From Lysobacter sp. S4-A87 (GTDB taxonomy: Bacteria; Pseudomonadota; Gammaproteobacteria; Xanthomonadales; Xanthomonadaceae), in contig NZ_CP093341.1 of the NCBI RefSeq assembly GCF_022637455.1, forward strand, positions 3,782,001 through 3,846,000: a DNA stretch of 64,000 nt. Reading direction: 5' to 3'. Below, in pieces: positions 1 to 64,000 of this stretch. The translations under genes were made by a program, and so were the position numbers. The notes beneath the pieces are model-generated. The model searched no databases, had not been told where the DNA came from, and was given only the letters and a program-made list of their open reading frames with translations. Each line of letters begins with the position of its first letter. The first letter of the stretch is position 1.

Positions 1-307
1 CGTCCTCGAAGAAGCCGGTCTTGTACAGCGCGCGGATCGCTTCGCCGGCACGCGAGGAATCCATCGTGTCGCCGCGCTCGACCGGCAGGTAGGTGAACAC
101 CGTACCGGCGGAGATGCGCTGCAGGCCATCGATGCGGATGTCGCTGACGGTGAACGAGCCGATCGGCGCGGATTGCGCGCCAGCCGTGTCCGGTGCCGCC
201 GACAGTGCGAACGGGTCCGCCGACTGCGCCATCGCGGGCAGGGCTGTGGCGTTCAGCGCCGCGACGAGGGCGAGGGCAAGCAGGCGGCGATTAGGTGTTC
301 GCGTCAT
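1..307 (-). CDS. bamA: Outer membrane assembly factor BamA, N-terminal part (gene runs off the window)
   Basis: The first ~102 residues are visible; the rest lies beyond base 1. The start codon is the ATG read leftward from 307. A cleavable signal peptide (RRLLALALVAALNATALPAM, then AQ) is followed by the start of the first POTRA domain, with the family pattern FTVSDIRIDGLQRIS, then GTVFTYLPVERGD and a segment ending ALYKTGFFED. BamA is the outer-membrane beta-barrel that inserts other barrel proteins. Its position directly after rseP, with a 74-base gap, is the usual gammaproteobacterial arrangement. The call is secure although only the N-terminus is present. Confidence 0.93.
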   Translation of the reverse strand, partial: MTRTPNRRLLALALVAALNATALPAMAQSADPFALSAAPDTAGAQSAPIGSFTVSDIRIDGLQRISAGTVFTYLPVERGDTMDSSRAGEAIRALYKTGFFED

Positions 308-381
308 TAGTACGTCCGGAAGAGGGTCTTGGAGGCCCGGAGCCGGGCGTCGGGTCGAGAAAGCAGGTCGCGTCGCCGGCA

Positions 382-1746
382 TCAGTGCACCAGGTTGTTC
401 ACGATGTCGTTGAAGAACGCCAGGCCCATCAGGCCGGCGATCAATGCCAGGCCGACGTACTGCCCGGCCGCCATTGCGCGCTCGCTGACCGGGCTGCCCT
501 TGACCAGCTCGATAAGGTAATACAGCAGGTGACCGCCGTCCAAGATCGGGATCGGCAGCAGGTTCAGGATGCCCAGGCTGAGCGAGAGCATCGCCAGCAT
601 CGACAGGTACCAGGCGGTGCCATGGTGGGCATAGGCATTGGCCGCGCGGGCAATGGTGATGGGCCCGGCGACGGTGTTCTGAACCGACACGCGGCCGCTG
701 AAGGCGCGGCCGATCATGGCGAACAGCTCGTTGGCCTGGTGCACGCTCTCGCGGATCGCGGCCGGGACAGCGTCGATCGGGCCGTAGCGGAGCAGGGCGT
801 CCTTGGCCGGTTCCTGCGCGCGGGCCGACTTCAGGCCCAGGCCCCAGTACTGCTGCCCGGTCTGCGGATGCGTCAAACGCGCCGGCTTGATTTCCAGCGC
901 CAGGCGCTCGCCCTTGCGCTCCACCTCGACCATGGCGATGCCACCGCGGTCACCGAGCTTTTGCACCAGCGGGCCGATGTCGTCCCAGGAGCGCACGGGC
1001 TCGCCGTCGATGGCGGTGATGCGGTCACCTTCGTTGAGCACGCCGAAGGCCGGCTTGTCCGTCTCCACGTGCCCGATCACCGCCGGCACCAGGCCGTGGC
1101 GCGGGATCAGGCCGATGGCTTCCACCGCGCGACGCTCGTCGAACGAGGCAGGCAGGTGTGACAGCGGCAATTGCCGTGTGACTTCGTCGCCGCCCTCGGT
1201 GCGCACGCGCAGGCGGATGTCGCTGTGGTCGAGTGCGGCGGGAATCAGCGCCAGCTGCGCCTCGCTCCAGGTCGGGGTGTCGCGGTCACCGACGGCCAGC
1301 AGCGTGTCGCCGCTGTGCAGTCCGGCGCTGGCGGCGATGCCCTGCGCCTGTCCGACCACCGGTGCGTAATCGGGCCGGCCGATCACGAACATCGCCCAGA
1401 ACAGGCCGACGCACAGCAGCAGGTTGGCGGCCGGCCCGGCAATCACGATCGCGATGCGCTTGAACACCGACTGGCGATTGAAGGCCTGGTCGACTTCGCT
1501 GGCAGCGACGTCGCCTTCGCGCTCGTCGAGCATCTTGACGTAGCCGCCGAGCGGGATTGCAGCAATCACATACTCGGTGCCGTCCTTGCCACGGCGCGAC
1601 CACAGTGCCTTGCCGAAGCCGATCGAGAAGCGCAGCACCTTGACGCCGCAGCGGCGCGCGACCCAGTAGTGCCCGAACTCGTGGAACGTGACGAGCACGC
1701 CGAGGCTGACGAGCAACCACCAGATCGAGCCGATGAACTCACTCAT
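382..1746 (-). CDS. rseP: RIP zinc metalloprotease RseP
   Basis: This 454-residue inner-membrane site-2 protease cleaves anti-sigma factors such as RseA within the membrane during the envelope-stress response. The zinc motif HEFGH lies near residue 22 in the first membrane helix (LVTFHEFGHYWVARRCG). The second metal-site motif LDGGH is near residue 400 (LLPIPILDGGHLLYY). Two PDZ-like segments lie between them, one containing GVLNEGDRITAIDGEPV. Length is normal for the family. It lies between dxr and bamA on the same strand, with a 69-base gap from dxr. Confidence 0.96.
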   Translation of the reverse strand: MSEFIGSIWWLLVSLGVLVTFHEFGHYWVARRCGVKVLRFSIGFGKALWSRRGKDGTEYVIAAIPLGGYVKMLDEREGDVAASEVDQAFNRQSVFKRIAIVIAGPAANLLLCVGLFWAMFVIGRPDYAPVVGQAQGIAASAGLHSGDTLLAVGDRDTPTWSEAQLALIPAALDHSDIRLRVRTEGGDEVTRQLPLSHLPASFDERRAVEAIGLIPRHGLVPAVIGHVETDKPAFGVLNEGDRITAIDGEPVRSWDDIGPLVQKLGDRGGIAMVEVERKGERLALEIKPARLTHPQTGQQYWGLGLKSARAQEPAKDALLRYGPIDAVPAAIRESVHQANELFAMIGRAFSGRVSVQNTVAGPITIARAANAYAHHGTAWYLSMLAMLSLSLGILNLLPIPILDGGHLLYYLIELVKGSPVSERAMAAGQYVGLALIAGLMGLAFFNDIVNNLVH

Positions 1747-1783
1747 GATTGGACGCTCTGCACGGGCACGCTCCGGATGGACA

Positions 1784-1819
1784 CGATCATGAAGGTCACG
1801 ATCATATGGACGCGATCAT
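1784..1819. repeat. Three short CGATCAT repeats between dxr and rseP
   Basis: The heptamer CGATCAT occurs at 1784-1790, 1799-1805 and 1813-1819, spaced 15 and 14 bases apart. The third copy includes the dxr stop codon. No function is evident. It could be a slippage product or part of a weak regulatory site. Confidence 0.4.
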
Positions 1820-3009
1820 GCGCGGGCCCCGACTGCGCCGGAACCGACGGCCCGGGCGGCATGATGCCGTGCCTGGGCATCGGCGTCGCGCAGGGCTGCC
1901 AGCGAGGTCGCCGGGGTGGATGGGAGCGCGGCGAGGGTGTCCTCGACGAGCGCCGGTATGGCTAGGAAACCGATCCGGCGCTGAAGAAACGCTGAAACAG
2001 CCACTTCGTTGGCGGCATTGAGGACCGCCGGGGCGGTGCCGCCCGCGGCCAGGGCCTCGAAAGCCAGGCGCAGGCACGGGAAGGCCTGAAGGTCCGGCGG
2101 TTCGAAATCGAGCCGGCCCTGGGCCAGCAGGTCGAGTCCGCCGACGCCCGATTCCATCCGTTCCGGCCAGCCGAAGCCGACCGCCAGCGCGGTGCGCATG
2201 TCCGGCAGGCCGAGCTGGGCGAGGGTGGAGCCGTCGACGAATTCCACCAGCGAATGCACCAGGCTCTGCGGATGCACCAGCACCTGGATGCGGTCGCCGT
2301 CGACGCCGAACAGGTGGTGGGCCTCGATCACTTCCAGGCCCTTGTTCATCAGCGTGGCCGAGTCGACCGAGATCTTCGGCCCCATCGACCACTTGGGATG
2401 GGCGACCGCCTGTTCCGGCGTCACTGCGGTCAGTTCCTCGCGCGCACGGCCGCGGAACGGACCACCCGAGGCGGTCAGCAGGATCCGTCGCAGGCCTTCG
2501 CGCGCATGCGCGTCGGGCAGGCACTGGAAGATCGCGTTGTGCTCGCTGTCGATCGGCACGATCGTGGCGCCACCGGCGTGGGCGGCCTGCATCAGCAGTT
2601 CGCCGGCGAGCACCAGCGACTCCTTGTTGGCAAGCAGGATGCGCTTGCCGGCCCTGGCAGCGGCCAGCGTCGAAGGCAGTCCGGCCGCACCGACGATGGC
2701 AGCGACGACGGTGTCGCAGGCGTCGCCCGACACCAGTGCGTCGAGTGCCTCGTCGCCGCAATGCGGCTGCGTGCGCAGGCCGGCTTCGCGCAGGCCATCG
2801 GCGAGCGCCTGCAGGCCGTTGCCGTCGGCGATCACGGCATGGTCGGGGCGGTGGCGCCGGCACAGTTCGACCAGGGCGGCGACATTGCTGCCGGCCGCCA
2901 GGACACTTGCGCGCAGGCGTTGCGGGTGGCGCGCGATCACGTCCAGCGCCGACGCGCCGATCGAACCGGTGGCACCAAGAACAGCGACATTGCGCGTACT
3001 GACGGACAT
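1816..3009 (-). CDS. dxr: 1-deoxy-D-xylulose 5-phosphate reductoisomerase
   Basis: This 397-residue cytoplasmic enzyme makes 2-C-methyl-D-erythritol 4-phosphate with NADPH, the committed step of the MEP isoprenoid pathway. The N-terminal NADPH fold is clear ([20 protein letters not shown]). Substrate and metal motifs follow: [54 protein letters not shown] and [10 protein letters not shown]. The same frame stays open far upstream, but the ATG at 3009 gives the normal N-terminus ([12 protein letters not shown]) two bases after cdsA ends. It sits in the uppS-cdsA-dxr-rseP-bamA run, so isoprenoid, lipid and envelope genes are co-transcribed. Confidence 0.96.
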
Positions 3010-3011
3010 GT

Positions 3012-3863
3012 TCAGAAGCCCAGCACGGCCTTGCCAAGTGCAAACACCGGCAGTGCGGCCAGCACGCCGTCGACACGGTCGAGGATGCCGCCGTGGCCCG
3101 GGATCAGGTTGCCCGAATCCTTCACGCCGACATGGCGCTTGAGCAGGCTCTCGAACAGGTCGCCGACCACCGAGAACAGCACCGCCACCAGCGCGACCAC
3201 GGCCACCGCCGGCAGTTGCGACGGCGCTGCGCCGGCGAAGAGGGCAAAGACGATGCCGACGATGACGCCGGCGACCACGCCGCCGAGCAGGCCTTCGTAA
3301 GTCTTGTTGGGGCTGATCCGCGGGGCCAGCTTGCGGCCACCGAACAGGCGCCCGCCAAAGGTGCGCCCGGCGAAGTAGGCGCCGGTATCGGCCGCCCAGA
3401 CGATCGCCAGCGCGGTCAGCAGCCAGCGGTGGCCGTTGGGCGGGGTCGAGTGGATCCACGCCAGCGCGCACCAGGCCGGAATCATGCTCAGCGCGCCGGC
3501 GGCGAGCTTGAACACGCGCGCATTGGTGTCGTGGTCGCTGGCGAATTCGTAACGGCCCAGCCAGAGCAGCGCCAGCAGCCACCAGATCACGCCGATCATG
3601 CTGGCCAGCTGGAACAGCGCCATGGTGTAGCTGCCGCTGGAGCGCGATGCCCACACCAGCGCCACCATCACCGCCAGGTTGGCCACCAGCAGCACGGTGC
3701 GAGCGAGCGTGTCCTCGATCTGCGCCAGGTCGAACCATTCCCACAGGCCGGCCAGGAACAGCACCGCGGCCAGGGCCACCATCCACGGCGTCGGCAGCAG
3801 CAGGATCGCGGCAATCGCGAGCGGCGCCATCACCAGGGCGGCGAGCAGGCGGGTTCGGGTCAT
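3012..3863 (-). CDS. cdsA: Phosphatidate cytidylyltransferase (CDP-diglyceride synthase)
   Basis: This 283-residue polytopic membrane enzyme makes CDP-diacylglycerol from phosphatidate and CTP for phospholipid synthesis. Several hydrophobic helices span the protein, starting with [19 protein letters not shown]. The C-terminal family signature is present ([16 protein letters not shown]), as is ISPNKTYEG. The chosen ATG at 3863 overlaps the uppS stop by four bases (ATGA), which indicates translational coupling. The reading frame extends further upstream inside uppS but only as a shadow. Confidence 0.95.
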
Positions 3864-4645
3864 TCGGAAGTCTCTTTGGTGGCGGGCCGTGCCGGCGCGG
3901 GTGCCGGCGCGACCTGGGCGCCGGTCAGGCCGAAACGGCGCTGGCGGCCGGCGTAGTCGTCCATGGCGCGCTGCAGTGTCGCCGCATCCAATTCGGGCCA
4001 CAACAGGTCGGTGAACCACAATTCGGTATAGGCCAGCTGCCACAGCAGGAAATTGCTGATGCGCGTCTCACCGCCGGTGCGGATGAACAGATCCGGGGCA
4101 GGCAGCTCGGCCAGGCAGGTGCGGGCACCGATCGCGTACTCGTCGATGTCTTCAGGCGCCAGCCGCCCGGCGGCGACGTCCTGCGCCAGCGAGCGGGCCG
4201 CCTGTGCGATGTCCCAGCGACCGCCGTAACTGGCGGCGATGGTCAGGTGCAGGCGGGTGTTGGCGCGGGTGCGGTCCTCGGCTGCGGCCATCTGCTTGCG
4301 GATGGCCTCGGCGAAGCGCTCGCGCTCGCCGATGAAGCGCACGCGCACGCCACGCCGGTCGAGCTCGTCGACCTCGCGTTCCAGTGCGCCCAGGAACAGC
4401 TTCATCAGCGCGCCGACCTCCTCTTCCGGCCGGCCCCAGTTCTCGCTGGAGAAGGCGAACAGGGTCAGCGCCTCGATGCCCTGGTCCAGGCAGAAGTCGA
4501 TGCAGACATTGACCGCGCGCGCACCGGCGCGATGGCCGATGACTCGCGGGCGGCGGCGGCGCTCGGCCCAGCGACCGTTGCCGTCCATGATGACGGCAAG
4601 GTGGCGCGGGACGCGCGCGACGGCAATGGCAGGTTCGGAAGACAT
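3860..4645 (-). CDS. uppS: Undecaprenyl diphosphate synthase (cis-prenyltransferase)
   Basis: This 261-residue soluble enzyme elongates farnesyl diphosphate to the C55 carrier lipid precursor used for peptidoglycan and O-antigen. The catalytic [16 protein letters not shown] motif is near the N-terminus, and the substrate-binding [15 protein letters not shown] and [11 protein letters not shown] motifs are near the C-terminus. The ATG at 4645 ([17 protein letters not shown]) places the catalytic Asp at a typical distance. An upstream ATG at 4708 would add an unconserved stretch. The gene lies 19 bases after frr. Confidence 0.95.
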
Positions 4646-4664
4646 GACGGGACGGGTAGACCCG

Positions 4665-5222
4665 TCAAACCGCCATAAGTTCTTGCTCTTTGGCCTTGAC
4701 CACTTCATCGACGTCCTTGATGGCGGCGTCGGTGATCTTCTGGATCTCGATCTCGGAGCGGCTGACTTCGTCTTCGGTGATCTGCTTTTCCTTCAGCAGT
4801 TCCTTGACCTGGTGGTTGGCATCGCGACGGATGTTGCGGATGGCGACCTTGGCGTCCTCGCTCTCGGAGTGCACGAGCTTGGACAGTTCCTTGCGGCGCT
4901 CCTCGGTGAGGGCGGGCAGGTTGAGGCGGATCACGGTACCGGCGGTGTTCGGGGTCAGGCCGAGGTCGGAGGCGAGGATCGCCTTCTCGACGGGGCCGAC
5001 CATCTGCTTCTCCCACGGCGTGATGAGCAGCGAACGCGCGTCGGAGACCTGGACGGAGGCGACCTGCGACAGCGGCATGTCGGAACCGTAGTAGTTGACC
5101 TTCAGGTGGTCGACCAGCGCGGTCGAAGCGCGCCCGGTGCGGATCTTGATCAGGGTGTGGCGAAATGCTTCGACGCTCTTGGCCATGCGGGTCTGGGCAT
5201 CTTTCTTGATCTCGTTGAGCAT
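4665..5222 (-). CDS. frr: Ribosome recycling factor
   Basis: This 185-residue, three-helix-bundle factor splits post-termination ribosomes together with EF-G. It has the standard length and landmarks: MLNEIKKDAQTRMAKSVEAF, KIRTGRAST, VNYYGSDMPLSQVAS, and a C-terminal helix ending in IKDVDEVVKAKEQELMAV. It normally follows pyrH directly. Here a cation-efflux gene lies between the two, leaving 113 bases upstream of frr that could hold its own promoter. Confidence 0.96.
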   Translation of the reverse strand: MLNEIKKDAQTRMAKSVEAFRHTLIKIRTGRASTALVDHLKVNYYGSDMPLSQVASVQVSDARSLLITPWEKQMVGPVEKAILASDLGLTPNTAGTVIRLNLPALTEERRKELSKLVHSESEDAKVAIRNIRRDANHQVKELLKEKQITEDEVSRSEIEIQKITDAAIKDVDEVVKAKEQELMAV

Positions 5223-5335
5223 CGCCGGCTCCGTTCCATTAGCGGTAATCGCGGGATTATAGCCAGCCGGGGCGGCCCCAGCGACCCGAAGCGCTCGTAC
5301 GGGGGCGGCAGGAGCCGGTGGAAGGGTTCCCGCCC

Positions 5336-6289
5336 TCAGTGGTCGTGGCCGTGCCCGTGCCCGTGGTCATGGGCGTGGTCATGCGTGTGGCCGTGCGGCG
5401 CACGATCGTGGCGGTCGTGCTCGCAGGCGCGGCCCAGTTCGACCTGCAGGGTCGGGTGGTTGATCCCGAAGCGCTCGTCCAGCTCGTGGTTCAGCTTGTC
5501 GATGAACTCGTCGTGGTCACCCTGGTCGGGGCGGACCAGGTGCGCGGTCATGGCGATCTCGCCCGCGCCCAGCGACCAGATATGCAGGTGGTGCACGGCC
5601 TGGACACCCGCCTGCGAGGCCAGGAAGCCCTGCACCTGGCCGCGGTCGATGCTCGAAGGCACTGCGTCCATGGCGGCATTGAAGGCATCGCGCAGCAGGC
5701 CGAAGGCGCCGATGGCCACGACCGCGCCGATCAGCACTGCGATCGCCGGGTCCAGCCAGGCCCAGCCCAGCCACCACATGCCGGCGCCGGCCAGTACCGC
5801 GGCCAGCGACACGGCGGCGTCGGCGATCAGATGCAGGAAGGCGCCACGGCGATTGAGGTCCTGGTCGTGGCCGTCGCGCACCAGCCAGGCCGCGCCGAGG
5901 TTGACGGCGATGCCCAGCGCGGCGACCAGCATGACCGGCAGGGCCGGGATTTCCGGCGGCGCGTTGAAGCGACGCACCGCTTCCCAGGCCAGCGCGCCGG
6001 AGAACGCCACCAGCAGCAAGGCATTGGCCAGCGGCGAGAGCAGGGTGGCGCGGCGCCAGCCATAGGTATGGCGATCGGTCGGCGCGCGCTTGGCCAGCAC
6101 CGCAGCACCCCAGGCCAGGCCCAGTCCGAGCACGTCACCGAGGTTGTGCAGCGCATCCGACAGCAGCGCCAGCGAATTGGTGGCGAAGCCATACCCGGCC
6201 TCGACGACCGTGTAGGCAAGGTTGATCAGCGTGACCGCGGCAAAGGCGCGGGTCGCGTTGGCGGCGTGGTGGTGGTGTCCGTGGCCCAT
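5336..6289 (-). CDS. Cation diffusion facilitator (CDF) family divalent metal exporter, His-rich at both ends
   Basis: This 317-residue inner-membrane transporter probably exports Zn(II) or a similar divalent metal by proton antiport. It has the CDF pattern of about six helices. The metal-site motif LLSDALHNLGDVLG (DxxHN type) lies in helix 2 and HLIADAAVSLAAV in helix 5, followed by a cytoplasmic domain. Histidines cluster at the N-terminus (MGHGHHHHAAN) and heavily at the C-terminus (HDHAHDHGHGHGHDH). These are probably metal-buffering tails. It interrupts the usual pyrH-frr pair, which suggests insertion. Metal specificity cannot be read from the sequence. Confidence 0.9.
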   Translation of the reverse strand: MGHGHHHHAANATRAFAAVTLINLAYTVVEAGYGFATNSLALLSDALHNLGDVLGLGLAWGAAVLAKRAPTDRHTYGWRRATLLSPLANALLLVAFSGALAWEAVRRFNAPPEIPALPVMLVAALGIAVNLGAAWLVRDGHDQDLNRRGAFLHLIADAAVSLAAVLAGAGMWWLGWAWLDPAIAVLIGAVVAIGAFGLLRDAFNAAMDAVPSSIDRGQVQGFLASQAGVQAVHHLHIWSLGAGEIAMTAHLVRPDQGDHDEFIDKLNHELDERFGINHPTLQVELGRACEHDRHDRAPHGHTHDHAHDHGHGHGHDH

Positions 6290-6343
6290 GCGCGCATGGT
6301 GGCACGGTCCTGCGGGCGGACTCTATTACAGCGGCGTATCCGC

Positions 6344-6361
6344 TCCCCCGCTCGCGGGGGA
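6344..6361 (-). terminator. Hairpin between pyrH and the CDF transporter gene
   Basis: A 7-bp GC-rich stem (6344-6350 with 6355-6361, loop CTCG) lies just after the pyrH stop. It has no clear T-run, so it may attenuate rather than fully end transcription from pyrH into the transporter gene. Confidence 0.35.
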
Positions 6362-6372
6362 ACGGATCACGT

Positions 6373-7098
6373 TCAGGCCTTGCGGCCCTGCACCAGCGTG
6401 CCGATGTGCTCGCCGTGGAGGATCTTCAGCAGCGTGCCCGGCTGGCCCATGTCGAAGATGCGCAGCGGCAGGTCGCTGTCGCGGCACAGCGCGAACGCGG
6501 CGGTGTCCATCACCTGCAGGTTGCGCGCGATCACTTCGTCGTAGGTCAGCTTGTCGTAGCGGACCGCGTCGGCATGCTTCTTCGGGTCCTTGTCGTAGAC
6601 GCCGTCGACCTTGGTCGCCTTCAGCAGCAGGTCGGCGCCGATCTCGATCGCGCGCAGGGCGGCGCCGGAGTCGGTGGTGAAGAACGGGTTGCCGGTGCCG
6701 GCGGCGAAGATCGCCAGTCGGCCCTTTTCCATGTGGCGGATGGCGCGGCGGCGGATGTAGTCCTCGCACACGTCGTTGATCTTGATCGCGCTCATCACCC
6801 GGCACTTGGCGCCGAGCTTCTCCAGCGCGTCCTGCATGGCCAGCGCGTTGATGACCGTGGCGAGCATGCCCATCTGGTCGCCCGTGACCCGGTCCATGCC
6901 GCCGGCCGCCAGGCCTGCGCCGCGGAAGATGTTGCCGCCGCCGATGACCAGCGCGACCTCGGCACCGGCCTGCTGGGCCTCGATCACCTCGCGGGCCAGC
7001 CGGCTGATCATCTTCGGGTCGATGCCGTAGTCCTCGTCCCCCATCAACGCCTCGCCAGACAGTTTGAGCAGGACACGGCGATAGGCGAGCTGGGACAT
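6373..7098 (-). CDS. pyrH: UMP kinase
   Basis: This 241-residue hexameric kinase makes UDP from UMP in pyrimidine nucleotide synthesis. It belongs to the amino-acid-kinase fold family. Landmarks are [33 protein letters not shown], the [17 protein letters not shown] helix, [19 protein letters not shown] and [14 protein letters not shown]. The ATG at 7098 ([12 protein letters not shown]) gives the family N-terminus; in-frame sequence upstream is not conserved. tsf is normally just upstream, but here it is about 12.7 kb away beyond a plus-strand block. Confidence 0.96.
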
Positions 7099-7421
7099 GG
7101 CGACCTCGTTGAGATGGGCAAACAGCGGAATTGTACGGGATCGGCGGGCCGGTCCTGCGTGAGGGCGCGCCGAGGGGGCCGAAAGGGGCCGAAAGGGGCC
7201 GAAAGAGGGCATTCGCGGAAATCTCGCGCAGGCAAGGGGCATTGGTTCGTGCTGACCGTCGAAACATTTGCCGAATCGGTTCTCGGTTATTTCGATATCC
7301 GGCGGCAGTCGTGAATTGTTCATAAAAAGGCACTTGACACATTGAATGCCGCGCATGACGAAAGTCATAGTCGGGACGCCCTCGGGAGAAGGGCAATCAC
7401 TGACTTTGGGGAGAGAACAAA
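7099..7421. other. Divergent intergenic region between pyrH and the Oar-like receptor gene
   Basis: These 323 bases separate pyrH (leftward) from the receptor gene (rightward) and must hold both promoters. A consensus TTGACA is at 7334-7339, but no good -10 element sits at the right distance, so I do not call a promoter. Three exact tandem copies of GGGGCCGAAA lie at 7175-7204 on the pyrH side. Confidence 0.5.
7175..7204. repeat. Three exact tandem copies of a 10-bp unit upstream of pyrH
   Basis: The unit GGGGCCGAAA repeats at 7175-7184, 7185-7194 and 7195-7204. It lies about 80-110 bases upstream of the pyrH start, probably in its promoter or leader. Copy number in such runs can vary between strains. 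Confidence 0.85.
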
Positions 7422-10400
7422 GTGGCAAGAACAACGATGAATCGTGCGCTGCGACGCAGCGCGCTGACGGTGGCGCTTGGCCTGTGTTTCGCATCGACCG
7501 TCCAGGCGCAGTCCAATACCGCCGGTGCCGTATTCGGCCAGGCAGCCGCAGGCGACACGGTGCTGGTTGAGAATCCGGCGACCGGTTTCAAGCGCACCAT
7601 CACGGTCGGCGGCGACGGCCAGTACCGCGCATCGGCACTGCCGACCGGCAACTACCGGGTGACCCTGCAGCGCGCTGACGGCACCAGCACCACCCGCGAA
7701 AACGTCACCGTCAATGTCGGCACCGGCACCTCCGTCAACTTCGCCGCAGCGCCCACGGGCGAAACGACCACGCTCGATTCGATCCGCGTGACCGGCGCAG
7801 CGCTGGTCAATCCGATCGACGTGTCGTCGGTCGAGTCCACCACCATCCTCACCGCTGCGCAGATTGCCAAGATCCCCGTGCCACGTGACCTGACCAGCGT
7901 CGCGCTGCTGGCCCCGGGCACCGTGAAGGGCGACGCCGCGTTCGGCAACCTGCCGTCGTTCGGCGGCGCATCGGTCGCCGAGAACGGCTACTACGTCAAC
8001 GGCTTCAATGTCACCAACTCGTTCAAGGGCCTGAACTTCGCCAACATTCCGTTCGAGGCCATCGCCGAGCAGCAGATCAAGACCGGCGGTTATGGCGCCG
8101 AGTTCGGTCGCTCCACCGGCGGTGTCATCAACGTCATCACCAAGCGCGGTACCAACGACTTCGAGGCCGGCGGCAACATCTTCTGGGAACCGGAATCGCT
8201 GACCGAAACCGACCCGAACCTGTATTACCCCAGCGGTGACCTGGTCGAGGTCAACTCCAGGGACAAGGGCTCCAACACCACCGCTTCGGTGTGGGCCAGC
8301 GGCGCGCTGGTCAAGGACAAGCTGTTCGCCTACGGCCTGCTGCAGTACGGCATGGACGACCGCGATGTCTATCCGGGCACGTTCGACGGCGTCGTCGGCG
8401 ACCGCAACTACACCGACGAGACCAAGTCGCCGATGTGGCTGGTCAAGCTCGACTGGAACATCAACGACAACAACCTGCTCGCGCTGACGGCGTTCTCGGA
8501 CAAGCGCAAGACCGAGTCGAAGTACTACCACACCGTGTTCGGAACCGATGCGGCTCCGGACTGGACGCCGAGCCGCGGAAGCTACGCCGGCACCGACAAC
8601 TTCGAGAATGGTGGCACCAGCTACTCGCTCAAGTACACCGGCTATCTGACCGACACCTTCACCCTGTCGGCGCTCGCCGGCCATGGCGAGTTCCGCCGCT
8701 TCAACTACGGTGTCTCGGCCGGCGGCATCAGCCAGGAATACACCGGCAACGTCGGCGGCCCCGTCGCCGGCTGCCCGTGGGTGGTGGATGCGCGTCCGTC
8801 GGTGGTCAACGGCATCAACCAGGAAATCACCGGTTGCTGGTTCGTCGACAGCCTCGGTCGCACCGATGCCAAGGACACCCGCGACCAGTTCCGCATCGAT
8901 GCCGAATGGCAGCTGGGCGACCACCTGCTGCGCGGTGGTGTCGACATCGACAACTTCGAGACCGTCGACGGCACTTCCTATGCTGGCGGTGAACAGTGGC
9001 GCTACGGCCGCTATACGCCCATCGGCGGCACCCCGACCGAGAGCGTCGTGCGTCGCCGCGTGTTCCAGTCCGGCGCGACCGTGAAAGTCGACCAGCGCGC
9101 TTACTACATCGAAGACAACTGGAGCATCACCGACACCTTCAACGCCTACCTGGGCCTGCGCTGGGATACGTTCGACAACAAGAACGGCGTCGGCGACACC
9201 TACGTCAAGATCGACAACCAGTTCGCCCCGCGCCTGGGCTTCTCGTGGGACGTCAATGGCGATTCGTCGCTGAAGATCTTCGGTAACGCAGGCCGCTACG
9301 CGCTGCCGCTGACCGCCAACGTCGCCATCCGCGGCGCCAGCGCTTCGCTGTACAGCGAGCAGTTCTACTCCTACACCGGTGTCGACCCGGTCACCGGTGC
9401 GCCCACCGGCCTGGTGCAGATCCTCAACCCGGCCAATGGCGAGCCGATCCGCTACCTCAACAACGAGTTCGGCCTGGGCAAGGATGCCAAGACCATCGCC
9501 TCGTCCAACCTGGAGCCGATGTACCAGGACGAGTACATCCTGGGTTTCCAGACCCAGGTCAGCGAAGGTTTCTCGGCCGGTGCGCGCGCGATCTATCGTG
9601 ACCTCAAGCGTGCGATCGACGACACCTGCGATTACCGTCCGGTGTTCGAGTGGGCCGAGCAGAACGGCTACGAGATCAACGACGTCAACCCGGGCTTCCC
9701 GTACTGCCGCCTGTACAACCCGGGCAGCGACGGCGAGTTCACGATGGACGTCGACGGCGACGGCACCTTCGAGCACATCACCATCCCGGCCGACGTCCTG
9801 GGCCCGAAGGCCAAGCGCACCTACAAGGCCGTCGAGCTGTTCGCCGAAGGCCAGCTGACCGACAAGTTCTTCCTGCAGGGTTCCTATACCTGGTCGAAGA
9901 ACAAGGGCAACACCGAAGGCGGCGTGAAGTCGGACATCGGCCAGGCCGATACCGGCACCACCCAGGACTTCGACTACCCCGAGCTGATGGTCGGCGCCGA
10001 CGGTTACCTGCCCAACGACCGCCGCCACTCGTTCAAGCTGTTCGGCAACTACGAGTTCAACGACCAGTGGAGCGCCGGCGCCAACCTGCTGGTGCAGTCG
10101 GGCCGTCCGATCAACTGCTTCGGCTACAACGGTGCAGGCGACAGCGGTTACGCCAACAGCTACTTCTGGTGCGACAAGGGTGATGGCAGGGGCAGCCAGC
10201 CGGTCCCGCGCGGTACCGCCGGCCGTACGCCGTGGACCCGCACGCTCGACCTGAACGTTGCCTACTCGCCGTCGATCGCCAACGGCGAGCTGACCTTCAA
10301 GGTCGACGTGTTCAACGTCACCAACGAGCAGGAGCCGGTGGCCGTGTACGAGTACGGCGAGGATGCCGGCGGCACGCCGCAGCAGGGCGGCACCGCTCCG

Positions 10401-10490
10401 GACGGCACGGCGTACGCCAACATCTACGGCTACCCGACCGCCTGGCAGGCCCCGCGTTCGGTCCGCTTCATGGTGCAGTACCGCTTCTGA
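7422..10490 (+). CDS. Oar-like TonB-dependent outer membrane receptor
   Basis: This 1,022-residue outer-membrane protein begins with a signal peptide (about residues 1-29, ending TVQAQ). A carboxypeptidase-regulatory-like beta-sandwich follows (about 30-100; [32 protein letters not shown]). Next come a TonB plug (about 115-240; [20 protein letters not shown]) and a large beta-barrel ending in aromatic residues (FMVQYRF). This layout matches Oar-type receptors, which take up large or unknown substrates. Start: GTG at 7422 follows a good GGGGAGAG ribosome site; the alternative ATG at 7437 is worse placed. A strong hairpin terminator follows the stop. The substrate is unknown. Confidence 0.9.
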
Positions 10491-10509
10491 TCCTCTGAAG
10501 TGTTCGAAG

Positions 10510-10537
10510 GAACGGCCGCCCCTCGGGGCGGCCGTTC
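10510..10537 (+). terminator. Rho-independent terminator after the Oar-like receptor gene
   Basis: A 13-bp GC-rich stem (10510-10522 with 10525-10537, two-base loop) is followed by a short T-rich tail, 20 bases after the receptor stop codon. Confidence 0.88.
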
Positions 10538-10859
10538 TGTTTGGGCAATCCGTGACCGCGGTCGGCAACTGAACGATCGCAGGCCGCGCCAGGTGGGGTG
10601 TCGACGTGGCCGCTGCGTTGTGGAGGTCATGGGAATGCCACTGTCGACGCCAGCCACACCAGGGATGGGCGCATGCGCTGCGCGGGCAGCCGTACCCGAC
10701 CTGCCGGGCTCATGCTACAAATTGCGCGTTCGCGGCCGCCCTTTCCGTACCGGAGCCACTCATTCCTGCCATGCGACCGAGCATTCGCCTTCCGTCCGCC
10801 TCAAGCCGGCGCTGTCGCCGTTCGGCTTGCGTACGCTGCGTGACGGAGTGAATGACGCA
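10538..10859. other. Intergenic region before the ECF sigma factor
   Basis: These 322 bases have no convincing gene. A frame linked to the sigma-factor ORF stays open through it but is not conserved-looking. It should contain the promoter of the sigma/FecR pair; I cannot identify it by eye. Confidence 0.4.
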
Positions 10860-11447
10860 ATGGTCGAGGCGATGGCGCCGTCCCCACCGCGAGACGAAGA
10901 GCCTGTCACCGTTGCGCCGGTCGCGGACGGCGATGGCTTCGACCAGTTCCTGCGCGAACACCAGGCGGCGCTGATCGGATTCCTGGCGCGACGCGCCGGC
11001 GACGAAGACGCCAAGGACATCGCCCAGGAGGCGATGGTCCGCCTGATGCGCTACCGAGCCCAGCCCGCCGACCAGCTGCGGCCGCTGATGTACCGGATCG
11101 CACTGAACGTACTCAACGACCGCGGTCGCCGCGACTCGACGCGCCAGGCATCGGCGCATGTCAGCCTCGACCAGGATTTCCCCGGCCTGGCTTCGTCGGA
11201 GCCCAGCCACGACCAGCGCATCGCCCACGAGCAGGAGCTGGCGCTGGTGCGCGCGACCATCCTGCAAATGCCCGAGCGCTGCCGCCAGGTCTACCTGCTC
11301 AACCGGATCGAAGGCATGAGCTACAGCCAGATCGCAAGCCACTGCGGAATTTCGGTGAAGGCCGTCGAGAAGCACATCGGCAAGGCACTGGGGTTGCTGC
11401 GGCTGAAGCTGAAGCAAAGCGGCATCAGCCGCGAGGACCAATCATGA
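10860..11447 (+). CDS. ECF-family RNA polymerase sigma factor (FecI-like)
   Basis: This 195-residue sigma factor has region 2 (FDQFLREHQAALIGFLARR through DIAQEAMVRLMRYR) and region 4 with a helix-turn-helix (MPERCRQVYLLNRIEGMSYS, ISVKAVEKHIGKALGLLRLK). ATG at 10860 is preferred; GTG at 10848 is an alternative. The ORF is open further upstream without conserved sequence. The stop overlaps the FecR start by four bases (ATGA). With FecR and the STN-containing receptor downstream it forms a typical cell-surface signalling triad, in which ligand binding outside frees this sigma factor to transcribe the receptor gene. Confidence 0.9.
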   Translation: MVEAMAPSPPRDEEPVTVAPVADGDGFDQFLREHQAALIGFLARRAGDEDAKDIAQEAMVRLMRYRAQPADQLRPLMYRIALNVLNDRGRRDSTRQASAHVSLDQDFPGLASSEPSHDQRIAHEQELALVRATILQMPERCRQVYLLNRIEGMSYSQIASHCGISVKAVEKHIGKALGLLRLKLKQSGISREDQS

Positions 11448-12439
11448 GTACAGGGATGTTCGAGCATGACACCGGTGTAAGTCAGGCCGATGCCTGGCTG
11501 GCGCGGCTGATGTCGCCCGAATGCGCGCCCGATGAGCGCGCCGCATTCGAGGACTGGCTGGCGCAGTCGCCCGACAATATCGCCGCTTACCTCGAGGCCG
11601 AGCGGATCCATGCCCTGGCAGCCGGCCTGGGCTCGGAGGATCTGCTGCGCGCCGCTGCCCATGCGGCCCGGCGCAAACCCGCCCCGGCGCAGCGCAACTG
11701 GCGGGAGTGGGTGCCTGCCGCCGCCGCGGCCGTGCTGGTGGTGGCAGTGGCCACGACAACCCTGTGGCCGCGCCCGGCCGAGAAGGCCATCGTCCAGCAG
11801 TTCATGACCGCGCAGGGCGAGCAGCGCGAGATCACCTTGTTCGACGGCACCGTGCTGCGCCTGGACACGGGGTCGGAAATCACCACCGACTTTGACGGCG
11901 ACCAGCGGCTGGTCGAACTGGTACGCGGTCGCGCGCAGTTCGTGGTCGCGGCCGACCCGGACCGGCCGTTCCTGGTCAAGGCAGGCCCCGGCACTGTGCG
12001 CGACATCGGCACGACCTTCCAGGTCAGCCGGATCGACGGGCAGGTCAATGTCGGGCTGCTGGAAGGTCGGGTCGACGTATCCGTCGGTTCCGGAGCCCAG
12101 GTCCGCAGGAGCGAACTGGCGCCCGGCGAACAGCTCACCATCGATGGCCGTGGCGTCATCGGCGCCAGGCAACTGCTCGACCTGGCGGCGGCGCATGCCT
12201 GGCCGCAGGGCGACCTGGTGTTCCGCCAGCGGCGGCTCGACGAGCTGCTGGCCGAGATGAACCGCTATTCGCCGGTGCAGCTGCGACTGCAGGACCCGGC
12301 CCTGGGATCGCTGCAGGTCAGCGGCGTGTTCCATGCCGGAGACCAGGAAGCGCTGGTGGCCGCACTGGAGCGCGGCTGGTCGCTGCGGGCGCAGCGCGAG
12401 GGCGCCGAAGAGATCGTCCTGTCGCGCCCGACGCAGTAG
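11444..12439 (+). CDS. FecR-family anti-sigma / signal-transducing membrane protein
   Basis: This 331-residue protein has a cytoplasmic N-terminal anti-sigma domain (about 1-75; AFEDWLAQSPDNIAAYLEAE). One membrane helix follows near residues 88-105 (VPAAAAAVLVVAVATTTLW). The periplasmic FecR domain comes next (EQREITLFDGTVLRLDTGSE, GPGTVRDIGTTFQVSRIDGQ, VGLLEGRVDVSVG) and then a C-terminal STN-like segment (FRQRRLDELLAEMNRYSPVQ). It should hold the upstream ECF sigma inactive until signalled by the receptor encoded next. It is translationally coupled to the sigma gene. Confidence 0.92.
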   Translation: MSTGMFEHDTGVSQADAWLARLMSPECAPDERAAFEDWLAQSPDNIAAYLEAERIHALAAGLGSEDLLRAAAHAARRKPAPAQRNWREWVPAAAAAVLVVAVATTTLWPRPAEKAIVQQFMTAQGEQREITLFDGTVLRLDTGSEITTDFDGDQRLVELVRGRAQFVVAADPDRPFLVKAGPGTVRDIGTTFQVSRIDGQVNVGLLEGRVDVSVGSGAQVRRSELAPGEQLTIDGRGVIGARQLLDLAAAHAWPQGDLVFRQRRLDELLAEMNRYSPVQLRLQDPALGSLQVSGVFHAGDQEALVAALERGWSLRAQREGAEEIVLSRPTQ

Positions 12440-12566
12440 CCGTCCGGCGCCGGAACCGCTGCCCGCGCCATCGGCAAGGCGCGGGGCAGGCGTCGCGGGT
12501 GAGCGCATTGCCACCCCAGTCGGGCTCCCGTAATGTGCGCCACAGGGCAGCCCGTTCACCGGACGA

Positions 12567-15398
12567 ATGGCCAGGTCGTACCGCTTCACCCTTGCCATCG
12601 TCGGCGCACTGTCATGGGGCTGCCTGGCGGCTGTCAGCCCTGCGGCCGAAGGCGAGCCCGCCGCGCCGGTACGCCTGGTCGTCCCGGCCGGCAAGCTCGA
12701 TCGCGCCCTGCAGGCGCTGGCGACGCAAAGCCACACTCAGATCCTCTACGCCCCCGGGCTGGTCGAAGGGCGCAAGGCGCCCGGCCTGCAGGCACGCATG
12801 GCGCCGGAACAGGCGTTGCAGCTGCTGCTGCAGGGCTCGGGACTGCGCGCGGTGCAGGTCAACGCCAACACGTACCTGATCGAGGCCGGGAGCGCGTCGG
12901 CCGCCGGATCGCCGCAGGCGCGAGCCGATTCGCCCACCGAACTGGCCACCGTCCAGGTCACCGGCACGCACATTCCGCGCTCCAGCATCGAGGCGGTGAC
13001 GGCGGTTCCGTTGACCCGCATCAGCCGCGCCCAGATCGAGGCCAGCGGTTACCAGACCCTGTTCGAGCTGCTGAGCTATCAGCCCGGCATGGTCAGCCAT
13101 CACCCGGTCGACGTTGCCACCGACGGTGGTTTCCAGTCGCAGCAGCCGTTCGCCGCCGCGGCCACGACCAGCCTGTACGGGCTGGGTCCGCGCGCGACGT
13201 TGTTCCTGCTCGACGGTCGGCGCATGGCCAACTACGGCCTGGCCTCGGCCGACCTGGGCGGCCTGACCGACCTCAACGGCATTCCGCTGAGCATGGTCGA
13301 GCGCATCGAGATCATCCGCGGAGGTGCCTCGGCCATCTATGGCGCCGATGCGATGGCGGGCGTGGTCAACATCATCCTGCGCAAGGGGCAGGTGGGCGGT
13401 GAAGCGGTGGCGCGCTACGGCCTGTCCGAGCGTGGCGATGCCGAGCAGCGACGGTTCTCCTTCAACTACGGCCAGGTCGACGATGACGGCGGCAGCTGGT
13501 CGATCAGTGCCGACTACCTGCATCGCGATGCATTGCTCGGCTCCGACCGGAGCTGGCGCAGTGCCGACCTGCGACGCCTGGGCCTGCGCGACCAGCGCGT
13601 CCAACTGGCGTATTTCAGCAGCCAGGGATTGGAGCAGTGGGCCTGCCCGGATGCGGTCCGCGACGAGGCGGGCGAGTGCTACCTCGACAAGCCGCGCTAC
13701 GTCACCCTGCAGCCGGAGCTGGAAAGCACCGCGGTGTACGGGCAGATGCGGGAGCCATTGAGTGACACGGTGGACCTGAGTGCCTCGGTGCGGCTGAGCC
13801 AGGTCCAGCAGCGATTGCAGGGCGCACCGTTCCACGCGGCCGTGTTCCTGCCGTTCGGCCATCCCGACGACTGGTTCCAGGGCAACGCCACGGTCCTGAA
13901 CTACGCCTTCTTCGACATCGGCCCGGTGCGCAGCCGCAGCACCGCGCTCAGCAGCGACCTCACGCTGGGCCTGGACGGGTATCGCGGCGAGTGGCAATGG
14001 CGTTTCGATCTCGCCCACCACCGCAACGATGTCGACAACTCGATCGACGGGCTGGTCAGCAACAGCGTGCTGGATCGCGCGATCGAGGACGTGACCTACC
14101 GCTTCAACGGCGCCGCCAACCCACCCGCGCTGCTGACCGCACTGTCACCGCGCGTGCATGTGCAGGGCGATGCGCAGTTCGACCAGGTGGCCTTCAGTGC
14201 CAACGGTCCCGGCTTCTCCTTGCCGGGCGGGCAGTCGCAGGCCGCGGTCGGCGTGGAATGGAATCGCGACGCGCTGGAAAATCGCCCCGACGCGCTGATG
14301 ATCGCCGGCGACATCGCCCTGGGCGCGCAGAAGATCGATATCGACGAGCACCGCTACAGCTCGGCCCTCTATGCCGAACTGAGCATGCCGATCACGACCT
14401 GGCTCAATGCCGACCTGGCCTGGCGGATCGATCATCGCCAGGGCTATGACAGCAAGTCCTCGCCGATGCTCGGCGTGAAGTGGAAACTGTCGCCGTCGCT
14501 GACGGTGCGCGGCACCGCCGCAACCGGGTATCGCGCCCCGACCCTGTTCGAACTGCGCCGCCCGACCGTCTCCGATTCGATCGACATCGTCGAGCTGACC
14601 GACGCGCTGGCCCCCTGCCAGTTGCCCCTCATGGCCGACGACGGGATCACCTATTGCCTGGTTTCGCTGGGAGCGACGGAGAACCCGGACCTGCAGCCCG
14701 AGACGTCCCGCAGCTACATCCTCGGCATGGTGTGGGCGCCGACGACGGACTTCGAACTGAGCCTCGACCGCTTCCGCATCCTGCGCCGCAACGAGATCCT
14801 CAGCACCAATGCCCTGGCCAATCCGGAGGCGTTCCCGGATGCGCTGGTCCGCGACGAGCAGGGTGGGCTGTACGCCATCAACGACTACTTCACCAACGTC
14901 GGCCGCACCGAAGTGGAAGGCTGGGAGCTGCAGTCGGAGTACCGGATCAACACCGACAAGCGAGGTCGCTTCGTCCTGCGCCTGGCCGCCAGCTACCTCG
15001 ACCACCTCTATCGCAAGGCCAACGCGGGCAGTCCAGAGCTGGACTACGCCGGACACGGCGCGCCCCAGCGCTCGGTGCTGGCCGGCGTGGAATGGACCGT
15101 GGGCGACTGGGTCACGACATTGAACCTGCACGAGATGGGGCCGTCGGAGGTGGCGCTGGCGGGCGAACCGTGCCCGCAGACCAACGCGAGCGTGCGCAAA
15201 TGCCGCACGCCGGCGTGGACGACGGCCGACCTGTACCTGGCCTACGTCGGCCTGGCCGGCTGGCGGTTCTCGCTCAACATCAACAACCTGGCCGACCACC
15301 AGCCGGTCAACTACGACCCCGACAAGCTGGGCTACGACATCGCCTACGACGAACCGCGTGGTCGCTACTACCTGCTGAGTGCGGGCTACCGGTTCTAG
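12567..15398 (+). CDS. TonB-dependent receptor with N-terminal STN signalling domain
   Basis: This 943-residue outer-membrane transducer begins with a signal peptide (about 1-28). A secretin/TonB N-terminal (STN) domain spans about 30-105 (VPAGKLDRALQALATQSHTQ through VQVNANTYLIEA). The plug is clear (VQVTGTHIPRSSIEAVTAVP, LFLLDGRRMANYGL, VERIEIIRGGASAIYGADAM, GVVNIILRKG). A long barrel ends in a terminal Phe (LLSAGYRF). The STN domain marks it as a signalling receptor for the adjacent FecR. FecA-type partners usually carry iron chelates, but the plug is also common in Xanthomonadales receptors of unknown substrate. Confidence 0.9.
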   Translation: MARSYRFTLAIVGALSWGCLAAVSPAAEGEPAAPVRLVVPAGKLDRALQALATQSHTQILYAPGLVEGRKAPGLQARMAPEQALQLLLQGSGLRAVQVNANTYLIEAGSASAAGSPQARADSPTELATVQVTGTHIPRSSIEAVTAVPLTRISRAQIEASGYQTLFELLSYQPGMVSHHPVDVATDGGFQSQQPFAAAATTSLYGLGPRATLFLLDGRRMANYGLASADLGGLTDLNGIPLSMVERIEIIRGGASAIYGADAMAGVVNIILRKGQVGGEAVARYGLSERGDAEQRRFSFNYGQVDDDGGSWSISADYLHRDALLGSDRSWRSADLRRLGLRDQRVQLAYFSSQGLEQWACPDAVRDEAGECYLDKPRYVTLQPELESTAVYGQMREPLSDTVDLSASVRLSQVQQRLQGAPFHAAVFLPFGHPDDWFQGNATVLNYAFFDIGPVRSRSTALSSDLTLGLDGYRGEWQWRFDLAHHRNDVDNSIDGLVSNSVLDRAIEDVTYRFNGAANPPALLTALSPRVHVQGDAQFDQVAFSANGPGFSLPGGQSQAAVGVEWNRDALENRPDALMIAGDIALGAQKIDIDEHRYSSALYAELSMPITTWLNADLAWRIDHRQGYDSKSSPMLGVKWKLSPSLTVRGTAATGYRAPTLFELRRPTVSDSIDIVELTDALAPCQLPLMADDGITYCLVSLGATENPDLQPETSRSYILGMVWAPTTDFELSLDRFRILRRNEILSTNALANPEAFPDALVRDEQGGLYAINDYFTNVGRTEVEGWELQSEYRINTDKRGRFVLRLAASYLDHLYRKANAGSPELDYAGHGAPQRSVLAGVEWTVGDWVTTLNLHEMGPSEVALAGEPCPQTNASVRKCRTPAWTTADLYLAYVGLAGWRFSLNINNLADHQPVNYDPDKLGYDIAYDEPRGRYYLLSAGYRF

Positions 15399-15517
15399 AT
15401 AGCTGCTGTCGTGCGGGCGTCGGGACGGCGGCCGTGGTCCGGGCCGTTGCTGGGGTGGAGAAAAAATCCTCATCCGGGGTAGGGGGGTAGGGCATCGCCT
15501 GCGTTACTGGCCATGAC

Positions 15518-15768
15518 CTTCCGAAAGGAAGGCTCACGCGCCATGGATGGCGCACCTATTCGTCGCCTTGACAACGTTCGCGCTGCCCCGCGGGCTGTAC
15601 TGGTGGTAAAGGCTTCCGGACGAAGCATCTCGCGCCACGGATGGCGCAATTCAATTCATTGGGCCGGTCCGTCATGGGCCGGACCCTGCGACCCCGTTCC
15701 CCTCGCGGAACGCGGCGGCCGCACATGCAGTCTTCCGGATGAAGCATGGGGCGCCAGGGATGGCGCCA
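15518..15768. repeat. Three copies of a ~37-bp hairpin-forming intergenic repeat
   Basis: Copies begin at 15518, 15613 and 15732. They share an arm CTTCCG-GAYGAAGCAT (diverged in copy 1) followed by an inverted repeat GCGCCA-nGGA-TGGCGC. All three have the same orientation and are 95 and 119 bases apart. The hairpin core is conserved, including complementary bases. It resembles REP-like families found between genes in this lineage. The spacing is too irregular, and the units too diverged, for a CRISPR array. Confidence 0.8.
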
Positions 15769-16377
15769 ATCTCTTCCCGAGCCGATCCACGAAATCCTGA
15801 CCACTGTGCACTGCACGTTCGTCGTGCAACCAGCGCATTGCGGAAACGTGTGTCCAGGCCAATCTGCCGAACGTACATTCGCGTCGTGGTCAGAATCTAG
15901 GACGATTCTCATATACGCCGGGTGATCGTAATGGTCAGATGAGGCGTCCGCGAATTTCGTTGTTGGGGACAGTGACGCAGCATCAGTGGCCTGGTTCTTT
16001 CGACTGGCCTTCGAGCGGTCGCGGTCGTCGCTTCAGCAAGTTCTGCCTCCATGTGTTCACCAATGAAGGCAGGAAGAACTGCGTACTTTGCGCGCCAGGA
16101 GGGTGCGTAGCCGGGTGGGTTACCACGGACCCACACCGGTATGTGCCGGGGGCTCCCCCCCTGCGTCCGGCATGTCTGGAGAGGTCGACGGAACGGCTTC
16201 TCCAGACTCTTCATTGGACCCCCGATGCCACGAATCCTGCGCGCCCGTAGGATCGCGCGTGAGCGCATGAAATTCGTGCCACCGAAGCCCCACTCCCCGA
16301 TGACTTGCCGCCTGGTTGCGGCCGCTTTTGTGCGAGCTGCAACAACTGCGTGCGCCCTCATGCAGATATGGCGTTTC

Positions 16378-16393
16378 AGATGATTCTCATTCT
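16378..16393 (+). promoter_or_regulatory. Candidate Fur box upstream of the autotransporter protease
   Basis: The palindromic core ATGATTCTCAT (16380-16390) matches the central part of the Fur consensus (AATGAtaATCATT type; reverse complement ATGAGAATCAT). It abuts a TTGACA at 16394-16399, so bound Fur would block the promoter. The site lies about 110 bases before the start codon. It is predicted from sequence only. Confidence 0.5.
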
Positions 16394-16499
16394 TTGACAT
16401 GGATCCAACCTGATCAGCTGCTTCGGTTCCGCCCGGGGCTGGAATCGACCGGGTTGATCATCGGTTAACGACATCCATGTCAACAAGGAGCGTCATGAC

Positions 16500-19400
16500 A
16501 TGCAGGGAAACGCAAGCAGCAAGACCGCAATGGCAGTACGCAGGAAGCACGAACGCTCCGCCCTGTCGACGGCAATCGCCGGGGTAATCTTCATCGGCGG
16601 GCTCGCGACCGCGACCGCGAACGCGCAAGTGAGCGAACCCGGTCGCGCCGGCGACGCCGCCAGCTGGCGCACGCAGGAGTTCAGTGCGGACTGGGGGCTT
16701 GCCGCCATCCGTGCCGAATATGCCTACGCACGCGGCCTGAGCGGCCGCGGAGTGCGCACCGGAATCTTCGACAGTGGAACCGGCCTGGATCATCCGGAAT
16801 TCGCAGGCAAGGACCATCGCAGCCTGCAGATCGCCGACACCCTCGCCGACGGGAGCAGGTGCACCAATACGACCTTCCTTTCGGGCCCTGGCGCTTGCTT
16901 CTCGTCGCGGGGCGATGAAGTTGCGGTCGACTATGTTGGTTTTCACGACAGCGTGCCGGAGCGGATCCGCGAGATCATCCGCAACGGAAACTATGTCCAG
17001 CCAGGCTTTACCTACGGCAGTCACGGAACGCATGTCGGCGGAACGATTGTCGCCAACCGCGACGGACAAGGCCGCCATGGCGTCGCTTTTGGTGCAGACC
17101 TGACGACGGCCCGCTTGTTCTTCAATACTGCCTCACAGTGGCAGCCGGACGGAGAAGGGTATTCGGTGGTGCGACTTGGGGGCGTTGGGCCCGATATATC
17201 GGCCTTCGCTGACATGTACCAGCAGATGAACCAACAGAGTGTCCGCGTCATCAACCACAGCTGGGGCTTGCCAAATAATCCCGATACGGTCGACCAGCTG
17301 GACCGCTTACTGAGGGACCCGGAGTGGGCCGATTACTGGAACGTCATCACCGACGGTTCCCGAGCGGGTGGCTTGATCCAGGTATGGGCCGCAGGCAACA
17401 CCGACGCGGCGACCGCCAACCCGGCAGCCAGCCCGTTCGCGGGTACCCATGCCACGCTACCGCGCGCATTCTCCGACATCGAGCCGTATTGGCTCAGTGT
17501 GGTCAACGTCAACCGCGACCTCGTCCTGAGCAATCGTTCGCACAAATGTGGGCTGAGCATGAACTGGTGCGTTGCCGCGCCGGGTACCGATATCCGGTCG
17601 ACCGTCTACGAGGGGGATGAAAACACCGTAGGGGAGCTGACGACCGGTGCGGACGGCAGCATCAGTCTGGAAGTCCGCACGCGGTTGCCCGCCTATGGCT
17701 ACGCCAACCTCAACGGCACCTCGATGGCCGCTCCGCACGTGACAGGGGCGTTGGCACTGCTGATCGAGCGCTTTCCGTACCTCGACAACCCGCAGGTGCG
17801 CGATGTCCTGCTGACCACCACCACCGACCTCGGTGCGCCTGGCGTCGACGACATCTACGGTTGGGGGCTGGTCAATCTGGAGAAGGCGATCGATGGTCCC
17901 GGCCAGATTCGTGTCGACACCAACGTGGTGATGAACCAGCGCGCCGGCGGCAACAAGGTCTGGGAAGGTGAGGCCTGGGACGATTGGCGCAACGACATCG
18001 GTGGCAGCGGCCGGCTGACAAAGTCGGGCGTGGGCTGGTTGCGGTTGAGTGGCGACAACACCTTCGGTGGACTTGACGTCAGGCAGGGCGTGCTGGAACT
18101 GGACGCCGACAATCGACTGGGTGATGTCGAAGTCAACGGTGGCCTGTTCGTGCTCAATGGGAAGCTCACCAGCACCGACTTGCTGGTGAACAGCGGCGTC
18201 GCCAGCATCCAGGGGCGGGTCGCCGGTGGCGCCACGCGGGTTGCAGCCGGCGGCAGCCTGCACGGCATTGGCACCCTGGGCGACACGGTGGTCGAGGGGA
18301 CGATCGCCCCGGGCAATTCGATCGGCACGTTGCGCATCGAGGGCACCTACACCCAGGCGCAGGATTCGGTCTACGAGGCGGAGATTGCAGCGCCATTGGC
18401 GTCCGATCGCATCGATGTCAGCGGACGTGCCAGCCTGCTCGGCGGTACGGTCCGGGTGTTCAATGCGCCGGGCCAGTACCTGCTGGGACAGCGCTTCAAT
18501 GTCCTCACCGCCAGCGATGGCGTGTCGGGCCAGTTTGCCCGGATCGACGCGTCAGCCATTTCGCCGTTCCTGAAGTTCGACTTCAACTATGGGGCGAACG
18601 AGGTGGACGTCGACGTCGCCCGCGGCATGGCCCTCGCCGCAGCTGCGCGCACCCGCAACCAGCGCTCGGTCGCGACGTCGGCGGATGTCCTGCCAATCGA
18701 TGCACGACTGGCGCAGACCCTGACGCAGCTGTTCCCGCAGCAGGCCCTCGACGCGCTGGACTCGCTGAGCGGCGAGCTCCATGCCAGCACGCAATCGGTC
18801 CTGGTCGAGGGCAGTCGCCACGTGCGTGATGCCGCGCTGGCCCGGGCTCGGGCCGGCACCGGCGAGTTTGCCGCGGCCAATGGTGACGCGCCGTCGGCCG
18901 CGTGGATCCAGGCGCTGGGCAGCGGCGGCACGCTGCATGCAGACGGCAATGCCGGCGAGGTCGACTACAACGGCAGCACCACGCTGCTCGGTTACGACGT
19001 CCGCTTCGACAACGGCTTTCGCGTGGGCGTGCTTGGCGGTCTTGGCCGCGATGACGTGGAGTTGCGGAGCCGGCGTTCGAAGGGAGACATCAACACGCGC
19101 CACCTCGGCCTGTATGCGGGCCAGGCCTGGGGCGGATTCGGCCTGCGCGCGGGCCTGGGCTATGCCACGCATGACGTCGACGTCGAACGGACCATCGCGT
19201 TTCCCGGCGTGCAGGATCGCACGCGTGCCGACTACGACGCCGACACCCGCCAGGCCTATATCGAAGGCGGCTATCGCTTGGCTGCCGGGGCTTGGGAATG
19301 GGAGCCATACGGTCAGTTTGCCCAGGTCCGCACGAGCTCGGAGGGCATCGCCGAAAGCGGTGGCGTAGCCGCGCTGACCGGGCAGGTCGCAGACAGCCGG

Positions 19401-19721
19401 GCCAACCTGTCGACGCTGGGGCTGCGCTTCAACCTCAACCTCAAGGGCGCTGGGCAGCAGGAGAGCGCGCTGAGCCTGCGCGGTGGGGTCAGCCGTCGCC
19501 ATGCCAGTGGCGATCTGTCGTCGACGGCGTCGCTGGCCTGGCAGGGCGGCGGAGCGTTCGATGTCCATGGCGCCCCGTTGGCCGAGAACGCGAACCTGGC
19601 CGAGGTCGGCCTGGGGGCACGGGTGAGCCGCAACGGTCTGGTCGAGTTGAACTACAGCGGCCAGTTCGCCGACGAGTCCCGCGACCAGGGCGTCAACGCG
19701 CGTTACACCCTCAACTTCTGA
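16500..19721 (+). CDS. Autotransporter serine protease (subtilisin S8 passenger)
   Basis: This 1,073-residue type Va secreted protein has a long signal peptide (about 1-42) ending before QVSEPG. The S8 domain shows all three catalytic motifs: Asp in GVRTGIFDSGTGLDHPEF, His in YGSHGTHVGGTI and Ser in LNGTSMAAPHVTGALAL. A beta-helical stalk follows with a passenger-associated repeat (VNGGLFVLNGKLTSTDLLVN, GTIAPGNSIGTLRIEGTYTQ). The C-terminal 12-strand autotransporter barrel (about 800-1073) ends YTLNF. Ribosome site AAGGAG lies 9 bases before the ATG. It is probably surface-exposed or released and degrades extracellular proteins. A candidate Fur box upstream suggests iron control, and a bidirectional hairpin follows the gene. 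Confidence 0.92.
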   Translation: MQGNASSKTAMAVRRKHERSALSTAIAGVIFIGGLATATANAQVSEPGRAGDAASWRTQEFSADWGLAAIRAEYAYARGLSGRGVRTGIFDSGTGLDHPEFAGKDHRSLQIADTLADGSRCTNTTFLSGPGACFSSRGDEVAVDYVGFHDSVPERIREIIRNGNYVQPGFTYGSHGTHVGGTIVANRDGQGRHGVAFGADLTTARLFFNTASQWQPDGEGYSVVRLGGVGPDISAFADMYQQMNQQSVRVINHSWGLPNNPDTVDQLDRLLRDPEWADYWNVITDGSRAGGLIQVWAAGNTDAATANPAASPFAGTHATLPRAFSDIEPYWLSVVNVNRDLVLSNRSHKCGLSMNWCVAAPGTDIRSTVYEGDENTVGELTTGADGSISLEVRTRLPAYGYANLNGTSMAAPHVTGALALLIERFPYLDNPQVRDVLLTTTTDLGAPGVDDIYGWGLVNLEKAIDGPGQIRVDTNVVMNQRAGGNKVWEGEAWDDWRNDIGGSGRLTKSGVGWLRLSGDNTFGGLDVRQGVLELDADNRLGDVEVNGGLFVLNGKLTSTDLLVNSGVASIQGRVAGGATRVAAGGSLHGIGTLGDTVVEGTIAPGNSIGTLRIEGTYTQAQDSVYEAEIAAPLASDRIDVSGRASLLGGTVRVFNAPGQYLLGQRFNVLTASDGVSGQFARIDASAISPFLKFDFNYGANEVDVDVARGMALAAAARTRNQRSVATSADVLPIDARLAQTLTQLFPQQALDALDSLSGELHASTQSVLVEGSRHVRDAALARARAGTGEFAAANGDAPSAAWIQALGSGGTLHADGNAGEVDYNGSTTLLGYDVRFDNGFRVGVLGGLGRDDVELRSRRSKGDINTRHLGLYAGQAWGGFGLRAGLGYATHDVDVERTIAFPGVQDRTRADYDADTRQAYIEGGYRLAAGAWEWEPYGQFAQVRTSSEGIAESGGVAALTGQVADSRANLSTLGLRFNLNLKGAGQQESALSLRGGVSRRHASGDLSSTASLAWQGGGAFDVHGAPLAENANLAEVGLGARVSRNGLVELNYSGQFADESRDQGVNARYTLNF

Positions 19722-19763
19722 TCGGTGGGGTGGGGCGCGCTGATGCCAGGCGCCGTTCCAAAG

Positions 19764-19795
19764 CAGAAAGGCCGCGATCGCTCGCGGCCTTTCTG
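19764..19795. terminator. Bidirectional terminator between the autotransporter and tsf
   Basis: A 13-bp stem (19764-19776 with 19783-19795, six-base loop) has A-rich and T-rich flanks on its two sides. It lies between convergent genes and can serve both strands. Confidence 0.88.
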
Positions 19796-19825
19796 TTTGC
19801 TGCCTGCGCCAGAAGCGCCGGTGGC

Positions 19826-20707
19826 TTACGCCAGGCCGGCCTGCTTCATCACTTCGGCAGCGTAGTCCTCGACGACCTTCTCGATGCCTTCGCCGACGGC
19901 CAGGCGCTGCATGGTGACGACGTCGGCACCGGCAGCCTTGAGCACCTGCTCGACGGTCTGGTCGGTGTTGAGCACGTACGGCTGGCCGTACAGCGTGACC
20001 TCGTTGACGATCTTGGCGATCTTGCCGCTGATGATCTTCTCGAGGATCTCGGCCGGCTTGGCCTTGTCCTTGTCGGACATCTTGGCCAGCTCGATTTCCT
20101 TTTCCTTGGCCACGAACTCGGCCGGGACGTCGGACGCCTTGATGTGCGGCGGGTTCATTGCGGCAACGTGCATCGCGATGCCGCGGGCCAGTTCGGCGTC
20201 GCCGCCCTTGACCTCGACCAGCACGCCGATGCGGCCGCCGTGGACGTACGCGGCAACGTTGTTGGCGCTGTCGACACGGGCCAGGCGACGGACCTGCACG
20301 TTCTCGCCGACCTTGGAGATGACGGCGGCGCGGGTTTCCTCGACGGTGTCGCCGCCGGCAACCTTGGCCGACTTCAGTGCTTCGGCGTCGGCGGCGTCGG
20401 AGGCCAGGGCGGCCTTGGCGACGGCTTCGGTGAAGCCCAGGAAGTTGTCATCCTTGGCGACGAAGTCGGTCTCGGAGTTGATCTCGACCAGCACGGCCTT
20501 GCCGCCGTCCTGGGCAACCGCGATGCGGCCTTCGGCGGCGATGCGGCCGGCCTTCTTGTCGGCCTTGGCCAGACCCGACTTGCGCAGCCACTCGGCTGCC
20601 GTGTCGATGTCGCCGTTGTTCTCGACGAGTGCCTTCTTGCACTCCATCATGCCGGCGCCGGTGCGCTCGCGCAGTTCCTTGACGAGGGAAGCGGTGATTT
20701 CAGCCAT
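19826..20707 (-). CDS. tsf: Translation elongation factor Ts
   Basis: This 293-residue GDP-exchange factor for EF-Tu has the N-terminal UBA-like helix with the family signature ([20 protein letters not shown], then [16 protein letters not shown]). The core has [14 protein letters not shown] and [21 protein letters not shown] at 20707 is the conserved start ([13 protein letters not shown]); an upstream in-frame extension is not conserved. It is 150 bases downstream of rpsB, the usual co-transcribed pair. Confidence 0.96.
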
Positions 20708-20857
20708 GGGGATTACCTCGGAATTCGTTGGATGTGCGGATGGCGCCAATAGTCACCCGGGCCATGGCTGGCTCGTGCGTGGCGCGTCCGCGAAACAATT
20801 TCGGTACGACCGGTGCGATGCGACCGCGCATGATCGCGCGGCCGCATGACGCGGGTC

Positions 20858-21682
20858 TTACTCGGCGGCGTCGGCCTTCTTGGCCGGTGCCTTCTTGGCC
20901 GGGGCGCGGCCACGCGGGGCCTTGCGCTCGGCGCCGTTCTCTTCGCCTTCGGCGGCGGCTTCGGCGAAGTCTTCCTCGCGCACGCCAGCCGGCGTCGGCG
21001 CAGCGGCCTTGCCTTCCAGCACGGCGTCGGCGGCGGCGCGGGCGTACAGCTGCACGGCGCGGATGGCGTCGTCGTTACCCGGGATGGCGTAGTCGACCAG
21101 GGCCGGATCGTAGTTGGTGTCGACGACGGCGATGACCGGGATGCCGAGCTTCTTGGCTTCCTTGATCGCGATGTCTTCGTGGCCGATGTCGATCACGAAC
21201 AGCGCGTCGGGCAGGCGGTTCATTTCCTTGATGCCGCCCAGCGAGGCTTCCAGCTTGTCGCGCTCACGGCGCAGGCCCAGCACTTCGTGCTTGACCAGCT
21301 TCTGGAAGGTGCCATCGGTCTCGGCCGCTTCCAGCTCCTTCAGGCGCTGCACCGACTGCTTGACGGTGCGGAAGTTGGTCAGCGTGCCGCCCAGCCAGCG
21401 CTGGGTCATGTACGGCATGTTGCAACGCTCGGCTTCTTCCTTGATCGACTCGCGCGCGCTGCGCTTGGTGCCGATGAACAGGATCATGCCGCGCTTCTGC
21501 GCGATACCCGAGATGAAGTTCATCGCGTCATTGAAGAGCGGAACGGTCTTCTCGAGGTTGATGATGTGGATCTTGCCGCGGGCGCCGAAGATGTACGGGC
21601 CCATCTTCGGGTTCCAGTAACGGGTCTGGTGGCCGAAGTGGACGCCTGCTTCGAGCATCTGGCGCATGGTGATCTGGGGCAT
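20858..21682 (-). CDS. rpsB: 30S ribosomal protein S2
   Basis: This 274-residue small-subunit protein begins [20 protein letters not shown] and contains [52 protein letters not shown] and [19 protein letters not shown]. The tail of about 45 residues is rich in Ala, Glu and Lys ([20 protein letters not shown]) and longer than in E. coli S2. It is followed by tsf. S2 represses its own operon in enterobacteria, but I cannot see the operator here. Confidence 0.96.
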
Positions 21683-22013
21683 TGCTTAACTCCAAGGCAG
21701 TGGAACCGGCCGCCGGGTAGGGTATGGCGGCTGCCCGCGGCAGGGCCGGGGGCGATGGTTCCGGGGTTGGGCCTCCCCGCTGCTTCCGTGACCGAACCAC
21801 ATGCGTCCTGGGACGTCATGCGGCACCCCGGCACGAAGGGTTGCAGCGGGTGTGTATTCGCCTGCCCGGGGCCTGCTGGCCCGGTTGCTGCGCCCGGCGT
21901 GGGCGGTTGGAAGGGCATGAAGGCCGACCAAGCCGCGGGATTGTAGCCGTAACGCTCTGTTGCGGGCAAGCTGGGGGTCGGTTGGACCCTGAACGGGCCG
22001 CAGATAGGCGATA
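21683..22013. other. Divergent intergenic region between rpsB and map
   Basis: These 331 bases carry the promoters and leader of the rpsB-tsf operon (leftward) and of map (rightward). The rpsB leader is probably long, as in other proteobacteria where S2 autoregulates. I find no unmistakable promoter, gene or repeat. Confidence 0.4.
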
Positions 22014-22799
22014 ATGGCGTCCATGGCCATCACCATCAAAACCCCCGAAGAGATCGAGAAGATGCGCGTCGCCGGCCGCCTGGCCGCCGAGGTCCTCCAG
22101 ATCGTCGCCCCGCATGTGAAGGCGGGCGTGACCACCGAGGAACTGGACCGCATCTGCCACGATCATATCGTCAACGTGCAGAAGGCAATCCCGGCCAACG
22201 TCGGCTACAAGGGATTCCCCAAGACCGTCTGCACCTCGGTCAACAACGTCATCTGCCACGGCATCCCGAGCCCGGGCAAGGTCCTCAAGGACGGCGACAT
22301 CGTCAATATCGATGTCACCGTCATCAAGGACGGCTGGCACGGTGACACCAGCCGCATGTACCTGGTCGGCGAGCCGTCGGTCATGGCAAAGCGCCTGGTC
22401 GACGTGACCCGCGAGGCGATGTTCCGCGGCATCCGCACCGTGCGGCCGGGCGCGACCCTGGGCGACATCGGTGCGGCGATCCAGCAGTTCGCCGAAGCTG
22501 AACGCTTCAGCGTGGTGCGCGAGTACTGTGGCCACGGCATCGGCCGGATCTACCACGAAGACCCGCAGGTGCTGCATTACGGCCGCGCCGGCGAGGGACT
22601 GGTGCTCAAGCCGGGCATGACCTTCACCATCGAACCGATGATCAACGAGGGCGCGCGCCACACCAAGCTGCTGCCCGACGGCTGGACCGTGGTCACCAAG
22701 GACCGCAAGCTCTCGGCGCAATGGGAGCACACGGTCGTGGTCACCGACGACGGCGTCGAGATCCTGACCCGCGTGCCCGGGGACGACAACGACCTATGA
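22014..22799 (+). CDS. map: Type I methionine aminopeptidase
   Basis: This 261-residue cytosolic metalloenzyme removes the initiator Met from nascent proteins. The ligand and catalytic pattern is complete: His in NVICHGIPS, Asp in GDIVNIDVTVIKDGWHGDTS, His in CGHGIGRIYHEDPQ, Glu in TFTIEPMIN and Glu in QWEHTVVVTDDGVE. ATG at 22014 or 22023 is possible; the second gives the more usual MAITIKTPEEIEKMR. The stop overlaps the glnD start (ATGA). It faces rpsB. Confidence 0.96.
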   Translation: MASMAITIKTPEEIEKMRVAGRLAAEVLQIVAPHVKAGVTTEELDRICHDHIVNVQKAIPANVGYKGFPKTVCTSVNNVICHGIPSPGKVLKDGDIVNIDVTVIKDGWHGDTSRMYLVGEPSVMAKRLVDVTREAMFRGIRTVRPGATLGDIGAAIQQFAEAERFSVVREYCGHGIGRIYHEDPQVLHYGRAGEGLVLKPGMTFTIEPMINEGARHTKLLPDGWTVVTKDRKLSAQWEHTVVVTDDGVEILTRVPGDDNDL

Positions 22800-25453
22800 C
22801 GTCTCCGGTCGCCGACGCCGGATCCGCCGGAGGATCCTCCGCGAGACCGGCGGCGCGACCGGCGGCGCAGGAGCCGGGCGACCAGGCGGTCGCCATCCGC
22901 AGTGCGCTGGCTGCAGTGAATGCCGGCCTGGCGCAACGTTTCGACAGCGACCCGGACGCCGACATCGATCGCCTGCTGCAGGCGCGAACCGGCGCGGTCG
23001 ACACCCAGGTGCGCGCCGCCTGGGCCAGCTGCCTGCCGGCGGATGCACCGCTGGCGCTGTTCGCCATCGGCGGCTATGGCCGCGGCGAACTGTTCCCGCA
23101 ATCGGACATCGACCTGCTCGTGCTCGCCGAGCCCGACGCCCAGGCCGAGCATGCCGAAGCACTGGCCGCGTTCGTTGCGTTGCTCTGGGATGCGGGCCTG
23201 CCGGTCGGCCACGCCGTGCGTTCGGCGGCGCAATGCACCCAGGCCGCCGCCGACATCACCGTGCTCACCGCGATGCTGGAGGCGCGCCCGCTGATCGCCG
23301 GCGTCGAGCACATGCATGCGCTGCAGGTCGCGACGGCGCCAAGCCAGGTGTGGCCGGCACGCGAGTTCTTCGGTGCCAAGCGCGAAGAGCTGCGCCTGCG
23401 CCACGCCCGCTATGACGACACCGCCGACAACCTCGAGCCGAACCTGAAAGAGGGGCCGGGCGGCCTGCGCGACGTGCAGACATTGCGCTGGATGGCGCTG
23501 CGCATCGTTGGCACCGGTGACCTGGAATCGCTGGTCGCGATCGGCCAGTTCGGCGCCGACGAGCTGGCCACGCTCGAGCGCGAACGCAAAGCCCTCTCGC
23601 GGCTGCGCTTCGGCCTGCACCTGGTCGCGGGCAAGCGCGAGGAGCGCCTGCGCTTCGATTACCAGAAGCTGCTCGCCGAACGCCTGGGGCATGTCGACAA
23701 CGCCGACAACCTCGCCGTCGAACAGATGATGCAGGGCTTCTACCGCAGCGCCGCGCTGGTGCTGCGCATCGGCGAACGGCTGCTGCAGCGCTTCGAGGAG
23801 CAGATCGAGGGCGAGACCGCACCGGTCGCCATCGACCACGCCTTCGAGCTGCGCCGCGATTACCTGGCCGCGCGCGATCCGCAGTGGCCGCGCGATGCCT
23901 ATGACGTGTTCGCGTTGTTCGCGGTATGGGCCGCGCACGATGCCATCCGCGGGCTGCACTCGCAGACGGCGCGCGCACTGGCCGAGTCGCTGTCGCGCGT
24001 GCCGGCGTTCCAGCAGGCCGAGCCGGCCCTGCGCGAACGCTTCATCGCCTTGCTGCGCGGCCCGCATCCGGTGCATGCGCTTGAGCGCATGGCCCGGCTG
24101 GGCGTGCTCGGGCGGTGGATCCCGGCGTTCGCCAAGGTCTCCGGGCGCATGCAGTTCGACCTGTTCCATGTCTTCACGGTCGACCAGCACACGCTGGCGG
24201 TGCTGCGCAATCTCGCGCGCTTCGCGTCGGGCATCGTCGACGAGCGCTTCAGCATCGCCCATGAAGTCTGGCCGCGCCTGCGCAAGCCGGAACTGCTGCT
24301 GCTTGCTGGCCTGTTCCACGACATCGCCAAGGGACGCGGCGGCGACCATTCCGAACTCGGTGCCGACGACGCGCGGATCTTCTGCAGCACGATAGGGTTG
24401 TCGCGCGCCGACACCGCGATGGTCGAATGGCTGGTGCGCCAGCACCTGCTGATGTCGGTGACCGCGCAGAAACAGGACATTGCCGACCCGGAAGTGATTC
24501 ATCGCTTTGCCGGCAAGGTCGCCGACCGCGACCACCTCGATCATCTCTACCTGCTGACCTGCGCCGACATCGCCGGTACGTCGCCAAAGTTGTGGAACGC
24601 GTGGAAGGATCGCCTGCTGGCCGATCTCTACACGGCCACGCGCCTGGCCCTGCGGCGCGGGCTCGAGCATCCGGTGGCCGGCGTGGAGCGCGCCACCGAG
24701 ACCCGCGATGCCGCACGCGCGATGCTGGCCACGCTCGGTTTCAGCGAGGACGAAGTCGATCAGCTCTACGAGCGCATGCCCGAGATCGGTTTCCAGCGCA
24801 GCCGCCCCGACCAGATCGCCTGGCAGGCGGCCTCGTTGCGCGGCGTGGCCGTGGGCGAGACGCGGGTTCGTGCGCGTGCGGTCGGCGAGCATGCCGGCGC
24901 ACTGGAAGTGTTCGTGCATTGCCAGGATCGCGACGGCCTGTTCGCCGCGATCGTGGCCACGCTCGATCGCCTTGGCCTGGCGATCCAGCAGGCGCGCGTG
25001 CTCGATGGCCCGCACGCGATGATCTTCGACAGCTTCGAAGTGGTGCCCATCGATCCGCGTTGCCCGCCGGGCATCGACGAGGTCGAGCACCGCCTGGCCG
25101 CGGTCCTCGATGGCCCGCTCGACCGCATCAAGCCGACCCGACGCACGCAGCCGCGCCACCTGCGGCATTTCCGCATCAACGCGCAGGTTGGCTTCGATAC
25201 CCTCGACGACGGTCGCTCGATGCTCAGCCTGGTCTGCACCGACCGGCCGGGCCTGCTGGCCGACGTCACACAGGCCATCCGCAGCCAGGGCCTGCGCGTG
25301 CATGACGCGCGCATCGCCACCTTCGGCGAGCGCGCCGAGGACGTGTTCCAGCTCACCAGTACCCAACCCGACGGGCGCGACGGCGCGCTCGATCAAACGC
25401 AACAGGAGGCCCTGCGCGATGCGCTGCTGGCCTGCCTCGAAGGAGATCGTTGA
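22796..25453 (+). CDS. glnD: Bifunctional PII uridylyltransferase / uridylyl-removing enzyme
   Basis: This 885-residue enzyme uridylylates PII when glutamine is low and deuridylylates it when glutamine is high, and so sets nitrogen assimilation. Domains in order are a nucleotidyltransferase ([20 protein letters not shown], about 80-100), a central linker ([15 protein letters not shown]), an HD hydrolase ([18 protein letters not shown]) and two C-terminal ACT domains ([17 protein letters not shown] and [15 protein letters not shown]). The start at 22796 overlaps the map stop. Another frame is open upstream but lies inside map. Length is normal. Confidence 0.95.
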
Positions 25454-26361
25454 TGAGTTCCGAGAAGAAGCCCACCCGCAAGTCCGTCCGCAAGACCGTG
25501 CGCAAGAAGGCCGCGCCGAAGGGCCCGGGCGTCGATGAACTGAAGTTCATGATCGACAGCGCCTTCGAGCGCCGGGCCATGCTGACTCCCGACGAGCTCG
25601 AAGGCTCGACGCGACCGACCGTCGAGCGCGTGATCTCGGGCCTGGAAAGCGGCGAGTTCCGCGTCGCCGAGCCGGACGGCAAGGGCGGCTGGACGGTCAA
25701 CGAGTGGTTGAAGAAGGCCGTGCTGCTGTACTTCCGCGTCAACGACATGCAGCTGGTGGAAGGTTATCCGGCGCCGTTCTGGGACAAGGTCCCGGCACGC
25801 TTCGAAGGGTTTGGCGAGGCCGATTTCCGCAAGCTCGGCGCACGCGTGGTGCCCGGTGCGATCGCCCGACGCGGTGCCCATATCGGCAAGGACGTGGTGC
25901 TGATGCCGAGCTTCGTCAACATCGGCGCGCACGTCGGCGAGGGCACGATGGTCGACACCTGGGCCACGGTGGGCTCGTGCGCGCAGGTCGGCAAGCATTG
26001 CCACCTGTCCGGCGGTGCCGGCATTGGCGGCGTGCTGGAGCCGCTGCAGGCGTCGCCGACGATCATCGAGGACCACTGCTTCATCGGTGCCCGTTCGGAA
26101 GTCGTCGAAGGCTTCGTTGTCGGCCATCACAGCGTGATCGGCATGGGTGTGTTCCTTGGCCAGAGCACGCGCGTGTACAACCGCGCCACCGGCGAGGTCA
26201 CCTATGGCTATGTGCCGCCGTACAGCGTGGTCGTGTCCGGGCAACTGCCGGCCAAGGACGGTTCGCATTCGCTGTACTGCGCGGTGATCGTCAAGCAGGT
26301 CGACGCCAAGACGCTGTCGAAGACCAGCATCAACGAACTGCTACGCGGGCTGGCGGACTGA
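25453..26361 (+). CDS. dapD: 2,3,4,5-tetrahydropyridine-2,6-dicarboxylate N-succinyltransferase
   Basis: This 302-residue trimeric left-handed beta-helix enzyme of the succinylase branch of lysine/diaminopimelate synthesis uses succinyl-CoA. Hexapeptide repeats are visible ([58 protein letters not shown]), with the [15 protein letters not shown] region near the end. A Lys/Arg-rich N-terminal stretch of about 25 residues ([17 protein letters not shown]) is longer than in E. coli DapD. Start overlaps the glnD stop (TGATG) after an AGGAG ribosome site. Confidence 0.95.
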
Positions 26362-26362
26362 A

Positions 26363-26728
26363 ATGACCACCCTCTACGGCCTCAACAACTGCGACACCTG
26401 CAAGAAGGCCCGCAAGTGGCTCGACCGGTTCGGTCTGGGCTATGCCTTCGTCGACTACCGCGACGAGCGCCAGTCCCCTGACACGCTGGTCGCCTGGAAG
26501 GAACAGCTGGGCGGATGGGACGCGATGATCAACAAATCGTCCACCACCTGGCGCGCGCTGCCCGAGAATCGCAAGACGCCGGGTTCCGACGCCGAATGGA
26601 AGTTGCTGCTGAAGGAATACCCGCAGCTGATCCGTCGTCCGCTGGTGATCACCGACGACGGCAAGGTCAGCCAGGGCTTCAGCGACAACGGCTTCAAGCA
26701 GCGCTTCGGAGTCGGCGCGCTGGGATGA
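26363..26728 (+). CDS. yffB: ArsC/Spx-family thioredoxin-fold protein (YffB-like)
   Basis: This 121-residue ArsC-like protein has the N-terminal redox motif [12 protein letters not shown] and the family segments [26 protein letters not shown] and [18 protein letters not shown]. It has no arsenate operon around it, so arsenic reduction is unlikely. yffB genes habitually lie beside dapE, as here, but their role is not established. It starts one base after dapD and overlaps dapE (ATGA). Confidence 0.85.
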
Positions 26729-27864
26729 ATGGCATGAGCGACGTACTCGACTTCACCTGCGATCTCATCGCCCGTGCCTCGGTCACGCCGCACGACGCCG
26801 ACTGCCAGTCGGTGATCGCCCAGCGCCTGCTGGCGGCCGGATTCCGTTGCGAACACCTGCACTACGGCGACGTCGACAACCTGTGGGCCGTGCACGGCAG
26901 TGACGGGCCGACCCTGGTGCTGCTGGGCCACACCGACGTAGTGCCACCCGGTCCGCGCGATGCCTGGGGCAGCGATCCGTTCCTCCCCGAGATCCGCGAC
27001 GGCGTGCTGTACGGACGCGGTGCCGCCGACATGAAGGGCAGCGTTGCCGCGTTCGTGGTCGCGCTCGAGCGCTTCGTCGCCAGCCATCCCGACCATCCGG
27101 GCCGGATCGCGCTGCTGCTGACCTCCGACGAGGAAGGCGACGCCATCGATGGCGTGCGCCGCGTCGCCGAGACCTTCCGTGAGCGCGGTGAGCGCCTCGA
27201 CTGGTGCATCACCGGCGAACCGTCATCGATGGCCAAGCTGGGCGACCTGCTGCGCGTTGGCCGTCGCGGCACGCTGTCGGCGACGCTGACGGTGCGCGGC
27301 GTGCAGGGCCATGTCGCGTATCCGGACAAGGCGCGCAACCCGATCCACCAGGCCATGCCGGCCCTGGCCGAACTGACGGCGCGGCGCTGGGACGACGGCT
27401 ACGAGACGTTCCCGCCGACCAGCCTGCAGATCAGCAACATCCACTCCGGCACCGGTGCCAACAACGTCATTCCCGGCGAGCTCGAAGTGCTGTTCAACTT
27501 GCGCTTCAATCCCAGCTGGAGTGCGGCGCAGCTGGAGCAGGAATGCGAAGCGGTGCTGCGCCGGCACGGGCTGGAGTTCGATGTGCGCTGGCATCGTGGC
27601 GGCGAGCCGTTCTACACGCCTGAAGGCCCGCTGCGCGCAGCCGCGCGCGATGTGCTGGGCCAGTACTGCGGTGCCGCGCCGGAGGAAAGCACCGGCGGCG
27701 GAACGTCCGACGCGCGTTTCATCGCACCGCTGGGCGCGCAGTGCATCGAGATCGGGCCGGTGAATGCCAGCATCCACAAGGTCGACGAGCATGTGTCGGT
27801 GGCCGATCTGGAGGCGCTGCCGGATCTGTACCAGGCGCTGATCGAGCGGATGCTGCTGCGCTGA
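26725..27864 (+). CDS. dapE: Succinyl-diaminopimelate desuccinylase
   Basis: This 379-residue di-zinc M20-family amidohydrolase releases LL-diaminopimelate for lysine and peptidoglycan. Metal and catalytic residues are visible: [20 protein letters not shown] (His and Asp), [14 protein letters not shown] (bridging Asp), [13 protein letters not shown] (catalytic and metal Glu) and the C-terminal [13 protein letters not shown]. The dimerisation domain begins around [23 protein letters not shown] at 26725 overlaps yffB; an internal ATG at 26734 (MSDVLDFTC) is also plausible. It completes the dap cluster. Confidence 0.95.
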
Positions 27865-27881
27865 CAGCACTCACCCCGACG

Positions 27882-27903
27882 CCTCTCCCGCAAGCGGGAG
27901 AGG
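27882..27903. terminator. Hairpin between convergent dapE and the acylase gene
   Basis: A 9-bp stem CCTCTCCCG / CGGGAGAGG with loop CAAG lies 18 bases after dapE. There is no T-run. Its symmetry and position between convergent genes suit a bidirectional terminator or REP-like element. Confidence 0.5.
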
Positions 27904-27924
27904 GGCTCTGCAGCTCGGGAACCC

Positions 27925-30276
27925 TTACCGCGGCGACAGCTTCAGCGTATGCCGCGTCTCACCGGGCAGGAACGACGTCGGCCGGCCATGCACCCAGTCG
28001 TCATGACCGGCACCCCAGAACGGCGACATCAGGTGGCCGCTCTGTCCGCCCGGCATGTGGATGATGCCGTCGGCCTCGTGGCCCGGTGAAACCACCATGC
28101 GTTCGGACGCGCCGAAGTTCGGGCCCTGCACGCGCGGCATGCCGCTGTCGCCGGGCAACTCATCGGCCACCATGCACAGCGCCGGCTTGGCGAAGGCGGG
28201 CAGGGCGCGACTGAGCGGATGGCAGATCTTCGCGGTGTTGCGCTCGCCCCAGCTGCGCTGCGCGATCGGGCCCTTCTCCTGCAACTTGTCTCGCACTTCA
28301 AGCGCGGCATCCTCGAACAGCGCGTCCCACGATGCGAACCGGCGCGGCAGCAGGTTCGCCGGACGCTGGGTCACCAGCGGCCAGGCCACGCCTTCGAAGT
28401 GCGACAGGTTGGGCATCTGGAAGTCCTTGCCCAGCGCCGCCTGTGCCGGCGCGGTCAGGCCATCGAGCAGGCGATCGTGCACAGCCAGGCGCCAGGCGCG
28501 CACGACCCGGTAGCTCACCGAGTCGGTGCTGGCGTGGCCTTGCCAGGTCGGCGATGCCGCGGCGAGTTCGTGCAGCGCCGGTGACTTGTCCGAAGCCCCC
28601 GCGTCGCGCAGCAACTGCCACCAGCGGGTCAGGAACAGCGCGCGGTCGTCGAGCTGGATCGCCAGCAGGTCGCGCTCGCTGAAACGTTCCCGGGCAAACA
28701 GGTCGTCGCGAATCTGCCGCGCACGCGCGCCGTTGGCGTAGCCGCCGTCGCCGACGCGGGTGAGCAGTGCACCGTCGACGACGCGGGCGTTGGCAGACCA
28801 CATGCGCTGCACCGTGCCGGCCGGAAGGGCGATGCCCGATGCGGTGGTGATCGGCCACGGCGCACAGGTTGCCGCTTCGCTGACGGTGGTCGCCGTGCAG
28901 CTGGCCTGGCGCAGCGGCACCGGTCCGAGCAGGCGCCAGGTGATGCGGCCGTCGCGACCGCCGATGGCGAGGTTCTGTCCGGGGATCGCGGTGTGGTCGG
29001 CCATCTGCAACGCATCGTCGAGCGAGTTGGCGTGCAGGAAGTTCGCAAGTCCGATGTTCATCGAACCGGGCTGGTGCGCGACCCAGCGCAGGGCCAGGCC
29101 GCTGCCATCGGGCTGGCGGAACAGGATCGGGCCCCAGGCGGTTTCGTCCACCGGGAATTCGACATCGGCCTGGCCGGCGACACGGATGCGTTCGACGTGA
29201 CGGGTCACGCCCGCGCAGGGTTCGGCGCAGGCCGGCTGGCGCTGCCAGTCGAGCCAGTCGCCGTAGCTGTTGGTGAAGCCCCAGGCCACCTGGCCATTGC
29301 TGCCGACCACCAGCGCCGGCAGGCCGGGCAGGGTGAAGCCGGTGGCGTCGACGTGGCCGCCGACGGCGCGCGTGTCCGGGTAGCGCAGGCGTGCGCGGAA
29401 CCAGATGTTCGGCGCGCGCAGGCCCAGGTGCATGTCGTCGGCGACGATGGCGCGGCCGTCAGCGGTGAGCTGGCCGGAGACGGCGAAGTTGTTGCTGCCC
29501 ACGTCCGAGCGCTCGGGCACATTGGCCGGACGGTCGCTGGCGGATGGCATCGGCAGCGTCCGCAGGTCGAGCGTGGCCGCGTCGGGCAGGGTGGCGTCGC
29601 CGCGCGGCCTGCCGGCCAGCGGTGCATCCCAGCTGCTGCCGTCGTGGTCGAGCAGCGTGTACAGCGCTGCCGGCACGTGCGGCTTGAGCCTCCACATCGC
29701 CAGTTCGCGGGCGTTGCTGGCGTCCTGCAGGTCGAAGTACATGGCGTAGCCGGCCAGCGCCGAGTCTTCCAGGCGCCACGGCTCAGGCTGCGTGCGCAGC
29801 AGCAGGTAAGGCCACGGGCGCACCTTCAGAGCGGCCACCCCGGCATTGACGCCATCGACATAGGCCTGCGCCATCGGTCGCTTGTCGCCCAGGATTGCAT
29901 CGAGGTGGGCCGTCACGCGTGCGCGCATGCGGTGCACGCGACGCTGCTTGTCGGTATCGATTGCGGCCGCGCCGAACAGCGCCGACAGTTCGCCGGCCGA
30001 GGCGCGGCGCAGCAGGTCCATCTCGAAGTAGCGTTCCTGGCCATGGATGTAGCCGAGCGCGCGCATCGCATCGGTTTCATTGGCGGCATCGACGGTGACC
30101 ACGCCGAGCGCATCGCGCTGGATCGAAACCGGTGCCGACAGGCCGGGCAGGGCGAGTTCGCCGTCCAGGCTCGGCAGGCTGCCGCGCATCAGCCACCAGA
30201 TCGCCAGCGCGACTGCCACCAGCAACAGCAGCAGCACGAGCAGGCTGCGTTTGATCAGTTTCTTCATGGTCCCCAT
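27925..30276 (-). CDS. Penicillin acylase-family Ntn-hydrolase
   Basis: This ~783-residue envelope enzyme has an N-terminal membrane anchor or signal (LLVLLLLLVAVALAIWWLM). An alpha chain starts around ISIQRDALGVVTVDA-type sequence and contains ALGYIHGQERYFEMDLLRR. After the self-cleavage point, the beta chain begins at the nucleophile Ser in GSNNFAVSGQLTADGRAIVA, near residue 260. GANSWP-like Ntn features are replaced by GWGF-type text (NGQVAWGFTNSYGD). Relatives cleave penicillin G, aculeacin or acyl-homoserine lactones, so quorum-signal degradation is possible but not shown. ATG at 30267 is an alternative start. Confidence 0.88.
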   Translation of the reverse strand: MGTMKKLIKRSLLVLLLLLVAVALAIWWLMRGSLPSLDGELALPGLSAPVSIQRDALGVVTVDAANETDAMRALGYIHGQERYFEMDLLRRASAGELSALFGAAAIDTDKQRRVHRMRARVTAHLDAILGDKRPMAQAYVDGVNAGVAALKVRPWPYLLLRTQPEPWRLEDSALAGYAMYFDLQDASNARELAMWRLKPHVPAALYTLLDHDGSSWDAPLAGRPRGDATLPDAATLDLRTLPMPSASDRPANVPERSDVGSNNFAVSGQLTADGRAIVADDMHLGLRAPNIWFRARLRYPDTRAVGGHVDATGFTLPGLPALVVGSNGQVAWGFTNSYGDWLDWQRQPACAEPCAGVTRHVERIRVAGQADVEFPVDETAWGPILFRQPDGSGLALRWVAHQPGSMNIGLANFLHANSLDDALQMADHTAIPGQNLAIGGRDGRITWRLLGPVPLRQASCTATTVSEAATCAPWPITTASGIALPAGTVQRMWSANARVVDGALLTRVGDGGYANGARARQIRDDLFARERFSERDLLAIQLDDRALFLTRWWQLLRDAGASDKSPALHELAAASPTWQGHASTDSVSYRVVRAWRLAVHDRLLDGLTAPAQAALGKDFQMPNLSHFEGVAWPLVTQRPANLLPRRFASWDALFEDAALEVRDKLQEKGPIAQRSWGERNTAKICHPLSRALPAFAKPALCMVADELPGDSGMPRVQGPNFGASERMVVSPGHEADGIIHMPGGQSGHLMSPFWGAGHDDWVHGRPTSFLPGETRHTLKLSPR

Positions 30277-30399
30277 CGATGGTCTTGTTTCCCCGGCCTA
30301 GTTTGAGCGCAATTGGGTCATGCCGGGAGGCCCGGCGGGGGCGGGGCCCAAAAGGGGGAGGGGCTTGCAAGTGGCCACGACCTGACGCAGGATCGACCC
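30277..30399. other. Intergenic region between the acylase gene and the asnB leader
   Basis: Divergent promoters for the acylase gene (leftward) and the asnB leader (rightward) should lie here. The stretch is very G-rich around 30322-30362. I do not see a clear pair of promoter hexamers. Confidence 0.35.
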
Positions 30400-30519
30400 A
30401 TGACTTCCGTCCAGGCCCTCGCCCACGCCCGCAACGCCGCACTCCGCGGCGGCGCTCCCGTGGCCGGCCTGAACAATAACAATCGCAATAACGCCAGCCA
30501 CCCGCGGGCCGGCGATTAG
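30400..30519 (+). CDS. Asn-rich leader peptide of asnB
   Basis: This is a 39-codon frame, ATG at 30400 to TAG at 30517-30519, with a ribosome site (AGGA at 30389-30392, seven bases before the ATG). Codons 25-31 read AAC AAT AAC AAT CGC AAT AAC, so six of seven encode asparagine (NNNNRNN). A seventh Asn is at codon 12. It ends 28 bases before a terminator hairpin that precedes asnB. The position, length and codon run match classical leader peptides of amino-acid operons, in which scarcity of the charged tRNA stalls the ribosome. Translation of the peptide is inferred. Confidence 0.85.
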   Translation: MTSVQALAHARNAALRGGAPVAGLNNNNRNNASHPRAGD

Positions 30520-30574
30520 CGCGCGCAAGACACGCTAACTCGCTCACGAAGCCCGCGCCAAAAGCGCGGGCTTC
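30463..30574 (+). promoter_or_regulatory. Asparagine-responsive transcription attenuator of asnB
   Basis: Three competing pairings can be drawn. Segment 1 (30463-30471) pairs with segment 2 (30505-30513) in 9 bp and encloses the Asn codons. Segment 2 (30503-30509) alternatively pairs with segment 3 (30551-30557) in 7 all-GC pairs. Segment 3 pairs with segment 4 to form the terminator (30548-30558 with 30564-30574). A ribosome stalled on the Asn codons (30472-30492) would cover segment 1, free segment 2 to take segment 3, and let transcription reach asnB. With ample Asn-tRNA the ribosome reaches the stop codon, covers segment 2, and the terminator forms. Confidence 0.82.
30548..30574 (+). terminator. 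Attenuator terminator upstream of asnB
   Basis: An 11-bp stem (30548-30558 with 30564-30574, loop CAAAA) is followed by the T-rich TTCGTTTCT. It lies 48 bases before the asnB start and is the conditional stop of the leader. Confidence 0.88.
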
Positions 30575-30622
30575 TTCGTTTCTGCCTCCCCTTCCCCGAA
30601 GAACCCACCCAGGAGTCCTCCC

Positions 30623-32329
30623 ATGTGTTCCATCCTCGGCATATTCGGCCTGCAACCCGGTGACGACGTGCAGGCCCTGCGCCGGCGTGCACTGGAGCTG
30701 TCACAACGCCAGCGCCATCGCGGTCCCGACTGGAGCGGCGTGCACCTGGACGACCAGGTGATCCTCGTCCACGAGCGCCTGGCCATCGTCGATCCGGCCG
30801 GCGGTTCGCAGCCGCTGCACTCGGCAGACGGCGAACTGGCACTGGCCGTCAACGGCGAGATCTACAACCACCGCGAGCTCGAGCAGCGCCTGGCCGCGCC
30901 CTATGCATTCCAGTCCGGCTCGGACTGCGAAGTGATCAGCGCGCTTTACCGCGAGCGCGATGACATCGCCGCCTGGCTCAACGAGCTCAACGGCATCTTC
31001 GCGTTCGCGCTGTGGGATGCCGGCAGCAAGCGCTACCTGATTGCCCGCGACCCGATCGGCGTCTGCCCGCTGTACTGGGGACACGACCACGACGGGCGAC
31101 TGTGCGTGGCTTCGGAAATGAAAGCACTGGCCGATGTCTGCGCCGACGTCGCCCAGTTCCCGCCGGGACACTACTACGACAGCGCCAGTGGCGAGCTGGT
31201 GCGTTACTACATCAAGCCGTGGCGCGATTACGACGAGACGAAGGGCGTGGAAGTGGCGAAGCAGGAACTGCGCGAGGCCTTCGAACGTGCCGTGCACCGG
31301 CAGATGATGAGCGACGTGCCCTACGGCGTGCTGCTGTCGGGCGGTCTGGACTCGTCGCTCGTCGCCGCGGTCGCCGCGCGCTATGCGCGCAAGCGCATTG
31401 AGGACAACGATGCCAGCGAGGCCTGGTGGCCGCGCCTGCATTCCTTCGCGATCGGACTGGAGGGGTCGCCCGACCTGGCCGCGGCGGAGATCGCGGCGAA
31501 GGCCCTGGGCACGGTCCACCACGGCTTCACCTACACCTTCGAGGAAGGCCTGGATGCACTGCCGGAAGTGATCCGCCACATCGAGACCTACGACGTCACC
31601 ACGATCCGGGCCTCCACGCCGATGTTCCTGCTGGCGCGGCGGATCAAGGCGATGGGCGTGAAGATGGTGCTGTCGGGCGAGGGCAGCGACGAGATCTTCG
31701 GCGGCTACCTGTACTTCCACAAGGCGCCCAACGCACGCGAGTTCCATGAAGAGACCGTGCGCAAGATCGACGCCCTCTACAACTACGACTGCCTGCGCGC
31801 CAACAAGTCGATGATGGCCTGGGGCGTGGAGCCGCGCGTGCCGTTCCTCGATGTCGAGTTCCTCGACGTGGCGATGCGCATGGACGCGCAGTACAAGATG
31901 GCCGGGACCGGGCCGGATGGAAAGCGTCGCATCGAGAAGTCGATCCTGCGCGAAGCGTTCGACGGCTACCTGCCGGAGTCGATCCTGTGGCGGCAGAAGG
32001 AGCAGTTCAGCGACGGCGTCGGTTATGGCTGGATCGACGGCCTCAAGGCGCATGCGCAGGCGCAGGTCAGCGACCGCGTGTTCGCCGCGGCCGCCAGCCG
32101 CTTTCCCGTCAACCCGCCGCAGACGAAGGAGGCCTACCTGTACCGGCACGTGTTCGAGCAGTTCTTCCCGAGCGCCGCCTGTGCCGAGACGGTGCCCGGC
32201 GGCAAGTCGATCGCCTGCTCGTCACCGGCGGCGATCGCCTGGGACGCGGCATTCGCGACCATGGCCGATCCATCGGGCCGTGCGGTCGCGGGGGTGCATC
32301 AGGCCGCGCTCGGGCATGTGCCGGGATGA
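30623..32329 (+). CDS. asnB: Glutamine-hydrolysing asparagine synthetase B
   Basis: This 568-residue enzyme converts Asp, Gln and ATP to Asn. The N-terminal class II glutaminase domain uses Cys2 (MCSILGIFG) with RGPDWSG, HERLAIVDPAGGSQPL and VNGEIYNHREL. The synthetase domain has the pyrophosphate loop LLSGGLDSSLVAAV, then GEGSDEIFGGYLYFH and WGVEPRVPFLDVEFLDVAM. It is close to the E. coli AsnB length (554). Ribosome site AGGAG lies seven bases before the ATG. It is preceded by the Asn leader and attenuator, so its expression is probably tuned by the charged Asn-tRNA level. Confidence 0.96.
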   Translation: MCSILGIFGLQPGDDVQALRRRALELSQRQRHRGPDWSGVHLDDQVILVHERLAIVDPAGGSQPLHSADGELALAVNGEIYNHRELEQRLAAPYAFQSGSDCEVISALYRERDDIAAWLNELNGIFAFALWDAGSKRYLIARDPIGVCPLYWGHDHDGRLCVASEMKALADVCADVAQFPPGHYYDSASGELVRYYIKPWRDYDETKGVEVAKQELREAFERAVHRQMMSDVPYGVLLSGGLDSSLVAAVAARYARKRIEDNDASEAWWPRLHSFAIGLEGSPDLAAAEIAAKALGTVHHGFTYTFEEGLDALPEVIRHIETYDVTTIRASTPMFLLARRIKAMGVKMVLSGEGSDEIFGGYLYFHKAPNAREFHEETVRKIDALYNYDCLRANKSMMAWGVEPRVPFLDVEFLDVAMRMDAQYKMAGTGPDGKRRIEKSILREAFDGYLPESILWRQKEQFSDGVGYGWIDGLKAHAQAQVSDRVFAAAASRFPVNPPQTKEAYLYRHVFEQFFPSAACAETVPGGKSIACSSPAAIAWDAAFATMADPSGRAVAGVHQAALGHVPG

Positions 32330-32373
32330 GGGGCCGGATCGCTTGGCCTCTCTCCTGCGAAATACGCCCCGCA

Positions 32374-32390
32374 TCGGACAGGATGTCCGA
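32374..32390. repeat. Small perfect hairpin after asnB
   Basis: TCGGACA-GGA-TGTCCGA forms a 7-bp stem 45 bases after the asnB stop. There is no T-run. It could be a weak terminator or part of an intergenic repeat. The remaining bases between asnB and the azurin gene show nothing else. Confidence 0.45.
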
Positions 32391-32517
32391 CTTGGGAGCG
32401 GAGCACTCCCCGGCCCGGATTGACGACGCCCCACCGAAACCCGTACGCGCGTCTCGGCGGACGGTGCCATTCCGAGGAGCCCTGCGGGCACGCAATCCCT
32501 CAGCCGGTGGAAGAGCG

Positions 32518-32976
32518 TTACTTGGTGACCGTCAACTTGCCCTTCATCAGCATCGAGTGACCGGGGAAGCTGCAGAAGAACGTGTAATCGCCACCGGCCG
32601 TGAGCTTCTTGCCGGGAAAGCTGACTTTGATCTTCTCCCCGCCGCCGACCAGCGTCGTCGCGGCGATGACACGGGCATCGCCTTTGGTAACGTAGTTGTT
32701 CGCCACGCCGGCCTTGATGCCGTCGCGCGCGATTGCATCCATGTCCTTGGTCGCGCTGATGACCACGTTGTGGCCCATGGCCGCAGCCGGCAGCTTGCCG
32801 GCGTGTGTCAGTTCGACAGTGATGCTGGAGCAGGCGGCCGAGACGGTTGCCGTCTTCAGATCGAACTTCATTGCATCGTCGCCCTTGAGCGAAATAGTGC
32901 AGTTGCCGGCTGCCTGGGAAACGCCGGTCGCGCCGAGCAGTCCGAGGCAGAGCAGTGAGACGGAAAGGATCTTCAT
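32518..32976 (-). CDS. azu: Azurin (periplasmic blue copper electron carrier)
   Basis: This 152-residue cupredoxin has a signal peptide (MKILSVSLLCLGLLGATGVSQA). Mature azurin begins near AAGNCTISL. The type 1 copper ligands are present: His in MGHNVVISA, then Cys, His and Met in FFCSFPGHSMLMKG. The disulfide cysteines at its start (NCTISL, AACSSITV) match the family. ATG at 32976 follows an AGGAG site. It is last in the nirK-nirV-sco-azurin set and is the likely electron donor to the nitrite reductase. Confidence 0.95.
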   Translation of the reverse strand: MKILSVSLLCLGLLGATGVSQAAGNCTISLKGDDAMKFDLKTATVSAACSSITVELTHAGKLPAAAMGHNVVISATKDMDAIARDGIKAGVANNYVTKGDARVIAATTLVGGGEKIKVSFPGKKLTAGGDYTFFCSFPGHSMLMKGKLTVTK

Positions 32977-33009
32977 GGGCAACTCCTGGGGGATGGGATG
33001 GACGGGTCG

Positions 33010-33597
33010 TCAGGGCGAAGCAGCGAGGTACTTCTTCACTTCGGCGACGAATTCCGGATCGGGCTGCAGGTCGGTGACTCCGCTGCGGGCGAGGATGCGG
33101 CCGTCGCGGTCGAGCAGGATCAGCGTACTGGTGTGGTTGAAGGTTCCGTCGGGCTGGGCGCGATAACGGATGTCCAGCACTGCAGCCAGCGTACGCACGT
33201 CAGCGTCGAGCGGGCGCAACAGGCGCCACCGCGGGTCCAGGTGGTGGGCCTCGGCCACGGCCCGCAGTGCGGCCGGTGTGTCACGCGCCGGATCGATGCT
33301 GAGCACAGCAAGGTCCAAGGCGTCGCGGTCGCTGGCGGAGAGCTGCGACTGCAGCGCCTTGCCGCTGCCGATGATGAGCGGGCACATCAAATGGCAGTTG
33401 CTGTAGAACATCGACACCACGACCGGCCGGCCGCGCAGGTCCTGCCAGGCGAGGCTGCGGCCGTTCTGGTCGGTCAGCGCTGCTGCCGCCTGGTAGACAG
33501 AATCTCCAGGAAGCTCGTTGGCGGTGGCAAGCGAAGACATCGAGGAAAGCAGCCCCGCTACGACGCTCAGAACACGACCGCCCAAGGCAGGTCTCAT
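33010..33597 (-). CDS. SCO1/SenC/PrrC-family copper chaperone
   Basis: This 195-residue thioredoxin-fold protein has a signal peptide ending near ATANELPG. The copper ligands are the paired Cys in FYSNCHLMCPLI (CxxxC) and the distant His in GTFNHTSTLILLD. Family members deliver copper to cytochrome oxidase or act as thiol reductases. Here, between nirV and azurin and downstream of nirK, a role in loading copper into NirK or azurin is likely. The start overlaps the nirV stop by four bases. Confidence 0.9.
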   Translation of the reverse strand: MRPALGGRVLSVVAGLLSSMSSLATANELPGDSVYQAAAALTDQNGRSLAWQDLRGRPVVVSMFYSNCHLMCPLIIGSGKALQSQLSASDRDALDLAVLSIDPARDTPAALRAVAEAHHLDPRWRLLRPLDADVRTLAAVLDIRYRAQPDGTFNHTSTLILLDRDGRILARSGVTDLQPDPEFVAEVKKYLAASP

Positions 33598-34355
33598 GGT
33601 CGACTCCTGGCGCAGCGAAAGCCGAGGTTGCCCAGCGTGCTGCGCGGTTGCATGGCCGACAACAGGGCCACGCGCTTGAGCGCGGCATAGTCGTCGCGGT
33701 TGTTGAAGGAAAGACCGGTGGCGCCACAGAACTGCAGCCGGTCGCCGTCATCGGCGCCGCGCTTGTCGCTGTCGCCCAGCAGCGTGGAGAAGTCGCCGAC
33801 CCATTCCCATGACGCGCCGTGAAGCCCGTGGACGCCGTAGGCATTGGCAGGCGAGTCGCCGGCCGCATCGACCGCGCGTGCGGTACCGTCGGCAAACAGA
33901 CGCTTGCGCCAGGCCGGATCATGGCGGGCATCGTGCCGTTGAGTGTCGGCCGCGGCTACGTACTCCCATTCCGCCCAGTCCGGCAGGCGTGCCTGCTGCG
34001 CCTTGCAATAGGCATCCACGGCAAACCAGCTGACGCGCGTTACCGGGCGGTCCGCATCCAGCGGCTCGGGCGCGCCGGCCGCCCGCCAATGCAACAAGTA
34101 GCCCGAGTCGGCGAACAATGCCGGAACGCGATCTCGGCGCCAGTGCGGGTGCTGCTGGACGAACGCCTGGAACTCCCGGTTGCTGACCGCACGCTGCATC
34201 AGAGCGAAGTCGGCGACCACGCGATTGCCGTCATTGCCCTCGTGACGGATCGTCGAGCGGAACGCAGCGCCGGGGATCTCCATATACGTGGCCTGCGATG
34301 TTGCCGGCGACGAAGTCGCCAGCAACACGAACCAGAGCGTGGTGGACGTGAGCAT
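33594..34355 (-). CDS. nirV: NirV-like formylglycine-generating-enzyme (SUMF1) family protein
   Basis: This 253-residue protein has a signal peptide (about 1-20) followed by a SUMF1/FGE-sulfatase fold: MQRAVSNREFQAFVQQHP, RPVTRVSWFAVDAYCKAQQ, RLPDWAEWEYVAAA, YGVHGLHGASWEWVGDF and C-terminal LGFRCARSR. No sulfatase lies nearby. FGE-like genes of this kind accompany copper nitrite reductase genes and are named nirV; their function is unproven. It begins 20 bases after nirK and overlaps sco, so it is co-transcribed. Confidence 0.85.
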   Translation of the reverse strand: MLTSTTLWFVLLATSSPATSQATYMEIPGAAFRSTIRHEGNDGNRVVADFALMQRAVSNREFQAFVQQHPHWRRDRVPALFADSGYLLHWRAAGAPEPLDADRPVTRVSWFAVDAYCKAQQARLPDWAEWEYVAAADTQRHDARHDPAWRKRLFADGTARAVDAAGDSPANAYGVHGLHGASWEWVGDFSTLLGDSDKRGADDGDRLQFCGATGLSFNNRDDYAALKRVALLSAMQPRSTLGNLGFRCARSRP

Positions 34356-34375
34356 GGTGGCTCTGCGCGTCGCCG

Positions 34376-35452
34376 TCAGTGGCCGGAACTAGCCGGCGGC
34401 GAGTACTCCTGGTTCGACTGCTGCCCGGTGTAGATGGACGCGTCCTTCTCGCCGTCGACCTTGAGGATTCCGAGCGTGCCCTTGTGGAACGTACGGAAGA
34501 TGCTGTGGTCGACGAGGATGTAGTTGCCCGGCACGTCGGTCTTGAACTCGATCATGGCCGAGCCACCGGCGGGCACCAGCGTGGTCTGCACGTTTTCCTG
34601 GTACTTGCTTCCGCCTTCGGTATAGACCTTGTCGAAGATCTCGCCGATCACGTGGAAGCTCGACACCAGGTTCGGGCCGCCGTTGCCGACGAACAGGCGC
34701 ACGGTCTCGCCGGCCTTGGCGGCCAGTGCCTTGTCGCCCGTCAGTGAACCTTCTGCGCCGTTGAAGAGTACGTAGGTCGGATGCTCGTCGATGGCCTTCT
34801 CGAGACTGAAGGGTTGCAGGCCGGGTTCGCCGTACTTGCCCTCGGTGTAGAAGTCGCCCTGCATGACGTAGTACTCCTTGTCTACCTTGGGTAATCCCTG
34901 CGACGGCTCCACCAGGATCAGGCCATACATGCCGTTGGCGATGTGCATGCCGACCGGTGGCATCGCGCAGTGATAGACGTACAGGCCCGGATTCAGAGCC
35001 TTGAAGGTGAACTTCGTCTGGTGGCCCGGCAGCGTCAACGTCGCCTCCGCACCACCGCCGGTACCGGTGACGGCATGCAGGTCGATGTTGTGCGGCATGT
35101 GTGAGTCGTGTGCATTCTTCAGGTTGAACTCGACCGTGTCGCCCTGGCGCACCCGGATGAAGCTGCCGGGAACGGTCCCGCCGAATGTCCAGAAGTTGTA
35201 GGTGACGCCGGTGGAGATCGGCATCTCCTTCTCGACCACTTCCAGTTCGACGATCACCTTGGCCGGTGCGGTACGGTTGGTCGGTGGCGGTACCATCGGG
35301 GGTGAAGTCAGCACGGCCTTGATGGGCTCGCCCAACGTCGCGTCCGCGTGGTTCGCCGCTGCGCGGCTGGACGCTGCGATGGCAACCGGTGCGCCGACGC
35401 CGAAGGCGCAAACGAGTGCATGGAACAGCAGGTGATGAGATACACGACTCAT
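34376..35452 (-). CDS. nirK: Copper-containing nitrite reductase, AniA-like (class II)
   Basis: This 358-residue periplasmic enzyme reduces nitrite to nitric oxide. After the signal peptide (to about VAIAA) come two cupredoxin domains. Copper ligands are visible: type 1 His and type 2 His in [12 protein letters not shown]; His-Cys plus distal His and Met in [20 protein letters not shown]; and a C-terminal type 2 His in [13 protein letters not shown]. The short loop before GMHIANGM is typical of AniA-like enzymes. ATG at 35452 is preferred to an upstream frame extension. An FNR-like box lies 69 bases upstream. Confidence 0.95.
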
Positions 35453-35820
35453 GTTTGACTGCCTTGCCAATGGCCTTGGGGCCGATGGCGGCAAGGTAGT
35501 CCCCGGATCACTTGTTCGCCTTGATCAATGTCAAACCAGCCAGCGCGGGCGGGTCGGCTGAAGATCGTCAACAAGTATCGAGCCGGGAAGCTGGACAAGC
35601 AGGATTCAACTGCTCGACGCGGGCCCCGATCGCAGTCGCGCCGGCAGCTACCTGACTGGTCGCCATCGCCACCGAGACAATGGGGGGCGGGTACATCGCA
35701 CCGGCGACTTACCGGTTCTGCGACGGCTGGAATTGTGCGACGTCGGCGCTGATCGTGGTCGACGGGCACGCCCGCATGCGCTGGCGTCACCGAAGTGGTG
35801 ACGCCAGGCAGCGTTGACGG
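35453..35820. other. Intergenic region between nirK and fabB
   Basis: These 368 bases hold the nirK promoter region with an FNR-like box at 35521-35534. The remainder, up to the fabB stop at 35821, shows no gene. A small bidirectional hairpin could be drawn near 35795-35815, but it is unconvincing. Confidence 0.45.
35521..35534 (-). promoter_or_regulatory. FNR-type binding site upstream of nirK
   Basis: TTGATCAATGTCAA matches TTGAT-N4-ATCAA in nine of ten defined bases. It lies 69 bases before the nirK ATG, a normal place for an activator site. An FNR-type regulator gene lies 4 kb away in the same module. Confidence 0.8.
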
Positions 35821-37044
35821 CTATTGCACCCGCTTGAACACCAGCGTCGCGTTGGTGCCGCCGAAGCCGAAGCTGTTCGACATCATCGTCGTGCACTGCT
35901 GCTTGCGGCTCGCACGCACGATCGGGAAGGCCTCTGCACGCGGGTCGAGCGTGTCGATGTTGACCGAGCCGGCGATGAAGCCGTCCTCCAGCATCAGCAG
36001 GCAGTACACCGCCTCATGCACGCTGGCCGCACCGAGAGAGTGGCCGCTGAGCCCCTTGGTCGACGACAGCGGCGGGATGGCATCGCCGAATGCAGAGCGC
36101 ACCGCTTCCAGCTCGACCACGTCGCCCAGCGGCGTCGACGTGCCGTGAGTGTTGAGATAGTCGACAGGGCCGACACCCTGGCCATCCAGGCCGGCCAGCG
36201 CCATCTGCATGCAACGGACGGCACCTTCGCCAGATGGCGCGACCATGTCGGCGCCATCGGAGGTGACACCGTAGCCGACCAGTTCGGCAATGATGCGCGC
36301 GCCACGGGCACGGGCGTGCTCGTAATCTTCCAGCACCAGCATGCCGCCGCCGCCGGCGATGACGAATCCGTCCCGGTCCGCGTCGTAGGGACGCGAGGCC
36401 GCGAGCGGCGAGTCATTGCGATGGGTCGACAACGCGCCCATGGCGTCGAACTGCGAGGTCATGCCCCAATGCACTTCTTCGCCGCCGCCGGCGAAGACCA
36501 CGTCCTGCACGCCAAGGCGGATCAGGTCGGCAGCCATGCCGATGCAATGCGCCGAGGTCGCGCAGGCCGCGGACACCGAATAACTGTGGCCGCGGATGCC
36601 GAACGCGGTGGCGAGCGACGCCGACACGGTCGAGCACATCGTGCGCGGCACCATGTACGGACCGACCCGGCGCACGCCCTTGCTGCGCAACAGGTCCGCG
36701 GTTTCGATCTGCCATTGCGGCGAACCGCCACCAGAGCCGGCGATTACGCCGGTGCGGACGTTTCGCACCTGTCCCTCGTCGAGGCCGGCGTCTGCAACGG
36801 CGTCCTGCATGGCCACATAGCTGTAGGCCGCGGCGTCGCCCATGAAACGCTTGAGCTTTCGGTCGATCCGCACATCCAGGTCGATTTGCGGCACTCCGGC
36901 CACCTGGCTGCGCAGTCCCATCTGTTCGTACTCGGGAACGAAGGAGATGCCGGGCCGACCTTCGCGCAACGATGCCGACACGGCGGCGCGATCATTGCCA
37001 ATGCAGGAGACGATGCCCAGACCGGTGATTACGACCCTGCGCAC
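35821..37044 (-). CDS. fabB: Beta-ketoacyl-ACP synthase I
   Basis: This 407-residue condensing enzyme elongates fatty acids and is needed for unsaturated chains. It has the Cys-His-His triad: Cys in [13 protein letters not shown], His in [14 protein letters not shown] and His in [13 protein letters not shown]. The C-terminal [15 protein letters not shown] is present. It starts with GTG directly after the fabA TGA, behind a GGAGGG ribosome site. The fabA-fabB pairing is the standard unsaturated fatty-acid operon; its placement between NO and nitrite genes is unusual. Confidence 0.95.
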
Positions 37045-37560
37045 TCAGAAACCCTCCGTCGAGGTGAACAGGCCGACGCGCAGGTTGTCGGCGGTGTAGA
37101 TCCCGCGCCCGTCGACCGACATGCGGCCATCGCCGATCACCAGCGCCAGCTTGCCGCGCATCACCCGGCGGATATCGATCTCGTACTGCACCAGTTTGGC
37201 GTTGGGCAGCACCTGGCCGGTGAACTTCACTTCACCCACGCCCAGGGCGCGACCTCGACCGGGCTCGCCCAACCACGGCAGGAAGAACCCGCACAGCTGC
37301 CACATCGCATCCAGGCCGAGGCAACCCGGCATCACCGGGTCGCCTTCGAAATGGCAGGCGAAGAACCACAGGTCGGGATTGATATCAAGTTCGGCGCGGA
37401 TCACGCCCTTGCCGTAGCGACCACCTTCAGTGGCAATCGTGGTGATGCGATCGAACATCAGCATGGGCGGGGCCGGCAATCGGGCATTGCCCGGGCCGAA
37501 CATGGTGCCGTTGGCACATGCGAGCAACTGCTCGCGATCGAATGAGGAAGGACGGGTCAT
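37045..37560 (-). CDS. fabA: 3-hydroxydecanoyl-ACP dehydratase/isomerase
   Basis: This 171-residue bifunctional enzyme introduces the double bond at the C10 stage. The catalytic His and Asp are in [30 protein letters not shown] and [12 protein letters not shown] are also conserved. ATG at 37560 ([18 protein letters not shown]) gives the E. coli-like length of about 172; a start at 37590 would add ten unconserved residues. It is followed immediately by fabB. Confidence 0.95.
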
Positions 37561-37912
37561 CGGGCTTCTACTGCGACTTGGTATCGACAAGTGTCGTCGT
37601 CTGCAAAGGCCGCTGCAATGATCCGGATCAACCTTGAAAACCGTACCGGCGCGTATGCATGCATCAGCGGTCGTACCTCGTGCAACTGGGGGCCATTCAA
37701 GCCCGGGCCCCGTTCCAGCGGCGTGAAGCCGCCATTACCGGGCGATCTTGCCGGCTGCGCACGCAGGAATCTGCCGATCCTGTGTCGTGGACGCGCCCTC
37801 AGGGCATTGCCAGCCAGCCGTTTGCGAACAGGCCGCCCGGTAGGGAGATCGCGAATGTGCACCAGCTTGATCTGCGGATGGAACTCGATCATCGGTTCGC
37901 CTCGTCAGGCAT
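37561..37912. other. Intergenic region between fabA and nnrS, with a possible gene relic
   Basis: These 352 bases have no intact gene. A 111-codon open frame runs on the minus strand from 37892, but only its first residues look like a known protein (see the pseudogene entry). The fabAB promoter must also lie here, upstream of 37560. Confidence 0.4.
37790..37892 (-). pseudogene. Possible decayed SirB-family gene fragment
   Basis: The minus-strand frame opens with MIEFHPQIKLVHI, which resembles the start of SirB2-family membrane proteins. Homology is then lost in that frame. A neighbouring frame carries LPGGLFANGWLA, reminiscent of the next SirB segment, and the first frame resumes with LAGNAL. 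This looks like frameshift decay. The fragment ends without any membrane helices. Similarity is judged from memory of the family and may be coincidental. Confidence 0.3.
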
Positions 37913-39145
37913 TCAACCCGGTTGACCATCCGCACGCGGACTGAGGTAGATGGAACCGATATGCGTGACCCACGGCAGGAAGGCAAGCAGCCAGCCCACA
38001 GCAGCCAGTACCTGCCAGACCAGCGCATCGGGCATCAGTTCGGCGGCCACGCGCATGGCCGCGACGACCTGGATGGCGATGAAGGAGAACCACGCCACCG
38101 GCGGCATCACCAGCGGCCGACCGGAGTGGCCTTGGGTCACTCGCGTAACCATCGCCACCAGCAGGCTGCCGAAGAATCCGATGAACAGCGCATGCATCGG
38201 CGCACGTCCCAGCACGAACTGACCGGTGAGCTGGTAGGTCAGGCTCTGCGCAAGGTAGAGCACGAACGTCAACGGCAACCAGGCGGTACCGATGAAGAGC
38301 ACCGCAAGCAGTCCGGGCATGCGCGCGCGCGGCCACCAGCGCCAGAGCGCGAACACGCTGGCCAGCAGCAGCGGCAAGTCGGCCAGCCACAACCAGGCGT
38401 GGGCGTGCGAGAGCTCGAGCACCAGGTGCAGCAGCAACAGCGTCCACATGCCTGCCAGCCAGCCCATCGGCCGCCACGCACGGTAGCCGGGCACCACGTT
38501 GCCGGCGAAGAACGGGAACATGCGATGGGCGACGGTGATGTAGACCGGCAGCAACAGCCCGACACTGCCGATCTTGATGCTGAACATCACCCAGAAGGCG
38601 GACGCGCCCAGCGCGAAAGCGATGAAGGCGACCAGGCCGAGTGCGCCCAGCGACAGACCGGCCAGGCACGACCATGCGTGCCAGGTGCGCTCCCTTTCCT
38701 GTGCAAGCAGGCGGCCGAGGATGGCCAGTCCCGTCAGCCAGCCTGCCAGTGCCATCCACAGCCCGAGCACCAGGCCCCGCTCCCAGCCACAGGCACCGAG
38801 CAGCAGTGCCAGTTGCCCGCCCATCAGTCCTGCGCCGACCGGTACGTAGTGCGAGCGTTGCAGCGCAGGCAATCCCATCCAGCGCGGGAATACCGTCAGC
38901 AGGAAGCCGAAGATGAAACTGGGCAGCACCAGGTACTGCATGAGGAATGCGTGCAGCCAGCCGGCGTAGATGGGGGCTTGCGGCATTGTCCAGCCGGGCC
39001 AGCGTGCCGATGCCAGCCACAGGGCCCACCACAGCATGGCCAGCAGCAGGTTGCCGGCGCCGATGAAGAACATCAGCCGATGCGGCGCCTGGACGAGGTA
39101 CATGGCCGACAGGCCGGAAGGTGGGAGGGCAGTGGTCTGGCGCAT
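37913..39145 (-). CDS. nnrS: NnrS-family haem-copper membrane protein
   Basis: This 410-residue integral membrane protein of about 12 hydrophobic helices carries NnrS landmarks: PHRLMFFIGAGNLLLAMLWW, WLHAFLMQYLVLPSFIFGFL, FPRWMG, VAHRMFPFFAGNVVPGYRAW, MHALFIGFFGSLLVAMVTRV and TQGHSGRPL. NnrS lowers cellular nitric oxide stress, often in denitrifiers. The frame is open upstream to 39193, but that stretch is the FNR-like box, so the ATG at 39145 (MRQTTALPPSG) is chosen. It fits beside nirK, which produces NO. Confidence 0.92.
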   Translation of the reverse strand: MRQTTALPPSGLSAMYLVQAPHRLMFFIGAGNLLLAMLWWALWLASARWPGWTMPQAPIYAGWLHAFLMQYLVLPSFIFGFLLTVFPRWMGLPALQRSHYVPVGAGLMGGQLALLLGACGWERGLVLGLWMALAGWLTGLAILGRLLAQERERTWHAWSCLAGLSLGALGLVAFIAFALGASAFWVMFSIKIGSVGLLLPVYITVAHRMFPFFAGNVVPGYRAWRPMGWLAGMWTLLLLHLVLELSHAHAWLWLADLPLLLASVFALWRWWPRARMPGLLAVLFIGTAWLPLTFVLYLAQSLTYQLTGQFVLGRAPMHALFIGFFGSLLVAMVTRVTQGHSGRPLVMPPVAWFSFIAIQVVAAMRVAAELMPDALVWQVLAAVGWLLAFLPWVTHIGSIYLSPRADGQPG

Positions 39146-39179
39146 GGCGCGAGTGTGGAAGCGTCGCGACGCAAGCGCC

Positions 39180-39193
39180 TTGATCTGGATCAC
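39180..39193 (-). promoter_or_regulatory. FNR-type binding site upstream of nnrS
   Basis: TTGATCTGGATCAC matches TTGAT-N4-ATCAA in nine of ten defined bases. It lies about 35 bases before the chosen nnrS ATG, close enough that transcription would start very near the coding region. Confidence 0.7.
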
Positions 39194-39214
39194 CTGGATT
39201 GGCGTTTGCCTCTC

Positions 39215-39334
39215 TCACGAACCGAGTTGCTGTCCACCGAACGACTGCCATTTCTGGCGACCGGTCTCGAGGACGGCGAACGAAGCAATGAGCAGGATCG
39301 CCAATCCTGCCAAAAGCATGCACGTGGAGTTCAT
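39215..39334 (-). CDS. Possible 39-residue single-pass membrane peptide
   Basis: The frame ATG 39334 to TGA 39215 encodes 39 residues starting MNSTCMLLAGLAILLIASFA and ending in a polar tail (RQKWQSFGGQQLGS). One helix of about 18 residues fits a membrane span. It lies between the FNR-type gene and nnrS on the same strand, just upstream of the nnrS box. No clear ribosome site is visible, so expression is doubtful. I do not recognise a family. Confidence 0.35.
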   Translation of the reverse strand: MNSTCMLLAGLAILLIASFAVLETGRQKWQSFGGQQLGS

Positions 39335-39379
39335 TGATGATGCACGCCAGTCCGGTAGGAGCGGACCCCGCTGCCGCCG

Positions 39380-40135
39380 TCAGTGCCGCAGGACGGTCAG
39401 TGCAATCGCCTCGAGCCGGAGCAGGTCAAGGATCTCGACGTCGCGCTGCTTGATCGCCACCATGCCGTCTCGTTCGAAACGGCGCAGCACTCGGCTGACC
39501 GTTTCCGGTGCCTGGCGCAGGTAGTTGGCGATTTCGGTGCGCGACATGGTCAGCTGGAAGCGGCGCGGCGAGAACCCGCGCAGGGCCAGGCGCCGGGACA
39601 GGCCGATCAGGAAGGCGGCCACGCGTTCGTCCGCGGAATGGTCGCCGGCGAACAGCGAAGCCACGCCAATGTCGCGGCTCATCAGCCGGAACAGGTGTCG
39701 CTGCAGGTTGGGCAGGCGCGCCGCGAGCAGGGCGATGCGCGGGAACGAGAAGCGGCACAGCATCACCGTATCCAGCGCCACCGCGTTGCAGGGGTAGCGG
39801 TCGTCATGTATGGCGTTGAGGCCGATGACTTCGCCGGGCAAGTGGAAGCCCAGCACCTGTTCGCGCCCGTCCGTGTCGGTCAGATAGGTTTTCACCGTTC
39901 CCGCCCGTACTGCCGCGATCGCACCGAACGGATCGCCCTCTCGGAACACGTGTTCGCCCGCATGCAGGGGGCCGATATGCTCGACCAGCACGTGCAGGTC
40001 CTTCAGCGCGGCCTTGTCCATTCCCTCCGACAGGCAGGCCCGGGAAAAGGCGCAGGTCGAGCAGAATTGGAGCGGGTCGCCGTCGTCGGCCAGGATGCTT
40101 GCGTCGGTACGGGGGAACATCACGCCCGAACTCAT
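39380..40135 (-). CDS. fnr: FNR-type oxygen-sensing transcription regulator (Crp/Fnr family)
   Basis: This 251-residue regulator has the iron-sulfur pattern of true FNR: Cys25, Cys28 and Cys34 (FCSTCAFSRACLSEG) plus Cys116 (DRYPCNAVAL), compared with Cys20/23/29/122 in E. coli. A cyclic-nucleotide-like beta-roll precedes a helix-turn-helix with recognition helix APETVSRVLRRFERDGM. The E-x-x-S-R pattern in this helix is the one that reads TTGAT-N4-ATCAA. It follows hemN by 18 bases and is probably co-transcribed. It is the likely reader of the boxes upstream of nirK, nnrS and hemN. Confidence 0.92.
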   Translation of the reverse strand: MSSGVMFPRTDASILADDGDPLQFCSTCAFSRACLSEGMDKAALKDLHVLVEHIGPLHAGEHVFREGDPFGAIAAVRAGTVKTYLTDTDGREQVLGFHLPGEVIGLNAIHDDRYPCNAVALDTVMLCRFSFPRIALLAARLPNLQRHLFRLMSRDIGVASLFAGDHSADERVAAFLIGLSRRLALRGFSPRRFQLTMSRTEIANYLRQAPETVSRVLRRFERDGMVAIKQRDVEILDLLRLEAIALTVLRH

Positions 40136-40153
40136 GTACAGCTCCGGTGCGAG

Positions 40154-41554
40154 TCAGACGGTCCGCGAGAACTGCCCCTTGGCAGCGTCGGACGGATTGG
40201 GAAGATAGCGGTCGAAACACGCCGCCACGATACGCAACAGCAGCCTCCCACGGGAAGTGGTCCGGATCACCGAAGGCGACACCTCGACCAGGCCGTCGTC
40301 CCAAAGTGGCTGCAGGCGCTGCAGTGCTTGCGCGAAGTAATGCGGGAAGACGATCACGTGGCGGCGCTCGATGGTGGCCAGGTCGACTTCGCCATGGCAC
40401 ATCAGCTGCTGGATCACGTCGGCCCGCACCAGGTCGTCGGCGTCCATGCGCATGCCGCGCCAGACCGGCAGGCGGCCTTCGTCGATTGCGTGCTCCCAGC
40501 TGGGCAGGTCGCGCGGATTCTGGCTGAAGCTGGCGCCGATGTGGCTGATCGCGCTGACGCCAAGGCCGATCAGGTCACTGTCGGCGCACGTCGTGTAGCC
40601 CATGAAGTTGCGATGCAGTCCGCCGCGCGCCTGGGCCACAGCGAGGTCGTCATCGGGCAGGGCGAAATGGTCCATGCCGATGTAGACATAGCCGGCCTCG
40701 CCGAGGCGTTCAATCGCCCGCTGCAGCAAGCCGACCTTGACCGCCGGGGAGGGCAGGTCTTCGCTGCGGATACGCTGCTGCGGGCGAAACAGGGAGGGCA
40801 GGTGCGCGTAGCTGTAGATTGCCAGCCGGTCTGGGCGCGCGCGCAGGGTGATGTCGAGCGTGCGTTCGAAACCCTCCGGCGACTGCAGCGGCAGGCCGTA
40901 GATCAGGTCGACATTGACCGAGCGCAGACCGTGCCGCCGGCACGCATCGATGATCGCCAGCGTTTCCTCCACGCTTTGGATCCGGTTGACCGCCTGCTGC
41001 ACAACCGGGTTGAAATCCTGGACGCCGAGGCTGGCGCGGTTGACACCGGCTTCGGCGAGAATGCGGATGTCGTCGGGGGATACGAAGCGCGGATCGAGTT
41101 CGATCGAGCAGTCGCGCTCGCCGCTGCGGGCGAACGAGAAATGGCGGTGGATCACATCCACCACTTCGGCGATCTGGTCCGGTGCGAGGAAGTTGGGCGT
41201 GCCGCCGCCCAGGTGGAGCTGCGCAACCTCGCGATCGCGGTCGAACAATGTCGACATCATCCCGATCTCGCGGTACAGCCGGGTCAGGTAGGTGGCGCCG
41301 CGGGCCTTGTCGCGGGAGATGATGCGATTGCAGCCGCAATAGAAGCAGGGGCTTTCGCAGAACGGGACATGCACATAGATCGACAGCGGGCGTGGGATCG
41401 GATCGCCATTGCTGATGGCGGCCATCTCGCGAAGTTCGCGTGCCTGGAAGTCGGTGCTGAACTGGGGGGCAGTCGGATAGGAGGTATAGCGTGGCCCGGG
41501 CCGGTCGTAACGGCGCAGCAGGTCGGGGTCGAAGGCAGGGGACGGCATGGCCAT
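40154..41554 (-). CDS. hemN: Oxygen-independent coproporphyrinogen III dehydrogenase
   Basis: This 466-residue radical-SAM enzyme makes protoporphyrinogen IX precursors under anaerobic conditions. The cluster-binding cysteines are in PFCESPCFYCGCNRII (CxxxCxxC plus the family's additional Cys). YDRPGPRYTSYPTAPQF at the start and LHLGGGTPNFL, SIELDPRF, ASLGVQDFNP and DLIYGLPLQSPEGF are typical. It lies upstream of the fnr gene and behind an FNR-like box, as expected for an anaerobic haem gene supporting nitrite respiration. Confidence 0.95.
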   Translation of the reverse strand: MAMPSPAFDPDLLRRYDRPGPRYTSYPTAPQFSTDFQARELREMAAISNGDPIPRPLSIYVHVPFCESPCFYCGCNRIISRDKARGATYLTRLYREIGMMSTLFDRDREVAQLHLGGGTPNFLAPDQIAEVVDVIHRHFSFARSGERDCSIELDPRFVSPDDIRILAEAGVNRASLGVQDFNPVVQQAVNRIQSVEETLAIIDACRRHGLRSVNVDLIYGLPLQSPEGFERTLDITLRARPDRLAIYSYAHLPSLFRPQQRIRSEDLPSPAVKVGLLQRAIERLGEAGYVYIGMDHFALPDDDLAVAQARGGLHRNFMGYTTCADSDLIGLGVSAISHIGASFSQNPRDLPSWEHAIDEGRLPVWRGMRMDADDLVRADVIQQLMCHGEVDLATIERRHVIVFPHYFAQALQRLQPLWDDGLVEVSPSVIRTTSRGRLLLRIVAACFDRYLPNPSDAAKGQFSRTV

Positions 41555-41588
41555 GGCAAAAGGCTAGGCCGTGCCAGTGGTGGCCACC

Positions 41589-41602
41589 TTGATCCAGGTC
41601 AA
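41589..41602 (-). promoter_or_regulatory. FNR-type binding site upstream of hemN-fnr
   Basis: TTGATCCAGGTCAA matches TTGAT-N4-ATCAA in nine of ten defined bases, 35-48 bases before the hemN ATG. Because the regulator gene follows hemN, this site would give autoregulation. Confidence 0.78.
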
Positions 41603-41631
41603 TTTGGCCAATTTCGCCAGTTTCGCCCGGC

Positions 41632-42294
41632 TCAGGCCGGGCGGCGGTCGATCCGGTAAACCACGGTATCGAGCGCCGTGACGCCTTCCTGGATGAACTT
41701 CGGTTGCTGCGCCAGGATGTCGCGGCGTTCCAGCGTGGCCACGTCCCAGTCGCGCCCGTACAGCTCGCGCACCTCGTCCTCGCGCACGTCGAACGGCGGG
41801 CCGTCCTTCTCGTGCTGTGGGTATTCCAGCGTGATCACCAGGCCGCGACAGCGGTCCGGCAGGCACGGGTAGAGCTCGTGCACGTAGCGCCGGCGCAGCG
41901 CCGCGGGCAGTGCGATCAGGGCGGCGCGATCGAACACGACAGTGCAGTCGGCAAGCGCGGCCGCGTCGAGCGCGAACGCATCGCCGCAGATCAGTTCGAC
42001 GCCTTCGGCCCGGTAGTGGGTGCCGTATCGCGACTGGCTGAGCTCGGGGTCGAGGCCGTTCTCGGCGAAGAACTCCTCGACGGCGATGCGTGACAGCTCG
42101 ACGCCGAGCACGCGCAATCCCTGCGACGCGAACCAGGCCATGTCCAGGCTCTTGCCGGCGAGCGGCACGAACACGCGGCTGCCGGCCGGGACCTGCAGCG
42201 ACGGCCAATGCTTGAGCAGCAGCGGTGTCGGCTTGTCCTGATGGAAGCCGATCTGCTTTTCGCGCCAGCGCTGGTGCCAGAAGTCGGGTTGCAT
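41632..42294 (-). CDS. tpm: Thiopurine S-methyltransferase-family protein
   Basis: This 220-residue SAM-dependent methyltransferase begins WHQRWREKQIGFHQDKPTPL. The SAM site is VFVPLAGKSLDMAWFASQG with VLGVELSRIAVEEFFAENG, and VVFDRAALIALPAALRRRYV is also characteristic. Bacterial TPMTs methylate selenium, tellurium or thiol compounds. No metalloid genes flank it. Its stop lies behind hemN's promoter. It follows parC at a 3-base distance and may be co-transcribed with it. Confidence 0.9.
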   Translation of the reverse strand: MQPDFWHQRWREKQIGFHQDKPTPLLLKHWPSLQVPAGSRVFVPLAGKSLDMAWFASQGLRVLGVELSRIAVEEFFAENGLDPELSQSRYGTHYRAEGVELICGDAFALDAAALADCTVVFDRAALIALPAALRRRYVHELYPCLPDRCRGLVITLEYPQHEKDGPPFDVREDEVRELYGRDWDVATLERRDILAQQPKFIQEGVTALDTVVYRIDRRPA

Positions 42295-42297
42295 GGT

Positions 42298-44541
42298 CTA
42301 TTCGACCGCCAGCCCTTCCACCTTCTGCCAGCCACGCGGCAACAATCCGCCGCGGGTGGCACGCGCACCGACGTACGCGTCCAGGTCCTTGAACGACAGC
42401 GACATCGTGCGTGATCCGGACTTCACCACCAGCGTCGCACCCGGCACCACCACCGCCACCGCGACGACGCGCTCGGTGCCGAGCTTCGCCTTCGGAATGT
42501 CGATCAGCTTGTTGCCCTTGCCCTTGTCGAGCTCGGGCAGTTCGCCGACCGGGAAGGTCAGCAGGTGGCCGACGTTGGTCACCACCGCGATCCGGCCCTG
42601 GTCGACGTCGCCGACCAGTGCGGGCTGGACGACCTTGGCGCCCGGCGTCAGCGACAGCATCGCCTTGCCGGCCTTGTTGCGGCCGGTCAGGTTCTCGAAG
42701 CGGGTGACGAAGCCGTAACCGTGGCTGGAGGCGAGCACGAAGCGCTGGTCGTTGTCGCCGCTGGCCAGTGCCTGGAACGAGGCGCCCGGGGCCGGCGAGA
42801 ATCGGCCGGTGAGCGGTTCGCCATTGCCGCGCGCCGAGGGCAGCGAATGCACCACGGTCGAATAGGCGCGGCCGGTCGAATCCAGGAATGCCACCTGCTG
42901 GGTGCTGCGGCTCTTCGTCGCAGCCAGCAGTTCGTCGCCGTCGCGATAGCTCAGGCCCGCCGCGTCGATGTCGTGGCCCTTGGCCGCGCGTACCCAGCCC
43001 TTCTCACTGAGCACCACGGTCATCGGTTCGCTGGCCACCAGTTCGGTTTCCGACAACGCCTGCGCGGCGCCGCGTGCGACCAGCGGCGAGCGGCGCTCGT
43101 CGCCGAACTTCCTGGCGTCGGCGATCAGTTCGTCCTTGACCAGCTTCTTCAGCTTGGCCTTGCTGTCGAGCGTGGCGATGATGCGCTCGCGCTCGGCTTC
43201 CAGTTCGGCTTCCTCACCGCGGATCTTCATCTCTTCCAGGCGCGCCAGCTGGCGCAGCTTGGTCTCGAGGATGTAGTCGGTCTGATCGTCGCTGAGCTTG
43301 AAGCGCGCCATCAGCACCGGACGCGGTTCGTCCTCGCTGCGGATGATCCGGATCACTTCGTCGAGGTTGAGGAAGGCGATCAACAGGCCTTCCAACAGGT
43401 GCAGGCGGCGCTCGACTTTTTCGAGGCGGTGCTTGAGGCGGCGGGTGACCGTGTCGGCCCGGAACGACAGCCACTCGCTCAGGAACGCCTTGAGGCCCGT
43501 CACCTGCGGACGGCCGTCCAGGCCGATCACGTTGAAGTTGACCCGGAAGCTCTTCTCCATGTCGGTGGTCGCGAACAGATGGCCCATCAGCTGTTCGGCG
43601 TCGATGCGGTTGCTGCGCGGCACCAGCACGATGCGGGTCGGGTTGGCGTGGTCGGACTCGTCGCGGATGTCCTCCAGCCACGGCAGCTTCTTGGCGCGCA
43701 TCTGCGTGGCGATCTGCTCGATCACCTTGCCCGGCGAAGCCTGGTAAGGAAGCGCGGTGATGACGAGATTGCTGCCGTCCTTCACGTACACGGCGCGGGC
43801 GCGCACGCTGCCCAGGCCGGTTTCATACATGTTCAACAGGTCGGCGCGCGGGGTGATGATCTCCGCGGCGGTCGGGTAGTCCGGGCCGAGCACGTGCTCG
43901 CACAGGTCGCGGGTGGTCGCGTCCGGATCGTCGAGCAACCGCAGGCAGGCGCTGACGACCTCGTTGAGGTTGTGCGGGGGCACGTCGGTGGCCATGCCCA
44001 CGGCAATGCCGGTGGTGCCGTTGAGCAGCAGGTGCGGCAGGCGCGCCGGCATCCAGGTCGGCTCTTCCAGCGTGCCGTCGAAATTCGGAGTCCAGTCGAC
44101 CGTGCCCTGGCCGAGCTCACCCAGCAGCACTTCGGCGATGGGGGTCAGCTTGGACTCGGTATAGCGCATCGCCGCGAACGACTTGGGATCGTCGGTCGAA
44201 CCGAAGTTGCCCTGGCCCTCGACCAGCGGATAGCGGTACGAGAACGGCTGCGCCATCAGCACCATCGCCTCGTAGCAGGCGCTGTCGCCGTGCGGATGGT
44301 ATTTGCCGATGACGTCACCGACGGTGCGCGCGGACTTCTTCGGCTTGGCGCCGGCATTGAGGCCCAGCTCGCTCATCGAATAGATGATGCGGCGCTGCAC
44401 CGGCTTGAGGCCGTCGCCGAGGAAGGGCAGGGCGCGGTCGAGGACCACATACATCGAGTAGTCGAGGTAGGCGCGCTCGGCGTACTCGCGCAGGGGGATC
44501 TGCTCGAAGCCGTGGAAGGCCGGACGGACGGTTTCGTTCAT
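42298..44541 (-). CDS. parC: DNA topoisomerase IV subunit A
   Basis: This 747-residue type IIA subunit cuts and rejoins DNA and decatenates daughter chromosomes. The catalytic Tyr127 lies in [12 protein letters not shown]. The winged-helix and tower regions follow, then a long coiled region ([20 protein letters not shown]). The C-terminal beta-propeller is short. The quinolone-determining segment [14 protein letters not shown] has the sensitive Ser87 and Glu91. parE is not beside it. Confidence 0.96.
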
Positions 44542-44678
44542 GGGGATGGCGATACGAACCTGGGATGAGTCGTTGGGCCGATTTTAACCGCGCACGGTGG
44601 CGCGGCTGTTGGCCGGGTCGCATGTTCTGCCGGCGCCGTCGCACTGCGAGCGACGCGTTGGGGCGATGCGTGCTGCGA

Positions 44679-45098
44679 TCAGCGGGCGTGCGCTTCGCCG
44701 TTGGCTTCGGGCTGGTTGCGCACCGAAAGCACCTGCAGGCGCGCCGTGCGGCCGCCTGGCAGCGGCCATTCGATCGAGTCGCCGACGTGCAGGCCGAGCA
44801 GGGCGCTGCCGATCGGGGCCAGGATCGAGACCTTGTCGGCGCTGCCGTCGGCGTCGCGCGGGTAGACCAGGGTCAGCTCGTGCTCCTCGCCGTTGGTCTC
44901 GTCGCGGAATCGCGCGGTCGTATTCATGGTGATGACGTCGGTGGGCATCTGTGCCGGTTCGACGACTTCGGCCCGTTCCAGCTCGGCTTCCAGCGCGGAG
45001 GTGTCGATGCCTTCGGCGATCGGCAGCTCGAGCAGGGCCTCGATGCGCTCCACGTCCAGGCGCGACATCAGCAGGGGCGGGGGAGTGGGGTGGTTCAT
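44679..45098 (-). CDS. rnk: Nucleoside diphosphate kinase regulator (Rnk, GreA/GreB-like)
   Basis: This 139-residue protein has an N-terminal coiled segment (DVERIEALLELPIAEGIDTS, LEAELERAEVVEP) and a GreA/GreB-like FKBP-fold C-terminal domain (ITMNTTARFRDETNGEEHEL, VSILAPIGSALLGLHVGDSI, GGRTARLQVLSV). Rnk binds RNA polymerase and affects nucleotide pools. The ATG at 45098 leaves an N-terminus of about ten residues before MSRLDVER. An internal ATG there is an alternative start. Confidence 0.9.
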   Translation of the reverse strand: MNHPTPPPLLMSRLDVERIEALLELPIAEGIDTSALEAELERAEVVEPAQMPTDVITMNTTARFRDETNGEEHELTLVYPRDADGSADKVSILAPIGSALLGLHVGDSIEWPLPGGRTARLQVLSVRNQPEANGEAHAR

Positions 45099-45309
45099 GG
45101 ATGGGTCTCCAATAGCAGCGCGGGCGACGCACCAAGGTGCCTCGCCCGCCAGTTAGTGATGTACGGCGACCATAGCCCCGAATCCGGAAGGCGGCAACCG
45201 GGGCATCGCGGCCGGGTTCATTGAAGGTCCATGGACCTCACCCGTGCAGGCCGGAGTTCGCCTGGATGACGGGAGGGCAACGCCGATTCAAAAAATTTGT
45301 CACAAGGCG

Positions 45310-45341
45310 TTGACAAGGTGCCCGCCGCAACGCAACATACG
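45310..45341 (+). promoter_or_regulatory. Probable tRNA-Leu promoter
   Basis: A consensus TTGACA is at 45310-45315 and a weak CATACG-like -10 near 45336-45341 (spacing about 20). A GC-rich stretch follows, as in stringently controlled tRNA promoters. The tRNA begins 32 bases later. The spacing is longer than usual, so the -10 assignment is uncertain. Confidence 0.45.
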
Positions 45342-45372
45342 CGGCCTCGCACGGCGCAAATCGTTGCAGAGA

Positions 45373-45457
<85 letters not shown>

Positions 45458-45484
45458 CTTATTCAGGGTATACCACCCTCACAG

Positions 45485-45506
45485 AAACCCCGCTCCGGCG
45501 GGGTTT
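45485..45506 (+). terminator. Rho-independent terminator after tRNA-Leu
   Basis: A 9-bp stem AAACCCCGC / GCGGGGTTT (45485-45493 with 45498-45506) with loop TCCG leads directly into a T-run. Confidence 0.92.
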
Positions 45507-45531
45507 TTGCGTTGTGCGGCGTGTCTGCGGG

Positions 45532-46878
45532 CTAGGGTTGGACCGGGTAGTGCGGCCTGATCCGCAAGGTGGTCCACCAGTTGCGCGTCCGGCCGCCAAA
45601 GATGGTCCCCAGCGGGGTCTTTGCGGTGGTCCAGAAGTCAAAGTAGATGCCGTTTTTCGTCGTCGGAATGTCCGCGGCATGGATCCAGTACAGGACGTAG
45701 CCGTCTTCGTATGAGCGGTCGCGGATCTGATCCGATGAGATCCGGGTGTTGACGTAGGTGCGGACCCTGCCGCCGGCCGCGAACAGGAAGTCGAATCTGG
45801 CCGGCGTGTAGATCGGGAGCTTACCGGCCGGGCACTTGATGAGGATGAGGTCCTGGCCAATGAAGACGTTGGTCTGGCAGATGCTCGGCTCCTCGATCAC
45901 AGATGCACCCTCGGTGAACTTGCGCAGTTTCCACGGGGTCAGCCCGCGTTCGTCCGTGCCGGTCTGGGTATTGAAGTAGTCGTTGACGGCACCGTCGCTT
46001 TCGGCGAAGTCGCGCTCGCATTCGGCCTCGTTGGCGCGCCTGGACCGGGTGGCGCGGAAGCACATTGCAAACGATGCCGAGAATCGCCGCGCGCCCGGCG
46101 CATTTCCCAGATAGCGCGGCTCGGTGACGCGGCCGGGCTGGAATATGAAAGGACCGGGATTGGCCCCGGCCAGGGCGCCTGCCCGGTAATGCGGGTTGGC
46201 GATCGTCTCGCGGACGCGGAACCTCGCCGGAGAGGAGCCCCGCACATGCTCGAGCACTTCCACGTCGACAATCCGTTGATTCTCGACGCGGTCCAGGGCG
46301 ACCCATTCACGCTGGTGCGGATACCTCATGAGGGTATTGGTCAACTGCTGCTCGGCCTGGGGATGGGCAGCGGCCGCATGCTCCAGCGAGGCGATGGTTG
46401 AGTACTCGAAGTTGTTCGCCTCGATCCGGTACCGGTAGCCGACAAAGGGTCCCCGGTCCGCTCCTCCCGCCGCGTAGTAGGCGAGCATGGCGTTCTGGAA
46501 GAAGTTGAGGTTCTGGTCATCCGTGAATGAAATGAAGCGGAACTCGTTGGCCGGGTTGCTTCCGGTGTTGATGTACGCATCCAGGTCGATGTTGGAGGTT
46601 CCGCGCGCCTGGAATCCCTCGCTGAATATCTCCGTGGGAGGGCGGCTGTCGGAACGATAGAGGTAGACGGGTCGTTTCGCGGCTGCTGCTACACCGCTCA
46701 CCGAGGGCGGGCTCTGGGCTGCCACGGCGGCGCTCAGCAGCAACAGTGCGAGGAGCGCCCAGCGCGCGGCCGGATGGATTGAGTCTGGCTTGATTGAATC
46801 TGGCTGGCTTGAATCTGGCTGGCTTGAATCTGGCCTGGTCAGTGGGCGGCGTCGGGTTCCTGCGGTGGGTTTGAGCAT
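45532..46878 (-). CDS. Secreted pertussis-toxin-S1-like ADP-ribosyltransferase (putative)
   Basis: This 448-residue protein has a repeat-rich basic N-terminus, a hydrophobic segment (WALLALLLLSAAVAA, about 40-54) and a probable signal cleavage after VAAQS. Residues 71-207 follow the PtxA/Enterotoxin_a pattern: VYLYRSDSRPPTEIFSEGFQ (Arg75, as Arg9 of PtxA), FRFISFTDD (Ser117, STS-type strand), GPFVGYRYRIEANNF and HQREWVALDRV with Gln189-x-Glu191, as in the QxE catalytic motif. The PtxA His35 position is not conserved. A C-terminal region of about 240 residues is unrecognised and contains four cysteines. AGGAAGGA before the ATG supports the start. No B-subunit genes are adjacent. It appears less GC-rich than its neighbours. 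Confidence 0.62.
   Translation of the reverse strand: MLKPTAGTRRRPLTRPDSSQPDSSQPDSIKPDSIHPAARWALLALLLLSAAVAAQSPPSVSGVAAAAKRPVYLYRSDSRPPTEIFSEGFQARGTSNIDLDAYINTGSNPANEFRFISFTDDQNLNFFQNAMLAYYAAGGADRGPFVGYRYRIEANNFEYSTIASLEHAAAAHPQAEQQLTNTLMRYPHQREWVALDRVENQRIVDVEVLEHVRGSSPARFRVRETIANPHYRAGALAGANPGPFIFQPGRVTEPRYLGNAPGARRFSASFAMCFRATRSRRANEAECERDFAESDGAVNDYFNTQTGTDERGLTPWKLRKFTEGASVIEEPSICQTNVFIGQDLILIKCPAGKLPIYTPARFDFLFAAGGRVRTYVNTRISSDQIRDRSYEDGYVLYWIHAADIPTTKNGIYFDFWTTAKTPLGTIFGGRTRNWWTTLRIRPHYPVQP
46781..46840. repeat. Tandem 15-bp repeat in the N-terminus of the PtxA-like gene
   Basis: Two exact units GAATCTGGCTGGCTT lie at 46796-46810 and 46811-46825, with degenerate units at 46781-46795 and 46826-46840. 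They are in frame and encode a repeated PDSSQ/PDSIK-type segment before the hydrophobic signal. Copy number could vary without breaking the frame. Confidence 0.85.
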
Positions 46879-47081
46879 GATTTCCTTCCTGATGGGCGGG
46901 GAGGGGCGTGCGCCCCGGCAGCCGTTAACCGGGCCGTCGTCCCGGCACCGGTTTCCGCTGCGTTGCCCCCTCCCGAGTTGGAACCTGGCCGGCCTCGTGG
47001 ACCATGGGAAAACGCCGAAGAACCAGTCAGGGATTACCGCGACGCGACACCGTGTTCATCCCGATGTGCGACCATGTCTGA

Positions 47082-49502
47082 ATGAGCAAGAAACCCCCGA
47101 GTCGCGGCAAGTCCGGCCCCAAATCCCCCTCGCGCAAGTCATCCGGCGCTCCCGCAAAGGCGGGCAAGCCCGGCGGGGCCAGGAAGCCCGCCAAGCGTCC
47201 CGGCTGGCTGCCCGAGCCGCCGCCGAATCTGCCGGCCCGCGCAGGCGGCGGTGGCGTTCACCCGGGTGGATTCCACGACCCCTACGCCGAGCGTGAAGCC
47301 GCCCGCTACGCCGAGCCGATTGCCAGCCGCGAAGTGATCCTGCAGATGCTGGCCGACGGCGATGGCCCGATGCCCGCCGAGGAACTGGCCGAGCGCCTGG
47401 GCCTGGCCGCACCGGAACGCTTCGACGCGCTCGGCAAGCGCCTGGGCGCGATGGTTCGCGACGGCCAGCTGCTGCGCAATCGCATGGGCGAATTCCTGCC
47501 GGCGCAGCAGCTTGCGCTGGTGCCGGGCGTGGTGATTGCCAACCCCGATGGCTTCGGTTTCCTGCGCCTGGAAGGCGGCGGCGACGACCTGTTCCTGCCG
47601 CCGATGGAAATGCGCAAGGCCATGCACGGCGATCGCGTGCTCGCCAGTGTTACCGGCGTCGACCGCCGCGGCCGTCGCGAAGGCGCGATCACGCGCGTTC
47701 TCGAGCGTCGCCTCAACCGCCTGATCGGTCGTTTCGTGCTCGAGGCCGGCATCAGCTATGTGGTGCCCGACGACCGCCGCATCCAGCGCAACGTGCAGAT
47801 TCCGCCGGACGAGCGCCTGGGCGCGCAGAACGGCCAGCTGGTGGTCTGCGAGCTGCTGCAGGCGCCCGATCCGCAACGACCGCCGATCGGCCGCATCCTG
47901 GCCGTGCTCGGTGATCGCCTCACCGCCTCGCTGGCGGTGCAGGCGGCGATCCATGGTCACGAAATCCCGCACGAGTTCCCGCAGGAAGTGCTGGACGAAG
48001 CCGCGGCCGTGCCGTTGACCGTCGACGCCGCCACCGCGGCGCAGCGTGTCGATCTGCGCGCGCTGCAGCTGGTCACCATCGACGGCGAGGACGCCAAGGA
48101 CTTCGACGACGCGGTCTATTGCGAGCCCAACCGCGACGGCTTCCGCCTGATCGTGGCCATCGCCGACGTTTCCAGCTACGTGCGTCCCGGTACGCCGCTG
48201 GACGACGAAGCCCAGAAGCGCGCGACCTCGGTCTACTTCCCCGGCTTCGTCGTGCCGATGCTGCCGGAGACGCTGTCGAACGGCATCTGCTCGCTCAACC
48301 CGAAGGTCGACCGCCTGTGCTTCGTCTGCGACATGCAGATCGACCGGAATGGTGAAGTCGGCGAGTCGAAGTTCTACGAAGCGGTGATGAACTCGCACGC
48401 GCGCCTGACCTACACCCAGGTCTGGAACGCGGTGGGCGAGGGCATCGCCGACGATGCGCGCGAAGAGGCGCTCGCCCAGATCGGCTCGCTGCTGCCCAAC
48501 ATCCAGCGCCTGCACCAGCTCTACCAGATCCTGTCGAAGGCGCGCGAGCGCCGCGGCGCGATCGAGTTCGAGTCCAGTGAGGTGCGTTTTGTCCTCGGCG
48601 CCAAGGGCGAGGTGGTCCAGGCCGGCATGCTGCAGCGTAACGACGCGCACAAGCTGATCGAGGAATGCATGATCGCGGCGAACGTGGAAGCTGCGACGTA
48701 CCTGCTCGAGCACCACGTGCCCGCGCCGTATCGCATCCATGAGCGCCCGCCGGAGCAGAAGTACGCCGACCTGCAGGAGTTCCTCAAGGAATTCAAGCTG
48801 CGCATGCCGCCGTGGGCCAAGGTCGAGCCGCGCGACTTCACCATCCTGCTGAAGAAGGTGCGCGAGCGCGCCGATGCGGCGCTGATCGAGTCGGTGCTGC
48901 TGCGCAGCCAGTCGCTGGCGGTGTACTCGCCCGACAATGTCGGCCACTTCGGCCTGGCGCTGGCGGCGTATGCGCACTTCACGTCACCGATCCGGCGCTA
49001 CCCCGACCTGCTGGTGCACCGCGCGATCAAGTACGCGCTGACCGGCGGTCGTCCGGAGAAGTACCGCTACTCGCCCAGCGAGATGGCGGCCCTGACGCTG
49101 CAGTGCTCCGAGCGTGAGCGCCGTGCCGACGAGGCCGAGCGCGAGGTCGACGAGCGCTACCGTGCCGCATGGATGGAGCAGCATGTCGGCGGCGAGTTCG
49201 ACGGCGTGATCAGTGGCGTCACCAGCTTCGGCCTGTTCGTCGAGCTCGACAACTCCAAGGTCAACGGCCTGATCCACGTGACCCAGCTGCCGCACGACTA
49301 TTATCATTTCGACCCGATCCGCAAGACCCTCGCGGGTGAGCGCACGGGTCGCGAGTTCCGCCTGGGCGACCGCGTCAGCATCGTGGTGATGAAGGCCAGC
49401 GTCGAGGACCGCAAGATCGATTTCCGCCTGGTCGAGGTGCGCGGCGCCAAGCCGTTGCCGCCGCGCGGCCAGCCGGCCAAGCGGGCAAAGAAGCCTTACT
49501 GA
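47082..49502 (+). CDS. rnr: Ribonuclease R (3'-5' exoribonuclease)
   Basis: This 806-residue RNase II-family enzyme degrades structured RNA and takes part in mRNA decay and quality control. The N-terminal ~60 residues are basic and Pro/Gly-rich. Then come a winged helix (SREVILQMLADGDGPMPAEE), cold-shock domains (NPDGFGFLRLEGGGDDLFLP), the RNB core with active-site Asp cluster (VTIDGEDAKDFDDAVYCEP) and signature HFTSPIRRYPDLLVHRAIKY. An S1 domain (GVISGVTSFGLFVELDNSKV) and a basic tail end the protein. It runs ahead of rlmB, a common pairing. Confidence 0.95.
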   Translation: MSKKPPSRGKSGPKSPSRKSSGAPAKAGKPGGARKPAKRPGWLPEPPPNLPARAGGGGVHPGGFHDPYAEREAARYAEPIASREVILQMLADGDGPMPAEELAERLGLAAPERFDALGKRLGAMVRDGQLLRNRMGEFLPAQQLALVPGVVIANPDGFGFLRLEGGGDDLFLPPMEMRKAMHGDRVLASVTGVDRRGRREGAITRVLERRLNRLIGRFVLEAGISYVVPDDRRIQRNVQIPPDERLGAQNGQLVVCELLQAPDPQRPPIGRILAVLGDRLTASLAVQAAIHGHEIPHEFPQEVLDEAAAVPLTVDAATAAQRVDLRALQLVTIDGEDAKDFDDAVYCEPNRDGFRLIVAIADVSSYVRPGTPLDDEAQKRATSVYFPGFVVPMLPETLSNGICSLNPKVDRLCFVCDMQIDRNGEVGESKFYEAVMNSHARLTYTQVWNAVGEGIADDAREEALAQIGSLLPNIQRLHQLYQILSKARERRGAIEFESSEVRFVLGAKGEVVQAGMLQRNDAHKLIEECMIAANVEAATYLLEHHVPAPYRIHERPPEQKYADLQEFLKEFKLRMPPWAKVEPRDFTILLKKVRERADAALIESVLLRSQSLAVYSPDNVGHFGLALAAYAHFTSPIRRYPDLLVHRAIKYALTGGRPEKYRYSPSEMAALTLQCSERERRADEAEREVDERYRAAWMEQHVGGEFDGVISGVTSFGLFVELDNSKVNGLIHVTQLPHDYYHFDPIRKTLAGERTGREFRLGDRVSIVVMKASVEDRKIDFRLVEVRGAKPLPPRGQPAKRAKKPY

Positions 49503-49578
49503 AGCCGCTTTGCTGAAGCAGCCCCATTGATGGTCACACCCGGTGCGGCATCCGCCCGCCGGGCCACGAGAGAAAGCA

Positions 49579-50340
49579 ATGAGTCAGAAGCAGTGGATTG
49601 CCGGCATCAACGCGGTCGCAGCCGCGCTCGAGCACGATGCCGAGCACGTCCGTGAAGTGCTGATCGAAGCCGGCGCCAAGAACCCGCGCATCGTCGAGAT
49701 CGAAGCCAACGCCCGGCGCATGGACATCGACGTGCGTCGCGTCGCCACCCAGGCGCTCGATGGCGTCGTCGGCAACCTGCGCCACCAGGGCGTGGTCGCG
49801 CGTTATGCCGCGGCCAAGACCTGGAACGAGAACGAGCTTGAAGCGCTGGTCGAAGCCGCCGAGGGCCGCGCGCTGCTGCTGATCCTCGACGGCGTGCAGG
49901 ACCCGCACAACCTCGGCGCCTGCCTGCGCAGCGCCGCGGCAGCGGGTGTCACCGCGGTGATCATCCCCAAGGACAAGTCGGTGCAGGTCAACGCGACCGT
50001 GCGCAAGACTTCCGCCGGTGCCGCCGACAGCGTCGCGGTGATCCCGGTGACCAACCTGGCCCGCACCATGCGCGACCTGCAGAAGCTCGGCGTGTGGTTG
50101 TACGGCCTGGCGGGCGAGGCGGACACCTCGCTGTACTCGCTGGACCTGAGCGGCAACGTCGGCCTGGTGCTTGGCGGCGAAGCAGACGGCCTGCGCCGCC
50201 TCACCCGCGAGAACTGCGACCAGCTGGTGAAGATCCCGATGCCGGGCGCCGGTTCGCTGGGCGTCGAGAGCCTGAACGTCTCCGTGGCCGCGGGCGTGAC
50301 GCTGTTCGAAGTAGTTCGCCAGCGCGGCGCCTCAAAGTAA
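49579..50340 (+). CDS. rlmB: 23S rRNA (guanosine-2'-O-)-methyltransferase RlmB
   Basis: This 253-residue SPOUT-family methyltransferase modifies G2251 of 23S rRNA. It has an N-terminal L30e-like substrate-binding domain (WIAGINAVAAALEHDAEHVR, NLRHQGVVA). The C-terminal knot has LILDGVQDPHNLGACLRSA, VGLVLGGEADGLRRLTRENC and IPMPGAGSLGVESLNVSVA. ATG at 49579 (MSQKQWIAGINA) follows a GAGAAAG ribosome site; a start at 49543 adds nothing conserved. It lies 76 bases after rnr. Confidence 0.95.
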   Translation: MSQKQWIAGINAVAAALEHDAEHVREVLIEAGAKNPRIVEIEANARRMDIDVRRVATQALDGVVGNLRHQGVVARYAAAKTWNENELEALVEAAEGRALLLILDGVQDPHNLGACLRSAAAAGVTAVIIPKDKSVQVNATVRKTSAGAADSVAVIPVTNLARTMRDLQKLGVWLYGLAGEADTSLYSLDLSGNVGLVLGGEADGLRRLTRENCDQLVKIPMPGAGSLGVESLNVSVAAGVTLFEVVRQRGASK

Positions 50341-50348
50341 CGTCGCGT

Positions 50349-50381
50349 CGTAGCCCGGGTAAGCGAAGCGCACCCGGGACA
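50349..50381. repeat. 33-bp dispersed repeat, copy 1
   Basis: A 33-base hairpin-forming sequence starting CGTAGCCCGGGTAAGCGAAG is identical to 61529-61561. CCCGGGT and ACCCGGG form the arms. It sits just after rlmB. Confidence 0.9.
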
Positions 50382-50433
50382 CGGTTACGTGCCGGACAGA
50401 TCGCCCGTGGTACCGTGCGGCCCACATCAGGAA

Positions 50434-50477
50434 GCGGGGACGACCCCGCCTCTCCATCATCGCAAGGGGACGGCCCC
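50434..50477 (+). ncRNA. Guanidine-II (mini-ykkC) riboswitch
   Basis: Two small hairpins have the diagnostic ACGR loops. Hairpin 1 (50434-50449) has stem GCGGGG/CCCCGC with loop ACGA. Hairpin 2 (50466-50477) has stem GGGG/CCCC with loop ACGG. They are 16 bases apart and end 22 bases before the gdx ATG, with the ribosome site between. Guanidinium binding to both loops exposes the ribosome site in this class. The motif and the downstream gene agree perfectly. Confidence 0.92.
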
Positions 50478-50499
50478 ACCTTGGATTGGAGACGTTGTC

Positions 50500-50817
50500 A
50501 TGCCCTGGATCATTCTCGTACTCGCCGGCCTGTTCGAAGTGGGCTGGGCGATCGGCCTCAAGTACACCGACGGTTTCAGCAAGCTGTGGCCCACGGTCGG
50601 CACGGTGGCGGCCATGGCGATCAGCCTGGGCCTGCTCGGTATCGCGATGAAGTCGCTGCCGGTCGGCACCGCTTATGCGATCTGGGTCGGTGTCGGCGCG
50701 GTCGGTACCGTGATACTCGGCATCGTGTTGTTCAACGAGCCGATGAACGCGCTGCGAATGATCAGCGTCGGCCTGATCATTGCCGGACTGGTCGGGTTGA
50801 AGCTGGCCTCGCCCTGA
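50500..50817 (+). CDS. gdx: Guanidinium exporter Gdx (SugE-type SMR protein)
   Basis: This 105-residue, four-helix small multidrug resistance protein begins MPWIILVLAGLFEVGWAIGL. It has the catalytic Glu in FEVGWA and the Gdx-type sequence KYTDGFSKLWPT, GTAYAIWVGVGAVGTVILGI and FNEPMNALRMISVGLIIAGL. SugE/Gdx exports guanidinium in exchange for protons. ATG at 50500 lies after a GGAGAC ribosome site; an upstream frame overlaps the riboswitch and is not coding. Confidence 0.95.
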   Translation: MPWIILVLAGLFEVGWAIGLKYTDGFSKLWPTVGTVAAMAISLGLLGIAMKSLPVGTAYAIWVGVGAVGTVILGIVLFNEPMNALRMISVGLIIAGLVGLKLASP

Positions 50818-50845
50818 GGGTCGCGACTGAGGCAGCTCTACCTGC

Positions 50846-51523
50846 TCAGGCGGATGCGGGCGCAGGCGGCGATACCGCCGGCAATGGCGTCGGCCACGCG
50901 TTGACGATCTTGCAGAACAGCTGCGCGGTGCGCTCGGTGTCGTACACCGCCGAGTGCGCCTCTTCGCCGTTCCAGTCGAAGCCGGCGGCCTGCACGGCAC
51001 GTGCCAGCACGGTCTGGCCGTAGGCGACACCGGCCAGCGTCACCGTGTCGAACACGCTGAAAGGATGGAACGGGTTGCGCTTGTGCCCGCTGCGCGCGAC
51101 CGCGGCATTGAGGAAGTTCAGGTCGAAGTGGGCGTTGTGGCCGACCAGGATTGCGCGCTGGCAGCCGTGCTTCTTCGCCGCCGCGCGCACCGGCGCAAAC
51201 ACTGTCTCGAGCGCGGCGCGCTCGGGCAGTGCATTGCGGAACGGATGGTCGATGTCGATGCCGGTGATCTCCAGCGACTTCGGGTCGATCTCCGTTCCCG
51301 TCGCGGGCACGACATGGCTGCTGGTGATCTCGCCGACCACCAGCAGGCCATTGGCATCGAGGTCGATCGGGGCCACCGCGATCTCGAGCAGCGCATGCCG
51401 GTTCCAGTCGAAGCCACCGGTTTCGACGTCCACCACGACCGGCAGGAAGCCGCGGAAGCGGTTCGCGAGCGTCGGATGGGCGGGGGCGTCGGGGGTTTTG
51501 GGGGGGGAGCCAGCATCGGTCAT
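50846..51523 (-). CDS. rnt: Ribonuclease T
   Basis: This 225-residue DEDDh exoribonuclease trims tRNA and other stable RNA 3' ends. The motifs are present: Asp and Glu in [14 protein letters not shown], Asp in [13 protein letters not shown], and His/Asp in [17 protein letters not shown]. The ATG at 51523 follows the TTG-CCC alternative; the N-terminal ~15 residues are Pro-rich and unconserved. It is convergent with gdx. Confidence 0.94.
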
Positions 51524-51549
51524 GGGCAAAAGCCTAGCAGACGCGCATA

Positions 51550-52197
51550 TCAGCGTAGCCAGCGCCGGGCCAGCAGCAGCAACGGACCGGCCGCGGCAAT
51601 CAGCGCCCCCGGCAACGGCAGCAGCATCGCCACGACCGGGCCGCTCAGCAGCAGGACAACGCCCCAGCCGACGGCGTCATCGTGCGGTTTCGGCGACGGC
51701 ATCGCCGCCAGTCGCGCCGCCAGCACATCGATGCTCAACCGGCCGCCGCCGTGGAAGATCAGCGGAACCAGCATCACCAGGAAAATCAGCGGCAGCTTGT
51801 AGTTGCCAGCGCCGGCATCGCTGATCGCATAGCCCTGGGCCAGTTGCGCCAGGCCCATCCAGTCGGTCGGCCAATGCACTGCGGCAATCGCCACCACCGT
51901 CAGCACGAACAGCGAGGCGGCGAAGAATCGCGTGCACATCCCGATCAGCAGTGCGATGCCGCCGATAAGTTCGAACCAGGTCGCCATCGTCCAGCTCAGA
52001 TCGGCCGGTATCCGGTCGAACGGGAACGGAAACGCCTCCATGATCTGCCCGAACCAGTTCTCGCCGCGCAGTTTCTCGCGACCGGCTTCAAAGAACTCCC
52101 AGGCCAGGACCAGGCGCAGGCCGAGGGGGGCGACCCAGGCGCCCATGCCTTCCAGACGGTTGCGCCAGGTGGTCAGGCCGTACTTGCTGTCGAACAT
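51550..52197 (-). CDS. DoxX-family membrane protein
   Basis: This 215-residue membrane protein has about five helices with the DoxX landmarks [39 protein letters not shown] and ALLIGM-type repeats, with HWP near the middle. DoxX-type proteins are frequently encoded next to DUF692/DUF2063 modification operons, as here. It lies just downstream of hvfC in the same orientation with a 58-base gap. Its exact function is unknown. Confidence 0.85.
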
Positions 52198-52255
52198 CGT
52201 GGTGCTCCTTGCTGGACGACGCCGGCATGGCGTCAGTCCTTACAAGAGGCACCCA

Positions 52256-53053
52256 TCAGGCCGATGGATTCGCGCGACGAACGCCAAGCACGACACCGTT
52301 GCCGCGCATCTGCTCCAGCAACGCGGCGCCCTGTTCGACGAACGCAACGATATCGCTGCTGCCGGCTTCGGCGGCCAGCGCCTGAAGGTGCTGGCGGCCA
52401 TCGAGCTGCGGTGACTCGCCCAGGCGCTGGACGAGACGGAAGGCCAGCGGACTGAGTTCGGAGAACCGCACCGTGCCGTCGTCGTCGCGACGAAGCAGCA
52501 GCAGGGTAGGTGCTGCGGGAGGTTGGTCGGGCTGGAATTCCGGACCGATGCGGTGCACCGGCCAGGCGTAGGCCAGTGGCCAGGCCAGCGGGGAAAGTGC
52601 GGGCGCGCCGTCGAGCAGGCTGCCGTCGGGGTCGGCACCGGTATCGTCGTCGACCTCGGCGATCTGCAGGGCCAGTTCGACCCATTCGTAGTGCGCCAGT
52701 TCCTGCAGGAACGGCGGATCGCCGGCCTGGTTGCCTTGAGCGCGGCCGCCTTCAGAGCGCAATTCCAGGTAGCGCAGGAACTCGCGCGCGATCTCGGGAA
52801 ACAGTGGCGTGTGGCAACGGTGGTCGCGGTAGAAATCGCGCACCAGGGCCTTCCAGGCATCCTCACCGAGAAGCTTGCAGATGACCGGGAAGTTGCCGGA
52901 CAACAGGCCTTCGATGTTGTTGAACAGCAGCTCGCGGTAGATCGCCAGGCGGCGATCCTCGAAGCCTTCCGGCGCCGGGCTCGCCTGCGGGTCGCGCAGG
53001 TGCCGGGTCAGCGCGAACTGCTGCGCGCGCAGGCGATCGGGAGCCTCAGCCAT
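52256..53053 (-). CDS. DUF2063 partner protein of the MNIO modification system (HvfC/BufC-like)
   Basis: This 265-residue protein has the DUF2063 N-terminal block ([19 protein letters not shown], then [20 protein letters not shown] and [20 protein letters not shown]). Proteins of this type act as the partner that presents the precursor peptide to the DUF692 oxidase. It overlaps the DUF692 gene by eight bases, which indicates tight coupling. Confidence 0.88.
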
Positions 53054-53924
53054 GCGCGCGCCTGGCGTGCGGTGGCGACACGTCGTCCATCACCTTGCGG
53101 ATGGTGGCCAGTTCGCCGACCAGTTCGGCGTAGGGCGGAAAGTTGAAGTCGCGCTCGAGCAGCGTCGGGCGCAATCCGTGCACCCGGTAGGCCTCGCCGA
53201 GCAGCGACCAGACCGCGTCCTTGACCGCGGCGCCATGGGTGTCGACCTTGAGGTCGTCGGCTTCGTCGTAGTGGCCGGCGACGTGGATGTAGGCGATGCG
53301 TTCGCGCGGCAGCGCGGCGAGGAATTCACTGGCGTCGTAGCGGTGGTTGATCGCGTTGACGTAGATGTTGTTGACGTCGAGGAGGAGGTCGCAATCGGCC
53401 TCGGCCAGGACGGCATTGATGAAGTCGATCTCGCTCAGCGCCGGCTGGTCGCGATCGGCCGGGGCGGGGGCGTAGTAGGAGACGTTCTCGACCGCGATGC
53501 GGCGGCCGACGATGTCCTGGGTCTGGCGGATGCGCGAGGCGACGTGGTGCACCGCTTCCTCGGTGAACGGAATCGGCAGCAGGTCATAAAGGTGGCCATC
53601 GTCGCTGCAATAGCTCAAGTGCTCGCTGTAGAGCGGCACGCGGTGCAGGTCGAGGAAACGGCGTACGCGATGCAGGAAGGTCTCGTCGAGCGGTGCCACG
53701 CCGCCGAGCGACAGCGACAGGCCGTGGCAGACCAGCGCATGGCGGGAGGTGAGGTCCTGGAGCGCTTCACCGAATCTTCCGCCGACACCGATCCAGTTTT
53801 CCGGCGCGCATTCGAGGAAGTCGAAGTCGCCGGGCGCGGCCGCCTGCAGCGGGCCCAGAAGGGCCCGCCGCAAGCCGAGGCCGGCGGCACCAGGATCAAG
53901 CTGGACGATGCCGTCCGCGGTCAT
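53046..53924 (-). CDS. DUF692 multinuclear iron oxidative enzyme (MNIO; HvfB/BufB-like)
   Basis: This 292-residue TIM-barrel, iron-dependent enzyme modifies cysteines of ribosomal peptides. It has the barrel and metal motifs [96 protein letters not shown] and [15 protein letters not shown]. Relatives turn Cys into thiooxazole or oxazolone-thioamide. It starts three bases after the precursor gene, leaving no room for another gene. Confidence 0.92.
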
Positions 53925-53927
53925 GGC

Positions 53928-54320
53928 TCAGGCCGAGCCACCGCACTTGCCTTCGCCGCACTTGCCTTCACCGGCCTTCTTCTTGTCCTTGTCGGCGCCG
54001 CACTTGCCTTCGCCGGTGGCCTTGGCTTCGTCGGCACTGATGAAGCCGTCCTTGTTGGTGTCGTGTGCGGCGAACTTGCTGGTGTCGCCCTTGTGGGCGG
54101 CGCCGAACTCGGCCTTGGAGACCTTGCCGTCCTTGTCGGTGTCCATCTTGTCGACGCCGCAGCTGCCTTCGGCGGCCTTGGTGTCGGACGCGGCCGCGCC
54201 GGCGCCGAGCATGTAGCCGGAGGCAAGGTCGCTCATCGCGAATGCGGAGCCGGACAGGGCCAGGCCGCCGACGATGGCGCCGAGGGCGAGGGCGATGGGT
54301 TTGTTGGTTTGCTTCGACAT
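53928..54320 (-). CDS. EF-hand protein with EGKCG motifs: probable MNIO-modified precursor (bufferin/HvfA-like)
   Basis: This 130-residue exported protein has a signal peptide (LALGAIVGGLALSGSAFAMS, about 10-30). Two canonical EF-hand loops follow: DTDKDGKVSKAE (60-71) and DTNKDGFISADE (87-98). The tail has three EGKCG motifs, with Cys107, Cys121 and Cys126; Cys54 lies before the first EF-hand. EGKCG is the typical core of DUF692 substrates. It heads the operon with the DUF692, DUF2063 and DoxX genes. The combination of EF-hands with the modified core suggests a calcium-responsive copper-binding protein, but this is inference. Confidence 0.82.
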   Translation of the reverse strand: MSKQTNKPIALALGAIVGGLALSGSAFAMSDLASGYMLGAGAAASDTKAAEGSCGVDKMDTDKDGKVSKAEFGAAHKGDTSKFAAHDTNKDGFISADEAKATGEGKCGADKDKKKAGEGKCGEGKCGGSA

Positions 54321-54432
54321 TGGTTCTCTCCTGCGGGTGGTGGCGGGGGATCCGCCTTGGATAACGGTCCGGACGATCAGGTTCGAAAATCGGTTCCGTT
54401 GCCGGAAAGAGGCACCGGTGGGGCAAAAGGAT

Positions 54433-54948
54433 TCACTGGCTGAGGTAATCGCGTGCCAGTGCGCGTGCGCGATGCAGTCGCGATTTGACGGCTTCGCTTG
54501 TTAGTGCGAGGTGGTCGGCAATCTCGGCGATGGTAAGTCCCTCCAGGTCGCGCAGTAGTACCACTTCCCGGTAGTGGGCGGGCAAGGATTCCAGCGCTGC
54601 GGCAACATCGTGACGCCACTCGGCTGGCTCAGGCGTGACTACCGGCATGATCTCCTCGGTGATGGCGTCGCCGGTGATCCAGCGCCGACCGCGTTTGAGC
54701 CGGTTGCACTCGCGCTTGACGATGCGGAACGCCCATGAAGTGAAGCATTCGAGCGTGCGCAGGTCGCAGAGCTTGCGTGAAACCGTTATCAGGCTTTCTT
54801 GCACGGCGTCTTCGACATCGTTGATGACGCAATGGAATTCGGCATAGCGGCGCAGGTCCTGGCGTGAACGGCGCAGCACGCGCTCGAGCGCGAACGAGTC
54901 GCCCATGCGCGCCGCTTCCAGCTCGCCATTGGCCATAAGGTGCTTCAT
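54433..54948 (-). CDS. ECF-type RNA polymerase sigma factor
   Basis: This 171-residue sigma-70 family protein has region 2 (LERVLRRSRQDLRRYAEFHC, INDVEDAVQESLITVSRKLC) and region 4 with a helix-turn-helix (LPAHYREVVLLRDLEGLTIA, LALTSEAVKSRLHRARALAR). The ATG at 54948 is preferred because an AGGAG site lies upstream. A longer frame to 55005 is less likely. No anti-sigma gene follows. It runs into the EF-hand precursor gene about 110 bases later, so it may control this operon. Confidence 0.85.
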   Translation of the reverse strand: MKHLMANGELEAARMGDSFALERVLRRSRQDLRRYAEFHCVINDVEDAVQESLITVSRKLCDLRTLECFTSWAFRIVKRECNRLKRGRRWITGDAITEEIMPVVTPEPAEWRHDVAAALESLPAHYREVVLLRDLEGLTIAEIADHLALTSEAVKSRLHRARALARDYLSQ

Positions 54949-55321
54949 GCCGCGAGGTTCTCCTGACTGAGCTTGGGGCCAGGCGGGGGCCGGCGCATAA
55001 GCCATGAGTTGGGGAGGGGGCGGAATGATTCAGCGCGGAGCGATAATCCGCGGCCGTATTTAGAATTCGTTCAGTTCCGCCGCCCGGTGAGGGCGACTGG
55101 GTCGCTGGCCCCTGGAGAGGGCGACGGACCATGGTAGCCAGCCCGCTGGGCGGCAGCCTATCCGGTGCTGGATGGATCACAGGCGGATGCACGGCTGGAG
55201 CATTCACAGCCGCGGCGCCAACTGTTTGCAGGTGCTGGCGCGGAACCCCGGCCAGCCGGCAGTCGGGCACGCAAGCGCCCGCTGACAAGGATGTTCCCGA
55301 TGACGAGTGCCGGGAGCGGTA
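54949..55321. other. Intergenic region between the ECF sigma gene and phoU
   Basis: These 373 bases lie upstream of the sigma gene and downstream of phoU (both leftward). It should contain the sigma promoter and a phoU terminator. I see no gene, hairpin with a T-run, or repeat. Confidence 0.4.
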
Positions 55322-56032
55322 TCAGAGCGCGCCGGTGGTGCTGCTGTCGTCGCGCTTCTCGCGCGGCGGCAACAGCTCCTCGCCCCTGACCAGGAACCAG
55401 ACGTTCTCGGCGATGTTGGTGGCGTGGTCGCCGATCCGCTCGATGTTCTTGGCCATGAACAGCAGGTGCGTGCAGCCGGTGATGCTGCGCGCATCTTCCA
55501 TCATGTACGTCAGCAGCTCGCGGAACAGCGCGGTGTAGGCGATATCGATCTCGGCATCGCGGGCGCGAACGCGCTGGGCCAGTTCGATGTTGTTGTCGCG
55601 GTAGGCGGCGAGTACATCGCGCAGCTGCTGTACCGCCAGTGTGCCGATCGCGTGCAGTCCGCTGATGTGCGGCAACGGCGGCGACAGGTTCAGGGCCGTG
55701 GAACGCTTGGCGACATTGGCCGCGTAGTCGCCGATGCGCTCGATGTCGGCCGCGATGCGGATCGCGGACAGGATCTCGCGCAGGTCGCGCGCCATCGGGC
55801 CGCGCAGCGCCAGCTTCATCACGTCGTGGCTGATTTCCAGCTCCAGCGCGTCGATGGCTTCGTCATTGGCGATGATGCGCTCGGCGGCCTTGTCGTCGCG
55901 GCGCTGCACGACATCGAGGGCGGCCTCGAGTTGCGAGGCGGCCATCTCGCCCATCCGCAGGGTTTCGTTGAGCAGCCGGCGCTGCTCTTCGTCGTAGCTC
56001 TTGACGATGTGGTCGTGCATTTGGGTGCTCAT
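55322..56032 (-). CDS. phoU: Phosphate signalling regulator PhoU
   Basis: This 236-residue all-helical protein has two three-helix bundles, each with metal-binding E/D motifs: MARDLREILSAIRIAADIER followed by IGDYAANVAKRS, and FMAKNIERIGDHATNIAENV. It represses PhoR signalling when phosphate is plentiful and interacts with PstSCAB. ATG at 56032 (MSTQMHDHIVKSYDEEQRR) is chosen; upstream in-frame sequence is from pstB's shadow. It follows pstB by 56 bases. Confidence 0.94.
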   Translation of the reverse strand: MSTQMHDHIVKSYDEEQRRLLNETLRMGEMAASQLEAALDVVQRRDDKAAERIIANDEAIDALELEISHDVMKLALRGPMARDLREILSAIRIAADIERIGDYAANVAKRSTALNLSPPLPHISGLHAIGTLAVQQLRDVLAAYRDNNIELAQRVRARDAEIDIAYTALFRELLTYMMEDARSITGCTHLLFMAKNIERIGDHATNIAENVWFLVRGEELLPPREKRDDSSTTGAL

Positions 56033-56088
56033 GAAGGGTGTCCTGTGTGATCCCTTCTCCCGCGCACGGTGGAAGGGCTCGAAATGCA

Positions 56089-56940
56089 TCAACCGAAGCG
56101 GCCGGTGATGTAGTCCTCGGTCTGCTGCTTGCTCGGGTTGGAGAAGATCGTTTCGGTGTTGCCGTGTTCGATCAGGTCGCCCAGGTACATGAAGGCCGTG
56201 AAGTCCGACACGCGCGCAGCCTGCTGCATGTTGTGGGTCACGATTGCGATCGTGTAGTCCTTCTTCAGCTCTTCGACCAGCTGCTCGATGCGGCTGGTGG
56301 AGATCGGATCCAGTGCCGAGGTCGGCTCGTCGAGCAGCAGCACGTCCGGGCGCAGGGCCACGGCGCGGGCGATGCACAGACGCTGTTGCTGGCCGCCCGA
56401 CAGGCCCAGCGCGCTCTGGCCGAGCTTGTCCTTGACCTCGTCCCACAGCGCGCCCTGGCGCAGGGCATGCTCGACGCGGTCGTTCATGTCGGCCCTGGAC
56501 AGCTTCTCGTGGTGGCGGATGCCGTAGGCGACGTTCTCGAAGATCGTCATCGGGAACGGCACGGGTTTCTGGAACACCATGCCGACCTTGCTGCGCAGCC
56601 GGTTCATCGGATAGCGCGGGTCGAGGATGTTGTCACCGTCGAGCAGCACCTCGCCCCTGGCCTCCAGCTTGGGGTACAGCGCATAGATGCGGTTGAAGAT
56701 GCGCAGCAGTGTCGACTTGCCGCAGCCCGAAGGTCCGATCAGCGCGGTGACGCGCTTTTCCGGGATCTCCAGGTTGATTTCCTTCAGCGCATGGAACTTG
56801 TCGTAGTAGAAGTTCAGTCCGCGTGCGGCGAGCTTCACCGGCGCCGTTGCGGCGCTGGCGCGCTCGGGCGTGGCGACCGTAAGGCGGGAGTCGTTCATGG
56901 CCGGAGTCCGGGCGATGCGGGAGGGCGTGAGGTCAGTCAT
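56089..56940 (-). CDS. pstB: Phosphate ABC transporter ATP-binding protein PstB
   Basis: This 283-residue ATPase has Walker A ([19 protein letters not shown]), signature [20 protein letters not shown], Walker B ([14 protein letters not shown]) and H-loop ([13 protein letters not shown]). [18 protein letters not shown] precedes Walker A, as expected for PstB. The first ~25 residues (before [11 protein letters not shown]) are unconserved; an internal ATG at 56898 is a possible start. It overlaps pstA by eight bases. Confidence 0.95.
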
Positions 56941-57829
56941 GGCTGATTCTGTTTCGAAGCACGATGGCGCGGGCCACCAGGCTGATGAGGAGGACGAACA
57001 CCGTGAGGACCAGCGCGCCGGCCCACGCCAGCACCTGCCACGATTCGTAGGGACTGCCGGCGAACTGGTTCATCACCACCGGCACGCTGGCCATCGGCTG
57101 GAGGACGTTGGTGCTCCAGTACTGGTTGCCGAAGGCGGTGAACAGCAGCGGCGCGGTCTCACCGGAGATGCGTGCCAGTGCCAGCAGCACGCCGGTGACG
57201 ATGCCGGCCGAGGCGCTGCGATAGAGCACCTGCACGATCACCTTCCACTGCGGCACGCCCAGCGACAGCGCCGCTTCGCGCATCTGCGCCGGCACCAGTC
57301 GCAGCATCTCGTCGGTGGTGCGCACCACCACCGGCAACACGATGAACGCCAGCGAGATCGCACCGGCGAGCGCCGAGAAGTTGCCGCCGGACTGCATCAC
57401 CACCAGGGTGTAGACGAACAGGCCCAGCACGATGGAGGGCGCCGACAGCAGGATGTCGTTGACGAAGCGGACCACGGTGCCGATCTTGCGTGCGTTGCCG
57501 TACTCGGCCAGCCAGGTGCCGGCGGCGATGCCGAGCGGCGTGCCGATCAGGATCGCGATCGCGCACATGACCGCGCTGCCGAAGAAGGCGTTCATCAGGC
57601 CGCCTTCCTGCATCGGCGGCGGCGTGCTCTGGGTGAACAGCGCCAGGTTGACGCCGCCGATGCCCTTGGACACCAGCGTCCACAGTATCCAGCCCAGGAA
57701 GAACAGGCCGAACATCGCGGCCGCGCAGGCCAGCACGATGGACACGACGTTGACGATGCGGCGCCTGCGGTACAGGCCATCGGAGATGCGATGGTCAGTG
57801 GCCTTCAGGGCCTTGGCGGTGGTGGCCAT
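56933..57829 (-). CDS. pstA: Phosphate ABC transporter permease PstA
   Basis: This 298-residue permease of about six helices has the EAA loop ([20 protein letters not shown]) and sequence [19 protein letters not shown] near the end. [20 protein letters not shown] is the first helix. It forms the inner-membrane channel with PstC, whose stop its start overlaps by one base (TGATG). Confidence 0.94.
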
Positions 57830-58797
57830 CAGTTGCCCTCCCTGCGCGACAGTTGCATCAGCATCAGGCGGGCAATGGCCAGCACGACGAACGTGACGAT
57901 GAACAACACGAAGCCGAGCAGCAGCAACGCGGAGCGGTAGGTTTCGGTGGCTTCACCGAAGTCGTTGGCGATCAGTGCGGCGATCGTGGTGCCCGGCTCG
58001 AGCAGTGAGGTAGAGAAGTTGACGCTGTTGCCGATGACGAAGGCGACGGCCATGGTCTCGCCGAGCGCGCGGCCGAGTCCGAGGAAGACGCCACCGATCA
58101 CCGCCGAGCGGGTGTAGGGCAGGACGATGTCCCAGCTCACTTCCCACTTGGTCGAGCCCAGTGCGTAAGCGGATTCTTTAAGGCGCGTCGGCACGGTCAG
58201 GAAGACCTCGCGCATCACCGAGGAGATGAAGGGGATCACCATGATCGCCAGCACGATGCCGGCGGTAAGCATGCCGATGCCCAGCGGCGGTCCCTGGAAG
58301 AACTGGCCGATCACCGGCCAGGTGCCGAGGTTGTCGTTGAGCCAGGGCGTGACGTATTCGGTCATCACCGGCACCAGCACGAACAGGCCCCACATGCCGT
58401 AGATGATCGAGGGGATGCCGGCGAGCAGTTCGATGGCGGTTCCGATCGGACCGCGCGCCCAGCGCGGCGCGACTTCGGTCAGGAAGAAGGCGATGCCGAA
58501 GCTGACCGGAACCGCGATCAGCATGGCGATGATCGCGGTGACGATCGTGCCGTAGATCGGCACCAGCGCGCCGTACTTGTCCTCGACCGGATTCCATTCG
58601 GAGGTGATGAAGAAATCCAGTCCAGACGCGGCCAGCACGTGGCGACCGCCCCACAGCATCGACAGCGCGGCGCCGGCCAGGGCGATAAGCACGAACACCA
58701 CCGTGCCGGTCAGGATGTAGCGGAACAGCTTGTCGTTGCGCGCGTCGTGGTGATCGCGCGAACCGGGCACTGCCGCGGGAATGGTGGTGGCGTTCAT
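57829..58797 (-). CDS. pstC: Phosphate ABC transporter permease PstC
   Basis: This 322-residue permease of about six helices has the typical LAASGLDFFITSEWNPVEDK near the N-terminus, YGTIVTAIIAMLIAVPVSFG, AGIPSIIYGMWGLFVLVPVM and the EAA-type PTRLKESAYALGSTKWEVSW. It pairs with PstA. A composite inverted repeat lies between it and pstS. Confidence 0.94.
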   Translation of the reverse strand: MNATTIPAAVPGSRDHHDARNDKLFRYILTGTVVFVLIALAGAALSMLWGGRHVLAASGLDFFITSEWNPVEDKYGALVPIYGTIVTAIIAMLIAVPVSFGIAFFLTEVAPRWARGPIGTAIELLAGIPSIIYGMWGLFVLVPVMTEYVTPWLNDNLGTWPVIGQFFQGPPLGIGMLTAGIVLAIMVIPFISSVMREVFLTVPTRLKESAYALGSTKWEVSWDIVLPYTRSAVIGGVFLGLGRALGETMAVAFVIGNSVNFSTSLLEPGTTIAALIANDFGEATETYRSALLLLGFVLFIVTFVVLAIARLMLMQLSRREGN

Positions 58798-58857
58798 CGG
58801 GGAGAGGCGTGGCCTTGGTGGTGCGGGCGGGGCAGGGTTCGGATCGTCATTTCAATT

Positions 58858-58978
58858 CGTCATTCCCGCGAAGGCGGGAATCCAGGGACGTTGCTTCTGT
58901 CTGCCCTGGGGAGGGATGGGCAGAGCAAAGCGAGAGCAACTTCCACGTCCATGGATCCCCGCCTTCGCGCGGATGACG
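58858..58978. repeat. Composite inverted repeat (REP/BIME-like) between pstS and pstC
   Basis: The left arm at 58858-58884 and right arm at 58952-58978 are near-perfect inverted copies (24 of 27). The left arm itself contains a CCCGCGAAGGCGGG hairpin. Between the arms, GTTGCT/AGCAAC and TGCCC/GGGCA pair inside, giving a nested hairpin of about 120 bases. In this position it could reduce read-through from pstS into pstC or stabilise the pstS mRNA. Confidence 0.85.
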
Positions 58979-59021
58979 AGCTGGCAAAGCCGTGTCCGCG
59001 ATGCGGACACGGGCCAGTTAG

Positions 59022-60107
59022 TCACTTGAATTCCGCGGCCCAGTACGCTTCCACCTGCTGCACCAGCGCCGGCGGCAGCGGTACGTAATCCAGCGACTGC
59101 GCCTGCGCCTGGCCGTTCTCGAAGGCCCACTTGAAGAAGGCGAGCGTGTCGGCGCTGCGCTTGGCGTCCTTGGGCTGCTTGTACATCAGGATGAAATTGG
59201 TGGCGGTGATCGGCCAGGCCTGTGCGCCGCTGGCGTTGGTGATCACCAGGTTGAAGTCCTTGGCGTTGGCCCAGTCAGCGCCTTCGGCGGCGGCCTGGAA
59301 GCTTTCCGCACTGGGCTGCACCCAGTTGCCGGCCGCATTCTGCAGCGAGGTGTAGGTCATCTTGTTCTGCGCGGCGTAGGCCAGTTCGACGTAGCCGACC
59401 GAACCCTTGATCTGCTGCACGTAGGAGGCAACGCCTTCGTTGCCCTTGCCGCCGACGCCACCGGGCCACTTCACGGTGGTGCCTTCGCCGATCCCGCTCT
59501 TCCAGGTCGGGCTGACCTTGGACAGGTAGTTGGTGAAGTTGAAGGTGGTGCCCGAACCGTCGGAGCGGTGGACGATGTTGATCTTGGTCGAGGGCAGGGT
59601 GAGGCCCGGGTTGACCGCGGCGACGGCCGGGTCGTTCCAGGTGGTGACCTTGCCCTGGAAGATATCGGCCAGCAGCGTGCCGGTCAGGCGCAGCTTGCCC
59701 GGCTCCATGCCTTCGATGTTGACCACCGGGACCACGCCGCCGATGGCGGAGGGGAACTGGCCGAGTCCGGCCGCGGCCAGGTCTTCGGTCGCCAGCGGTT
59801 TGTCGGAGGAGCCGAAGTCGACGGTGCCGGCCTTGATCTGGGCGATGCCGCCTCCGGAGCCGATCGACTGGTAGTTGACCTTGGCACCGGTGGCCTTGTT
59901 GTAGTCGTCGGACCACTTCGAGATCAGCGGGTAGATGAACGTCGCGCCTGCGCCCGTGATCTGCACGGCGACCTTGTCGCCGGCGGGAGCTGCGGCCGAC
60001 GTGGCGTCGCCAGCAGGCGCCTGCGCTTCGCTGGACGGCTTGCAGGCGGTCGCGGTCAGGGCAATGGCGAAGGCGAGGGCGGCAACGCGGGCCGTCGTCG
60101 TGTTCAT
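59022..60107 (-). CDS. pstS: Phosphate-binding lipoprotein PstS (first copy)
   Basis: This 361-residue periplasmic phosphate-binding protein has a lipoprotein signal with Cys22 (AFAIALTATAC). A disordered Ala/Ser/Pro linker precedes the binding fold: VQITGAGATFIYPLISKWSD, NYQSIGSGGGIAQIKAGTVD, FGSSDKPLATEDLAAA, VHRSDGSGTTFNFTNYLSKV and VGYVELAYAAQNKM. Phosphate is held by these conserved Ser, Asp, Arg and Thr residues. It is about 65% like the second PstS by eye. A Pho-box-like site is upstream. Confidence 0.94.
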   Translation of the reverse strand: MNTTTARVAALAFAIALTATACKPSSEAQAPAGDATSAAAPAGDKVAVQITGAGATFIYPLISKWSDDYNKATGAKVNYQSIGSGGGIAQIKAGTVDFGSSDKPLATEDLAAAGLGQFPSAIGGVVPVVNIEGMEPGKLRLTGTLLADIFQGKVTTWNDPAVAAVNPGLTLPSTKINIVHRSDGSGTTFNFTNYLSKVSPTWKSGIGEGTTVKWPGGVGGKGNEGVASYVQQIKGSVGYVELAYAAQNKMTYTSLQNAAGNWVQPSAESFQAAAEGADWANAKDFNLVITNASGAQAWPITATNFILMYKQPKDAKRSADTLAFFKWAFENGQAQAQSLDYVPLPPALVQQVEAYWAAEFK

Positions 60108-60187
60108 GCGCAACTCCGTGTGGGGAGGGAGATATGAATCGGGATCCAAGGCTCTCGCCCCGGGCTGCGCCATTTGATGATCTTTTT

Positions 60188-60205
60188 GTTACACCCCGAT
60201 GACAT
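60188..60205 (-). promoter_or_regulatory. Candidate Pho box upstream of the lipoprotein pstS
   Basis: On the minus strand ATGTCAT-CGGG-GTGTAAC has two 7-base repeats 11 bases apart, as in the CTGTCAT-N4-CTGTCAT consensus. It lies about 80 bases before the pstS start. Confidence 0.55.
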
Positions 60206-60342
60206 GGAACCGTCACATTTCTGTAGCCAAGCGGGGGGAGGCCTGGGGCGGGGCTTCTGGGGCCCCCTTCGTGGCAAAGGGGGTGCGTCTGCGGCGGGCG
60301 TCGAGGGGCTCAAAGCCTGCCCCCACCCAGGAAGGGCAGGCC

Positions 60343-60370
60343 AAAAAAAAAGCGGGCCCGAAGGCCCGCT
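60343..60370 (-). terminator. Rho-independent terminator after the second pstS
   Basis: On the minus strand an 8-bp stem AGCGGGCC/GGCCCGCT (60370-60363 with 60358-60351) with a four-base loop leads into nine T. It lies 26 bases after the stop of the downstream-coding pstS (60397-61416). Confidence 0.93.
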
Positions 60371-60396
60371 CGTGGGTATTGCCCGAGCCGGAAGGC

Positions 60397-61416
60397 TCAG
60401 TAGTTCATGTTCGCCGACCAGTACTTCTCGATCTGCTGTACCAGCGCATCCGGCAGCGGCACATAGTCGAGCGCCTTGGCCTGTGTGTCGCCGTTGGTAT
60501 AGACCCAGCGGAAGAATTCCTTGGCGTTCTTGGCGCCGGCGGCATTCTTGGGCTGCTTGTACATCAGGATGAAGTTGGTGGCGGTGATCGGCCAGGAATT
60601 CGCGCCCGGCGCATTGGTCATGACCAGATAGAAGTCCTTGGCGTTGGCCCAGTCGGCACTGGCAGCGGCCGCCTGGAAGCTCTCGTCCGACGGCAGCACG
60701 AAGTTGCCGGAGGCATTCTTCATGCGGGTGTAGGCCATCTTGTTCTGCAGCGCGTAGGACAGCTCGACGTAGCCGATGCCACCGACGATCTGCTTGACGT
60801 AGGCAGCCACGCCCTCGTTGCCCTTGCCACCGATACCGACCGGCCACTTCACCGCCGTGCCTTCACCGACGCCGTTCTTCCATTCCGGGCTGACCTTGGA
60901 CAGGAAGTTGACGAAGTTGAAGGTGGTGCCCGAACCGTCCGAACGGTGGACAACCGTGATCTTCTTCGCCGGCAGCTGCACGCCACCGTTGAGGGCGACG
61001 ATCGCCGGATCGTTCCACATCTTGATCTTGCCCAGGAAGATGTTGGCCAGCGTGTCACCGTCCAGCTTGAGCGCGCCCGAAGCGACGCCCGGCACGTTGA
61101 CCACCGGCACCACGCCGCCGATCACCGACGGGAACTGCGCCAGGCCGTGCTGGGCCAGCTCTTCGGGCTTGAGCGGGGCGTCGGACGAGCCGAAGTCGAC
61201 CGTCGCGGCCTTGATCTGGGCGATACCGCCGCCGGAACCGATCGACTGGTAGTTGACCTTCTTGCCCGCCGCCTTGTTGTAGTCGGCCGACCACTTCGAC
61301 ATCACGGGATACACGAACGACGCGCCGGCGCCGGTGACGTCGGCGGCCTGTGCGTTGGCTACGAACGCCGTCGCCAGCGCAAGGGCGGCGAGGCGGAACT
61401 GGATGGATTTGAACAC
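60397..61416 (-). CDS. pstS: Periplasmic phosphate-binding protein PstS (second copy)
   Basis: This 339-residue binding protein has a classical signal peptide (MFKSIQFRLAALALATAFVA, cleaved after AQA) and no lipobox, so it is soluble. Fold motifs match the first copy: VTGAGASFVYPVMSKWSADY, NYQSIGSGGGIAQIKAATVD, FGSSDAPLKPEEL and VHRSDGSGTTFNFVNFLSKV. It has its own terminator and Pho-box-like sites, so it is probably a separate transcript made in large amounts under phosphate starvation. Confidence 0.94.
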   Translation of the reverse strand: MFKSIQFRLAALALATAFVANAQAADVTGAGASFVYPVMSKWSADYNKAAGKKVNYQSIGSGGGIAQIKAATVDFGSSDAPLKPEELAQHGLAQFPSVIGGVVPVVNVPGVASGALKLDGDTLANIFLGKIKMWNDPAIVALNGGVQLPAKKITVVHRSDGSGTTFNFVNFLSKVSPEWKNGVGEGTAVKWPVGIGGKGNEGVAAYVKQIVGGIGYVELSYALQNKMAYTRMKNASGNFVLPSDESFQAAAASADWANAKDFYLVMTNAPGANSWPITATNFILMYKQPKNAAGAKNAKEFFRWVYTNGDTQAKALDYVPLPDALVQQIEKYWSANMNY

Positions 61417-61468
61417 AGAGCTCTCCTGGAGTGACGACCAACGGGCTGACCCGTACGGGGCGCATTTG

Positions 61469-61486
61469 ATAACGGTTCGATGACAG
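61469..61486 (-). promoter_or_regulatory. Candidate Pho box 1 upstream of the second pstS
   Basis: On the minus strand CTGTCAT-CGAA-CCGTTAT shows two 7-base repeats with the 11-base period of a PhoB site, 53 bases before the start. Confidence 0.65.
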
Positions 61487-61501
61487 TGCCGGGACGGCTA
61501 T

Positions 61502-61519
61502 GTGACACATGCGTTACAG
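61502..61519 (-). promoter_or_regulatory. Candidate Pho box 2 upstream of the second pstS
   Basis: On the minus strand CTGTAAC-GCAT-GTGTCAC repeats the same 7+4+7 design, 33 bases farther upstream (three helical turns) than box 1. Tandem boxes are common before strongly induced pho genes. Confidence 0.6.
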
Positions 61520-61528
61520 CCGCACCGC

Positions 61529-61561
61529 CGTAGCCCGGGTAAGCGAAGCGCACCCGGGACA
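61529..61561. repeat. 33-bp dispersed repeat, copy 2
   Basis: This is identical to 50349-50381 (CGTAGCCCGGGTAAGCGAAG onwards). It lies between the OprP-like porin and the second pstS, just upstream of Pho box 2. Confidence 0.9.
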
Positions 61562-61677
61562 ACCGGAACGCCGGGCACGGGACGAAGCCAAAAAAATGGG
61601 CGCGGCTAGCCGCGCCCGAGGGGGAGGAAAGAGATGCGCAGAGTCGGAGCCCGGCAAGGCCGGGCCCCGGTGAAGCC

Positions 61678-62961
61678 TTACCAGTACAACTGGACGCGGG
61701 CTTCGAGGATGTTCGGGTTGTCGTCGACCTTGCGGTTGACCAGCACGTTGTTGTTGGCCGGGATGTCGGCGTACGGAGCAGCCGGCGTACGGACGAAGTA
61801 GCGCGAGCTGTCGACCATCACGTAGTTCAGCATGAACTTGAAGTTCGAGCGCCAGTACCAGTTCACGCCGACCGTCCAGGTGTCCATCTGGCCGCCGAGC
61901 ACGCCATCGACCACCGAAGCTGCGGTCGGGGTGGCGCCCGGGATGGCGGTGCCGTCATCCAGGTCGATCGTGTCGAAGCGCAGGCCGGCCTGCCACATGC
62001 CCGACGCCGGGCTGTCGGGCAGCGGAGTGGTCGGCACGCCGTCCTTGTAGCCCCAGGTCTCGCCGGTGATGTTCCACAGGCCGCTGATGTACCAGCTGCT
62101 GCCGTCGAAGTCCTTCGACTGGCGCGGATTGCCGTTGTTGTAGCGCTCGACCGTCGACTGCATGTACTCGCCCTGCAGCTTGAACGGACCGGTCACCCAC
62201 ATCGCTTCGCCACCGATGGTCTGCTGGCGGTCGGCGTTGGTCAGGTTGCCGGTGTCGACGATGCGCTGGCCGGCCAGGTCGGCGTCCGGACGGGCGCGGA
62301 TGCGCACCGTGTCGGCGAAGGTGTCGTAGTCGATGAACGACAGGCCGAAGTGCAGGATGTTGCCCTTCTCGTTGATCGGCGCCCAGTTGCCGCGGAAGCC
62401 GAAGCCCGGGCCGTGCGGCGTCGGAGCCGGATGCTCGGTCAGCTCGCGGGTGAAGTAGCTGGCGGTCAGGCCCCAGTCGTTGGTGCCGTAGTGGTACGCA
62501 GCACCGAGGCGACGGGCGATGCCGAAGGTGTTGGTGACCAGCGACTTGGAGATGAAGTCGTTGTTCTTCGTCGACGACAGTTCTTCCAGGCTGTTGGGCT
62601 GCTTGAACTGGCCCATCTGCAACCAGTGGTTGGCATCGCCGCCGAGCTTGTACTTGGCGTTGACGTCCAGCCACTTGTCGGCCTTGGCGTCGTAACCGAT
62701 GACCCAGTCGATGTTGCCCGGGCCCTTGCCCTTCAACACAAGTTCGGCGCGACGCAGTTCGTTGTCGCTGTCCTTGCCATCCGGGGCGTCGCCGTTGAGG
62801 TTGGCGAAGTCGTTGTCGAAATAGTTGTAGTCGGCCTGGACCAGGCCTTCGAACGAGATCTCGGAACCACCGATGACGTCGAAAGCGATTTCGGCGTGGG
62901 CGGCAGGAGCGGCAAGAACGGCGAGCAGCGCGACGGAAAGGGTGCTGCGAGACAGTTTCAT
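61678..62961 (-). CDS. OprO/OprP-family phosphate-selective porin
   Basis: This 427-residue outer-membrane barrel has a signal peptide (LSVALLAVLAAPAAHAE). OprP-family motifs include DNELRRAELVLKGKGPGNID, DVNAKYKLGGDANHWLQMGQ followed by FKQPNSLEELSSTKNN, FGIARRLGAAYHYGTNDWGL and a C-terminal VQLYW. ATG at 62961 gives the normal signal. It is the first gene of this phosphate cluster and probably brings phosphate or polyphosphate through the outer membrane. Confidence 0.92.
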   Translation of the reverse strand: MKLSRSTLSVALLAVLAAPAAHAEIAFDVIGGSEISFEGLVQADYNYFDNDFANLNGDAPDGKDSDNELRRAELVLKGKGPGNIDWVIGYDAKADKWLDVNAKYKLGGDANHWLQMGQFKQPNSLEELSSTKNNDFISKSLVTNTFGIARRLGAAYHYGTNDWGLTASYFTRELTEHPAPTPHGPGFGFRGNWAPINEKGNILHFGLSFIDYDTFADTVRIRARPDADLAGQRIVDTGNLTNADRQQTIGGEAMWVTGPFKLQGEYMQSTVERYNNGNPRQSKDFDGSSWYISGLWNITGETWGYKDGVPTTPLPDSPASGMWQAGLRFDTIDLDDGTAIPGATPTAASVVDGVLGGQMDTWTVGVNWYWRSNFKFMLNYVMVDSSRYFVRTPAAPYADIPANNNVLVNRKVDDNPNILEARVQLYW

Positions 62962-63012
62962 GGACGTAGCCCTTGGGGCGTAGGAAGACGCTGCGCAGGC
63001 TAGGGTGTGAAA

Positions 63013-63030
63013 GTTGCGTAAATATGACAG
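63013..63030 (-). promoter_or_regulatory. Candidate Pho box upstream of the porin
   Basis: On the minus strand CTGTCAT-ATTT-ACGCAAC has a perfect first half and a weak second half, about 52 bases before the porin start. Confidence 0.5.
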
Positions 63031-63117
63031 CGCTGACTTATTTCGTCGGGATGACGCTGGCATTACTGCCGCCGACCGGCAGCCACGGCCATGAGCCGGC
63101 CTTGCGAGGCCTGGCGG

Positions 63118-63843
63118 TCATTCCGACAGACGGTCGGGTTCCCCGGCTGTCTTTTCCTTGAAACGACACAGATCGCGCAGCACGCAATGCGGGCAGTCGG
63201 GCTTGCGCGCCTTGCAGACATAGCGGCCGTGCAGGATCAGCCAGTGGTGGGCATCATGCAGGTACTGCGGCGGCACCACCTTGAGCAGGCCGTCCTCGAC
63301 TGCCCGCACGGTCTTGCCCGGTGCCAGGCCGGTGCGGTTGGCGACCCGGAAGATATGGGTGTCCACGGCCATCGTCGGTTCGCCGAAGGCGGTGTTCATG
63401 ACCACGTTGGCGGTCTTGCGGCCGACCCCCGGCAGGGCTTCGAGGGCGGCGCGGTCGTGCGGGACTTCGCCGCCATGGCGCTCCAGCAGCTGGTGCGCCA
63501 TCGCCACCACGTTGGCCGCCTTGGTGTTGAACAGCCCGATGGTGGCGATGTAGGGCTTGAGTGCCTCGACGCCGAGGTCGGCGATGGCCTTGGGAGTATT
63601 GGCCACCGGGAATAATTTGCGCGTGGCCTTGTTGACGCCGACGTCGGTCGCCTGCGCCGACAGCGTCACTGCCACCAGCAGCTCATAGGGTGTGCTGAAC
63701 TCGAGCTCGGTGGTGGGCTTGGGGTTGAGCGCCTTCAGTCTGGCGAACATCGTTTCGACTTCGCCTGCGCTCAGGCGAGGACTGCGGCGGGCTGGCTTCG
63801 ATGCGGATTTCTTCGCGCTGGCTGCGGGCATGCGGTGGTTCAC
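63118..63843 (-). CDS. nth: Endonuclease III
   Basis: This ~241-residue DNA glycosylase/AP lyase removes oxidised pyrimidines. It has the helix-hairpin-helix (LEALPGVGRKTANVVMNTAF) with the catalytic Lys, the catalytic Asp (PTMAVDTHIFRVANR) and the C-terminal [4Fe-4S] motif CKARKPDCPHCVLRDLC. A basic N-terminal tail of about 25 residues is longer than E. coli's. GTG at 63843 overlaps the upstream stop; ATG at 63831 (MPAASAKK) is the alternative. Confidence 0.95.
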   Translation of the reverse strand: MNHRMPAASAKKSASKPARRSPRLSAGEVETMFARLKALNPKPTTELEFSTPYELLVAVTLSAQATDVGVNKATRKLFPVANTPKAIADLGVEALKPYIATIGLFNTKAANVVAMAHQLLERHGGEVPHDRAALEALPGVGRKTANVVMNTAFGEPTMAVDTHIFRVANRTGLAPGKTVRAVEDGLLKVVPPQYLHDAHHWLILHGRYVCKARKPDCPHCVLRDLCRFKEKTAGEPDRLSE

Positions 63844-64000
63844 GGCTTGTGGCGGGCGGCAGCTTTCGCGCGCGCACGGGCCAGCGCGGCGGCGGCAGCC
63901 GAGGGAAGGGCGGGTGCGGTGGTGGTCGCGGCGGTCGCGGCGGTCGTGGCCTGCGCACCGGGATCCGGTGCGGTCGTCATGGGTGTGGCGCGGTGCTCGG
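63840..64000 (-). CDS. C-terminal tail of an unidentified gene (perhaps RnfB-like) entering from the right edge
   Basis: The last 52 or so codons of a frame open to the window edge encode an Ala/Thr-rich tail (ATTAATAATTTAPALPSAAA, then ALARARAKAAARHKP). Its stop overlaps the nth GTG (GTGA). In this lineage rnfB often precedes nth and has such an Ala/Arg-rich end, but nothing diagnostic is visible here. An internal ATG at 63980 is also possible. Confidence 0.4.
   Translation of the reverse strand, partial: EHRATPMTTAPDPGAQATTAATAATTTAPALPSAAAAALARARAKAAARHKP

Follow-up and report, generated by a model that had tools for sequence, protein, structure and literature searches.

The window, i.e. 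the whole stretch of 64,000 nucleotides of Lysobacter sp. S4-A87 DNA analysed here, carries the gene asnB on its forward strand. A short open reading frame (ORF) with clustered asparagine codons and a hairpin followed by a T-rich tract lie directly upstream. The elements of this region are as follows.

30365-30370, forward strand: -35 element TTGCAA, part of a promoter pattern conserved ahead of the leaders.
30388-30393, forward strand: -10 element CAGGAT, 17 nt after the -35 element and 6 nt before the leader ATG.
30400-30519, forward strand: leader ORF of 39 codons, ATG to TAG, with the peptide MTSVQALAHARNAALRGGAPVAGLNNNNRNNASHPRAGD; its position ahead of asnB is conserved.
30472-30492, forward strand: control codons AAC AAT AAC AAT CGC AAT AAC, six Asn in seven codons.
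30503-30509, forward strand: arm 2, CGCGGGC, in the last codons of the leader ORF, with full pairing to GCCCGCG at 30551-30557.
30510-30548, forward strand: predicted inner stem of the antiterminator (30510-30521 with 30533-30548), which includes the stop codon.
30548-30558, forward strand: arm 3, GAAGCCCGCGC, common to antiterminator and terminator.
30564-30574, forward strand: arm 4, GCGCGGGCTTC, forming 11 bp with arm 3.
30575-30582, forward strand: T-rich terminator tail, TTCGTTTC, directly 3' of arm 4.
30611-30615, forward strand: Shine-Dalgarno (SD) sequence AGGAG of asnB, as read from the sequence.
30623-32329, forward strand: asnB, asparagine synthase B (NCBIfam NF006949, 868.7 bits, cut-off 499).

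The leader ORF ends, by sequence and translation, with a TAG codon at 30517-30519. A preliminary description of this DNA had reported a 39-codon frame with six Asn codons in a run of seven, and its coordinates and codons agree with the sequence. The asnB leader thereby has the cluster of end-product codons in a short ORF that is expected of an attenuator. The frequency of such clusters was determined in 864 kb, comprising the window and two 400-kb runs (both strands, ~22% of the genome). Among 9,951 ORFs of 12-60 aa, the best eight codons contained 3 Asn in 41 cases, 4 in four, 5 in one and 6 in one, and the single ORF with 6 Asn in 8 codons was the asnB leader. The sole ORF with 5 Asn had no terminator downstream, and a second Asn leader was not found within the sampled 864 kb. 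No Asn run was present in the 60 bases inspected upstream of asnS. The AsnB protein itself contains 9 Asn among its 568 residues. In 60 representative leaders, Asn accounted for 294 of 660 residues located 9-19 codons before the stop, compared to 66 of 1,294 in the rest of the leader (fractions of 0.445 and 0.051, respectively); the corresponding fractions were 0.155 and 0.147 for Arg and lower for all other residues. The share of AAT among Asn codons was 366/807 in the leaders of 132 loci and 55/348 in asnB of the named loci.

By its family assignment, the downstream gene makes the amino acid that the leader would sense. A search of the own genome with AsnB revealed one full-length copy; two other genes match over part of their length, at 37-38% identity. 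Asparaginyl-tRNA synthetase (TIGR00457) was found over cut-off in 38 of 39 genomes, including Lysobacter sp. S4-A87, so that charged tRNA-Asn can report free asparagine. The ammonia-using AsnA (TIGR00669) reached its cut-off in none of the 39 genomes, Lysobacter sp. S4-A87 among them. A second asparagine-synthase-like gene of 652 codons (own genome, 188966 onward) passes TIGR01536 (469.1 bits, cut-off 267.1), so that asnB may not be the sole synthetase. This paralogue fails the AsnB model NF006949 (272.8 against 499 bits); judged by its sequence it may also make Asn. By E-value it comes closest to the model of an XrtA/PEP-CTERM amidotransferase, whose cut-off it does not reach. Downstream of asnB, the minus-strand region 32518-35494 of the window contains an azurin gene (TIGR02695) and, beside it, frames that by eye resemble an SCO1-type protein (no NCBIfam match), a formylglycine-generating enzyme and a copper nitrite reductase, all converging on asnB.

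The terminator that had been placed between the leader ORF and the asparagine synthetase gene was recovered by a scan of 29900-31200. A single terminator-like site was found (0.6 expected), a hairpin at 30548-30574 whose stem of 11 bp closes a loop of 5 bases and runs into TTCGTTTC; it ends 48 bases before the asnB ATG. The fold predicted for 30530-30582 has an energy of -24.5 kcal/mol (z -4.68 versus shuffles), and sequence and fold by themselves thus place an intrinsic terminator between the ORF and the structural gene. Arm 2 offers a competing helix with arm 3 (2:3). Together with the inner stem, this antiterminator is predicted to fold over 30504-30563 with -26.2 kcal/mol, a stability about that of the terminator. 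The energy of 2:3 in the window was equalled by 40 of 200 shuffled tails, i.e. it is not unusual there, because the GC-rich tail readily pairs. Three mutually exclusive pairings had been drawn for this RNA. Two of them, 2:3 and the terminator helix 3:4, are retained in relatives and show co-change, as described below. The third, a protector pairing 1:2 (30463-30471 with 30505-30513), is not supported: eight of its nine positions pair, one of them as G-U, and it is absent from the minimum-energy fold of 30400-30546. Across the relatives, as long as arm 3 has yet to be transcribed, arm 2 finds an upstream partner in 125 of 132 loci versus 116 of 132 after shuffling of the upstream codons, a chance level that gives no sign of a selected protector.

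In order to analyze the conservation of the leader, we collected 80 AsnB loci from named species genomes, 29 from the genus and family and 80 chosen over genera of the family and order. The latter 109 loci are a non-random sample, being the best-scoring 29 and 80 picked for genus spread from the matches listed. A locus was scored as having a leader if a 12-60 aa ORF held two or more Asn within 8 codons and a terminator lay 10-75 nt past its stop. Two Vibrio rows that passed this loose filter were removed by hand, as by eye they were tails of upstream genes. Ten loci with a leader region identical to that of another locus were dropped from the geometry, shuffle and folding counts and restored for the occurrence counts; nine of them repeat a named record. 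One further locus, L067, was removed after the geometry measurement.

A leader and a terminator precede asnB in 41 of the 44 named loci whose AsnB is at least 73% identical. The three misses come from assemblies labelled Holophagales, Rhodococcus and Deltaproteobacteria and have different upstream DNA. The leader and terminator were also present in 99 of the 109 further loci of the order (nine of these repeat named records), and the ten misses are the ten loci taken from one other family of the order. In these loci asnB stands without a leader; in several of them an upstream ORF ends 8-22 bases before the gene, an operon-like arrangement. Leader-bearing genera include Lysobacter, Luteimonas, Xanthomonas, Stenotrophomonas, Pseudoxanthomonas, Thermomonas, Arenimonas, Dyella, Rhodanobacter, Frateuria and Fulvimonas. 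Among named loci with AsnB less than 73% identical, many of them from Vibrio, Photobacterium and Rheinheimera, a leader was found in 2 of 36. One of these, from a Lysobacterales bin (L051), is convincing; the other, from a Rubrivirga-labelled bin (L067), is doubtful. L067 has a leader reading ..RNLTNANRNPV.. and a strong terminator, and its arm 2 pairing is no better than shuffles (103/200); it may be an Asn leader of separate origin, an ORF that arose by chance, or part of a contig assigned to the wrong bin. Two loci of the same group that have no leader presumably belong to the order, going by label or taxonomy. A scan of the class says little beyond the order, because only 4 of 232 genomes had AsnB at E 1e-150 or better, three of them in the family of Lysobacter sp. 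S4-A87. In the family scan, 27 of 297 genomes were without AsnB at E 1e-100.

At least 3 Asn in 8 codons were present in 132 of 133 distinct leaders and at least 5 in 90 of 133. The leader of L109 has at most 2 Asn in any 8 codons. It is one of eight loci of one genus whose leaders are Xanthomonas-like and keep the hairpins but have fewer clustered Asn codons (2-4 in 8), and perhaps represent a weakening sensor. The first half of the peptide is variable in length and sequence, and the chosen frames range from 20 to 46 codons. Conservation in relatives had been named beforehand as a test of the attenuator reading. In the sequences compared, the Asn codons, 2:3 and 3:4 are kept in three family groups of the order while the peptides diverge.

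The spacing of the elements was measured in 133 loci, where "last Asn" denotes the last Asn codon at least 8 codons before the stop. The distance from the first base of this codon to arm 2 has a median of 13 nt (middle 80% 11-19, extremes 2 and 32), and the distance from arm 2 to the stop codon a median of 7 nt (middle 80% 5-14, extremes 2 and 24). The terminator begins 19-36 nt after the stop codon (median 26). The 2:3 helix is 5-12 bp long and is unusual compared to shuffled tails (0.05 or less) in 87 of the 133 loci only. An alignment, RNAalifold and a covariance model were based on 60 of the 132 loci that are less than 80% alike, and an AsnB tree on 47 rows. In the 60 rows, 72.4% of cells are paired for the antiterminator (29.7-43.3% after a shift by 1-3 columns, 65.6% after shuffling) and 89.9% for the terminator (23.2-50.6% and 80.9%, respectively). 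An inner stem comparable to that of the window is paired in 56.3% of cells only, aligned columns outside the hairpin arms are variable, and RNAalifold predicted the terminator alone. Doubly changed pairs and further pair types showed no clear excess over shuffles for either helix in these rows.

Further support for the antiterminator is provided by a single pair that changes on both sides. Column 35 in the leader and column 96 in arm 3 are G-C in 57 rows and A-U in 3; the same arm-3 base forms C-G in 57 rows and U-G in 3 within the terminator (96 with 113). In the alignment, the change of C to U in arm 3 together with G to A in the leader suits 2:3, where it gives a Watson-Crick pair, and leaves a G-U wobble in 3:4. 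All ten of the 132 loci with GCCTGC in arm 3 have CAGGC in the leader, which places Gln for Arg in the peptide. The sole such mismatch among the 132 loci is L154, with GCAGGC in the tail and CCCGC in arm 3, where the chosen arm 2 lies further on; one other locus shows a like co-change at another pair. On the AsnB protein tree of 47 rows, both bases agree throughout (9 with both, 38 with neither). The best AsnB tree calls for five or more changes of each base, and the changes coincide. Four independent co-changed pairs on supported branches all agree, and the statistics are modest (sign test 0.125) because with only four such pairs the value cannot fall lower. The pairing that excludes the terminator is thus kept by co-change, with this modest statistical weight.

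We noticed a promoter abutting the leader ATG, a feature added by the present analysis and unmentioned in the preliminary description. In relatives, TTGCnn is separated from a -10 hexamer by a spacer of mostly 17-18 nt, and the hexamer lies mostly 6-7 nt before the ATG; the gap between the -10 element and the start is 6 nt in 70 of 97 matched leaders and 7 nt in 20. A strict pattern (TTG plus 3 nt, a spacer of 16-19 nt, a hexamer [TC]A...T, a gap of 5-7 nt and a start codon) matched 95 of 132 leaders versus 42 of 21,658 ATGs of the Lysobacter sp. S4-A87 genome, and a loose pattern 124 of 132 versus 271 of 21,658, with the leaders somewhat favoured as any in-frame ATG or GTG start was allowed for them. 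A sigma-70 scan of 29900-31200 did not report the leader promoter, and the elements in the window are a weak match to the consensus. Transcription in bacteria begins ~6-9 nt after the -10 element. Because the conserved promoter abuts the ATG, the predicted transcript start lies at or beside the A of this codon, and the leader is probably a leaderless mRNA. An SD-like motif precedes asnB in 121 of 132 loci. Before the leader it was found in 34 of 97, and in 3 of 97 once the -10 sequence CAGGAT was set aside. The AGGA inside CAGGAT (the window and 31 leaders) is a possible SD site if the RNA began further upstream, and the leaderless reading hence rests on the loci with other -10 sequences.

The covariance model built from the Asn leaders (60 loci), termed R1, was also used for searches. 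The asnB leader scores 64.3 bits. R1 is not specific, with matches of E 0.001 or better in 104 of the 349 genomes searched in the phylum; scores above 60 bits occurred in seven genomes only, all of this order. The third match in the own genome (31 bits, L241, ~1824360) is a leader reading ..ALILVLVLITG.. with a terminator before the dihydroxy-acid dehydratase gene (ilvD). By its anatomy it is an internal positive control, a classical branched-chain leader present in this genome, and its kin are secondary R1 matches in four other genomes. Of 19 weaker R1 matches that were opened, five including L241 are branched-chain leaders; no Asn-rich frame was seen in the inspected parts of the other 14, and in four of these no terminator was seen there. 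By eye, the promoter abuts the leader ATG in L241 and three of the other branched-chain leaders, so a leaderless start may be common among the leaders of these bacteria. Rfam at gathering thresholds yielded just tRNA and guanidine-II over the window, both elsewhere, and a riboswitch or T-box was rejected. The guanidine-II riboswitch (mini-ykkC) lies at window positions 50432-50478 (47.3 bits). Below gathering, the matches at the leader were Leu_leader (RF00512, 29.7 of 50 bits), Thr_leader (RF00506, 22.1 of 55 bits) and a chance snoRNA match.

The switch was then modelled by folding, with a ribosome footprint of 13 nt assumed from the first base of the A-site codon and pairing called at a probability of at least 0.5. 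As long as arm 4 is not yet made, 2:3 is predicted in 123 of 132 loci for a ribosome on the first Asn codon of the cluster and in 121 for one on the last. Once the ribosome occupies the stop codon, the antiterminator forms in 0 of 132 loci, by construction because the model removes arm 2 there, and the terminator in all 132 when arm 4 is present. The spacing and the model agree that a stalled ribosome would free arm 2 and a ribosome at the stop codon would hide it. At equilibrium with arm 4, the terminator attains a probability of 0.5 in 123 of 132 loci even if the ribosome sits on the last Asn codon, and in 104 of 132 if it sits on the first; since the terminator usually wins, antitermination would rest on co-transcriptional timing. 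Similar computations for Escherichia coli gave an antiterminator probability of 0.71 (stalled) and 0.01 (at the stop) for trpL; for thrL it was 0.58 with the ribosome on the first key codon and 0.39 with it on the last, and 0.0 at the stop. In both E. coli leaders the terminator likewise wins at equilibrium, a behavior like that of the asnB leader. The E. coli hisL terminator was missed by the detector used.

These results indicate that the asnB leader is very probably a ribosome-mediated transcription attenuator sensing asparagine. Transcription would start with the A of the leader ATG or a base adjoining it, and a ribosome would load on the bare 5' end. With ample Asn-tRNA, the ribosome would reach the stop codon and cover arm 2, and arms 3 and 4 would terminate transcription before asnB. 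When Asn-tRNA is scarce, the ribosome would stall on the clustered Asn codons, which lie mostly 9-19 codons ahead of the stop. Its front edge would then leave arm 2 just clear to pair with arm 3 before arm 4 exists, and with 2:3 formed the RNA polymerase would read through into asnB. An Asn-rich leader and a terminator stand before asnB in the own genome and in most relatives examined, so asnB is probably induced by stalling of Asn-starved ribosomes. The anatomy, its conservation and the co-changes are seen in the sequences and strongly suggest the stalling and the response to asparagine; the start point is predicted from the conserved promoter. It is quite possible, short of likely, that most of the order shares a pared-down Asn attenuator, a leaderless mRNA with no protector stem, in which prompt loading of a ribosome at the 5' end replaces 1:2.

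The leader could be a translation-dependent attenuator that answers a general slow-down of translation or the nitrogen state more than asparagine. Initiation on leaderless mRNA is sensitive to how the ribosome pool stands, and for RNA without a ribosome the model predicts antitermination in 96 of 132 loci as long as arm 4 is absent; nevertheless, what is enriched 9-19 codons ahead of the stop is Asn (0.445 versus 0.051), and we regard this explanation as unlikely. Still less probable is that the ORF encodes a working small protein, with the hairpin as its terminator and an asnB promoter after the hairpin. The ORF is conserved in place, similar-looking terminators are common, and the opened R1 matches mostly resemble terminators at gene ends. 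However, the frames vary from 20 to 46 codons and their first half is little conserved, while the Asn codons and the paired 3' nucleotides persist, and the arm 2 codon switches between Arg and Gln together with a base outside the ORF. The 48 bases between terminator and asnB have no sigma-70 site, in a scan that also misses the leader promoter. Direct binding of asparagine or another ligand to the RNA (a riboswitch or T-box, the ORF being incidental) would also use the alternative terminator and antiterminator, but it is the least probable reading, as no such family matches at the site, the highest Rfam scores below threshold belong to the leaders of the Leu and Thr operons, columns outside the hairpin arms are variable and the Asn codons would be unexplained.

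The preliminary description had supposed that attenuation of asnB might be new. No description of Asn or asnB leader attenuation was found among the matches listed in open full text, nor was an asnB leader described among the matches listed for leaderless starts and Xanthomonas. The abstract of the proteobacterial survey of Vitreschak 2004 reportedly lists branched-chain amino acids, His, Thr, Trp and Phe only. To our knowledge, no specific control of asnB was known before in the order (Xanthomonas, Stenotrophomonas, Lysobacter, Rhodanobacter, Dyella). The word "asparagine" is absent from the main text of Naville 2010 (PMC2965389), of the uORF4u paper (PMC10219788) and of an actinobacterial survey (PMC1262725). 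Asparagine is thus a specificity for classical leader-peptide attenuation without earlier description in the literature searched, and an earlier mention is possible. With the asnB leader, asparagine would join the amino acids that are sensed through a ribosome stalled in a leader ORF, and asnB would have a specific control across a large order. The leaderless, protector-free layout would, if true, show how little an attenuator needs.

Compared with known systems, the asnB leader is like the trp, his, thr, leu, ilv and phe attenuators in having a run of end-product codons in a short ORF, an intrinsic terminator and a competing antiterminator, with the position of the ribosome deciding between them. 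It is unlike them in its amino acid, Asn, in its target, a single amidotransferase gene, and in having no clear protector and probably no SD sequence. The Asn-specific T-boxes of Firmicutes also control asparagine genes by tRNA charging; there the tRNA binds the RNA directly, whereas no T-box match is present here. The ilvD leader of the own genome and its kin likewise have a leader ORF, a terminator and, by eye, a promoter at the ATG, and differ in having Leu, Ile and Val codons; given this shared layout, these bacteria may build their attenuators as leaderless mRNAs in general. A parallel for the start is trpL/rnTrpL of Sinorhizobium meliloti: according to passages of the report on this RNA (PMC7298713), the 5' end of the attenuator RNA is the ATG of the leader ORF, i.e. 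it is a leaderless mRNA, and action in trans was shown. The asnB leader would share the ATG at the 5' end, as predicted from promoter conservation, and differs in having Asn where rnTrpL has Trp. By analogy with rnTrpL, its terminated leader RNA of ~180 nt could act in trans as well.
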